Positions 1-37,284 of a stretch of 37,284 nucleotides of DNA are shown here, piece after piece. The stretch is from a virus. The position numbers were made by a program, and so were the translations under genes. Below the pieces are notes generated by a model. It was not told the origin of the DNA. It saw only the letters and a list, made by a program, of their open reading frames with translations, and made no database searches. Position 1 is the first letter of the stretch. Each line of letters begins with the position of its first letter. Where the stretch lies: IMG/VR virus record IMGVR_UViG_3300033145_000323, positions 1 to 37,284 of that record; one strand, 5' to 3'.

Positions 1-114
1 ACCTGGTACGTACCCTAATTCGCTCTGCTGCTTGATTTGCTAGCCTCTGCATACTGCGCTTTGATGTAACATTGCTGATAATCCGGTTGATCTTCTTGTC
101 AATGTCATTAAACG
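1..114. repeat. Terminal direct repeat, copy 1 (contig overlap)
   Basis: The first 114 bases are identical to the last 114 (37171-37284). The repeat lies inside a coding frame that reads through it without interruption, which is what a circular or circularly permuted molecule gives when assembled into a linear contig. A true packaged terminal repeat is possible but less likely, since nothing at its edges looks like a genome end. Confidence 0.97.
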
Positions 115-121
115 TGGTCAT
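1..121 (-). CDS. 5' part of junction-spanning gp10-like head-tail connector gene
   Basis: This is the beginning of the gene that continues at 37284-36803. The start ATG is at 121-119 and overlaps the TGA of the upstream gene as ATGA. Reading down from 121 gives a 23-residue N-terminus starting MTTFNDIDKKINRI, which joins in frame to the methionine at 52 (equal to 37222). The full protein is 162 residues. See the entry at 36803-37284 for function. Confidence 0.85.
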   Translation of the reverse strand, partial: MTTFNDIDKKINRIISNVTSKRSMQRLANQAAERIRVRTR

Positions 122-693
122 TCTCCCAACTCTTGTTTAAGTTCTGCTTCGAACTCATCTATCAACTCAAAACGCTCCACGACATCTTCGCCTTCTCTTG
201 TAGCTCTCTCAACTATCTTTGTCCTGGCAAGTCGTTCCACTTTGTCCTTCTTGGTCTCAATAGGGTAGTTGTCTAATATGGCGTTGAGATCTTTTTTGGA
301 GATCCCCATAAAATCTCTTTCTTTACCAGGGATAGGGGATTTATTCCCATAAGTTCCTAGGACATTCCCTTCAACTTGACCGTTCATCGCTTTATCGCTT
401 TTTATATATCCGAGTGCTAATTTTCTAACAGTGTCTTGCCGAGATAAATGCGTCATCTCGTCTAGCATATCTCCTGACAATGTAAGATTAACTTTCTTAC
501 TTTTACCGGCGATCTTAAAATCTTGGGATCCAATATAGTCTTTGCCGTATTTGGGGAACGGAGAGTTATTTTTATCCTTCCCTTTTTTAGTTCTCTCAAT
601 TACAAAGTCGAGTACTTCTTGGGCGATGGCTTTGCGTTCTCTGCCTGAGTATTTTTGGCTTACAGGAATGGTGAAGAATTGCTGTTTTGCCAT
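118..693 (-). CDS. HK97 gp10-like virion morphogenesis / head-tail connector protein
   Basis: A 191-residue, highly charged soluble protein. Its central segment (VNLTLSGDMLDEM, about residues 68-80) and later segment (RDFMGISKKDLNAIL, about 126-140) follow the pattern of phage gp10-like or virion-morphogenesis proteins: a beta strand, then the 'SG.ML..M' turn, then 'R.F.GI...'. The next gene downstream carries the same two landmarks, so the two look like tandem paralogues. The start overlaps the stop of the upstream 89-residue gene as TAATG, and its own stop overlaps the next start as ATGA, so the genes are translationally coupled. The role in the neck or tail-completion complex is inferred from pattern and position; no enzymatic motif is seen. 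Confidence 0.6.
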   Translation of the reverse strand: MAKQQFFTIPVSQKYSGRERKAIAQEVLDFVIERTKKGKDKNNSPFPKYGKDYIGSQDFKIAGKSKKVNLTLSGDMLDEMTHLSRQDTVRKLALGYIKSDKAMNGQVEGNVLGTYGNKSPIPGKERDFMGISKKDLNAILDNYPIETKKDKVERLARTKIVERATREGEDVVERFELIDEFEAELKQELGE

Positions 694-962
694 TATTCTT
701 CAAGTTTTTCTTGCACTTCTCCTTCTGGGAGATCCCCGTTGCGCTTAAGGATTAACAGGGATTCGTCGGCACCGAAATAATCTTGAACCAAGCCTTCTTC
801 CCTTGAGGGAGTAAATTGAAATTGACCAGTGCAATCTTGTAGGGCCTCTTGGTTCATTTCAACTACCGGCCCAACATAGAACCGACTAGGTTTATGGTTG
901 TAAGGTTTTGTCCTGATAATGTCTCCTACTTCAATCAATCTCTTCTTAATGTCATGTGGCAT
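693..962 (-). CDS. Small hypothetical protein downstream of portal
   Basis: An 89-residue acidic protein, not recognised as a family. It sits between portal and the gp10-like genes, where small connector or head-completion proteins are common, so a virion role is plausible. The ATG is preceded by a very strong Shine-Dalgarno GGAGGGGAGT. That GGAGGGG lies in a small GC hairpin (CCCC-GGA-GGGG on the minus strand, 976-966), resembling the hairpin-embedded ribosome site before the gene at 34104. Confidence 0.65.
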   Translation of the reverse strand: MPHDIKKRLIEVGDIIRTKPYNHKPSRFYVGPVVEMNQEALQDCTGQFQFTPSREEGLVQDYFGADESLLILKRNGDLPEGEVQEKLEE

Positions 963-988
963 ACTCCCCTCCGGGGTTGATTATGTTA

Positions 989-2389
989 TTATTCTTCTGA
1001 CTCTTCCTTGGGTTCAACGATAACCAATGTCTTATCTTCTTCAATCTCTTCCATTAGTTTTTTTAGCCCTTTCTCTCCAAGGTTGGGATGATATTCTCTA
1101 AGCACTCCTTTTTTGGAATTAAGCCCGCTGTCACGTTCAATCTTTAGTCTTTGGGCCTTCTCTATTTTAGTCTCGAATGGTTTTTGATCAGAGTATTCGA
1201 TTGTGACGTTGAGTTCTTTAGGCTCGGAGAATTTACCCTTCTCTTCAATATCCCCATTCTCTACTAGATAGTTATGAATCTGTGCAGTTCTTTTCCACGT
1301 ATCACCTTCAAATGGCTGGAATAGCATTCCTTGTTTTTTGACAGCAGTACTTGTGTCTAACTCTCCGATAGCTAAAGCAATACCGGAAGCGTAATTCTCG
1401 ACCGTTAGTTTTCCAATTGATCCGGGTCGGATATTTTTAGTCTCGAGCCACGCGCCTAATTCACTGGCAATCATATTGAGTTGAGATTGGATATCAGGTT
1501 CAGCGCGTAAAACCTTGAGGTCAGGGTCTTTGTCGTTCTCGTCACTACTCCCTAGGTCTAGAAATACAGAAGGGTTTATTTCAAAGTTCTCGATATTAAG
1601 ATTAGATCCATAGATAATAGGATTCGATAGAAATTTAGACGCATAGTTAAGGTCGGTGTAAAGGCAAGGGATAAGTAAAGTCATTATCACCTGGTCAATA
1701 TCTATCATCGGCACTAGTAAGTTCCTAGATTGGTTCACATAAGAGAAAGGGATAACCCCCCAAGGATTGCTGCCGTCTAGTGGTTTCCCGTTACTGTCGA
1801 TTAAATCCTCGTTAATAATATTTCCTTTATCATCGAATGGCAAAAACTCTGTATCTGAATAGGCCCAATATCGACTGCGCTTAACCCCTGGAGATTCCTC
1901 GTATTCGCCCATAAATTTAATAATCGCTGTCATTCTTAATGGGTCGATCTTGTCATCTGAGTAGGGCAGAAAGAGATTGGACGGAACTGATCTGTGCCTT
2001 AACAGTCTCCATTTAGGATCGTAGTACATTTCCATAACGGTATTTTTATACCCATTGGTGTTGTAGTCGCAGTCACCAAAATAAGAATTGATATTAAGTG
2101 TTTCGTAATAACCAATAAGCTCCTGGTCTGCAGAGGACTCGGTTTTCCTTACAACTGCGTTCTCATATAGCCGGGTAAGTTTATCATTGATCTTCTTAAG
2201 AACATTAATAGGCGCTGCCCTTTGAATCGCCAACTTTGCTGAGTCTTTGACCTTGGTTTGCGCAAGAATAAACGCCTGTAGCTGGGTCATTAGATCGCCT
2301 TCTAAAATATTGAACACGTTCTTATTATGCTGGATTACTGTTTTTTGGTCTGCTACATAATTTGCTAGGACTTTTGGATCTAAGCTCAT
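989..2389 (-). CDS. Portal protein
   Basis: A 466-residue protein directly downstream of TerL, the standard place for portal. Supporting features are the NPWGVIPFSYVNQ segment near residues 208-220, typical of portals, followed by a long helical middle part with the ENYASGIALAIGELD stretch and an acidic, Lys/Glu-rich C-terminus. Portals form the dodecameric ring at one capsid vertex through which DNA is pumped by terminase and to which the neck attaches. Length is normal for the family (about 400-500). No fused protease or minor head domain is visible. The ATG has an AAGGAA ribosome site. Confidence 0.85.
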   Translation of the reverse strand: MSLDPKVLANYVADQKTVIQHNKNVFNILEGDLMTQLQAFILAQTKVKDSAKLAIQRAAPINVLKKINDKLTRLYENAVVRKTESSADQELIGYYETLNINSYFGDCDYNTNGYKNTVMEMYYDPKWRLLRHRSVPSNLFLPYSDDKIDPLRMTAIIKFMGEYEESPGVKRSRYWAYSDTEFLPFDDKGNIINEDLIDSNGKPLDGSNPWGVIPFSYVNQSRNLLVPMIDIDQVIMTLLIPCLYTDLNYASKFLSNPIIYGSNLNIENFEINPSVFLDLGSSDENDKDPDLKVLRAEPDIQSQLNMIASELGAWLETKNIRPGSIGKLTVENYASGIALAIGELDTSTAVKKQGMLFQPFEGDTWKRTAQIHNYLVENGDIEEKGKFSEPKELNVTIEYSDQKPFETKIEKAQRLKIERDSGLNSKKGVLREYHPNLGEKGLKKLMEEIEEDKTLVIVEPKEESEE

Positions 2390-2398
2390 AATTATTCC

Positions 2399-3685
2399 TT
2401 AGTAGTATTGAACTGTTGCTGGTTTTTTAGTTTTTCTTAATGGAAACATCTTCCATGCCAAATATCCCATAGCATCACTGATATGTGAAATCATTTTACC
2501 ATCTTCGCTTTTAAGGTTTGTGTCATGCGTGAACCCTTCAAGATCTCTTATTAGGTGTCTACATCTTGGGTGTATAAAAAGCCTGTTCTCATCAAAAAGG
2601 CCATTAACACAGTTATATCTATCTTCTTTGAAAGGATTATGAGACGAGAGGACTGTAATACTGTCTTTGCTTCTCAATATCTGATGATCTGTTTTTTTAG
2701 ACGAGGTCTTGTTAGCACTACCAGTAGAGTCGGGGACTACACTAACCGGCTCATTGGGGAATCTCTCCACTATCTCGTCTGCCATCTTATAAGTGTTGGA
2801 ATTACTTTTCTGATAGATCTCGTCAAATATCCAGATTGTATTATTATAAACTTCCGCACAGACCGCGGCGCCAGGACTCACGTTAAAATCCATCCCTAAT
2901 TTTACTGGTATGTTCTCCCTGTCGAACTTTCTGACATGATTGTCTTTGTTGAACGCGTAATAGATCGCACCCTCTTCGCCGTCGGAGAATATCCCATGTT
3001 TAAACCTGTCCTTCTCTTTTTGTGGCAGTCCTTCTAGTATCTCATCTATATAAGACTCATCAATGTTATCTCTATTGTCTTCCGGGTTCATTAATAGGTA
3101 TTCATATAGTTCAGTCTTCTTATCCGTCCAATCAACAGGGTCTTTGTTCAAAAAGAATAGTGAATAACTCCAATGACTCTTAGCAGGCGGGTTCTCATCA
3201 AAATATGCCTTCTTGGTTAGATCATTCTTCTCCGCTAGTCGAGTCATTGCTTTAGTTGCTGATGAATAGGGGATATGGGAACATTCATTAAAAAAGATAC
3301 TGGAATATTCTTGTCCTAGAATCTTCTCAGTTCTCAATTTCTCATCGAGGCCAGCAATCCATAGCTCAGATTCATTAGGGAAAACTAATCTATAATTAAC
3401 ATTATCCCAACGTACCCCTCCTGTTAAGTCCGGGAAGCAAAGAGCTAATAATTTAGGAAGAGTGTCCATCCAGACAGAAGTTTTTATATGATTAAAATGA
3501 AGCCTAACCGCTAAATGTCTTGATTTAACTTTCGACGCCCTGATTATAATCGCGTAAAGGATAATAAGCGTTTTACCGGAACGACTCCCCCCGTAAAGCA
3601 TTATATATTTAGCAATACCAGCTAATATCTGGATCGCCTCTTTCTGCTTATCTGTTTTTTTAAAGTTTCTCGTCATCTGAGTCAA
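2399..3685 (-). CDS. terL: Terminase large subunit
   Basis: A 428-residue packaging motor. The N-terminal ATPase has Walker A GGSRSGKT (residues 32-39), Walker B SSIFFNEC (128-135, catalytic E134) and the coupling-type YFDENPP segment (161-167). The C-terminal RNase H-like nuclease shows the acidic triad candidates D266 (GMDFNVSPG), D319 (VVPDSTG) and D404 (HISDAMGY). All motifs needed for ATP hydrolysis and DNA cleavage are present, so the gene looks intact. The start overlaps the end of terS by 26 bp, implying coupled translation. Cos versus headful packaging cannot be read from motifs alone, but the coding contig junction favours circular permutation. Confidence 0.96.
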   Translation of the reverse strand: MTQMTRNFKKTDKQKEAIQILAGIAKYIMLYGGSRSGKTLIILYAIIIRASKVKSRHLAVRLHFNHIKTSVWMDTLPKLLALCFPDLTGGVRWDNVNYRLVFPNESELWIAGLDEKLRTEKILGQEYSSIFFNECSHIPYSSATKAMTRLAEKNDLTKKAYFDENPPAKSHWSYSLFFLNKDPVDWTDKKTELYEYLLMNPEDNRDNIDESYIDEILEGLPQKEKDRFKHGIFSDGEEGAIYYAFNKDNHVRKFDRENIPVKLGMDFNVSPGAAVCAEVYNNTIWIFDEIYQKSNSNTYKMADEIVERFPNEPVSVVPDSTGSANKTSSKKTDHQILRSKDSITVLSSHNPFKEDRYNCVNGLFDENRLFIHPRCRHLIRDLEGFTHDTNLKSEDGKMISHISDAMGYLAWKMFPLRKTKKPATVQYY

Positions 3686-4208
3686 TCACAATCTTAATTT
3701 CACCGGTTACCCCAACCTCTGGCTTGTCTGCCCATTCATCCGGTTTTCGGTTTTTGAGCCAGAAAAAGCAAGCAACCTCACTTGGCGGATAATGTTTTGT
3801 TGTCTCTGCGCGAATGACATCTTCTGTCTTTGTGTGCCCTGATTTATAGATTGATTCAATTATTTTCTCTTTCCCCACACCTAATTCACGCGCCAAATCC
3901 TCGGCTGCTTCGAACAGTGCCTTGTTCCCCCCGTTTGGGCGTACAAATATCTTCTCTTCTGGGTGGGAATAGCCACAAGCTCTTTGGAATAATGACGCCT
4001 CTACTAATTTATCAGCGATATCCTTCTTTTTCTTTAAGAGCTGCATAAAGTCAGGATTGTCATTTTTCCAATAATATAAAGTTCTCGCTGCTATCCCAAC
4101 GATACCGCATATCTGCTCGTCTGTTTTCCCTTCGGATGCTAAATAATAGATAAATTCCGACAATGCCTCGTTGAATTTCGAGGGGCGACCCATTTTAGAT
4201 TCTGTCAT
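3660..4208 (-). CDS. terS: Terminase small subunit
   Basis: A 182-residue DNA-recognition subunit. The N-terminus (GRPSKFNE, then GKTDEQICGIVGIAARTLYYW, about residues 7-48) is a helix-turn-helix of the terminase small subunit type, and the C-terminal PPSEVACFFWLKNRKPDEWADK (about 144-165) is the usual oligomerisation/TerL-contact end of these proteins. Between them, about 45 residues (roughly 92-136, including a predicted helical KALFEAAEDLARELGVGKEK) look like an insertion relative to compact family members. It begins the packaging and structural operon after a non-coding gap. Its ribosome site is weak (GTGGG). Confidence 0.9.
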   Translation of the reverse strand: MTESKMGRPSKFNEALSEFIYYLASEGKTDEQICGIVGIAARTLYYWKNDNPDFMQLLKKKKDIADKLVEASLFQRACGYSHPEEKIFVRPNGGNKALFEAAEDLARELGVGKEKIIESIYKSGHTKTEDVIRAETTKHYPPSEVACFFWLKNRKPDEWADKPEVGVTGEIKIVIDSDDEKL

Positions 4209-4336
4209 TCAACCCACTAGGCTAAAGGTTCATCCCACAAGGATAATTTATAATAACTATTTTCTCGGCTAGGTCAAATAATTTCTTGAGAAAAATCAGA
4301 TTTTTCTATGATTATAGACAGATTGTTTCCTGACAA
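4209..4336 (-). promoter_or_regulatory. Non-coding gap with AT-rich hairpin and candidate late promoter
   Basis: This 128-bp stretch between the early genes and terS is the only sizeable non-coding interval on the leftward strand before the late genes. It holds a perfect TATAAT on the minus strand (4316-4311). Upstream is either a poor -35 at 17 bp (TAGTTG) or TTGTCA at a too-short 14 bp, so promoter assignment is tentative. It also holds a perfect 8-bp inverted repeat AGAAAAAT/ATTTTTCT with a 3-base loop (4289-4307). The hairpin could end early transcription, bind a regulator, or form part of a packaging site next to terS. Confidence 0.35.
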
Positions 4337-4465
4337 CTAGGCAGCTTTCTTGTATTCCTCTATTGCTCCCAATAGAACTAGTTTCATCAGACATTCGTAA
4401 CATAGGAACTTATCGCCTTCTACGGTGACAAGCTGCTTTTTTTGGTTACAGTTATCACAGAGCAT
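4337..4465 (-). CDS. 42-residue zinc-knuckle miniprotein
   Basis: A short frame with two CxxC pairs, CDNC (residues 3-6) and CYEC (about 22-25), spaced as in a treble-clef or zinc-ribbon fold, then a short helix ending in KKAA. The ATG at 4465 is preceded by AGGGGGTATCAA, a good ribosome site. An in-frame ATG ten codons upstream lacks one. It is the last gene of the early leftward run. Function unknown; zinc binding is inferred from the cysteines. Confidence 0.6.
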   Translation of the reverse strand: MLCDNCNQKKQLVTVEGDKFLCYECLMKLVLLGAIEEYKKAA

Positions 4466-4521
4466 TTGATACCCCCTGTTATCTTTATAATACATCGGTT
4501 CAAAACAAAATCAAGTTAAAT

Positions 4522-4761
4522 CTAATTGATTGGCTTAGATTTTAGGACTGGGAGGCCAACATCTGCGCTTGCTTCTGTGGAAAAGGAGAGTTGTTTTTCC
4601 TCTTTGCCTTTTCCTATCTTCCATGCGTCGCGAAAACCCGCGTAATATAAATCCCTTGCTTCTGATTCTGTTTTTGGCATATCGAATTTGCCGCAGAGAC
4701 TTATATTTGATCTCCTCTCATCTTTCCAGCAGGCATTGCGCCAATATTTGTAATCACTCAT
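4522..4761 (-). CDS. Hypothetical protein (79 aa)
   Basis: Not recognised. The protein has an aromatic N-terminus (MSDYKYWRNACW) and a middle ARDLYYAGFRDAW helix. The start overlaps the preceding stop as ATGA (4758-4761), so it belongs to the tightly coupled run of small early genes from 5959 down to here. Confidence 0.6.
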   Translation of the reverse strand: MSDYKYWRNACWKDERRSNISLCGKFDMPKTESEARDLYYAGFRDAWKIGKGKEEKQLSFSTEASADVGLPVLKSKPIN

Positions 4762-5009
4762 TTCTCGCCGCTTTTTAATTTATCCCTGTCAATGCATGGG
4801 TGGTTCTTTTTGATAAAAGTTTCCAGATTATAGATTTCACAGATTTTTGTCTGTGCTTCGTTATTTGCTATCCTGATATTTTCTCTTAGTTTGTCAATTT
4901 CTATCTGTTGAATATCCCAAACCAGTTGGCATAAAGGACTGTTCACCTTGAGGAAACATCGCTGGCACTTGGCACAAAATCCGTCAAAGTCTTTATATGT
5001 TTTAGTCAT
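4758..5009 (-). CDS. Cys-cluster/coiled-coil miniprotein, family A copy 1
   Basis: 83 residues. The N-terminus MTKTYKDFDGFCAKCQRC has three closely spaced cysteines, then CQLVWDIQQIEIDKLRENI, where a Cys and VW lead into a helical, coiled-coil-like tail. The same layout (M-S/T-KT-Y/F, Cys cluster, C..VW, Q..EI) occurs in the proteins at 5561-5959 and 16842-17108, so these are paralogues in both early operons. A metal site plus a dimerising helix is the natural reading; the biological role is unknown. It overlaps the upstream gene by 8 bp. Confidence 0.7.
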   Translation of the reverse strand: MTKTYKDFDGFCAKCQRCFLKVNSPLCQLVWDIQQIEIDKLRENIRIANNEAQTKICEIYNLETFIKKNHPCIDRDKLKSGEK

Positions 5010-5301
5010 TTAATATACTCTCATACTCAAGCCCTTTAGAATTAACGTGCTCTACTAGGGCGGTGTAGCGTTCTTTGATTTCGTCGAGGGTTTTGCAACT
5101 ATATCCTGTAGGGTATAAAATATTTTTACAGCCAAAGCAAGACTCCCCACGTTTGTCTAAAAGACAACGGAGACAGTCCTCGCGCACTGTTTTACAAATT
5201 ACACACTTCCTTAACCGCTTGAACTCCCCGCTTTGGATAACCTCTTTGTACTCACGCAAGCGATGTTTAACCGCTTGTATATGTGATGCGGGGTAGTTCA
5301 T
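5002..5301 (-). CDS. Cys-rich small protein, probable zinc-binding
   Basis: 99 residues. The middle has consecutive Cys pairs, CVIC (33-36), CLRC (43-46), CFGC (55-58), and a further Cys near 69, enough for one or two structural zinc sites, followed by a helical C-terminus. The start overlaps the upstream stop as ATGA. No family recognised; it could be a zinc-ribbon DNA- or protein-binding accessory factor of the early operon. Confidence 0.65.
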   Translation of the reverse strand: MNYPASHIQAVKHRLREYKEVIQSGEFKRLRKCVICKTVREDCLRCLLDKRGESCFGCKNILYPTGYSCKTLDEIKERYTALVEHVNSKGLEYESILND

Positions 5302-5564
5302 TTTTCCTCCAATATTTTCTCGATTTCTTTTAATGCTTCTACTGCTTCCATGCGATACCGCTCATTTACAAACTCCTGCTCTGTAAAATTTTTAATCACT
5401 GGCAGCACCGCCTTAAGTGCGTTGCTAACTCCTGTATTGTAAGAGTAAATAAGTTCTTCCGCAGTATCCTCAATGAATGGACATGGGTCTTTATAGCAAT
5501 CAGGGTTTTTAATACCGTCTTCGCACCCTTTCTTACAAAATTCCTCAGAGGTTGTTATTTTCAT
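5298..5564 (-). CDS. Cys-cluster miniprotein, family B copy 1
   Basis: 88 residues from the ATG at 5564. This start is chosen because GGAGA lies 6 bases upstream and the ATG overlaps the previous TGA as ATGA; an upstream in-frame ATG at 5603 would overlap the neighbour by 43 bp. The N-terminus MKITTSEEFCKKGC and two further Cys (about 23 and 28) precede a helical region ending EALKEIEKILEEK. The protein at 13596-13901 begins MKIKSVEDL with a similar Cys cluster and ends EALKQIDKLLEE, indicating paralogy. Function unknown. Confidence 0.65.
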   Translation of the reverse strand: MKITTSEEFCKKGCEDGIKNPDCYKDPCPFIEDTAEELIYSYNTGVSNALKAVLPVIKNFTEQEFVNERYRMEAVEALKEIEKILEEK

Positions 5565-5959
5565 TTGGGTTCTCCAATACTTCTTAGTTTTATTTGCTTC
5601 CATAATTGATGTACTTCTGGATCTATTTCTTTCCGCAAAATAGAATCTTTTGGCTCATCTAGCCAGTCCATCCACTCCTTGTGAAATTCTTCTAGTGTTT
5701 CAAAGTCCATCTTGGCAGTCAATCTTGTTAATTCTAATCTTAATTCATCAATCTCTGCTTGCAACGTATAAATCTCCTTCTCTTTTTCTATTGCCTTTTC
5801 CTTGAACCTTCCGGTAAGTTCTTTTTGCTCATCAATTTCAGCTTGACGGGCATCATGGGCAAAGTTCCAGACAGTTAAACATATATCTTTGCGGTGAAGC
5901 CCCACACAATAATGACAATCTTCACACATTTCCTCAAGCGTCCTATACGTCTTGCTCAT
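5561..5959 (-). CDS. Cys-cluster/coiled-coil protein, family A copy 2
   Basis: 132 residues, the longest of the family. MSKTYRTLEEMCEDCHYC is followed by ICLTVWNFAHDARQAEIDEQ, then a strong heptad-like coiled coil (about 45-95) and a Trp-rich C-terminal part (EEFHKEWMDWLDEP) absent from the other two copies. It shares the family signature with 4758-5009 and 16842-17108. Multimerisation through the coil and metal binding at the N-terminus are inferred. Confidence 0.7.
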   Translation of the reverse strand: MSKTYRTLEEMCEDCHYCVGLHRKDICLTVWNFAHDARQAEIDEQKELTGRFKEKAIEKEKEIYTLQAEIDELRLELTRLTAKMDFETLEEFHKEWMDWLDEPKDSILRKEIDPEVHQLWKQIKLRSIGEPK

Positions 5960-6080
5960 CTTCTCGCCTCTCCTTGTTTTGTTTCCCTTCCTCTACCTCT
6001 CTAACAACCTCCGCGAATGTCATTGATTCTAGTCTTTCAAGCTCTTCAAAACTACTATAGTAATAAAAAGTTGTATCCAT
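5943..6080 (-). CDS. Short acidic/charged protein (45 aa)
   Basis: A small frame filling the gap between the homing endonuclease and the family A gene. It starts MDTTFYYYSSFEELERLES and has a charged, helical C-terminus. An AGGAGAAG motif about ten bases before the ATG supports translation. Its last 17 bp overlap the next start, the same coupling seen across this operon. Function unknown. Confidence 0.5.
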   Translation of the reverse strand: MDTTFYYYSSFEELERLESMTFAEVVREVEEGKQNKERREDEQDV

Positions 6081-6084
6081 CTTC

Positions 6085-6696
6085 TCACTTCTCCTCATCC
6101 CCCACTATTGGCGCGAATGAATTACGTTTTGTAATCCCAGTAATTTTTCCCCACGTCCGACCAGTTAAAATAGACCAGAGCGTAGAGCGTTTGATGCCAT
6201 ATTTTTTAATTATCACGCTTGGTGTCGCACCGTTTTTATCCATATATACCATAAATAAAACATCCTTATTTTTAAGTTTAGTAACAGAACTGTTCTCGCC
6301 AAATGGGTTTTCTTTTCGCAATCCCGTTCTAAATGAATGGAGATTGTTTTCTGACTGAGTGGCCCACTCAAGATTGCTTACATTATTGTTTAATTTATTC
6401 CCATCTATGTGATTAACCGTAATCTTGTCTGTAGGATTTTGGACAAAAGCCTCCGCTACTAACCGATGTACCCCTACCTGCCTTGATTCTCCTTTGTGCC
6501 TTACTGTTAACTGTGGATAGCCGCTAGGGCTTGGTTTTTGTGATAATATTTTTATTCTTTTCTGGTGTAAGACAATTCCCTTCTTCTTGTTTATTTTTAT
6601 AGTCCTAATAATAGATCTAACCCTGCCGAGAGTAGATACTTGGTACATGCTATCCGAAAAAGCCACGTCCACCCATCTTTCATTATGGCATAACAT
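6085..6696 (-). CDS. HNH homing endonuclease with NUMOD4 domain
   Basis: 203 residues. The N-terminal NUMOD4-type segment (W.D.AFSDSMYQVSTLGRVRS, about 8-28) is followed by an HNH_3 core: HRLVAEAFVQNP, then VNHIDGNKLNNNVSNLEW (about 94-111) and EN. The C-terminus contains a NUMOD-like DNA-binding helix pair (KKYGIKRSTLWSILTGRTW). Such proteins are free-standing homing nucleases that cut phage DNA and spread by repair. AAGGAG precedes the chosen ATG. It sits among unrelated small genes and is not inside an intron or split gene that I can see. Confidence 0.93.
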   Translation of the reverse strand: MLCHNERWVDVAFSDSMYQVSTLGRVRSIIRTIKINKKKGIVLHQKRIKILSQKPSPSGYPQLTVRHKGESRQVGVHRLVAEAFVQNPTDKITVNHIDGNKLNNNVSNLEWATQSENNLHSFRTGLRKENPFGENSSVTKLKNKDVLFMVYMDKNGATPSVIIKKYGIKRSTLWSILTGRTWGKITGITKRNSFAPIVGDEEK

Positions 6697-6697
6697 T

Positions 6698-7039
6698 TCA
6701 CTTCTCCTTCAATTTGTTTATCTCATCCAAGCAATATTTAACATTGTCAATGAGGTTATTGATTTGGTGTTGATTACTTTCAATAGAGGCGGTGTTTCCG
6801 TCAATATCACTAGGGAGTATTAATCCAAACACATTTATCACTTTCTCCAGCTTTGGGAGAGTTGGTTTAGGAGAGTCGGTGTAAAGGTTGTTGCGTTTTA
6901 ATAGATTATCTATTGACTCCAGTAAAGCACCGGACTTAATTACAGCTTCTGTTAGTTTCTCACTTGCGCCACATTCTTCGATTGCCCAAGTTACATCACA
7001 GCATTGTTTTAAAATTGGGTGTTTAGATATATCTACCAT
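6698..7039 (-). CDS. Hypothetical helical protein (113 aa)
   Basis: Predicted almost wholly alpha-helical. The first half (HPILKQCCDVTWAIEECGAS, then EKLTEAVIKSGALLESIDNLL) follows a pattern seen in many small phage early proteins, but I cannot assign a function. The second half is another pair of helices ending KLKEK. The stop lies just before the homing endonuclease start. Confidence 0.55.
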   Translation of the reverse strand: MVDISKHPILKQCCDVTWAIEECGASEKLTEAVIKSGALLESIDNLLKRNNLYTDSPKPTLPKLEKVINVFGLILPSDIDGNTASIESNQHQINNLIDNVKYCLDEINKLKEK

Positions 7040-7060
7040 TAAATCCTCCTCTTTGGTTTT

Positions 7061-7339
7061 TCATCTCTCATTCCTTTCTCTTATAAGCTGATTAATTGCA
7101 TTAATTGCTAACAGACCAGCACCGTCTTTATAGTCTAAAGGCAGCTCATCCATGGGTTCAGGAGCTGAGGTGCCATCTGTCACCACACTAAATGTAAGTT
7201 CAATTGGGTGTTGGTACACACCGTCTCGGAGAGGAAAACAAACACGGGGCGGCTCTCCTCTTTCAAATCGTCCCCAGTGATAATCATTAAGATATACTAT
7301 TTGACTCACACTTTTTAATTTTTCTCTTTGTTTCTTCAC
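7061..7339 (-). CDS. Hypothetical protein (92 aa)
   Basis: Starts at a GTG preceded by AAGGAGACTGA. The protein has a basic start (MKKQREKLK), a middle with FPLRDGVYQHPIELTF and a helical end. No family recognised. It lies in the leftward early operon between two equally obscure small genes. Confidence 0.5.
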   Translation of the reverse strand: MKKQREKLKSVSQIVYLNDYHWGRFERGEPPRVCFPLRDGVYQHPIELTFSVVTDGTSAPEPMDELPLDYKDGAGLLAINAINQLIRERNER

Positions 7340-7374
7340 TCAGTCTCCTTTATTAGTGCCCCTACAATTCGGGG

Positions 7375-7470
7375 TTAATTATTCATACACTCCCCAGCGA
7401 AGGGGCAGTTGTAACATTCAGCGTCTTCCCCACAATCACATTCATAAGTTATATAATATTCTGCTGACAT
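7375..7470 (-). CDS. Possible 31-residue Cys-rich miniprotein
   Basis: A very short frame with five cysteines: CDC, then C-x2-C, then C-x5-C. It starts MSAEYYITYE and is preceded by AGAGGGGG directly before the ATG, with only two bases of spacing. It fills what would otherwise be a 142-bp gap in a packed operon. The Cys density resembles other gene products here, but the size makes it uncertain. Confidence 0.35.
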   Translation of the reverse strand: MSAEYYITYECDCGEDAECYNCPFAGECMNN

Positions 7471-7481
7471 ATCCCCCTCTT

Positions 7482-7718
7482 TTATAGAGTAGATAATTTT
7501 ACAATCATATCCATTTTTGTTTTTAAATTTTCTAATTCCTTTTTTATTGCTTCCATATCTTCTACTTCATCTATTGGCATTATTACCCACTTTGTTTCAA
7601 CATTACTTGTTGTGTGGAAAGTTATTCTCGATTGTTTCCCGTTTGATGCCATGGCGCGTATTAATTTATCCGCATTAAGAGTTCTTAGTTCGCCCCAACT
7701 ATAATTAAAATATTTCAT
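7482..7718 (-). CDS. Hypothetical protein (78 aa)
   Basis: Not recognised. The N-terminal part (MKYFNYSWGELRTLNADKL) looks globular with a beta hairpin (ITFHT/KWVIMP), and the last 30 residues form a probable coiled coil (EAIKKELENLKTKMDMI). A GGGAGGA ribosome site precedes the ATG. Confidence 0.55.
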   Translation of the reverse strand: MKYFNYSWGELRTLNADKLIRAMASNGKQSRITFHTTSNVETKWVIMPIDEVEDMEAIKKELENLKTKMDMIVKLSTL

Positions 7719-7748
7719 TCAATCCTCCCTCGGCTTCCCCCGCCGCTC

Positions 7749-8039
7749 TTAAATACCAAGTAGATATGCATCCTCTCCCCATATATCGGTTAATGTTCGC
7801 CAAAGCTCTCCATAAATCCACCCGCAACTCATGTGGTCGTTTCTTATAGCCCTGCATATCATACATGTTTTATTTGTGTGGATATCGCCATCCCATTTCC
7901 CGGTTGCGGTCTCGTAACGCTCACCTGGGTTAATCCCCTTGCCACATTCAACGCATTTATGGTGCTTCCTAGCTTTAACAATTTTCTCTGAAAAAAATTC
8001 TGCTTCAACATCAAAATCTACACAAGCACATTCAAACAT
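7749..8039 (-). CDS. Zinc-finger-like phage protein (96 aa)
   Basis: Two Cys pairs, CVEC (residues 29-32) and CMIC (59-62), frame KGINPGERYETATGKWDGD, a treble-clef-like arrangement that recurs in small phage proteins. The C-terminus has CGWIYGELWRTL. Metal binding is inferred and the role is unknown. The start follows the stop of the 49-residue gene directly. Confidence 0.7.
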   Translation of the reverse strand: MFECACVDFDVEAEFFSEKIVKARKHHKCVECGKGINPGERYETATGKWDGDIHTNKTCMICRAIRNDHMSCGWIYGELWRTLTDIWGEDAYLLGI

Positions 8040-8189
8040 TTAATCCTCCCCTGTCATTTCATCGTCTTTCTTTTGTTGTTTCCGGCACTCGTCTACATAT
8101 TCCCGTACGCATTGCAAGTGCGCTCCATTCAACTGATCACCATATTCCACTAGTGGTTTGCCGCAATATCTACAGAGTTGTTCGCTCAT
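8040..8189 (-). CDS. 49-residue zinc-finger-like miniprotein
   Basis: Starts at 8189 with ATGA overlap to the end of the rusA-like gene, and its TAA abuts the next ATG. MSEQLCRYCGKPL has a CxxC knuckle, followed by GAHLQC, giving a C-C-H-C set suitable for zinc. Tight coupling on both sides supports that it is a real gene despite its length. Confidence 0.65.
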   Translation of the reverse strand: MSEQLCRYCGKPLVEYGDQLNGAHLQCVREYVDECRKQQKKDDEMTGED

Positions 8190-8551
8190 CTAGTAATCTC
8201 CAAAATATTAATCTCCCCCGACTCCCCCCACACTTTGTCCATTCCCCCGTAGCTTGATATACCTGAGTCATCTTTAAAAAGAATATCCTCAACCGCTTTA
8301 ATCAAGTTTGATAAATCGGGTTTTTGTCTATGCGGTTTCCCCAACATCTCAGCTTTCTTTTTTTTAGTCCATGACCGGCTCATGGGGATAGTAAAAAAGA
8401 TACTCAGCCTTGTCGCATTTTTAGGGTATGGGGGCATTAGCCTGCGTAACTCGTTAGCGAAATCAAAATACTTAACTACACATTCGCGCTTTTTCCATTT
8501 ATCACTTCTCACCATTCTTGGTTTCGGAACTGGACAAATATCAATAATCAT
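8186..8551 (-). CDS. rusA: RusA-like Holliday junction resolvase
   Basis: 121 residues, the normal RusA length. VPKPRMVRSDKW at the N-terminus, RQKPDLSNLIKAVEDIL (residues 75-91) and KDDSGI (93-98) match the family that cuts four-way DNA junctions as a dimer. Acidic residues at D79, D89 and D94/D95 are in place, but the second Asp of the usual PDLDN motif is Ser (S81). Family members resolve recombination intermediates before packaging, and the Rad52-like and HNH genes are upstream in the same operon. Confidence 0.88.
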   Translation of the reverse strand: MIIDICPVPKPRMVRSDKWKKRECVVKYFDFANELRRLMPPYPKNATRLSIFFTIPMSRSWTKKKKAEMLGKPHRQKPDLSNLIKAVEDILFKDDSGISSYGGMDKVWGESGEINILEITR

Positions 8552-8817
8552 TTTCGTCTACCCCATTCTTTTAAAATATCTGTGTGAAGATCTCTTAAAG
8601 TATCGTTGTCTAAATGCCTCAATAACAATTTTCTATCCCCTTTTTTTAATTTCACGTTATCGACAAAACTCTCAACGTCTTCTATAATCGGAATCCTGAC
8701 AAAGCCTGGACTCGCGGTTGATCTTATTATATGTCTACTAACGCATTCAGAACATACTACAGGGTTCTCTCTAATGGATTTAATCTTGTAAAATTTACCG
8801 CATGATATACAGATCAT
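8548..8817 (-). CDS. Zinc-ribbon-like small protein (89 aa)
   Basis: CISC (residues 3-6) and CSEC (22-25) form two CxxC knuckles around a short basic loop. The rest is helical and charged. The start overlaps the upstream stop, and the end overlaps the rusA-like start as ATGA. No named family; its placement next to the resolvase may hint at a recombination accessory role, which is only inference. Confidence 0.65.
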   Translation of the reverse strand: MICISCGKFYKIKSIRENPVVCSECVSRHIIRSTASPGFVRIPIIEDVESFVDNVKLKKGDRKLLLRHLDNDTLRDLHTDILKEWGRRK

Positions 8818-9137
8818 TTTTCTTCCAACGCTTTTAAAGCAGCTTTACATCCTGCCAGGGGCGCAGAATACTCGGATGCATGGCAAGTTGTCTTGCCGTT
8901 GTATATTTCCACCGTGTAAGACAATTTGTTATCCGCTAGATCATAAAATTTATCTATTTTAAATGTATATTCTAGCTTCTCCATGACTTGCCAGAATGCT
9001 GCTATGCCGGTTGAATAGTTAAGAGTTGCCTTTTGTACCAGCCGCCCACCCCCTGCATCATGCTTGTATAAATTATCTAACGCAAACGCTCTGTTAAAAA
9101 CCTTATTCTCTATCTGCCTATCAATCCCCCTGCCCAT
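8814..9137 (-). CDS. Phage ABA-sandwich domain protein
   Basis: 107 residues from the ATG at 9137, which follows a run of seven G (GGGGGGGTGCA). An in-frame ATG at 9206 would overlap the neighbour by 35 bp and has no better ribosome site. The pattern YSTGIAAFWQVMEKL, then a strand-rich middle, then SAPLAGCKAALKALEEK resembles the small ABA-sandwich (BC1872-type) proteins of phages, which have a helix-sheet-helix fold and no known enzymatic role. Confidence 0.65.
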   Translation of the reverse strand: MGRGIDRQIENKVFNRAFALDNLYKHDAGGGRLVQKATLNYSTGIAAFWQVMEKLEYTFKIDKFYDLADNKLSYTVEIYNGKTTCHASEYSAPLAGCKAALKALEEK

Positions 9138-9171
9138 TGCACCCCCCCTTTTTTTGGGTATGTACCGGCGA

Positions 9172-9552
9172 TTATTTAATTTTACCCTCTTTTTTGCCTT
9201 GAACAATAACCATGTTTTCCATCATTTTCTGAAGATTAGCAATAGCGGTCTTGTCCGTTGACAAAGTAAAAAAGAACTCTTTATCTTCAAATCCACACGT
9301 TCCCGATACCGCCTTAGCGCCCCCCACATCTTTCTCCATTTTAATTATTTCAACCAACATCTGGGCAAGCACAATAACAAGCTGCTCACCCCCTCTCTCC
9401 GCAAACATCCAGAGTGCCTTGGAGGCCTTCTGATAATCATCCGGGTCTTTAACTGTCCAATATTTATCACTTATAGTTTTGTATAGATCAAAGAACTCAT
9501 CGGATTTAACATCTAAATCGTTTATTTGTTTTTTAAAAAATTCAACTTTCAT
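9172..9552 (-). CDS. Hypothetical protein (126 aa)
   Basis: Not recognised. Two helical segments (about 1-35 and 50-72) are followed by a CGFEDKEFFFTLST beta region and a C-terminal helix with a basic tail. The start overlaps the HNH gene's end by 11 bp. Its position in the recombination block suggests a role in DNA metabolism, without direct evidence. Confidence 0.6.
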   Translation of the reverse strand: MKVEFFKKQINDLDVKSDEFFDLYKTISDKYWTVKDPDDYQKASKALWMFAERGGEQLVIVLAQMLVEIIKMEKDVGGAKAVSGTCGFEDKEFFFTLSTDKTAIANLQKMMENMVIVQGKKEGKIK

Positions 9553-9832
9553 ATCTCACCCACTTCCCTTTAAAATCGTCAAGCTCCCAGCCGTTTGCAA
9601 GAAGCCAAAACGATACTGCTGGATATTGTTCTGCTAAAAATATCAACCCCTTGGTTTCTACTATCCTGTGGTGCCCAAAACACACGCTTAGTAAATTCTC
9701 TCGGACATCATCCCCACGACTGCCCACGCTCTGGATATGATGTGCCATGTATCCATCGATTTTCCCACAACAAAGACACGGCCACTCGCGGGATTCTTCA
9801 AGTAATTTTTTATCAACTATTCTTTTTTTCAT
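9542..9832 (-). CDS. HNH-family nuclease-like protein
   Basis: 96 residues. C19 and C22, the HH pair at 31-32 (DGYMAHHIQ), N46, C51 and H54-H55 (CFGHHRIVETKG) form an HNH/treble-clef zinc site. The GSRGDDVRENLLSVC segment is typical of small phage HNH proteins found beside recombination genes. It may nick or cleave DNA, and its closeness to the Rad52-like protein and RusA suggests processing of replication or recombination intermediates. AAAGGTGG precedes the ATG. Confidence 0.8.
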   Translation of the reverse strand: MKKRIVDKKLLEESREWPCLCCGKIDGYMAHHIQSVGSRGDDVRENLLSVCFGHHRIVETKGLIFLAEQYPAVSFWLLANGWELDDFKGKWVRYES

Positions 9833-9841
9833 ACACCACCT

Positions 9842-10045
9842 TTAGCATCCATTCTGTTCTTCATGTATCACCTTTAATACCCATTCAAGTTCTTCTTTCC
9901 TCTTCTCTAACCCATAGAAAACTTCGCTATAAACTGTTTTTTGCTCTTTTGTGGTGGCATCATTAAGACGGCGGGTAATGTCTTTAATCTCTTCGTCTAC
10001 CATTCTTATTCTTGAGTGGATTCTTTTTTTAAGTTGTTCAATCAT
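9842..10045 (-). CDS. Small coiled-coil protein, family C copy 1
   Basis: 67 residues, almost entirely a charged helix. RLNDATTKEQKTVYSEVFYG followed by KEEL resembles LFKDAKNSTEKRIFSDMIIG followed by GEL in the protein at 17574-17774, suggesting a diverged duplicate in the opposite operon. The start overlaps the stop of the Rad52-like gene. Function unknown. Confidence 0.6.
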   Translation of the reverse strand: MIEQLKKRIHSRIRMVDEEIKDITRRLNDATTKEQKTVYSEVFYGLEKRKEELEWVLKVIHEEQNGC

Positions 10046-10899
10046 AGATCACCAAAAAATTTGCTAACCTCTTCTTTTAGTTCTAAGACTTCCGGGGTCA
10101 GATCTTTGTTTTGCGATACTGCCGACTCTTCTAACCATTGTATAAAACTGAGTATCTCTTCTCTGCCGACTTGTTTTAAAGTTTTGTTTCTGAATTTTTT
10201 ACTAAAAGGGATTCGATACTCTCCGCTGTCTGTAGGTTTCTTAGTCGCGGTTGTTTTTCTAGGCTGCCCCTTTTTTGGCGGGGGCACTTCACCTTTAAAC
10301 ATGTCATTCCCAACACCGATAAAAGAAGCTGCTTTGCTTAAGAAATCTGTCTGGGCAGACTTGTAAACATCCCCGAGCAGCTTGGGCTTAGGCCCATCTT
10401 TGGTCTTTGTTGTAAAGGCGCAGTACCCTACGGTCGGTACTTTCTGGACAAGACTCCCATCGAGAAAATAATCGACAACCAACTCCCCAAAATATACCAA
10501 CCCCTCATCTTTGTGTGGCTTAAACTCCCCGGTAATCGACCAACCAGCAACTGTTAACACTTGGTTCAATCGTTCTTTTATATATTGCGCCTTTAGGCTT
10601 GTTAAATCAAAACCCCTAGAGCTGTCCGTGCTATACGCCTCTCCAGGGAATTGCTCTTTGAGTTTGTTATGGATATTATTAAGTAAATCTTCTTTTGTTT
10701 TTTCTTCTGGCACTTTCCACACTCCCTTTTTAATGTCTTGATTCATTTGGTTTTTAATTATCTCATCAACTTTTTCGTCTACACTCCGCTTGCCTTTTTT
10801 GCTACAAGAGTGTGCTTCCCACTCGCTCTCGTGCATGTCTGCGCCGCAATCGTCGCAAACTGTCCAGCCGGTGTTGCTACACTCACCTAGTTTTTTCAC
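10042..10899 (-). CDS. Rad52-type single-strand annealing protein with zinc knuckle
   Basis: 285 residues. An N-terminal knuckle (C15, C18, H23, H30, C32) precedes a Rad52/Sak-like core (about 75-203): LNQVLTVAGW, then GELVVDYFL, then the signature VYKSAQTDFLSKAASFIGVG (178-197). The C-terminus (about 227-258) has IPFSKKFRNKTLKQV followed by FIQWLEESA, like the short domain at the end of ExoX-type and other phage DNA-processing proteins. It should anneal complementary single strands during replication and recombination. No partner exonuclease is obvious. Starts at GTG after AGGAGA, overlapping the 56-residue gene. Confidence 0.8.
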   Translation of the reverse strand: MKKLGECSNTGWTVCDDCGADMHESEWEAHSCSKKGKRSVDEKVDEIIKNQMNQDIKKGVWKVPEEKTKEDLLNNIHNKLKEQFPGEAYSTDSSRGFDLTSLKAQYIKERLNQVLTVAGWSITGEFKPHKDEGLVYFGELVVDYFLDGSLVQKVPTVGYCAFTTKTKDGPKPKLLGDVYKSAQTDFLSKAASFIGVGNDMFKGEVPPPKKGQPRKTTATKKPTDSGEYRIPFSKKFRNKTLKQVGREEILSFIQWLEESAVSQNKDLTPEVLELKEEVSKFFGDL

Positions 10900-11053
10900 C
10901 GTTTTTTCTCCTGTCTAAAAACTCTCTCAAAAAAGTATCGAATGCCTTTTGGATACCGCCGAACTCTTTAATTAAAACTCTCCAAAATCTCGGCTCTAAT
11001 CTAATCGTTGCTCTCTCTGATTTTCTCTGCTTACCTTGTCTTGGTCTTGCCAT
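10883..11053 (-). CDS. Ribbon-helix-helix-like small protein (56 aa)
   Basis: The sequence MARPRQGKQRKSERATIRLE gives a basic arm and a beta strand, then two helices (PRFWRVLIKEFGG and QKAFDTFLREFLDRR). The size and strand-helix-helix order resemble Arc/MetJ-type DNA-binding proteins. A GGAGTTGAA ribosome site precedes the ATG, and the end overlaps the Rad52-like start. It is the best DNA-binding regulator candidate in the early operon and could act on the dyads at 11777 or 11894; that link is inference. Confidence 0.6.
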   Translation of the reverse strand: MARPRQGKQRKSERATIRLEPRFWRVLIKEFGGIQKAFDTFLREFLDRRKNGEKTR

Positions 11054-11054
11054 T

Positions 11055-11267
11055 TCAACTCCTGTTTATTTTATTTGCAGTAACAGAAAGGCTTAGCTTA
11101 GCGCGGATGACAAAATATTCATCACAACCCCCTATCTCATTATCACATAGATATATAAAAGGGCGGATATGATAAGAATTGTTATCCTTAAAGCAAACTG
11201 TTACATTCTGTTTTTGCCCACATTCTGGGCAAGTTACTTCTTTTAATAATCTTATTCCTTTTTCCAT
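11055..11267 (-). CDS. Zinc-ribbon protein (70 aa)
   Basis: CPECG (residues 13-17) and CDNEIGGCDEYF (about 41-52) give four cysteines in a zinc-ribbon arrangement common to small phage proteins ('CD...GGC...F'). It sits in an operon with DNA-binding and recombination genes. The exact role is unknown. Confidence 0.65.
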   Translation of the reverse strand: MEKGIRLLKEVTCPECGQKQNVTVCFKDNNSYHIRPFIYLCDNEIGGCDEYFVIRAKLSLSVTANKINRS

Positions 11268-11464
11268 TATTGATTCCTGTTTATTAGTTTATCTTCTTCA
11301 ATGCCCTCGCGAATCTTCTCCCACGCGCTCATCTTGATAACCTCTAGCGCGTCAACCATCCCAATATATTCTATAACCTCAAAACATAAATCGATAGTAT
11401 CTTGGTCGGTACTGGTTTTAATAATTTTCTTCGCATCGTTGATAATTTCATCTCTTTTATACAT
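11267..11464 (-). CDS. Hypothetical helical protein (65 aa)
   Basis: All-helical and acidic, not recognised. It abuts the zinc-ribbon gene with a one-base overlap. Confidence 0.5.
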   Translation of the reverse strand: MYKRDEIINDAKKIIKTSTDQDTIDLCFEVIEYIGMVDALEVIKMSAWEKIREGIEEDKLINRNQ

Positions 11465-11540
11465 GACTGCCTCCCTTGTTTAGCCCCTTATATCTTGTTT
11501 TGTTTAAATTTCTTTACCCATTTTATATAGGCGACGTCCA

Positions 11541-11723
11541 TTATAGCTTGCTGTTTAATCGTTGCTCCAATATCTCTTTGCGCCTTCTCTTTAAATCCTT
11601 TATTAAATCTCTCAATTGATGTTTTCTTGCCCTGATGTCAAAGGCATTGCCGCCCCCAGGAGCCTTGGTAGTTAACTGTAATATAGCATCTCTTAAACTT
11701 TTTTCAATTTCTTGCATGGTCAT
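11541..11723 (-). CDS. First gene of leftward early operon (60 aa)
   Basis: A small, strongly basic helical protein (MTMQEIEKSLRDAILQLTTK, ending in RRRKEILEQRLNSKL) with a glycine hinge (APGGGNAF). It is the first frame after the leftward promoter and has AAGGTG before the ATG. Its basic character would allow nucleic-acid binding, but no fold is recognised. Confidence 0.55.
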   Translation of the reverse strand: MTMQEIEKSLRDAILQLTTKAPGGGNAFDIRARKHQLRDLIKDLKRRRKEILEQRLNSKL

Positions 11724-11766
11724 AAATCACCTTCCTTTCTGTTAGGTTGTTTGTTCCTTTGACTAC

Positions 11767-11795
11767 ATTATAACACGTTTTGTCATACAAAACCA
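11767..11795 (-). promoter_or_regulatory. Leftward early promoter
   Basis: On the minus strand a perfect -10 TATAAT (11772-11767) lies 17 bp downstream of a weak -35 TGGTTT (11795-11790). It is placed about 45 bp before the first leftward ATG (11723). The 17-bp dyad at 11777-11793 occupies the spacer between the two hexamers, so a bound protein would block polymerase. This would drive the whole leftward early run. Confidence 0.6.
11777..11793. promoter_or_regulatory. Dyad operator in divergent control region
   Basis: gttttgtcatacaaaac is a perfect inverted repeat with 7-bp arms and a 3-bp centre. The left part, ttttgtcatac, recurs 34 bp further right at 11812-11822 without a matching right arm, suggesting a second weaker site. 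Position inside the leftward promoter fits a repressor operator. Confidence 0.6.
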
Positions 11796-11878
11796 GCATG
11801 AAATACCTGATTTTTGTCATACTTTTAACCTTCGCGATATCAGGCATTTATGGCACCATGTATCCTTTATATAGTCCC

Positions 11879-11907
11879 TTTACAACCGGGTGACAATATA
11901 CTATATT
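11879..11907 (+). promoter_or_regulatory. Rightward early promoter
   Basis: TTTACA (11879-11884) and TATATT (11902-11907) are separated by exactly 17 bp. Each differs from the sigma-70 consensus at one base. Transcription would start near 11914, giving a leader of about 30 bases before the ATG at 11943, which has its own AAAGGAG site. This argues that the in-frame sequence upstream of 11943 is not translated. Confidence 0.65.
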
Positions 11908-11908
11908 G
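11894..11908. promoter_or_regulatory. Dyad over the -10 box of the rightward promoter
   Basis: caatatactatattg is a perfect inverted repeat (6-bp arms, 3-bp centre) that covers the -10 hexamer of the rightward promoter. It differs in sequence from the dyad at 11777, so the two early promoters may be controlled by different proteins. AT-rich dyads arise by chance fairly often, so this is tentative. Confidence 0.4.
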
Positions 11909-11942
11909 GCGTCCAGGTCAAGCAATAAATAAAGGAGTTAGA

Positions 11943-12290
11943 ATGATTTTAGAAGATTTTTACAAGCTACACGTCAGGCAAGCGATTTATTTTAACGGGG
12001 AAAAAGTGGAGATAGACACTTTAAAGGACGTTCATGGGAACGTAGCTAGTATTGCGTTTAGACACACTAGCGCTGAGCCATTCAAAAGTGTAATGGGCGA
12101 ACTCTCTTTCGACCCACCAAAGGAAAAGAAGAGATATTGGCGATGGAGGCTTTGTACCACGACAGGCGCTTGGTTCAGCCCGGCTCCTTATTTAGACGAT
12201 AAAGGGATAGACACATCAGGTTGTGCATATTCCCGAAGGTGGGATGAATGGGGAAAGCAAAAAATAGAAAATGATTTTGTAGAGGATTAA
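11943..12290 (+). CDS. First gene of rightward early operon (115 aa)
   Basis: Starts at the ATG at 11943, with AAAGGAG seven bases upstream and just downstream of the rightward promoter. The 115-residue protein is not recognised. It has a beta-rich N-terminal half (QAIYFNGEKVEIDTLKD) and a Trp-rich end (KRYWRWRLC, WDEWGKQK). The TAA overlaps the next ATG. Confidence 0.65.
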   Translation: MILEDFYKLHVRQAIYFNGEKVEIDTLKDVHGNVASIAFRHTSAEPFKSVMGELSFDPPKEKKRYWRWRLCTTTGAWFSPAPYLDDKGIDTSGCAYSRRWDEWGKQKIENDFVED

Positions 12291-12511
12291 TGGAAGACAT
12301 ACTAGAAGATTTAGAAAATCTTAACAAAGCATTAAAGGAAATATCAAAAATCCCCGCGCCTTGGAGCGCGGTCATGTCTGCTGCGGTTATCAAACATTGT
12401 TTAATAAAAATGAAGGCCAGGGTGGGGCTAGAAGATGGCGAGCTGGTAGTGCCACCAAGAGAGCAGCGCGATATGCTTAAAAATTTTATCTCGGGGGGTA
12501 TAGATGATTAA
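12290..12511 (+). CDS. Hypothetical protein (73 aa)
   Basis: An acidic helical start (MEDILEDLENLNKALKEI) and a central helix AVMSAAVIKHCLIKMKARV. Coupled to the first gene by a one-base TAATG overlap. No family recognised. Confidence 0.55.
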   Translation: MEDILEDLENLNKALKEISKIPAPWSAVMSAAVIKHCLIKMKARVGLEDGELVVPPREQRDMLKNFISGGIDD

Positions 12512-12520
12512 GGGGGTTGC

Positions 12521-12715
12521 ATGGATTTTTCAGCAGGAAAAGAACACCCATCTTTAACCGAGCATAAATCGAATCCGGAATCGGTCTGTAAAGATTGTAA
12601 GTATATTAATAAGAACTGTTCCTTTACTAGCAAGACGGTTCACAGAGCAAAGAAAGGTCATCATGTTAAAAATTGCGGAGACTACAAAAATATATCTTCT
12701 CCTGATAGGGGTTAG
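12521..12715 (+). CDS. Cys/His-rich small protein (64 aa)
   Basis: CKDCKYINKNC (residues 23-33) plus a later HHVKNCGDY give four cysteines and two histidines in a compact arrangement that probably binds zinc. AAGGGGG precedes the ATG. It overlaps the next gene by 53 bp. Unknown role; it matches the general Cys-rich style of this phage's early proteins. Confidence 0.55.
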   Translation: MDFSAGKEHPSLTEHKSNPESVCKDCKYINKNCSFTSKTVHRAKKGHHVKNCGDYKNISSPDRG

Positions 12716-12827
12716 AGTTTTAGGCGCATACCGAAAAGAAGAGGATGCCTATCTACAAGCTGAGATATTTAGAGAGAAGGTTCGCAGCAAAGAAGTTTTT
12801 CAAGTAATTGAATCGGTGTTGATATGA
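12663..12827 (+). CDS. Small hypothetical protein upstream of methyltransferase (54 aa)
   Basis: Starts MLKIAETTKIYLLLIGVRVL after an AAAGG site. Its TGA overlaps the methyltransferase ATG as ATGA, good evidence of translation. The second half (GAYRKEEDAYLQAEIFREK) looks like short phage proteins with a 'GxYxxxEDA' helix. Function unknown. Confidence 0.55.
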   Translation: MLKIAETTKIYLLLIGVRVLGAYRKEEDAYLQAEIFREKVRSKEVFQVIESVLI

Positions 12828-13615
12828 AAGTATTGGACTTATTTGCAGGCCGGGGCGGCTTCACTATAGGGCTAGAGAAAGCTGGAATGGAGACAGTTGC
12901 TTTTTGCGAGAACGATCCGAAATGCCAAGAGAAACTAAAAAAGCATTGGCCAGAGATCCCAATATTTGGGGATATTAGAAAAATAAACTGCGCAACAGAG
13001 ACAGAAGAAAATTCTTATACATTCGAAACATTGGGGATGATTGACTTAATCTGTGGCGGGTACCCATGCGCCGGGCATAGTGTGGCAGGAAAAAAGGATG
13101 GTTTAAAAAATGAAGAATCAAAATTGTGGCGAGAATATCTTAGACTTGCTGGAGAAATTAAGCCCAAATATTGCATCATTGAAAACTCGGCTAATCTCGG
13201 AAATACCGGACTGGTCGAGCTTGCCAACGCTTTCATTGAGATCGGGTATAATATTGAATGGGAAACTATTTCAGGTTACTCCATCGGTGCCCCCAATCAA
13301 CGGTATCGCCTTTACATCGTGCTTTGGCGAAAAGAGCTACCCTACTGTGACCCGTTTCGATTGTTCCGCGCCGATCTTAAAAAAGAGAAGGCTCAATCCT
13401 TCTGGTGGGCAAAAAGACGGTTTAAAAGAAGTCCTCTGTTCAAACAAGCTGCAGCGTTTGAACCCAAAGTTTTGCAATTTAATAATGGGTTATCCGAAGA
13501 ACTTTTAAAAGTAGAAGATGAGATAGAAATGATAGGCAATTCGCTGTTCCCACAAATACCGGAATTAATAGGAAGGGCGATAATGGAGAGTGAGAATGAA
13601 AATAAAATCGGTTGA
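12824..13615 (+). CDS. DNA (cytosine-5) methyltransferase
   Basis: 263 residues. Motif I DLFAGRGGFTIGL (5-17) binds S-adenosylmethionine. Motif IV is GGYPCAGHSVAGKKDG (78-93, catalytic C82), motif VI is IIENS (ENV variant, 118-122), motif VIII is PNQRYRLYIV (157-166), and motif X is GNSLFPQIPELIGRAI near the C-terminus. The target-recognition region between VIII and X is short (about 70 residues). No restriction enzyme is nearby, so it is an orphan enzyme, probably protecting phage DNA from host restriction. Coupled to its upstream gene by ATGA. Confidence 0.95.
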   Translation: MKVLDLFAGRGGFTIGLEKAGMETVAFCENDPKCQEKLKKHWPEIPIFGDIRKINCATETEENSYTFETLGMIDLICGGYPCAGHSVAGKKDGLKNEESKLWREYLRLAGEIKPKYCIIENSANLGNTGLVELANAFIEIGYNIEWETISGYSIGAPNQRYRLYIVLWRKELPYCDPFRLFRADLKKEKAQSFWWAKRRFKRSPLFKQAAAFEPKVLQFNNGLSEELLKVEDEIEMIGNSLFPQIPELIGRAIMESENENKIG

Positions 13616-13901
13616 AGATTTAATATGTTATCACTGCATAGATCATAACTGCAGCGAAGAGAAAAGAGCTGGGGATTGTGTTGGTATTAAAATATATAAA
13701 ATAACGCTCAGAGAAGCATTGACTGCGGCTAAGGGAGATCTGGAGTTTTATGGAGAGGCGGGGAATTGGATATATGGTAATGAATTTGCGATGAAGGATG
13801 ATGCTGAAGATTTATTTAATAATTTCCCAGAATCGGCAAAAGTTTGCGGCAAACGAGCCAGGGAAGCACTTAAGCAGATAGATAAACTATTGGAGGAGTG
13901 A
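13596..13901 (+). CDS. Cys-cluster protein, family B copy 2
   Basis: 101 residues from the ATG at 13596, chosen because GGAGAG lies five bases upstream; an ATG two codons earlier is possible. MKIKSVEDLICYHCIDHNC and a Cys near 28 form an N-terminal cluster, and the C-terminus ends REALKQIDKLLEE. Both ends match the protein at 5298-5564 on the opposite strand. The start overlaps the end of the methyltransferase by 20 bp. Confidence 0.65.
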   Translation: MKIKSVEDLICYHCIDHNCSEEKRAGDCVGIKIYKITLREALTAAKGDLEFYGEAGNWIYGNEFAMKDDAEDLFNNFPESAKVCGKRAREALKQIDKLLEE

Positions 13902-14129
13902 ATGGGAGATAAAACTAAAGGCTTGTATCAAAAATACGTAGTTACGAAAATCTCAGATTCTAAGAAAAAAATGGATTGTATTGTTTTGGAGTTCAATGAC
14001 CCAATAGCAAGAGATGCTATTCGTTATTGGGCGGGTCTAATGATTGTTGAAGGTTACGGGAAATGTGGGCAACAGGTTATAGAAAAACTTGGAATGACAA
14101 TGGAGAAGATGATTAATAAAACCTCTTGA
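13902..14129 (+). CDS. Small phage protein, GLYxKY type (75 aa)
   Basis: The beginning (KTKGLYQKYVVTKI) and the DCIVLEFNDPIARDAIRYWAG segment follow a small phage family that starts 'LYxKYxVxR' and has 'FVLxxxxDxxAxxAL'. No biochemical role is known to me. It is the last gene before the promoter-terminator unit, and its stop overlaps the -35 box at 14126. Confidence 0.6.
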   Translation: MGDKTKGLYQKYVVTKISDSKKKMDCIVLEFNDPIARDAIRYWAGLMIVEGYGKCGQQVIEKLGMTMEKMINKTS

Positions 14130-14169
14130 CTCTCCACCGTGACTGATTTATAAGGTGTTCATGATCACC
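14126..14169 (+). promoter_or_regulatory. Promoter with operator-like dyad before the replication genes
   Basis: TTGACT (14126-14131) and TATAAG (14149-14154) are separated by 17 bp and each matches the sigma-70 consensus at five of six bases. A near-perfect 16-bp dyad, ggtgttcatgatcacc (14154-14169, one mismatched pair), covers the expected start point near 14161. This is a textbook layout for a repressible promoter inside the rightward operon. Confidence 0.6.
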
Positions 14170-14264
14170 GAATCCAAAAAAAATATCAGCTAGTTTTTCC
14201 ACGAGAACTAGTTTTTATAACGCCGCCCTCGTTTTCTTGGTGGTCAGCGGGGGCGGTTTTTTTT
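14161..14264 (+). ncRNA. Predicted short terminated transcript / attenuator leader
   Basis: From the start expected at about 14161 to the terminator T-run ending at 14264 there are about 104 bases and no convincing frame. The RNA would carry a first hairpin (ctagtt 14190-14195 with aactag 14206-14211, followed by TTTTT) and then a strong terminator hairpin. It may be a small RNA, or a leader whose termination must be overcome for expression of the initiator gene at 14279. Confidence 0.4.
14223..14264 (+). terminator. Strong rho-independent terminator
   Basis: ccgccctcg (14223-14231) pairs along all nine positions (one G-U) with cgggggcgg (14248-14256) across a 16-base loop, followed by eight T. 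It lies 15 bp before the initiator ATG, so it separates the methyltransferase segment from the replication segment unless antitermination or a downstream promoter acts. Confidence 0.88.
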
Positions 14265-14278
14265 AAAAAGGTGTGTTT

Positions 14279-15031
14279 ATGGCCAGCGGGAAAAAGAACT
14301 ATTTTAGGCATTCATTTTTTGCGGCGACAGACGATAAAATCCGTGAACTCATGCGTCATTTAGGCAAGGAGGGGTACTTTTTCTTCTTTAGATTGCTTGA
14401 AATGTGTGGTCAATTAAGCGCTGAGTCGGCGCAAACTTCCTTTGTACTTCACTGGATAGTCCTCCGAACTATGTGGGAGACTACGCCGAAGAAGGCCAAA
14501 CGTATAGTAGATGTTCTCCAAAGGGTTGGCTTATGTTCAGCAAAGGTTACGGATTACAAGGTTACGTTTGAACTACCTAACTTTATGAAATATATGGGAT
14601 ATTACCAAACTGAAATTAAAACAAAACCCCCTAATATAAAGAAAGGTAATATAAAGAAAGATAATAAAAAGAAAGGTAATATAAATAAAGAGAGCTACCA
14701 CCGAGAAAAAATGCTATTAGATTATTGGAACGGGGCACAAATAGTAGTCCATGAGATAACAGACGACACTTTGCGTAAAATAAAAACCAAATTAAAAAAC
14801 CGTTCCCAATATTCTGACGATGAAATAAAACAAGCCGTGCAAAACTACAAGACAGCACGTAGTGGATCTTTTACACACAAGTGGGCATTTTGGGATTTTC
14901 TTCAAAGAGAGAACGCCGACAAGTTCTACCCAGGCCAATTTATACCAAGCAATTTTACCCGGAAAAGTAACGCTGGATTTACAAGTAATTTTGAATCACA
15001 AATGGAACGCGTAGACAGGGGCGAGCTATGA
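14279..15031 (+). CDS. Replication initiator, lambda O-like role
   Basis: 250 residues from the ATG at 14279 (AAGG upstream); a GTG two codons earlier is an alternative. The N-terminus YFRHSFFAATDDKIRELMRHLGKEG then FRLLEMCG resembles the Lin1244/Lin1753-type (DUF4373) winged-helix replication proteins. A Lys/Asn linker of four five-residue repeats (NIKKG, NIKKD, NKKKG, NINKE) joins it to a C-terminal domain (REKMLLDYWNG, then KWAFWDFLQRENADKFYPGQF) like the conserved C-terminal domain of phage replication proteins. It probably binds the repeats in its own gene and recruits the loader encoded next. ATGA overlap links it to that loader. Confidence 0.75.
   Translation: MASGKKNYFRHSFFAATDDKIRELMRHLGKEGYFFFFRLLEMCGQLSAESAQTSFVLHWIVLRTMWETTPKKAKRIVDVLQRVGLCSAKVTDYKVTFELPNFMKYMGYYQTEIKTKPPNIKKGNIKKDNKKKGNINKESYHREKMLLDYWNGAQIVVHEITDDTLRKIKTKLKNRSQYSDDEIKQAVQNYKTARSGSFTHKWAFWDFLQRENADKFYPGQFIPSNFTRKSNAGFTSNFESQMERVDRGEL
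14633..14692 (+). repeat. Four 15-bp iteron-like tandem repeats, candidate origin
   Basis: Four contiguous 15-bp units start at 14633, 14648, 14663 and 14678, with consensus aatataaagaaaggt. Units 1 and 2 differ at one base, and units 3 and 4 at a few. They sit in the linker of the initiator gene and are extremely AT-rich, as in lambdoid origins where iterons lie inside gene O. Origin function is inferred from layout. Confidence 0.65.
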
Positions 15032-15570
15032 ACCTAGATAACTATAAAAAGATAATAATAGGGTTGGGAGAGTATTATAGTAAACCACTCTCTGACCTCC
15101 AAATAAAAATGTACGCACAAGATTTATCCTCATTACCAGAAGATCAATTATTAGAAGCTGTTAGGAGATACAGAACCAACCCGAAAAATGTTTTCTTCCC
15201 ATTACCAGCTCAACTAATTGAAACGATAAACCCACAACCTGACAAACTCGACGAAGCTAACGAGATGTGTGGGGCAATAATAGATGCGGTCAGAAACTAC
15301 GGGGCAACAGGGATCGACGAGGCGAGAGAATCTTTAGGAGTTATAGCATGGTTCGCGGTTGAGAGGTTTGGAGGTTGGGCGGGGATTTGCGAGACAAGAG
15401 AAGATGCCCTACCAACTATAAGAGCACAGCTAAGAGACTTGTGTAAAATGAGCATGGCAGTTTCAAAGAGAAGTCCAGACAGTGTGAAGCTAGAATATGA
15501 AAAAACCGGGGCGAGAAGGTTAGGAGAGTTATCAGATATGAAACGATTAGATTTTAAGGAGGAGAGATGA
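15028..15570 (+). CDS. Putative helicase loader (G39P/lambda P-like role)
   Basis: 180 residues. The N-terminal segment (YYSKPLSDLQIKMYAQDL, then LEAVRRYRTNPKNVFFPLPAQL) follows the short helical domain of phage helicase-loader proteins of the G39P type, which bind the host replicative helicase. The rest has LGVIAWFAVERFGGWAGIC and RAQLRDLCKM, a pattern common in proteins next to O-like initiators. No helicase is encoded here, so the phage probably captures the host DnaB. Start overlaps the initiator stop by four bases. Confidence 0.65.
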   Translation: MNLDNYKKIIIGLGEYYSKPLSDLQIKMYAQDLSSLPEDQLLEAVRRYRTNPKNVFFPLPAQLIETINPQPDKLDEANEMCGAIIDAVRNYGATGIDEARESLGVIAWFAVERFGGWAGICETREDALPTIRAQLRDLCKMSMAVSKRSPDSVKLEYEKTGARRLGELSDMKRLDFKEER

Positions 15571-15953
15571 ATAAACATGATGGGAAATTCTTTTCAAGAG
15601 AAAAACGTGACCACGTTGACATAATTTTTACATTTGGGCCATACGATACCCGAGAAAAATGTATAGAGGCGTCTGAGTATGAATTTGATGATGATTTTGA
15701 GGTGGGCAAACTAAAGAGTTATGAGCCGCACATACCCTATCTCTTAGATGAGCTTACTGAACAGGGGTGTGATAATGGGGGTATGGACGGGGACTGGCCA
15801 GATATAACTAAAAAACAAGAAGAGGATCTAGAGAATGTCCTAACTGATTGTCTCCGCAAGTGGCTAGTTGAGAATAAAGCGTACCCTAGCTTTGGGCTTA
15901 TTGAGGATGTTACAGAACACGCTAATCCTCTACCAAGAGGGAAAAGTAAATAA
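15567..15953 (+). CDS. Hypothetical acidic protein (128 aa)
   Basis: Not recognised. Acidic throughout, with an N-terminal beta-rich part (DIIFTFGPYDTREKCIEASE) and a conserved-looking WLVENKAYPSFGLIEDV near the end. Coupled to the loader gene by ATGA after GGAGGAG. A GC-rich hairpin and a repeated element follow its stop. Confidence 0.6.
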   Translation: MNKHDGKFFSREKRDHVDIIFTFGPYDTREKCIEASEYEFDDDFEVGKLKSYEPHIPYLLDELTEQGCDNGGMDGDWPDITKKQEEDLENVLTDCLRKWLVENKAYPSFGLIEDVTEHANPLPRGKSK

Positions 15954-15960
15954 GCACAAA

Positions 15961-15981
15961 CCCCCGCACTAATAGTGGGGG
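15961..15981 (+). promoter_or_regulatory. GC hairpin before the 84-aa gene
   Basis: ccccc (15961-15965) and ggggg (15977-15981) close a stem that continues as act/agt (15968-15970 with 15974-15976) after a two-base bulge. It ends just before the AAGGAG ribosome site of the gene at 15997 and has no T-run, so it is more likely a translational or RNA-stability element than a terminator. Confidence 0.45.
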
Positions 15982-15990
15982 ATAAGGAGA
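15969..15990 (+). repeat. 22-bp direct repeat, copy 1
   Basis: An exact 22-bp repeat of 16235-16256. It includes AAGGAGA, the ribosome site of the following gene, and part of the hairpin. The two copies are 266 bp apart and bracket the 84-residue gene. Confidence 0.85.
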
Positions 15991-15996
15991 AATAAA

Positions 15997-16251
15997 ATGA
16001 TTAGATTTTTAAAAATTAAAAATGGGCATGAAGAAACTGTTAACTTAATGATTCCTATTAAAGAAGGAATGCATAAAGAACTTTTAAGCACATTAGAGCA
16101 TTTAGATTCCATTGGGCAAAAAGTTGGAATAACCTGTGGCAAAATGTCTAATGAGGAATATAAAGAAAATAATATTAAAAGTTTAATGTACGGGGAATGT
16201 TGCACAAGAGAAGAGGCCATTGAAATTCTCGGCGCTAATAGTGGGGGATAA
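15997..16251 (+). CDS. Hypothetical protein between 22-bp repeats (84 aa)
   Basis: Not recognised. The N-terminus MIRFLKIKNGHEETVNLMIP looks beta-rich, the rest is helical, and the end is GECCTREEAIEILGANSGG. The last seven codons, including the stop, lie within the second copy of the 22-bp repeat. The gene could be a small cassette gained or lost by recombination between the repeats. Confidence 0.55.
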   Translation: MIRFLKIKNGHEETVNLMIPIKEGMHKELLSTLEHLDSIGQKVGITCGKMSNEEYKENNIKSLMYGECCTREEAIEILGANSGG

Positions 16252-16256
16252 GGAGA
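16235..16256 (+). repeat. 22-bp direct repeat, copy 2
   Basis: An exact repeat of 15969-15990. Here it encodes the C-terminal residues of the 84-residue protein and supplies the AAGGAGA before the gene at 16267. Confidence 0.85.
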
Positions 16257-16266
16257 GGTTAGAAGA

Positions 16267-16629
16267 ATGAAACCGGGCAATGACAAAATTAACCAATACC
16301 GATTAACTAATCTCTCGTCGTGCGAAGATGGCAATAACGGCGCTTTTTTGATTAGATTTCGTACTCAAGACTTACGAGTTATCGCATCAGATGGGTTGGG
16401 TTGGGATCATGTTAGTGTAAGTTTAGAAAAAAGAAACCCTAATTGGGAAGAGCTTTGTTTCATTAAGGATCTTTTTTGGGAAGAGGAAGAGACTGTAATC
16501 CAATTTCATCCCAAGAAATCCGAGTATGTAAACAACCATCCGTATTGCTTGCACTTGTGGAAAAACCAGTATGAGGAACATCAATTGCCGCCTGGTATTT
16601 TTACAGGAATTAAAAGAGATAATCTATGA
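16267..16629 (+). CDS. DUF7694-like phage protein (120 aa)
   Basis: The segment WDHVSVSLEKRNPNWEELCF, then IKDLFWEEEETVIQFHPKKS, then NNHPYCLHLWKNQ follows a widespread small phage domain ('WdHvSvS..R.PtW.Em..iK..Fw..ee.viQyHP..s.YvN.hp..LHLW'), which I equate with DUF7694. No function is established. Its stop overlaps the next start. Confidence 0.75.
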   Translation: MKPGNDKINQYRLTNLSSCEDGNNGAFLIRFRTQDLRVIASDGLGWDHVSVSLEKRNPNWEELCFIKDLFWEEEETVIQFHPKKSEYVNNHPYCLHLWKNQYEEHQLPPGIFTGIKRDNL

Positions 16630-16841
16630 CACCAAAAGAATACCTAGAAGCTGTTAATATAAGAAAAAAACAAGGGAAGAAATGCCCTTATAATATCTAT
16701 ATTAAATGCAGCCCATCTGATCAAGATCCAGTAATAAGATCATGTGCTATGTGTGGCGCGGAATTTACAGCGCCAAATAAAGTTACTACCAGGTGCGATT
16801 GGTGTAAGGAGAGAGCAACGAGTTTGTATGGGAGTGAGTAA
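16626..16841 (+). CDS. Zinc-ribbon-like protein (71 aa)
   Basis: CAMCG (residues 40-44) and CDWCKERA (about 58-65) frame a short loop containing FTAPNKVTTR, a compact zinc ribbon. Two more Cys occur near residues 20 and 28. Overlaps the DUF7694-like gene by four bases. Confidence 0.6.
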   Translation: MTPKEYLEAVNIRKKQGKKCPYNIYIKCSPSDQDPVIRSCAMCGAEFTAPNKVTTRCDWCKERATSLYGSE

Positions 16842-17108
16842 ATGAGTAAAACATTCAATGAATATTGTATGGAGGATTGTAAACACAGGGAGGGGAACGG
16901 CTTGTCATCTTGTTACGGTATCACAAAAGGAATATGTAAAATTGTTTGGGATGCCCAACAACCTGAAATTAATAAATTAAAAGCCGAGATTGCCGAACTG
17001 GAAGAAACCGTTGCCCGATACTACAAAGCGATGCACCGGCAAAAAGAAGAAAAAGAATATTGGATGAAAAAATATGAGGAGGGGCAAGAAATTGAAAAAG
17101 AAAATTAA
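16842..17108 (+). CDS. Cys-cluster/coiled-coil miniprotein, family A copy 3
   Basis: 88 residues. MSKTFNEYCMEDCKHREGNG, then ICKIVWDAQQPEINKLKAEI, then a long coiled-coil tail to the end. The order Cys cluster, C..VWDAQQ.EI.KL, coil is the same as at 4758-5009 (C..VWDIQQIEIDKL) and 5561-5959 on the opposite strand. The start directly follows the preceding stop. The shared N-terminal module implies a common binding partner or metal; the role is unknown. Confidence 0.7.
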   Translation: MSKTFNEYCMEDCKHREGNGLSSCYGITKGICKIVWDAQQPEINKLKAEIAELEETVARYYKAMHRQKEEKEYWMKKYEEGQEIEKEN

Positions 17109-17535
17109 ATTTCCAGTTACTTTTAATGTAAGTCTGTATAAAAGAAAGGAATATTTTAAAGTTCATGTTACTAAAACTAGAAAAGAAATGTTTGACATGG
17201 TTAAAGAACGCTCCTTTATAGAAAGAGAGAAGGATTTGAGTAACTACTATGCTTTATTCCAGCCGTTTGAAAAATTCAACTGTGCTGATCTCTTCCTAAA
17301 AAATAGGACAAACTATATCGGCAATATATTTTATTACGATGGTAGCCTGGGCCCTGCGATAATCGCTCACGAGTTAACGCATGCGGCGATGTGGGCAGAG
17401 AGGATTATCTACAAAAACACTAACTGTAATTTCGGTGAGTATATTGATGAGAGAGAGGAGAGGATGATAGATAACCAAACCTCTATGATGATTAAAACAT
17501 GTAGACAATTATGGAAAACAGGGCTCTGGTTGTGA
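17092..17535 (+). CDS. HExxH metallopeptidase-like protein
   Basis: 147 residues from the TTG at 17092, preferred because AGGAGGGG lies seven bases upstream; an in-frame ATG at 17074 lacks a ribosome site and contains that motif. IIAHELTHAAMWAE gives the zinc motif HELTH (93-97), and a downstream EYIDEREERMIDNQT offers a third ligand (E119 to E123), as in small gluzincin-like proteins. Signal peptide absent, so it would act in the cytoplasm. Target unknown; cleavage of a host or regulatory protein is conceivable. Confidence 0.65.
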   Translation: MKKKIKFPVTFNVSLYKRKEYFKVHVTKTRKEMFDMVKERSFIEREKDLSNYYALFQPFEKFNCADLFLKNRTNYIGNIFYYDGSLGPAIIAHELTHAAMWAERIIYKNTNCNFGEYIDEREERMIDNQTSMMIKTCRQLWKTGLWL

Positions 17536-17573
17536 GTCCATTAATAATAAGATTAATTAAAACAGGAGGATTT

Positions 17574-17774
17574 ATGGAGAACAGACTTTTAACACTTGAA
17601 ACTTTCGTAACATCTAACATTGAGTTTATTAAATCAGAGTTAGAAGAGTATCAAAAACTTTTTAAAGATGCCAAGAACTCAACAGAGAAGAGAATCTTTT
17701 CCGATATGATAATCGGTAGGAACGGAGAGTTGAAAATGGCAGAGAAGTTAGTTGATAGAATTAAAACACAATAG
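17574..17774 (+). CDS. Small coiled-coil protein, family C copy 2
   Basis: 66 residues from the ATG at 17574, which has AGGAGGATTT in front; an upstream in-frame ATG overlaps the metallopeptidase gene. Almost entirely charged helix. LFKDAKNSTEKRIFSDMIIG followed by GEL resembles the protein at 9842-10045, suggesting another duplicate shared by the two early operons. Confidence 0.6.
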   Translation: MENRLLTLETFVTSNIEFIKSELEEYQKLFKDAKNSTEKRIFSDMIIGRNGELKMAEKLVDRIKTQ

Positions 17775-17784
17775 GGGTAAAAAA

Positions 17785-18048
17785 ATGGAAAGAGACAGAA
17801 AAAAGATTTGTGAAATTTTTAGTGTCATGTTCGACAATGTGGATGAAACTGGTATATACCCAACCACTGAAGCATATAATAAATTAGAAAAATATATCGA
17901 GCAGGAAAGGCTTCAGGCGATAGGATGGATGCATGCCGAGGCGTGCACAACTATAGATAGAGGCGGGGACATAAGGGAGGTTGAGATATCTGGTATGGTT
18001 GAAAGAGCTATGTACGATCTTGAACTATGCCCGGAACCCGATAGATAA
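17785..18048 (+). CDS. Last gene of rightward operon (87 aa)
   Basis: Starts at the ATG at 17785 (GGGG seven bases upstream). The QERLQAIGWMHAEACTTIDRG stretch followed by DIREVEISGMVERAMYDLE follows a recurrent small phage pattern ('IGW.xAxACT.lDxGxDPRExEv...ldRAxxDL'). Function unknown. It ends 12 bp from the convergent lipoprotein gene, with no terminator visible between them. Confidence 0.6.
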   Translation: MERDRKKICEIFSVMFDNVDETGIYPTTEAYNKLEKYIEQERLQAIGWMHAEACTTIDRGGDIREVEISGMVERAMYDLELCPEPDR

Positions 18049-18060
18049 AATACAGTAATC

Positions 18061-18381
18061 TTATTTCTTCCATCTAGCACAGCGGTCTATCAGAGTTTCG
18101 ATATATCTTTGCAGAACCCCGTAATCTTCAAACGTCATACAGCCAAATGTTTTGAAAACTACCTCGTTAGCACTAATACAGACATAATCTTTATTGTCGG
18201 CGAATCTATGGACTAGAATTTCTCCATTCCCTGTTGCTTCCGCGATATCTTTAACCGACATTCTACAGATTCCAATTTCTTCCGGTGCGCCATTCCAGAC
18301 CTGAATAGGTCGTTCCATTACAGGAGCATTCTCACATGACATCAAAAGACTAAGCGTGACGATTAAAATTATCTTCAACAT
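18061..18381 (-). CDS. Lipoprotein, possible outer-membrane spanin-like protein
   Basis: 106 residues. A signal peptide MLKIILIVTLSLLMSC ends in a lipobox (LLMSC, lipid on C16). The mature part has cysteines near 38, 67 and 80 and ends FEDYGVLQRYIETLIDRCARW. GGGAGG precedes the ATG. It overlaps the preceding membrane-protein gene by 32 bp out of frame, reminiscent of overlapping spanin genes. At 106 residues without a Pro-rich region it is not a classic Rz1, so the spanin role is a suggestion. The lipobox favours a Gram-negative host. Confidence 0.65.
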   Translation of the reverse strand: MLKIILIVTLSLLMSCENAPVMERPIQVWNGAPEEIGICRMSVKDIAEATGNGEILVHRFADNKDYVCISANEVVFKTFGCMTFEDYGVLQRYIETLIDRCARWKK

Positions 18382-18553
18382 CTTTGCCTCCCTCTAGTCT
18401 TTCTGGCAGCTCCCCGGTTTGAGCTTTTTTGATTGCAGTATTGATCTTGTTAATCCGTTTATTGTATTGAGCGAGACTGATCGTCCCTTGCATCCACTTG
18501 ATAGTAGTTATGAGGACAGAGATAAGTTGAATAATTGCTTTGAACGTACTCAC
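18350..18553 (-). CDS. Small membrane protein in lysis cassette (67 aa)
   Basis: Hydrophobic N-terminal segment (AIIQLISVLITTIKW, about 6-20) and a basic helical tail (NKRINKINTAIKKAQ). Could be an inner-membrane spanin partner of the overlapping lipoprotein, or another lysis accessory. Short for a spanin. The start overlaps the upstream stop. Confidence 0.5.
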   Translation of the reverse strand: MSTFKAIIQLISVLITTIKWMQGTISLAQYNKRINKINTAIKKAQTGELPERLEGGKDVEDNFNRHA

Positions 18554-18900
18554 TTTTTATTACCGATCAACTTAATCGAAAATAAATAATCAAGCACCCA
18601 AATAATCCCCTTGTAGATTTTAGAGTTTGAGATTTTATTATAGAGCTTGTCATCTTTGAGAGATTTAGTGGCCTTAACATAGGTATGGAAAAAACTCATT
18701 AATGGTTTCAAGACCATCCTGGCAACACCAACAACGGCAAGAATTGTGAAGATCCAGGGGTTTTTTAATGCCTGTTCTAGCACAAAATCAGTGATGAAAC
18801 TTCCCCCAACTACGGCAGTACCTTGACAAAACGCCACAACAGGTAAGAAGAAAATAAAAACTACCACTACAAAAAGAATTAATTTTTCAAACGATTTCAT
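18550..18900 (-). CDS. Membrane protein, candidate holin
   Basis: 116 residues. A first hydrophobic segment (LILFVVVVFIFFLPVVAF, about 7-24), a second (PWIFTILAVVGVARMVL, about 48-64) and a possible third weak one near the C-terminus, with a Lys-rich tail. Position right after the amidase gene (ATG overlap) and topology fit a holin that releases the endolysin. No family signature is visible, so the call rests on topology and context. Confidence 0.55.
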   Translation of the reverse strand: MKSFEKLILFVVVVFIFFLPVVAFCQGTAVVGGSFITDFVLEQALKNPWIFTILAVVGVARMVLKPLMSFFHTYVKATKSLKDDKLYNKISNSKIYKGIIWVLDYLFSIKLIGNKK

Positions 18901-19304
18901 ACATCCCCCAATTTAGATTTAAATTCATCCATATTAAAATTTGGACAGGTTTTACTACTTACGGCACAATGGCCTAATATTTCAGTTTTGCTTAAATAAA
19001 ATATTGTCATAAACATCTTGACTAATTTTACTGCACTTTCCATCTGCGCGTCACTAAATATCTTATTCCCTGTTAAACAAATACCAATAGAGTAAGAATT
19101 ATAGTTCACACAATGGGCACCCTTTTTCTCTATCGGTCTACACCAATGCACTTTTCCGTTACCAGCTTTGGTTATGATAAAGTGATAGCCGATATCAGAC
19201 CAGCCGTTCTCTTCTGCGTGCCATCGTTTTATAGACGCTACATTGTCGTGTTGATCGTTGTCCGAGGCACTACAATGAAGAATTATATTATTAATGGTTC
19301 TCAT
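18897..19304 (-). CDS. N-acetylmuramoyl-L-alanine amidase (endolysin)
   Basis: 135 residues from the ATG at 19304, which lies just after the TGA of the upstream gene. A longer in-frame start at 19493 would overlap that gene completely and add a non-conserved basic stretch. The Amidase_2/T7 lysozyme-like fold shows zinc ligands H10 (IILHCSAS), H112 (LGHCAV) and C120 (KTCPNF), with Y40-H41 and catalytic-type K118. It cleaves the amide bond between MurNAc and the stem peptide at lysis. No signal peptide, so a holin is needed. Confidence 0.92.
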   Translation of the reverse strand: MRTINNIILHCSASDNDQHDNVASIKRWHAEENGWSDIGYHFIITKAGNGKVHWCRPIEKKGAHCVNYNSYSIGICLTGNKIFSDAQMESAVKLVKMFMTIFYLSKTEILGHCAVSSKTCPNFNMDEFKSKLGDV

Positions 19305-19305
19305 T

Positions 19306-19584
19306 TCAATCACACCCATTAGCGACTTTCTCAATTCTGTCAAGTCTATCATGTAGCGATTCGACTTTGGTGTCGAGCTTCCATACTGGTTTTTTAATAG
19401 TGTCGAGTTCCGCGCTGATTTCTTTAAGCCTAATTTTAATATCTCTAGTATTTTCATTAAGCCTAGTTTTAATTTCCTTAAAGTCATCGTCATGCCTTCG
19501 TAGTTCTTTCTTAATAAAAACCGCTACAATTCCACCAAGAACAGCGATAACCCCAGTTGCTACATATTGAGTTAGAAAATCCAT
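19306..19584 (-). CDS. Single-TM coiled-coil lysis-region protein
   Basis: 92 residues. One membrane segment (YVATGVIAVLGGIVAVFI, about 7-24) followed by a long charged coiled coil with repeated units (KEIKTRLNENTRDIKIRLKEI). This layout occurs both in haemolysin XhlA-type holin accessories and in inner-membrane spanins. Being just upstream of the amidase, either role is possible. The start overlaps the collar-fibre stop by one base. Confidence 0.6.
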   Translation of the reverse strand: MDFLTQYVATGVIAVLGGIVAVFIKKELRRHDDDFKEIKTRLNENTRDIKIRLKEISAELDTIKKPVWKLDTKVESLHDRLDRIEKVANGCD

Positions 19585-20531
19585 CAGATTGATTCCCCAT
19601 ACATTGATAAGAAAAACGAGTGCTGTGCTACTTGAGTGGCGTTAACGTCCACAACTAAAAAATCATTCTGGTCTAAAGAATCGTCGTCGTAAGATGCTTC
19701 CCCAGATGTTGCGTCATCCCCAGAAGCAGCAGTAAGCGACAAATTCCCTGTCAACATCGATGATAATGATCCCAAAGAAGTCCCTTTTAAAACATCTATC
19801 GATAAAGTCCCTGAACTGCCAGCGGTTAGGTTTGAGATCGTTGTTGATACTACTGTCATATTCAATAGCGCTTTAGAAATATATACTCTATTTAGATCCA
19901 TGTCGTTTTGTTTAACGAATGTACTTAATACTAATGAATCTGGTCTCGCATCTGTGCCACCATCAGAATCGAAATTGACACCAGTTGTATTGCTAGCGAT
20001 TGGCCCACTTCTAGGGGTTGGAATATTCGCATTAGATATAAATGCGCTGTTATCAAACTTAATTGAAGTTACCGCGCCTCCCACAGCATCTTCTTCGGCA
20101 TCGTGTGCATGCCCTGGGTCTGAATAATTATGGTCATGTTGCTTGTTTCGACTTGTTTCCTTGTCACCGATTGACTTCCCCCCAGACGCTAATATTCTAG
20201 GGAATCTGTCTCTCCCGTCTGGCAGCGTGGCCCCGTAGAGGCTTGCTAAATCCTTCCCGGCTATAGATTGCCCAGCTATCTGTACCCAATCTGTACCGTA
20301 TCTTGCTTGGAATTGAACTGCGGTTAAAAATGACCAACGCACTTCCCCGACTCTTGCATTTTCTAAATCAATTATTTTACTAACGATAGGTATCTTGCCT
20401 AGCGCCGCCTCTGCTGCCGCCAACCTAGTATTTAAATCGTCTAGATTGTCTTTAAAATAAACTTTTGAAATCAGCCTAGTCCACGCTTTGCCAACGGTTA
20501 TCAACGCATCTGGTATAGAGTTAAAAGCCAT
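19584..20531 (-). CDS. Tail fibre with phage tail collar domain
   Basis: 315 residues. After a short helical N-terminal part, residues about 60-140 form a collar-type domain: GEVRWSFLTAVQF..RYGTDWVQIAGQ, then LPDGRDRFPRI, then the His-rich KQHDHNYSDPGHAHD, which resembles metal-binding HxH sites of trimeric short fibres. The C-terminus is Ser/Thr/Gly-rich with beta propensity and ends SMYGESI. It is probably a receptor-binding or fibre-tip protein at the distal tail. Last structural gene before lysis. Confidence 0.8.
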   Translation of the reverse strand: MAFNSIPDALITVGKAWTRLISKVYFKDNLDDLNTRLAAAEAALGKIPIVSKIIDLENARVGEVRWSFLTAVQFQARYGTDWVQIAGQSIAGKDLASLYGATLPDGRDRFPRILASGGKSIGDKETSRNKQHDHNYSDPGHAHDAEEDAVGGAVTSIKFDNSAFISNANIPTPRSGPIASNTTGVNFDSDGGTDARPDSLVLSTFVKQNDMDLNRVYISKALLNMTVVSTTISNLTAGSSGTLSIDVLKGTSLGSLSSMLTGNLSLTAASGDDATSGEASYDDDSLDQNDFLVVDVNATQVAQHSFFLSMYGESI

Positions 20532-20540
20532 AATTTACCC

Positions 20541-23099
20541 CTAAGTAATCTGGTTAGAACCCCATTCATCTTCGCTAGTCGTGTCAGGGAGTTCTGTATC
20601 AGTATCTACAATAAAACTATATTTAATCTTTTCACTTTTAGTCGCACTTGAAAAGTCGTTGGTTCCAGTTGGCGATATGACCATTGCTCGATTAAAAATA
20701 TTCCCCAGGTCTGAGAACGCTACAACTGTATCTGTGCCTGATTTAGAAATTTTACTTATGATCCCTATTTTCCCACGATCCGAAGCGGAACCGAATCTAT
20801 AATACAATCTTTTAAAAGCAATATACATTTTGTCGTTTATCTGTTTGGAGAAAAAATTCATCTTGCCCTGAACTTTAACAATGCTATGAGTTAATGAATG
20901 GATGAAACCAAATTTCTGCGCCATGTGTTGCGCGCCGTTTAATTCATACAAATATACCTGATTTTCCTTTCTAGCGTTTTCACCTATAAGATTGGTCACA
21001 AAATCATTTTCAAACGATTCTAGCGAAGATCCTGCTTCCTCAGAGTATTTGTCGATGTCAAAGTGCCTGTAATATGCGATAACTTTTTTATAAATCCTAC
21101 TTTTCGATGACACGCTGAATGATAACTTGTCGTGATCCTCGATTGACGCAAGGTCTTCTGGGCGCTCTGCAGTAAGAATATCGTAATGAACTTCGCCGGT
21201 TTTTGACACAAGTGAACCAAAAACACTTTTATTAATTAGGTTGACAATCTCTCGGATTATTGGCGCTTCCCCTGCTTTTGATAATGGGAGCTTGAGAGAT
21301 AAAATATATGGGGAGTCAATATCCGACTGTGTAAAACTCGCCGAGTTTAAACCGGTTATTCCTCCATCGGTCAATAAATCAAGAACAGCATCGGAAGCGG
21401 TTTTCACCCATGCCCCCGATGTGTTCTCTTTGCCGTAACAATCACAGCTAATAATGGAATCATCTCCTATGTATTCCATTTGCTTTCTTTGGGAAACACC
21501 GCTAAAGTTTGCCCCTCCATAGGCAGTCCGTAGTATCAGATTGTTATCATCTGTTACTGATAGAACTTCATAATAAGTAGAATGGCTTGCCAGGGTAGGA
21601 TCTCCGCGAACCCAATCCCTCGGTTTGACTTCTCCCGTGAAGTCTGTTCCCCCTGAAACGTTTCTTGATGAGTTGGTAAACGACACTGTTCCAGAAAGTT
21701 TTTTAGGTCTAGTGATATTAAATTCTGCTGTATTAGTGAAAACTAATATCGCGTCGGTGGTTCCATTAGTTACGGTAAAATCTCGATCCTGTATTAATTC
21801 GTTCCCTTTAAAGAAAATCCCCGTGACTGGATTTTTTATAATCGGATCGCCTGGGCTTGGGAGAGTTGATAGATTTTGTTTCAATGTTATTAAAGTCTCA
21901 GATATGCGCCTTATTTCCACTCTCTCGCTGTTCACTGTGATTACATCGTCGGGGAACATGTCTGCAACGGCATCGGCATCAACTGCAGTTATTCGGTTTA
22001 GCTGGATTACAGTATCTATCGTAGTTGTGGGTTGTCTCAATTTATGCCCAGCAATTGAGAACGATCTATTTTTTAATCGGTAAGGAATTTCTGGGAGGCT
22101 TTTAACTGATACACTACTGAAAACTACGGTTGATTCTTCTGTAAATGTCAAAGCGGTGTTTGATGTTATCGCTTCAATCCTAAAAGTATAACTTGTAATC
22201 CCAACCGAGAAAGTTAATTCATCATTTGGGGAACACTGAGACAAAAAACTAGTTCCGCTTCCGGTTACATTTTTAGAGCCGACTGTGCCTGAAATAGTTC
22301 CAGACAACGAGAAACCGTCTAACATTTTACTAATAGATTCTAAATGCAAACCGTTGACACGCCCATATAATAGGCGCTTTGGAGTCCCTATAATATCCTC
22401 TGAGACATCTCCGTCACTTCCGGAAAATAAAGGTAGATCGACTTTTTGAGTTAATTTTCTAACAAAGTCAGATGCTTTAAAAGATATTCTCTTATTAGAG
22501 AATGATTTATCTGTGATATCCCCTTCAAATATTAATTTTTTTTCTGATATTGCTAGACCTGGGAAGTGAGAATATAATCTGATCTTTTTGTTTTCCCATA
22601 TCAACCGGTCATATATCGGATCAAAAAAACCGTCGTTGTTTTCAAATGAAATACTTGTTGAATTTTCAAGAGATATCCCAAATTGATTAGCTGAATCTAT
22701 CTCTTGTGAAATAGGCTTCGGTGCAATCAGATAAGGTTCATACTCGACTATGGTGCCAGTAGATAAATCATAAGGGAGTTTTTGAGAGATTGTCGCGAAA
22801 AATACTCTGTAGGTTAGGCTTAAGAAACTTATTTGGGGATTACTATCGTCGGACATTCTGACAAAGACTTCTTTATTTGTTGTATTATAATACCACTCTC
22901 CTTGATTTAGTGATTCGCTACTTGCTTCTATTAAAGATGTGCTATCTTTTTTTACATCGATAACAAAATAGTCTGATGAGCGCTTATAGATTGCTCCCAA
23001 GACCAGAGTCCAAAGAACTACTTTGTGCGTAGGTTCTATCTGACAGAGAACGCATTTTTTTGAATTAGGTTTTTCGGCCTCTTGTACGTGCGTAGTCAT
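20541..23099 (-). CDS. Baseplate hub / tail-tip protein with duplicated insertion domain
   Basis: 852 residues, the largest protein. An N-terminal CVLC pair (16-19) is followed by beta-rich regions. Two copies of a small domain occur: LSGTISGTVGSKNVTGSGTSF (about 260-280) and KLSGTVSFTNSSRNVSGGTDF (about 455-475). Each is followed by a 'P.D....' segment and a 'Y.....I/V.....N' segment, as seen in many tail proteins. The C-terminal third (RIYKKVIAYYRHFD, then VKVQGKMNFFSKQI) resembles hub proteins that close the tail tube and hold fibres. Position after the distal tail and fibre genes supports this. Confidence 0.6.
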   Translation of the reverse strand: MTTHVQEAEKPNSKKCVLCQIEPTHKVVLWTLVLGAIYKRSSDYFVIDVKKDSTSLIEASSESLNQGEWYYNTTNKEVFVRMSDDSNPQISFLSLTYRVFFATISQKLPYDLSTGTIVEYEPYLIAPKPISQEIDSANQFGISLENSTSISFENNDGFFDPIYDRLIWENKKIRLYSHFPGLAISEKKLIFEGDITDKSFSNKRISFKASDFVRKLTQKVDLPLFSGSDGDVSEDIIGTPKRLLYGRVNGLHLESISKMLDGFSLSGTISGTVGSKNVTGSGTSFLSQCSPNDELTFSVGITSYTFRIEAITSNTALTFTEESTVVFSSVSVKSLPEIPYRLKNRSFSIAGHKLRQPTTTIDTVIQLNRITAVDADAVADMFPDDVITVNSERVEIRRISETLITLKQNLSTLPSPGDPIIKNPVTGIFFKGNELIQDRDFTVTNGTTDAILVFTNTAEFNITRPKKLSGTVSFTNSSRNVSGGTDFTGEVKPRDWVRGDPTLASHSTYYEVLSVTDDNNLILRTAYGGANFSGVSQRKQMEYIGDDSIISCDCYGKENTSGAWVKTASDAVLDLLTDGGITGLNSASFTQSDIDSPYILSLKLPLSKAGEAPIIREIVNLINKSVFGSLVSKTGEVHYDILTAERPEDLASIEDHDKLSFSVSSKSRIYKKVIAYYRHFDIDKYSEEAGSSLESFENDFVTNLIGENARKENQVYLYELNGAQHMAQKFGFIHSLTHSIVKVQGKMNFFSKQINDKMYIAFKRLYYRFGSASDRGKIGIISKISKSGTDTVVAFSDLGNIFNRAMVISPTGTNDFSSATKSEKIKYSFIVDTDTELPDTTSEDEWGSNQIT

Positions 23100-23102
23100 T
23101 TA

Positions 23103-23540
23103 TCACACTGAGGTAGATGGCATCAAATTAAAATTGCTCATATCTAAATTATAAGCGTCAAGACTTGAGTTGCCATTTCCGTTTTCGTCTTTGTAATCGT
23201 CGGTTATATTTCTAAGGGCTATTCTGTACGCCTTGTATTCCGATTCTGTTTTCTTCGCCTTATTGTCACCGTCATAGTGTTTTTTTATCTCATTATCGGC
23301 ATCTTCAAAAAGTGAATCTCTTAAAGATCTAAGTGTATGGAGTTTGTTGTTTCTCACTACTGGGTGTTGGCTCTTTTCATTCTCAGATAGCGCCATTAAC
23401 TCCCCATCAATATATTTATAGCAATATTCACTCTTAGGCGCTAATTCCTCAGGAGTGATATCTGCTTCTATAGTATACTCACTATCTTGGATTGAGGAAA
23501 ATCCAGTAATTGCTTGTCCTTCTACTCTTAAATAAATCAT
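23103..23540 (-). CDS. Putative tail-fibre/tip assembly protein (145 aa)
   Basis: The N-terminal half is beta-rich with YKYIDGELMALSENE. The middle LRSLRDSLFEDADNEI with a following YKAYRIALRNITDDY follows the pattern of short tail chaperones ('lR..RD.lL...D....', then 'w..YRq.LRdip'). Such proteins help fold or attach fibres. The family match is by pattern only. Confidence 0.5.
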   Translation of the reverse strand: MIYLRVEGQAITGFSSIQDSEYTIEADITPEELAPKSEYCYKYIDGELMALSENEKSQHPVVRNNKLHTLRSLRDSLFEDADNEIKKHYDGDNKAKKTESEYKAYRIALRNITDDYKDENGNGNSSLDAYNLDMSNFNLMPSTSV

Positions 23541-23543
23541 ATA

Positions 23544-24821
23544 TTACTCCACATGTGTCGGTTTTTCTTTTAGCGCCATGGCGTCCCCTTCTGTATGAAA
23601 AGTTAGAGAGCCAGCGGCGACAAACATTGCTAATAATGTGGAACCATTTGCTTCTGCCCTACAGCCCTCAATGGCCCTACCAGTAGTATTCCTACTGATA
23701 GAACATGTTCCGTTAATCCCATTATTTGCAAAAGTAACTCCGGTTAAAGTTAATATTTTAAAAGCTACCGCATCGGAGTAGCTCCCTTGGATATAAATAG
23801 AGGCATACCAATTACCATCCATATCTCTAAAAGGAACTATGTGGGCATCTGTCGTTGTCCAATTAGTACCAGAAACGGCCAAGGTGTATGGCTTTTTTCT
23901 TACAGTGAGATTTGTCCCAATGATATGCCACTTGGCTCCATCACTTTGCACCGTTATAAAAGAATCTTTAAAGTCTAAGTCTATATCTGTCCATTCATCT
24001 ATTAACTCTCCACCTTCACCATCTACATTAACCTTGCCCTTGTCGGTTGAGGTATTTTTGATTGTGATGATCCTATTTAAATTTAACGCTTCCCCAACGG
24101 TCGGGAGATCGATTACCCGGTCAGAACCGGTATCGTCTATCAGTAATGTTCCTATATTATCTGTGTCCGTTATTGTGTAGGAGGCGCTTTTTGTGGATAC
24201 ATCTTGCGGCCTATAAAACTCTTCCCATCCTGCTCCGTTATTAAAAACAGGTCGGTCTTTGTCTGTATCATAGTCAATCAATCCTTGAACATCGGTCAAT
24301 CCATTTAAATTGCTGGTTGTATTTTTAGGTAGGATTACCCTAATAGAATCGCTAGCGGTGCCGCCATTAATATCGGGATCGTTTATATCTGGGGTGTTCA
24401 GCACCGGGCTTGTAAGCGTTTTATTGGTCATTGTTTGGGTAGTGTTAGTATCTATAAATTGTTGCCAGACGGCTGCGCCTGTTGATACATCTTTGGCCAC
24501 ATAAAACAGATTATTATAATACCACATTGAACCTATTTCATATCCTTCCGTGTTATCATTTCCTACTGCCGGTGCTCCCCCTGCTGAGAAGTTATTAAGT
24601 TCTGATTCAGCTTGATGCCAATCTCCACCAAAATAATACCTAATCTGACCGACTGTTGAATTGACATACCAATACCCGTTTCCAATTGATCCCCCGGCGG
24701 CGGTTAGTGCTGTCTCGAAAGCCGTATCATTAGCGTAGACAGGGGCCTTGCCTGCTTCTGTGAATAAAGTTACCGGCACCGTTGCCGATGTGTGCAGATC
24801 AGTTATATTAATCGTTCTCAT
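23544..24821 (-). CDS. Tail fibre-like protein (425 aa)
   Basis: Beta-rich with typical fibre elements: TMTNKTLTSPVLNTPDIN near 130-147 (a trimeric-fibre motif), then SASYTITDTDNIGTLLIDD and IDLPTVGEALNLNRIITIKN, then SFITVQSDGAKWHIIGTN, a repeated fibre-shaft domain pattern. The C-terminus is a jelly-roll-like receptor-binding candidate. It belongs to the distal tail operon together with 24822-25271. Confidence 0.7.
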   Translation of the reverse strand: MRTINITDLHTSATVPVTLFTEAGKAPVYANDTAFETALTAAGGSIGNGYWYVNSTVGQIRYYFGGDWHQAESELNNFSAGGAPAVGNDNTEGYEIGSMWYYNNLFYVAKDVSTGAAVWQQFIDTNTTQTMTNKTLTSPVLNTPDINDPDINGGTASDSIRVILPKNTTSNLNGLTDVQGLIDYDTDKDRPVFNNGAGWEEFYRPQDVSTKSASYTITDTDNIGTLLIDDTGSDRVIDLPTVGEALNLNRIITIKNTSTDKGKVNVDGEGGELIDEWTDIDLDFKDSFITVQSDGAKWHIIGTNLTVRKKPYTLAVSGTNWTTTDAHIVPFRDMDGNWYASIYIQGSYSDAVAFKILTLTGVTFANNGINGTCSISRNTTGRAIEGCRAEANGSTLLAMFVAAGSLTFHTEGDAMALKEKPTHVE

Positions 24822-25271
24822 TTATATACCCTCAAATGCCCATACTTTGATATCGTATGGACGATAATCTAGATAAGTTATCCCGCCATCGGTGATTGTG
24901 TTTATCGGGTTTTCATGGTTCATTACAACCCCCCAATAGACAGCGTCGGCGTAAGTGTAGCCGCTCACTGTGACCTCTATTGTGTAAGTGGTATCAATAT
25001 CAAGAAACACTTCTTTGTTTAATATAAATTGAATCCATCCCCAATGATATTGGTTGTCACTTAAACTAGCAGCGGCCTTAATTGCTGCAATTGTAGTTGT
25101 TTGACTTGCCAATTCTGTCGCGCCGTTTTTAAGTGCGACTTTTACAATTCCGGCGGGGTCTTTGTGCATATATAGATTTACATCAATGTATTTTGCCTGG
25201 ACTCTTTTAAGCACAGTAAAATTTTGCTGTATCGCCGTTGATCTTATTCCATCTACTCTTAAATCGGTCAC
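24822..25271 (-). CDS. Tail-associated jelly-roll protein (149 aa)
   Basis: A small beta-sandwich-like protein (QAKYIDVNLYMHKD, YHWGWIQFILNKEVFLDI, TYTIEVTVSGYTY). The pattern is typical of carbohydrate-binding-like modules on phage tails. No named family. The stop is adjacent to the fibre gene and the start overlaps the distal tail gene. Confidence 0.5.
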   Translation of the reverse strand: MTDLRVDGIRSTAIQQNFTVLKRVQAKYIDVNLYMHKDPAGIVKVALKNGATELASQTTTIAAIKAAASLSDNQYHWGWIQFILNKEVFLDIDTTYTIEVTVSGYTYADAVYWGVVMNHENPINTITDGGITYLDYRPYDIKVWAFEGI

Positions 25272-26041
25272 TTCATTTCCCTTATATTAAAAGAAGTATT
25301 AAACCGGTTGAAAACTGCATTGGTGAATCTCGGTCTATTCCTTAGTCTGAACATTCCCGCTAATCTTTCTTTGTCAACACTAAAGGCTTCACTGTTATCC
25401 ATTACCATCCAGAAAGGTTTTTTAGTCCCGATGTAATCTGTATTTTTTTCTAGCAAATCTCTCTCGTCTTTGGCTAGGAGTTTTATACTTTGTGAGATAA
25501 TCCTTTTATTGCCGTGATCGTCTGTAAACTCCTGCCCTTCCTCGTTCTCTTTGGTTTTTGACAAGTCTTGGTCTTCATACGCCCAATTAAAGGAGACATT
25601 TTTACTAGGGATAAAAGCAACTCCTATAAATATATTGGAGAGTTCAAAATAGGCGCTTCCGGTTCCTGAAATTCTCCAAAATCGGTAGGACTCCGCACTC
25701 GACAAAACTTTTATTCCTAGATTTAATTCGTTATTGACTAATATTGTAGTTGAGTAAGGCGCTGATGACCATTCATCATGGACATTTGCCTCTAATGTGA
25801 GATCCCCGTTAAAGCCGAACCCACTATCAAGGTCTGGGCGTATCATAATAAGATCTACGTTCTCAGTATTTTTAAAGTCAAAAACAACTTGGTCTGTTGC
25901 GGTTGTGCTTCGGTAAACCTTTGTTGATCTAGTATCTTTAATATTACTCGCTGGGAAATTGGCGTTCTCGTTCGCGCCAACAATATCTGTAATATCCTGG
26001 TCAACTAAATTAAAGAATCCATATTTTACTTTGTCACTCAT
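25268..26041 (-). CDS. Distal tail protein candidate
   Basis: 257 residues right downstream of the tape measure, where the distal tail protein usually lies. The N-terminal part (FPASNIKDTRSTKVYRS, DLIMIRPD, ESYRFWRISGTG) looks like a discoidin-type jelly roll, and the C-terminal part (KPFWMVMDNSEAFSVDKE followed by LAGMFRLRNRPRF) looks like a tail-ring domain. Assigned by position and fold pattern. Confidence 0.5.
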   Translation of the reverse strand: MSDKVKYGFFNLVDQDITDIVGANENANFPASNIKDTRSTKVYRSTTATDQVVFDFKNTENVDLIMIRPDLDSGFGFNGDLTLEANVHDEWSSAPYSTTILVNNELNLGIKVLSSAESYRFWRISGTGSAYFELSNIFIGVAFIPSKNVSFNWAYEDQDLSKTKENEEGQEFTDDHGNKRIISQSIKLLAKDERDLLEKNTDYIGTKKPFWMVMDNSEAFSVDKERLAGMFRLRNRPRFTNAVFNRFNTSFNIREMK

Positions 26042-28047
26042 GATGCTAATTCAAATCCTTCTTCTTGGGCGTCTTTAACTACCCTAGCAAGTTCTCTCCC
26101 ATCTACTTCTAAAATAATAGTTGTCGCGCCACCGCCACCAGTTCCAGTTTTTGCCATATTAAATAATTCAGCTTGCTGCTCCGGCGTAAGAATCATCTCT
26201 GGCGCCCTTACATTTGCAATTTGGTTATCAGTGGCGCTTGGTGTACCTGGCACTATCCCACCATCTTGAAAACCTATCCCTGCTATCTTTGCTGCCTGTA
26301 ACCCCATAGCGGTTGATGCGATCCCTGCGAATATACCGCCTAATATTGGGCCACCGAGCCTAGTTCCAAATTCAAAACTTGAGGCAATCGCTGGTGGTGT
26401 TTTTATTGCAATTTGTAGGATTGCTGCCGCCTTTCCAATTGCCGCGAGTTCTTTATTTTTTGCGCTGGACAAAGTTGCAGCCGTGCTTAGAAATACATCT
26501 CTGTCATGTAGTTCATCTTTTTGGACTATAGCTAATTGTTTTCGTTTATTTTTCTGTGTTGCTACCGCTGTCTCTGCGCCTAATAGTTGAGTTTTTGCCA
26601 ATCTCTTATTAAAATCTGTTTCTTGCGCGATTAAATTCTCTTTGGCCTTTAGTCTTATTGCCTGTTCTTTTCCTACGTCTTCCACTAGTTTTTCAAATGA
26701 GGCATCTACCAATTCTCCTTCAAGAACATCTTTTGTTAATAAAAACTCTTCCCTTGCCAGCGCTTCTTGATCTCTTAGTTCTGCTAACTTGTTAGCTACT
26801 TTCAACTCTAACTGGAATCTTGGATCATCTTCCGCTTCGGGGACTTCTCCTTTCTTGAGACCCGCTTGAATTTCCGCAGATTTTTGTTCAATTTCTAATA
26901 ATTTAGTTCTTTCTGAAACCAGCTCTCCTGTCTGGGCGGTCAAAGAAACCATTCTTTTTTCTAGTTTTTTAACCCCTTCGATCCCCAAGAGAGTTTCTAT
27001 ATTTTTAGTTTGGTCTAAAGTTGCTTTGATATTTTCTATTTTCCCATTAAGATTTGTCAATTCTGAGTTTATTTCTTTTACTCTCGTGGCATTGCCAGCA
27101 AGAGAAGTATCACCCGCAAAAAAACTAATCCAAAATTTTGAGGGGGTTATCAATAAAACATCTGCTAGCGATACCAAGGTTTTTGATATAGCTGGGCCAT
27201 TTTCTTTGAAAGCTATGCCCAATTGCTCAAATGTTTTAGTTAGTTCTTTTGCTACTTCTATAATTGCCGGAGATAACGCTTTTCCTATCTCCCCTTGCAG
27301 ATTAAAGAAGTTATCCTCTAGATCGCTCAAAACACCCATTAAAGTCCTGGACTGTTTTTCCATCGATCCGAAAAATATGCCACCCTCAGAGGTCATTTCA
27401 CTTAATGCTTTTGTAAACTCTTCAAATGGGATTCTGCCCTTAGAAATCTCATCTCTGATATCTTTTAATGATATTCCTGTTGCTTTTGATAATTTGCCGT
27501 AAAGATTAATACCTCTGTCGGCGAATTTATCAAGTTCAATCAGTGTTAATTTTTGCGTTGAGATTAAACGACCATAAGGGATGGTTAATTCGTCGATTGA
27601 AACACCTACCGCTGCTGCTAGATCCCCAATTTTGCCCATTGTTGGGATGATATCCTCTTGTGCGACACCAAATGATAATAATTGCCTTGTAGCTAGCGCT
27701 AATCCTTCTATAGTAAAAGGTGTTTTTGCTGCAAATTCCTGTAAATCTCTTATTTGTTGTTCGGCTGCTTCCGCTGACCCTAAAATAGTCTTAAATTGAA
27801 CCTCAAAGACTTCTAATTTGGATGCAGCATCGACAACCCCATTTATTTGATTAGCGATCCCGCTAAAAACCCTAGCTGTTGCCATCGCTGCGACATTCCC
27901 CGCCCAAACACTAAAAGCATCGTTTATTTTACCTATATGCCCTTTAAATCGTTTTTCTAGACGCTTTCCGTTGTCTGCAACATCTTTTATCGCCTTTATT
28001 GCCTTTTTTTGTTCTAAGGTTAGCTTAATTTTTACTTCTTCTACCAT
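26038..28047 (-). CDS. Tail tape measure protein
   Basis: 669 residues. The N-terminal region (about 75-240: FEVQFKTILGSAEAAEQQIR, LQEFAAKTPFTIEGL, ATRQLLSFGV, LDKFADRGINLY) is the tape-measure N-terminal domain. A coiled-coil central part follows, then hydrophobic segments (ILQIAIKTPPAIA, GGPILGGIFAGIASTAMG) and the typical end FQDGGIVPG followed by RAPEMILTPEQQAELFNMA. At the common rule of about 1.5 Angstrom per residue the tail would be near 100 nm. The start overlaps the frameshifted chaperone stop as TAATG. Confidence 0.95.
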   Translation of the reverse strand: MVEEVKIKLTLEQKKAIKAIKDVADNGKRLEKRFKGHIGKINDAFSVWAGNVAAMATARVFSGIANQINGVVDAASKLEVFEVQFKTILGSAEAAEQQIRDLQEFAAKTPFTIEGLALATRQLLSFGVAQEDIIPTMGKIGDLAAAVGVSIDELTIPYGRLISTQKLTLIELDKFADRGINLYGKLSKATGISLKDIRDEISKGRIPFEEFTKALSEMTSEGGIFFGSMEKQSRTLMGVLSDLEDNFFNLQGEIGKALSPAIIEVAKELTKTFEQLGIAFKENGPAISKTLVSLADVLLITPSKFWISFFAGDTSLAGNATRVKEINSELTNLNGKIENIKATLDQTKNIETLLGIEGVKKLEKRMVSLTAQTGELVSERTKLLEIEQKSAEIQAGLKKGEVPEAEDDPRFQLELKVANKLAELRDQEALAREEFLLTKDVLEGELVDASFEKLVEDVGKEQAIRLKAKENLIAQETDFNKRLAKTQLLGAETAVATQKNKRKQLAIVQKDELHDRDVFLSTAATLSSAKNKELAAIGKAAAILQIAIKTPPAIASSFEFGTRLGGPILGGIFAGIASTAMGLQAAKIAGIGFQDGGIVPGTPSATDNQIANVRAPEMILTPEQQAELFNMAKTGTGGGGATTIILEVDGRELARVVKDAQEEGFELAS

Positions 28048-28591
28048 TATTTCTCTTTTAGTTTGTTTTCAATTATTGAGAATGCCGCAACTTGCTCCAT
28101 TGTAATATCTTTAGTGCTAAAAACTACCCCTATGTCTCTAGCATCTTTAAAATGAGCGTACTGAACAAGATATTTTTCCATTCCTTTAAGTTCTTCCAAT
28201 GCCTCTTTACCCCTTGATTTTATTATGTCGTCTTCTACGGTTTCCCAATCAATCCCATTCGTCCAAAGAGCGGTTACTTCTTCGAGGTCTTTTTTTTTGC
28301 CTTTACTTTTGTATATGCGGTTACTCTTTCCGCGACATTAGTTGTAATAGTTGACAAGCCGTCGCTATAGTCGGGGCTATTCATCAACTCTTTAAAGGAT
28401 TTAACCCCTTTAATATCAATTTTATCTATCAACGGTTCCAGACGCTTAGAAAATTTTGCCAGCATTTTATACTGGGATTTAATTTCATTATCCCCAAGAT
28501 CAGATAAATCTAACCCTCCTAATATATCCATTGACTCAGAATAATCAGGCAAGTGATATTCTATCTTCCCACCTTCAACTTTTAATTCCAT
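28047..28591 (-). CDS. Tail assembly chaperone GT, -1 frameshift product
   Basis: The 105-residue frame starting at 28591 contains A AAA AAG at 28295-28289, the canonical -1 slippery heptamer. After slipping, an 80-codon frame (DLEEVTALWTNGIDWETVED to IIENKLKEK) continues to TAA at 28049-28047, overlapping the tape-measure ATG. The fusion is 181 residues. This fills a 226-bp stretch that otherwise has no gene. In lambda and many siphophages the same arrangement makes gpG and gpGT, which coat the tape measure during tail assembly. Confidence 0.88.
28274..28591 (-). CDS. Tail assembly chaperone G (unshifted product)
   Basis: 105 residues, helical, ending in a Lys-rich tail just after the slippery run. 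It lies between tail tube and tape measure, the invariant location of the gpG-type chaperone. LDLSDLGDNEIKSQYKMLAK and LEPLIDKIDIKGVKSFKELM are acidic-helical segments. It is produced in excess over the frameshifted form in related systems. Confidence 0.85.
   Translation of the reverse strand: MELKVEGGKIEYHLPDYSESMDILGGLDLSDLGDNEIKSQYKMLAKFSKRLEPLIDKIDIKGVKSFKELMNSPDYSDGLSTITTNVAERVTAYTKVKAKKKTSKK
28289..28295 (-). promoter_or_regulatory. -1 ribosomal frameshift heptamer A AAA AAG
   Basis: On the minus strand nine A precede GACC. Read in the G frame this is GCA AAA AAA AAG, so the last seven bases form A_AAA_AAG, the best-known bacterial slippery site (as in dnaX). The zero-frame stop is five codons later, and the -1 frame is open for 80 codons. 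Confidence 0.85.
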
Positions 28592-28599
28592 AAAACCTC

Positions 28600-30132
28600 T
28601 TAAAGAAAGTTAATAAATATATCTTTCGTTCCGCTAGTGATATGACCTTTTGCTTCCAATGCAATAATCGTGTACCCGTTCTCGTCTTGAATCGGGGTAG
28701 ATGTGATAGTTGCCGATTGCATAAACATGTTAAAAACATTCCCTGGAATCCAGTTGCCGGAAGCATCCTTAGGGCCTGCATTAAACATTGACTTGGTGGT
28801 TGTGTTGTTAATCGCTGTATCGAATAACTCAGCGTCATATTTTGAAAGGATTACGTTCCCAGTAAGGGTGACTTCTCTTTCCAGTGTCAACGTTTCAGCT
28901 TTGCCATTCTCCGCACAGATTGAATTAACATCTGTTTTAGGTGTACCAAGTGCTAAAGTGACAGTACTAGCAGGTTTACACGTCACACTTGTAGCGCCTC
29001 CTATTAGCCATTCGGCGTTTTTAAGGACAATCTTGTCTGCTACATCGTAAATCGGGGTATAGTCTGCTTCGTATGTTTGAGCGGTATCACTGGGATAACT
29101 AGTTGATCCGGTATCGTCGGCGGCATCAGCGTAACCAAGTAACGCCGCTGCACTAGTGTCCGTCCCGTCTGCTCCATGCGTCCCTGTCTTCCAGAGCAAC
29201 GAAAACGTGCTCCCGTCCGAGCTAAGTGAAAACTTTCCAGTAATATTACTATAAACACAAGTGATTACGTCATCCCCTGACCCAACACTGGCAGCGGTTG
29301 CCTTGGTAGTTATTTCAGACTCTAACTCTTGTGGGGTTTTATAAACTTTCTCGGTTAAAGTCACGGTGATCGTCCCACTGTCGTCAGTTATGTCAATGTA
29401 CTTATTTAATGCTGTTACTTTTAGAAAGTTGAAATAATACTTGAGCCCTTCGGCATCGGCGGTACAAGTTGCAAATCCTTTAGCTGGAAACTCAAACGCC
29501 ATGTTGGTAGTTCTCAGCCCAGAGATCGCCTCTCTAAAAGCTGATGAAGTAGATGCTTGATTTCTGTAATAAGAAAATACCGGGTGGCCTGTTGATGCTG
29601 GGGAAAAAGCGATACATTTGCCTAGGTCGACTCCGCTTGCTGGTGCGTTGGCGAGATTAAACGCAAGGGCTAACGCGTCCGTTACTACTGAGTCAATATT
29701 TCTAACCTCATATCCATCTGTGGCATTTTTTACAAGTACGGCCATCCCTTCGGGAAAATTTACACCCTCTCCTGTATCAACGTTTATTTTATCAACTGTT
29801 GACCCCGCCACTGTATCGTACTCTGTGGCATTGTCAACCTGAGCACCGAGACAACTCTTATAAATCGGCGCGGTTTCCGGTGCAGTTCCTTCAACCCCTG
29901 AGTGTTTCACATAGAAAGGATGAGAGATTTTAGGATTCTGCCCAACGACTGCTCCTTTAGATTTCCCAATATCGTTAATCAACTCATCAGAGTCAAGTGT
30001 TTCTAATTCATTAGTAACTGCGAACCCGTCTCTTAATGGGATATATTCTCCCCCTGCCGTCAAGTCCTCGAGTGTTCCTTCAACGCTTTCTGGTATTATT
30101 GCTGCTACACTACTTCTTGTTAAAATTGCCAT
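28600..30132 (-). CDS. Major tail tube protein with insertion
   Basis: 510 residues. AAIIPESVEGTLEDL near the N-terminus and the C-terminal beta core (LTLEREVTLTGNVILSKYD, IIALEAKGHITSG) fit tail-tube proteins. The usual length is about half this. The extra mass includes a segment at about 255-350 (VYKTPQELESEITTKA, TCVYSNITGKFSLSSDGST, LLWKTGTHGADGTD, LLGYADAADDTG) that looks like a module found in other phage structural proteins. The position directly before the chaperones supports the assignment. Confidence 0.8.
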   Translation of the reverse strand: MAILTRSSVAAIIPESVEGTLEDLTAGGEYIPLRDGFAVTNELETLDSDELINDIGKSKGAVVGQNPKISHPFYVKHSGVEGTAPETAPIYKSCLGAQVDNATEYDTVAGSTVDKINVDTGEGVNFPEGMAVLVKNATDGYEVRNIDSVVTDALALAFNLANAPASGVDLGKCIAFSPASTGHPVFSYYRNQASTSSAFREAISGLRTTNMAFEFPAKGFATCTADAEGLKYYFNFLKVTALNKYIDITDDSGTITVTLTEKVYKTPQELESEITTKATAASVGSGDDVITCVYSNITGKFSLSSDGSTFSLLWKTGTHGADGTDTSAAALLGYADAADDTGSTSYPSDTAQTYEADYTPIYDVADKIVLKNAEWLIGGATSVTCKPASTVTLALGTPKTDVNSICAENGKAETLTLEREVTLTGNVILSKYDAELFDTAINNTTTKSMFNAGPKDASGNWIPGNVFNMFMQSATITSTPIQDENGYTIIALEAKGHITSGTKDIFINFL

Positions 30133-30140
30133 GATTACTC

Positions 30141-30605
30141 CTAGATATCCTCGTTTATATCAATACTAATAATTGATTTCGTTGTTAAAAATTTACCTTT
30201 CTCTTTAAACTCAACACTTACCCCTGTATTGTTTAAAAAAGTCACCGCCCCTATGCTCGGTTCGATTCCTAGTTGATCGTCATTTAATAGTCTTATCACC
30301 ACGGTTTTGGCATCTTCTAGTAATGCTTTGCCTGCGGTATGTATCGCGACTGGATCGTTATCCTTCGCAAAAAATGACTTGGTAACTACAATACCAAAAC
30401 TTCTAGATTCTGAATGGGTGCCGTAAGTATCATTTCCACCAGGGCCAGAGTCCTCTATCGTAAGCCCCCAGCCTTTCGCGAGTCTTACGGATGCGTTATC
30501 CTGTACCAAATAAGGATTGTGCAGTTCTAGTTTATCGGTGAACCCTGTTAGTGTAGGAATTATCTCCCTTAGTTTATCAATAACTATTGTTATTTTACTA
30601 CTCAT
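30141..30605 (-). CDS. Tail terminator / head-tail joining protein candidate
   Basis: 154 residues immediately before the tail tube gene, the usual place of the tail terminator. An N-terminal helix (IVIDKLREIIPTLTG) followed by alternating strands (RSFGIVVTKSFFAK, LLEDAKTVVIRLLNDDQLG, VSVEFKEKGKFLTTKSIISI) fits the small alpha/beta fold of these ring proteins. Assigned by position and pattern. Confidence 0.55.
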   Translation of the reverse strand: MSSKITIVIDKLREIIPTLTGFTDKLELHNPYLVQDNASVRLAKGWGLTIEDSGPGGNDTYGTHSESRSFGIVVTKSFFAKDNDPVAIHTAGKALLEDAKTVVIRLLNDDQLGIEPSIGAVTFLNNTGVSVEFKEKGKFLTTKSIISIDINEDI

Positions 30606-31453
30606 CTAATCATCTTCCCCTGTCTAACAGATGCTTCTTTGGTGTTCAATCTAGCGTCTTGGTTTCTATCGACACTAAATATCCCCATTTTTAATCTTGA
30701 TTTATATTCGTTTCTTGCCGCCAATCTTTTATCGTCGTAATCATCACCCCATACTTTATAAATAAGTTCTGCGACCTTGGTTAATGATGCGTTGGTAAAT
30801 AATCTTCTATCCAAAAGTTGGCTACTTGAGTTGATAATTTTTTTCTGGACTAAATCGTTAACCAAAAGCTCCGCTGCCCTTACGTGTTGTTCTTCATAAT
30901 TTGTCTTGCCGGTTTCAAATGCTGCTATCATATCCCCCATAACTCCTGGGTATTCTGATGCTAAATCTTCATCGTTTGAGAATAGATTGCCAATAAATTT
31001 AAGCGCGGTGGTGTTGGTGAGATCAGCACTCCAATCTAATTTGTGCCAAAAAAGATCGTATATTGTAATATTACCAAGCCCGGTGATTAACTCGACTCCG
31101 CTCGTGTTGACAGTGTCTTCTCTACTATAGCCATATTTCTTATTCGGAACCCAGGACATATACCCGGACTGAGCGAGAGACTTGCCGGTTGCTGCTGTCT
31201 CGTCGATAACTTCAACCATGTCTCTCCAATACTGTCCATCCCAATGGTCTATCGAGAGAGTAGATGCGTTATCGTTTACATTGACCCCATCCATCTTGAC
31301 CCAAATAGAGTTCATTGGGTAGCGAGTGCCTATATAAAAATGGTCTTCCGCCGCTACATAGTCAAGGGTTTCCGCTCCTGTATGGTAGTTTAGAATATCA
31401 GTCGATAGATCTTTCAAAGTACCATTGTCGGAAAATATTACTCGGTAGTTCAT
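30602..31453 (-). CDS. Virion structural protein with EF-hand-like loop
   Basis: 283 residues. The N-terminal half is beta-rich with several Trp (IDHWDGQYWRDMVEVID) and the C-terminal half is helical. Residues 262-273 read DRNQDARLNTKE, matching the calcium loop pattern with acids or amides at positions 1, 3, 5, 9 and 12. Located between fibre-like proteins and the tail terminator, it may be a head-tail adaptor or neck protein. The start overlaps the end of an 11-codon Lys-rich frame. Confidence 0.55.
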   Translation of the reverse strand: MNYRVIFSDNGTLKDLSTDILNYHTGAETLDYVAAEDHFYIGTRYPMNSIWVKMDGVNVNDNASTLSIDHWDGQYWRDMVEVIDETAATGKSLAQSGYMSWVPNKKYGYSREDTVNTSGVELITGLGNITIYDLFWHKLDWSADLTNTTALKFIGNLFSNDEDLASEYPGVMGDMIAAFETGKTNYEEQHVRAAELLVNDLVQKKIINSSSQLLDRRLFTNASLTKVAELIYKVWGDDYDDKRLAARNEYKSRLKMGIFSVDRNQDARLNTKEASVRQGKMIR

Positions 31454-31485
31454 TTCTTTTTCCTTTTAACTTTTTTCTTAACCAT
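31450..31485 (-). CDS. Possible 11-residue Lys-rich leader peptide
   Basis: MVKKKVKRKKK, with TAGGAGA ten bases before its ATG and its TGA overlapping the next gene's ATG as ATGA. Nine of eleven residues are basic. It may be a translated coupling leader or simply a purine-rich ribosome-loading region. Confidence 0.2.
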   Translation of the reverse strand: MVKKKVKRKKK

Positions 31486-31499
31486 TTCTAAACAATCTC

Positions 31500-32321
31500 C
31501 TAATTATCCACCAATGTCATATCAAACCCTGCGGCGACCGATACTGTGTTAGTGCTTGCTCGTTCGCATCTAATCTTGATGTCTGTTTTTTCTGGGAATT
31601 TTGCTATCGCAAGATGAGTGTGGGTATATGTTGAACTTCCTGTACTGTTTACCGACATTACGTCCCTTGCCCTAAATTTTTGACCAAACAAAGCTGCCCT
31701 TAAAGTAAAATCTGCTGATGCAGTTTTGCCCTTACTAATCCCAAAGTGATGGCATAACATGTAAGCGGTTTTGCCTGCTGGCACTGAATATATCGCCATT
31801 AGTGTTTGGTTAAAACCATCTCTTATTCTCGCTCTAATTTTAGTAGCATCAACTGGGGTTCCAGTTGATATTGCAGTATCCTCGTAGATGTATACATTAC
31901 CAGATATTGTTACATTATCGTCGAGATATGCCCTATTAACTCTTATTAGAGATGTGCCCATAACTACTTTTGCTTGTCCTGTTAATGTAACAGGGACGCT
32001 AACTTCATTCCAATTAATGTCTAATCCCTCAACAATTATATCTTGGGTGTCGCCATTGTTAGAACTTGACACAGTATCAATGATTGCTGATGAAGAAAAA
32101 GTATAAGCTCCACCCTGATCCCAGATATCCTCTGCTGGTGAAGTCCCTACGTTTGGATTCTCGCCAAATTTATGAATAGAGGAATGACCATTGATATTGC
32201 CTTTCGCTACCTCTAGATTAAAATCCGTCACATGCTGATTGCCAGTTTGACTATCGATAGCGGCCTGGGTGATTCCATCCCACAATATAATCTTTTTTGG
32301 CTTTCCTCTAAAACTTATCAT
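31500..32321 (-). CDS. Virion structural protein (273 aa)
   Basis: Beta-rich protein whose N-terminal part (EVAKGNINGHSSIHKFGEN, then AEDIWDQGGAYTF, then VEGLDINWNEVSVPVTLTG) and MAIYSVPAGKTAYML segment follow a pattern of structural proteins known from environmental phages. I cannot name a role. It lies between the lectin-like protein and the EF-hand protein and could be a capsid or neck appendage. Confidence 0.6.
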   Translation of the reverse strand: MISFRGKPKKIILWDGITQAAIDSQTGNQHVTDFNLEVAKGNINGHSSIHKFGENPNVGTSPAEDIWDQGGAYTFSSSAIIDTVSSSNNGDTQDIIVEGLDINWNEVSVPVTLTGQAKVVMGTSLIRVNRAYLDDNVTISGNVYIYEDTAISTGTPVDATKIRARIRDGFNQTLMAIYSVPAGKTAYMLCHHFGISKGKTASADFTLRAALFGQKFRARDVMSVNSTGSSTYTHTHLAIAKFPEKTDIKIRCERASTNTVSVAAGFDMTLVDN

Positions 32322-33715
32322 TCTTCCTCTATTAATTCGAAAGTTGGTGCATCTTTAAGATCCATTTCTGCTTGATCCAAAAGCGCAACTTTGTATTTCT
32401 GTTTACCTATTTTAAAATCCCAAAAATATCCTGTTTTTTGGACATACACATCCCCGCTAAAATACCCATCGCTATCAGTAGTCGCAATTGTCTCGTAATC
32501 ATACTTGTGGAAAATACCCTGATTCCAGTATCCTTGCAAATATGGTCTTGCCTTGATTACTAGTCCGGAGACTGGGCCATCGTTATCGTAAATAAATCCT
32601 TCTGTATTAACCAATGTCGGGACGGTTGGCACTGGCAGCGCTGTATTACATTCCAATGTGGCAATATCAATTTTTGGGGTAGTTGTGCCATCGTCAGAAT
32701 GAAGGAAAAACCGCATAAAAATAGTTTTTCTAGCACTTACAAGATTAGTAGCATCACTATTTAATTCAGTTATTAAACTCGATTGGGCATAGGTTCCATT
32801 TGAATCCGCGGCGTTCCCCCCGGTTACGTATCTGTGTTGACCACTGGCACTCATTGTAGCTTTTACGAGGTCACTCCCCGCAATCGTTTCGGCAGATGTT
32901 ATGGAATTGATTTCAGTTGCTTTGAAAGTGTAATTAGTATCGGCGTATGGGTTATCAATGGCGTATCTTGTTTCTGGCACTGTATAATCTGGGTCAAAAT
33001 TAGCAACATGTTGGACGGTTGAAAAATATTCTACATCATCAAATTTACAATTGGATTCTAATGATGCGTCGTGATTTGTTCCTATATAGAATTTGGTTAT
33101 ATCAGAACTTCTAATAAAGGTATTTGTGATAGTTGCCCCAAACTGATTGCCCTCTATAAATAATCTTATTTCTCCCAACGTTACATCAAAATTTAATTCA
33201 AATCTATATTTCTGACTAGCAGTTGGATTCCAATCCCCGAAAGAAGTATTCACAGGAGTCGCTGCATCTTCATCTTTAAATATAATTTTCATCTGTGGGT
33301 CAGCTGCGTTTTGCGATAACATGATTCTGTTTTTATTAACATTAGCAGCGGAAATCATAAGTATCCCGACATTATTAGTGGGCGTCCCGGAATAGTTAGG
33401 CGTCATTTTCCAGCGGATGCACCCTACTTGTTGGCTATCGGCATTTTGAATTGCATCATAGCTCATATACCGGACATCATTAAAACTTAAATCTAGTTCA
33501 CCCCCCGATACCGCCGCGCCTCCAAACGCCGTTCCAGTCAATACCCCTTCTCCCCAACTTAGATTTATATCATTAGTATAAGTTGCCCCACAAGTTGAAC
33601 TATTAGGGGTTAAATTTTTAAGCTGTAGAAACCCACCGCTAACCTCTATCTTGTTGCTATCCGACAAAGAGTAGTTACTAGGGGTGGTAAATGGGTATTG
33701 AACTTGAGTCGTCAT
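32318..33715 (-). CDS. Lectin-like (concanavalin A fold) appendage protein
   Basis: 465 residues. The central region (about 90-230: VGCIRWKMTPNYSG, KYRFELNFDVTLGEIRLFIEG, TKFYIGTNHDASLESNCKFDDVEYF) matches a LamG/ConA-like sandwich. The C-terminal domain (about 365-455: TEGFIYDNDGPVSGLVIKA, then TIATTDSDGYFSGDVYV) resembles carboxypeptidase-regulatory or Ig-like modules. Such proteins bind glycans, and its place among head and decoration genes suggests a capsid fibre or whisker that holds the virion on sugars or mucus. Confidence 0.65.
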   Translation of the reverse strand: MTTQVQYPFTTPSNYSLSDSNKIEVSGGFLQLKNLTPNSSTCGATYTNDINLSWGEGVLTGTAFGGAAVSGGELDLSFNDVRYMSYDAIQNADSQQVGCIRWKMTPNYSGTPTNNVGILMISAANVNKNRIMLSQNAADPQMKIIFKDEDAATPVNTSFGDWNPTASQKYRFELNFDVTLGEIRLFIEGNQFGATITNTFIRSSDITKFYIGTNHDASLESNCKFDDVEYFSTVQHVANFDPDYTVPETRYAIDNPYADTNYTFKATEINSITSAETIAGSDLVKATMSASGQHRYVTGGNAADSNGTYAQSSLITELNSDATNLVSARKTIFMRFFLHSDDGTTTPKIDIATLECNTALPVPTVPTLVNTEGFIYDNDGPVSGLVIKARPYLQGYWNQGIFHKYDYETIATTDSDGYFSGDVYVQKTGYFWDFKIGKQKYKVALLDQAEMDLKDAPTFELIEEE

Positions 33716-34104
33716 TCCCGATAGACTCCAATTGCATAAATAACAACCGTGCCAGTTGAGACTATGCCATATATATTATTTTCATCATTTTTTTTCATGT
33801 TTTTAAACTCTAGTTCCTCGTAGGCATCTAGTGGGATGCCATCACTTGGGCCAGTAACATTCTCATCTCCAACATAAACAGTCTCGCCATCTTCTTTATG
33901 AAATATTGTAAAATCGTTACAGTTGTCTGGGGTTTCTATTCTGGTCGCAGAGGTTGTAATTGCGGTGACTTTAACCTCTGGGGTATCATTTAAAGTCTCG
34001 TTTTGAGTAACACGAACAGTTGCTTTACTTTGCTTATCTGCAAACTTGCCTTTCTCAAGGTTATCTTTATTTGAATCTAATGTTTCAAAAATTTTCTTTG
34101 CCAT
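33712..34104 (-). CDS. Capsid-associated decoration-like protein (130 aa)
   Basis: After a disordered charged N-terminus, TVYVGDENVTGPSDGIPLDAYEELEF, read here as VYVGD..VT...GIPL..YEEL, and NIYGIVSTGTVVIYAIGV follow a small beta domain common to phage head or fibre proteins ('VYIGG..VT..nGipL.aGe', 'iy.ia.sGT...v'). The ribosome site GGAGGGG is the 3' arm of the terminator-like hairpin at 34113-34130, so its translation may be limited. Confidence 0.6.
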   Translation of the reverse strand: MAKKIFETLDSNKDNLEKGKFADKQSKATVRVTQNETLNDTPEVKVTAITTSATRIETPDNCNDFTIFHKEDGETVYVGDENVTGPSDGIPLDAYEELEFKNMKKNDENNIYGIVSTGTVVIYAIGVYRE

Positions 34105-34107
34105 ATT

Positions 34108-34130
34108 AAAAGGCCCCTCCGGAGAGGGGC
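34108..34130 (-). terminator. Terminator-like hairpin containing the next gene's ribosome site
   Basis: On the minus strand GCCCCTC and GAGGGGC form a perfect 7-bp stem with a TCCG tetraloop (34130-34113), followed by CTTTT. It lies after the decoration gene (stop at 34138) and before the ATG at 34104. The 3' arm together with loop bases contains GGAGGGG, at the right distance to act as Shine-Dalgarno. The element may therefore both reduce transcription past the capsid genes and mask the ribosome site. Confidence 0.7.
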
Positions 34131-34137
34131 ATTAAAA

Positions 34138-34557
34138 TTAGAGTTTCTTAACTTTAAAATGCAACGTCATAATACCAGCGGTTAGATCTGCTGTCTCTAC
34201 CCCCATAACTATTTTAGCGGCGGCTGCTAGTAACAACGGTACAAATGCGGCATCTGCCATATAAGCATCGGTTGTACTAACAAGCGCTGGCCCATCATAA
34301 TCCGACCATAGCTCTACCGCACCGGCCCCAACACCTAAATCGATATTAGCAGTTGCGCCAGCGAGAGTTGTCGCTACTGTTGCATAAAAATCTAATACCA
34401 GCATTTTTACACCAGCGGTAAAAACGTCATAATCAGCTTGAGCACCTGTATCGTTAGCAAAATTGTAATCAATACTTATCCATTTTTCTTCGTTACTAAA
34501 AAAATCTTCTGTCGCAGCGGTTCCCCCGACTACTTTATGATCTGTTAAAACTGCCAT
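34138..34557 (-). CDS. Head decoration-like protein (139 aa)
   Basis: Small, Ala/Gly/Thr-rich, beta-rich, just downstream of the capsid gene and followed by a terminator hairpin, as expected for a high-copy head protein. FFSNEEKWISIDYNFANDTG and MLVLDFYATVATTLAGATA are typical strands. A role in decorating or stabilising the capsid is inferred from place and composition. Confidence 0.55.
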   Translation of the reverse strand: MAVLTDHKVVGGTAATEDFFSNEEKWISIDYNFANDTGAQADYDVFTAGVKMLVLDFYATVATTLAGATANIDLGVGAGAVELWSDYDGPALVSTTDAYMADAAFVPLLLAAAAKIVMGVETADLTAGIMTLHFKVKKL

Positions 34558-34566
34558 TGTATTCTC

Positions 34567-34797
34567 CTATTGTTTAATCTTTTTAATTCTTGTTACTCCA
34601 AAGATGTATACGACTAACCAATGCTTCCCTTCTGCATGGTATGAACCTATCACAGAAACGGGTTGCTTGATGCCTTGGAGTTCTTCAACTAATAGTTCTG
34701 GATTTCTATTATTAAGGTGCCGAATAACCCAATTCTCTCCGTTTTGGTTCTCAAAGAGATCATCAACTTTACCCTTGCTCTCGCCTAGTCGTAACAT
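34567..34797 (-). CDS. Hypothetical protein after major capsid (76 aa)
   Basis: Not recognised. A mixed alpha/beta small protein (NWVIRHLNNRNPELLVEEL, then HWLVVYIFGVTRIKK). The position between capsid and decoration genes suggests a head accessory role. Confidence 0.55.
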   Translation of the reverse strand: MLRLGESKGKVDDLFENQNGENWVIRHLNNRNPELLVEELQGIKQPVSVIGSYHAEGKHWLVVYIFGVTRIKKIKQ

Positions 34798-34806
34798 TTG
34801 TTCCTC

Positions 34807-35673
34807 TTAGTTAGCTATTGAAATTACCCTTTCGTCGTTGACTTGGACAGATCCCATGGGGAAGTCACAGCTAATAATAAAACCAAACTTCTTTTGTGGA
34901 TGCAAGTCTGATATTTTAAACCTCGGCGCTCCCATGATAACTTTCATAAAGCTAGAGATAAAACCAAAGCCTGTATCTGTTGCCAATGAATCATCTTCCA
35001 CAATATTGTAGCCGAATCTCTGAACATTGTTAAAGTTTCCAGTAACAATCGGAGATGGCCCAGCGGCGTTGGTAATATTAGAACTTGTCAAAGACGTGTC
35101 ATCGATCAGGTCTGAATAATACGTTGGGTCTACGAATAGGTACCAAGGTAATCCTGATTGTCTCCAGTGAGCTTTTGCAGAAAGAAGTCTAACTGCACTC
35201 AACTGGCCGATATTAAAATCGGTGACAGATGTGAGAACGTGGTCAGGAGTTGAAGCCGATGGACTGATTAATCCCTTAATCCAATCATTGGCCTGTTGCT
35301 GAACATCTGCCAATAAGGCAGCTTTAATCTCAGAATCTTTATCTTCCAACTGACTCATTATAATCGCAAGATCTTCAAACTCAACCCCTGAAACGGGACG
35401 TTTGTTAACCTTGAGATCTACCTGGTCAGTATCTAGAATGTTGGTATCAAACGTGTCGGCGTCTGTTCCAATCGTCCTTATGGTGCTGGTTGGCTTTTTA
35501 AGAGTTGTGATCTTTACAGTATCACCGCCGGCGATCCTTTCCATGGTGTAGTTAGGATCGTGTAAAACTGCAGGCCACAAAGTCGCCTCTCTTAATTCTT
35601 TGTCAAATAATTTTCCCCAGAAATCTTGTACTAGACCTTGAGCGTCTACTACTGTGTAACTTGTAACTCCCAT
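34807..35673 (-). CDS. Major capsid protein
   Basis: 288 residues directly downstream of the scaffold gene. QDFWGKLFDKELREATLWPAV near the N-terminus, GDTVKITTLKKPTS, VQQQANDWIKGL (long spine-like helix), then a domain with PWYLFVDPTYYSDLIDD and the end FGFIISCDFPMGSVQVNDER fit HK97-fold capsid proteins without a cleaved delta domain. No protease gene is seen, so scaffold release is probably non-proteolytic. Confidence 0.82.
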   Translation of the reverse strand: MGVTSYTVVDAQGLVQDFWGKLFDKELREATLWPAVLHDPNYTMERIAGGDTVKITTLKKPTSTIRTIGTDADTFDTNILDTDQVDLKVNKRPVSGVEFEDLAIIMSQLEDKDSEIKAALLADVQQQANDWIKGLISPSASTPDHVLTSVTDFNIGQLSAVRLLSAKAHWRQSGLPWYLFVDPTYYSDLIDDTSLTSSNITNAAGPSPIVTGNFNNVQRFGYNIVEDDSLATDTGFGFISSFMKVIMGAPRFKISDLHPQKKFGFIISCDFPMGSVQVNDERVISIAN

Positions 35674-35683
35674 GATTTTCTCC

Positions 35684-36379
35684 TTAAGTTGTTATACCCA
35701 TTTCTTTTTTACGTTTCCTTACCATTCCAGGCATATTTTCTTTCATCTCTTTTAGAGGTTCGTTTGCCCATTTCTCAAGACTATAAGGGGTATTGCCACT
35801 AGCAGCATCGCCGCGAAGATTCTTGGCGTTTTTGGTATCTACTAAATATGCGTATTTCTCCATAAATGTATTCGCTACCTGTTGCGCTGTTTCTTGGTCA
35901 ATCTGTTTTGTCTCTGGATCAACTACAACATCGTCAAGTTTTAAGAATCCTTCAAATTCAGAACTCATCAACTTGCCTGGGAGAAATTGTTCAACGGCTT
36001 CCATCTTCCATTTATTAGCTAATGCTCCACTAATAGTTGTAAGATCATCGCCTTGTTTCCCTATCTTCTCCTCAAGGTCTTTTATCTTCTGATCCCTAGA
36101 CTCGATGATTTTATCTTTATCCCCTGCTTTCAAGAGTTCCGCTTCTTCCTCTGTAACTTTATCCGCTTTTAGCTTTTCAAGTTCCGTGTTTAACGTGTCA
36201 ATAGCTGAACTTTGCTCTTTGTTCTTGTCGCGTAAATTTTTCTCTTGATTTAGGGTCTTCTGATAAGTTTCATAAGCAACTTTGTCGGGCTGCTTATTTT
36301 CATCATCTTTCCCCTTAGACTGATCGTTTCCACTAGAATCGTCAGGCGTCCCACTAGGACTATCTGTCTTTACGGTCAT
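35684..36379 (-). CDS. Capsid scaffold protein
   Basis: 231 residues from the ATG at 36379, chosen because GGAG lies six bases upstream; a TTG four codons earlier is unlikely. Disordered acidic N-terminus (SPSGTPDDSSGNDQSKGKDD), a long coiled coil (about 35-110), and a basic C-terminus (KRKKEMGITT) that typically binds the capsid protein. Position directly before the major capsid gene confirms the role. Confidence 0.85.
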   Translation of the reverse strand: MTVKTDSPSGTPDDSSGNDQSKGKDDENKQPDKVAYETYQKTLNQEKNLRDKNKEQSSAIDTLNTELEKLKADKVTEEEAELLKAGDKDKIIESRDQKIKDLEEKIGKQGDDLTTISGALANKWKMEAVEQFLPGKLMSSEFEGFLKLDDVVVDPETKQIDQETAQQVANTFMEKYAYLVDTKNAKNLRGDAASGNTPYSLEKWANEPLKEMKENMPGMVRKRKKEMGITT

Positions 36380-36415
36380 TTTAATCTCCAATGTTAATTT
36401 TTGTCAAGCGGCGTC

Positions 36416-36793
36416 TTACTTCGCAGCAAGTACCGCGTTAATTTCGTTTATCTCCATTTGATATTTCAAATACTTAGTTTCTTTCTTTGTTACTGGATTA
36501 ACTTCGGTGTTGTGCCCCATATTGGTTAACACTTCTACTCTGTCTTTTAATTCTTCTTGCCATGAGATGGTGAGCTTTTTCGACTCAATTCTTTTTTTTG
36601 CCCCGTCAATCAATGCTTTTCTTCTGTCATCACTGACTGTTGGCATTGACGCTTTAACCGCATCGCCTAACTTCTCTCGATCTTCAGCAAGTTCCTTCCT
36701 GCCTTTAGCGAGCTCCGCTTTCTCTTTTTCTAATTGGATTCTTTCTTCTGCGACTTCGTTGGCATGGTCACTGTTTTCGTTGTTCTCAATCAT
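36416..36793 (-). CDS. Coiled-coil protein upstream of scaffold (125 aa)
   Basis: The N-terminal half is a charged coiled coil (EERIQLEKEKAELAKGRKEL) and the C-terminal half is helical with a short loop (NPVTKKETKYLKYQMEINEI). AGGAG precedes the ATG. It may be a scaffold accessory or minor head protein; no family recognised. Confidence 0.6.
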   Translation of the reverse strand: MIENNENSDHANEVAEERIQLEKEKAELAKGRKELAEDREKLGDAVKASMPTVSDDRRKALIDGAKKRIESKKLTISWQEELKDRVEVLTNMGHNTEVNPVTKKETKYLKYQMEINEINAVLAAK

Positions 36794-36802
36794 TGATAGC
36801 TC

Positions 36803-37284
36803 CTATTTAAATAAAGCATCTATTTGCTTTAGTATTTGTACCCTTACTGTGCGAGTTAACCCTTTTATTTCCGTCTTTGTTAAGTGGAAGAATTTTCTCC
36901 CCTGGTCTGCTTGGCCTTGTAAAATATCTTTATTCAATGCGCCATCTGTTCTGTTTTCTTTTAAAACTATAAAGGCCTCTGCCACTCTGGTTGCAATTCC
37001 GGTGATGGCATCTAGAAATTTCCCGGTAAATGTCAGATTGCTTTTACCGACAGTTGTACTGCCAGAAAGTTTCCCTTTCTTCTTTGCGCGCTGTCTAACC
37101 TTTTTATACTCATCTTTAAATCTTTTTAACTTCTCTTTTTTTGCCCCAGATTGTTTTACCCCTGACCCTAACCTGGTACGTACCCTAATTCGCTCTGCTG
37201 CTTGATTTGCTAGCCTCTGCATACTGCGCTTTGATGTAACATTGCTGATAATCCGGTTGATCTTCTTGTCAATGTCATTAAACG
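36803..37284 (-). CDS. Junction-spanning gp10-like head-tail connector (3' part)
   Basis: The main part of a 162-residue protein whose start codon lies at 121-119 across the contig junction. Within the window alone the first available ATG is at 37222, but that truncates 23 residues. The basic N-terminal half (RIRVRTRLGSGVKQSG, KKKGKLSG) precedes SNLTFTGKFLDAITG and RKFFHLTKTEIKGL, which align with VNLTLSGDMLDEMTH and RDFMGISKKDLNAI of the upstream gene. These landmarks fit HK97 gp10-like or virion-morphogenesis proteins that join head and tail. Confidence 0.72.
   Translation of the reverse strand, partial: FNDIDKKINRIISNVTSKRSMQRLANQAAERIRVRTRLGSGVKQSGAKKEKLKRFKDEYKKVRQRAKKKGKLSGSTTVGKSNLTFTGKFLDAITGIATRVAEAFIVLKENRTDGALNKDILQGQADQGRKFFHLTKTEIKGLTRTVRVQILKQIDALFK
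37171..37284. repeat. Terminal direct repeat, copy 2
   Basis: Identical to bases 1-114. Removing one copy gives a circle of about 37,170 bp in which the gp10-like gene is intact. Confidence 0.97.

Follow-up and report, generated by a model that had tools for sequence, protein, structure and literature searches.

A recurrent phage leader whose predicted 5' end is complementary to the loop of its own terminator hairpin

How can a phage transcribe its replication initiator gene when a strong terminator stands between the promoter and the start codon? The question is raised by a virus record from IMG/VR that is 37,284 bases long; the whole of it was analysed and is called the window here. It carries a 114-bp direct terminal repeat at both ends (1-114 and 37171-37284) and is for this reason probably the complete genome of a tailed phage. 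Between a small upstream gene, which ends at 14129, and the ATG of an initiator-like gene lies a gap of 149 nt which holds the leader unit described below (Table 1). Early gene control is known in detail for few phages, where it depends mostly on proteins such as N and Q and rarely on RNA, as in the case of put.

The leader unit before the initiator gene

A first-pass annotation had described a near-consensus promoter, a 16-bp dyad on its start point and two hairpins, the second a strong terminator, in 139 bp without a gene. Promoter and hairpins are present, and no reading frame of at least 60 amino acids lies inside the stretch. Taken alone the promoter is not beyond chance, as 10 of 12 positions match the consensus and the window has 34 sites with at least 10/12 matches and a spacing of 16-18 nt. 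It is convincing because the same position is conserved in the relatives. The dyad was recovered as the imperfect GGTGTTCATGATCACC (14154-14169, symmetric at 14 of 16 positions) and by itself does not exceed chance either, with 7/8 arm matches and 11 dyads of equal quality in the window. Its reading as a repressor operator had to be given up: it occurs a single time in the window (the match on the minus strand is its own symmetric partner), none of the other seven elements has a dyad at the start point, and its right half coincides with strand X of the pseudoknot. At 11778-11822 of the window, where promoters diverge, TTTTGTCATAC is found in two exact copies, one within the palindrome GTTTTGT-CAT-ACAAAAC, and these copies are likely repressor operators.

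The leader folds with a minimum free energy of -34.3 kcal/mol (z -4.2), and none of 200 shuffles reached equal stability, which places the terminator beyond chance. A G+C-rich hairpin followed by a U-tract thus lies between the promoter and the first gene, as in an intrinsic terminator or attenuator. Only 14 nt, which hold the ribosome-binding site, separate the U8 tract from the ATG, so transcription of the initiator must pass the terminator. The sequence supports the promoter-led RNA of about 104 bases that had been foreseen, with a predicted end at an intrinsic terminator just ahead of the initiator and a promoter-to-RNA register conserved in the seven other elements, and a read-through leader or a small RNA are still the right alternatives for it. 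The weak alternative fold suggested for ACGAG (14201-14205) and CTCGT (14228-14232) fared less well: both sequences exist, but the fold is absent in the other elements.

What had been missed is that the nucleotides with which the transcript is predicted to begin, X, can form 9-10 bp with the apical loop of the terminator hairpin P3, X', to yield a pseudoknot. This X:X' pairing is the defining feature of the element. The architecture of the unit, consisting of promoter, X, and P3 with the loop strand X', can be read from the DNA with confidence. Within the linker, AUC (14172-14174) is complementary to GAU (14163-14165) in X, and the two may form a competing 5' hairpin.

Table 1. Features of the leader unit and its surroundings in the window, and pseudoknot strands of all elements
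Feature	Position	Strand	Sequence	Basis or setting
-35 hexamer	14126..14131	+	TTGACT	sequence; distance to X conserved in eight elements
-10 hexamer, 17-nt spacer, without canonical final T	14149..14154	+	TATAAG	sequence; register conserved in relatives
Predicted transcription start	14161	+		promoter spacing, 7 nt past -10 hexamer
X, 5' strand of pseudoknot, right half of dyad	14162..14171	+	UGAUCACCGA	complementarity to P3 loop
Linker	14172..14182	+	AUCCAAAAAAA	sequence
P2, middle hairpin, 11-bp core 14188-14213, loop CCAC	14183..14218	+		folding
P3, terminator hairpin, 12 bp (14222-14233 with 14246-14257)	14222..14257	+		folding; alone -23.1 kcal/mol
X', 3' strand of pseudoknot in P3 loop, abuts P3 3' arm	14237..14246	+	UUGGUGGUCA	complementarity to X
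U8 tract, predicted end of short RNA	14257..14264	+		sequence
Ribosome-binding site of initiator	14267..14273	+	AAAGGTG	sequence
Replication initiator-like gene	14279..15031	+		Pfam Lin1244_N 31.0 bits (cut-off 25); weak PHROG match, replication initiation protein
Iteron-like 15-bp tandem repeat, 3.9 copies, inside initiator gene	14632..14690	+		candidate origin
X/X' window			UGAUCACCGA/UUGGUGGUCA	before initiator
X/X' G002			GGACUUUCC/GGAAAGUCU	before initiator
X/X' L035			GGACUUCCAA/UUGGAAGUUC	before initiator
X/X' L058, rightward copy			GAACUUUGCA/UGCAAGGUUC	before initiator; locus from protein-profile scan
X/X' L063			GUAUUUCGC/GCGAAAUAC	initiator locus from protein-profile scan
X/X' G009			GUCUAGCAAA/UUUGCUAGGC	descriptor scan; small unrelated gene 76 nt away
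X/X' L058, second copy		opposite	GCUGACUGGA/UCCAGUUGGC	descriptor scan; heads leftward Gp157-ERF operon
X/X' G029			UCGGCAAGGA/UCCUUGCCGA	descriptor scan; before membrane-protein gene

The gene upstream of the unit (13902-14129) codes for 75 amino acids, and its N-terminus MGDKTKGLYxKY also occurs in phrog_9572 and in phage proteins that are larger and unrelated (L002, L003); it looks like a mobile N-terminal tag domain.

Recurrence of the element in other phages

Eight elements were found in seven phage records: the window, G002/L024, G019/L035, G009/L031, G011/L058 with two copies, G012/L063, and G029/L116. Relatives selected by terminase (47-51% identity) included the G002 record, which has a distant initiator. 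Upstream of the initiators of G002 and L035 the run AAATCCAAAAA or AATCCAAAAA appears again, accompanied by a strong hairpin ahead of the ribosome-binding site; AAUCCAAAAA (14171-14180) is letter-for-letter common to these two and the window, and in all three the bases preceding the run are the complement of the apical loop of the hairpin. A descriptor scan over all fetched DNA added the elements of G009 and G029 and the second copy of L058. The shared order is a promoter with a 17-nt spacer, X directly after it, a linker which is usually A-rich and contains a small hairpin, a U-tailed hairpin with a loop complementary to X, and a ribosome-binding site. The promoter scores 7-10 of 12 matches (only 7/12 in four members) and in all eight elements directly precedes X, the distance varying by no more than 2 nt; X is for this reason the predicted 5' end of the RNA. 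P3 is followed by 5-8 U in 9 nt in every element (U8 in the window, U7 in G029), with interrupted tracts in G002, L035 and both L058 copies, where the sequence suggests that termination may be weak. In seven of eight cases the distance from the end of P3 to the start codon downstream is about 13-26 nt.

L058 has a unit at the head of each of its two divergent early operons, the leftward Gp157/ERF operon and the rightward one with the initiator, and its leader is therefore a true 5' UTR. The two promoters (2840-2885 of this record) have in common a palindrome TTTACAWWTGTAAA that covers the -35 boxes, which is expected if a single repressor controls a pair of divergent early promoters.

The element is found at only 5 of about two dozen initiator genes examined, and the initiator proteins of the phages that bear it share 20-35% identity. 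The initiator occurs in only 3 of 291 Bdellovibrionota genomes, there without the element, and the regions fetched around distant initiator homologues in isolate phages (tblastn with the G002 initiator) contained no such unit. A single-protein scan found no close relatives of the initiator, no DNA similarity of the region was detected in annotated phages, direct scans of IMG/VR yielded no sequence relatives of it, and six matches to the exact terminator sequence in IMG/VR were unrelated and due to chance. Two of the records have further contents of note, namely a GH5 cellulase-like glycoside hydrolase encoded by the phage at L031:8752-9816 (Pfam PF00150, 6.9e-33), and a Twister-P5 ribozyme match of 37.3 bits (gathering 37.6) at L116:17692-17743 on the minus strand, in a record that carries several tRNAs.

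Compared with shuffled upstream sequence, X:X' complementarity in six elements yielded p-values of 0.028, 0.0043, 0.0014, 0.0006, 0.0012, and 0.0047, the weakest being that of the window. Individual p-values would have to be penalised for the search in the case of G009, G029, and the second copy of L058, because these were found by scanning, and the shuffle control of the scan is the fair test. With the strict descriptor, which includes the promoter position, 2.17 Mb of dinucleotide shuffles gave no match, as compared to most of the elements in 1.44 Mb of real sequence. With a relaxed descriptor a single match turned up in 2.24 Mb of shuffled sequence, as did a few weak ones in real sequence; the weaker matches (PK above -15) were judged to be chance. 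X:X' comprises 8-10 bp in each element, and the own pairs range from -14.7 to -22.1 kcal/mol, whereas foreign pairings in a matrix across the elements were never better than -10.8, with -5.2 and -5.6 between the two L058 copies. As each X pairs best with its own X', the changes seen at 9 of 10 pair positions are compensatory and argue for pairing in cis. The helices contain eight G-U pairs, each of which would turn into an A-C mismatch on the opposite strand; this points to the transcript and not the DNA as the functional molecule.

X' abuts the 3' arm of P3 with 0 nt in between in six of eight elements, 1 nt in G029 and about 3 nt in the rightward L058 copy, and about 2-8 nt are left free on the 5' side of the loop. 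With this spacing P3 and the X:X' helix can coexist and stack coaxially. A pseudoknotted terminator is consequently favoured over a classical antiterminator, as the pseudoknot is compatible with the terminator and not an alternative to it. In seven of eight elements the linker is complementary to the three bases at the 5' end of X (P about 1e-4, post hoc), which may give a competing state, and no classical antiterminator stem was found.

Proposed attenuation and its alternatives

These data point to a leader that acts in cis as a conditional transcription attenuator, a pseudoknotted terminator, for early and replication genes; this reading is given a probability of roughly 0.55. The unit would be a self-contained transcription head of promoter, structured leader of about 95-105 nt, and terminator, followed by the ribosome-binding site of the initiator. 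Polymerase starting from the window promoter would make the leader, the first ten or so nucleotides of the RNA would pair with the apical loop of P3 to give one coaxial pseudoknot, and the knotted hairpin would form at the RNA exit. Most transcripts would then be released in vivo as a short RNA with protected ends. If X were kept off X', for example because it folds onto the linker or is bound by a factor, or if the polymerase were modified, read-through into the initiator gene and its iteron-bearing origin would follow. Such a signal is inferred, and the sign of the effect of the pseudoknot on termination is a guess.

The main rival is an antitermination RNA like put, where the folded 5' leader would stay on the polymerase to let it pass downstream terminators of the early operon, P3 being a part of the fold and not a stop signal. 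Put RNA of phage HK022 is about 70 nt long with two stem-loops and suppresses termination; putL is located just downstream of PL (PMC9378689). Like putL and putR, the L058 element is a cis-acting leader RNA of early transcripts that lies at their start or close to it, beginning at the predicted +1 of both divergent operons, and several of the P3 tails are poor U-tracts. No pseudoknot is mentioned for the two stem-loops of put (PMC9378689), whereas the present leader, which also has two hairpins, can pair its 5' end with the loop of the second; this terminator-like hairpin immediately precedes the first gene and its ribosome-binding site. U-rich tails behind P3 in all eight elements also argue against a put-like function, as does the window, where the first early operon begins elsewhere than at the unit, and this explanation is considered unlikely. 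The descriptor did not find the promoter-linked element in the fetched early regions of HK022 and lambda. Still less probable is a stable phage small RNA with its 5' end protected by the pseudoknot and its 3' end by the terminator, the initiator being served by read-through from upstream so that its adjacency is incidental. The predicted product of about 104 nt does have both ends paired, most members have genes of the same strand upstream, and the bacterial small RNA RydC, which also combines a pseudoknot with a 3' tail rich in U, needs its pseudoknot for stability (PMC4337610). The 5' seed of RydC is exposed, however, while here the 5' end is a pseudoknot strand; X and X' vary completely among phages and between the L058 copies, which leaves no shared target sequence, P3 ends just ahead of the ribosome-binding site in seven of eight elements, and L058 has nothing upstream that could supply an mRNA.

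Quite improbable is translational control, in which a protein, possibly the initiator, would bind the pseudoknot near the ribosome-binding site and regulate initiation, much as gp32 of T4 acts on the mRNA that encodes it. In seven of eight elements P3 is the immediate 5' neighbour of the ribosome-binding site, and the similar AAGGTGT is repeated at 14153 and 14269, but pairing of the loop with the ribosome-binding site or start was no better than in shuffles in six of six members tested (p 0.08-0.65), the U-tracts are left unexplained, and the downstream genes differ (initiator, Gp157-like, membrane protein). Such pairing had been considered owing to SD pairing in G002 and L035 and to TGGTCAGCGGG in the terminator (14241-14251), which is similar to TGGCCAGCGGG at the initiator start (14280-14290), a likeness not seen in other members; it was rejected as not above chance. 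That an ordinary terminator of the upstream operon has met with a chance promoter, X:X' complementarity being coincidental, would agree with the abundance of equal-score promoter-like sites and with the window's own p-value, but it leaves the initiator without a promoter, given the short distance from U-tract to ATG, and has to account for a full architecture recurring in seven further elements with compensatory changes and in no shuffled sequence under the strict definition; it is very improbable. Two further candidates were discarded. A leader-peptide attenuator could be imagined for the window (ATG 14161, MITESKKNIS, RBS-like AAGGTG), and by eye no such reading frame is present there in the other leaders. 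For antisense control of the plasmid type no promoter-like site was found on the minus strand near the leader.

Known systems and biological meaning

The attenuator reading has partial counterparts in well-studied leaders. Lambda tR1/nut is a conditional terminator between an early promoter and the replication genes, like the one proposed here, but the window unit brings its own promoter. The iterons of lambda likewise lie within its initiator gene O, and the initiator gene of G002 contains a comparable repetitive stretch, which codes for a KNRIDKNRIDK-like sequence. In the leader of plasmid replication initiators of the repZ/ColIb-P9 type a loop pseudoknot with a YUNR-like U-turn at the start of the loop exerts translational control together with a leader peptide and an antisense RNA; the element shares the involvement of a loop in an initiator leader and the YUNR-like loop start, and differs in having neither a conserved leader reading frame nor a nearby antisense promoter. 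In the attenuator of Bacillus subtilis pyrG, too, the 5' end engages in pairing. There CTP-sensitive reiterative transcription makes events at the 5' end of the transcript decide on attenuation before the gene (PMC4448216). Unlike pyrG, which needs pseudo-templated addition of G, X is templated, variable in sequence, and targets the apical loop, leaving the stem undisturbed.

A search with Rfam 15 gave no match overlapping the elements of the window, L035, L058, L063, L116, and L031, and the copy of G002 in L023 was covered only by a sub-threshold P36 match (21.4 bits, gathering 36). No phage leader with a 5' end pairing into its own terminator loop was found in the open-access literature, which does not prove its absence. 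Since the design recurs in six further phage genomes that are very different from one another, it suggests a so far undescribed RNA switch deciding on early-gene read-out.

Chances are about even that a new class of phage riboregulators is represented here, in which the first ten nucleotides of the nascent RNA knot into the loop of an early-operon terminator and transcription from the unit's own promoter sets the read-through, used by unrelated phages for replication, recombination, and other early operons with a drifting but always matched sequence. Conservation of structure free of sequence is missed by homology searches and Rfam, and the element recurs before replication and recombination operons of highly divergent phages. 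The finding thus offers a testable hypothesis on how the 5' end of a transcript can govern termination, together with a search descriptor by which more such leaders may be sought.
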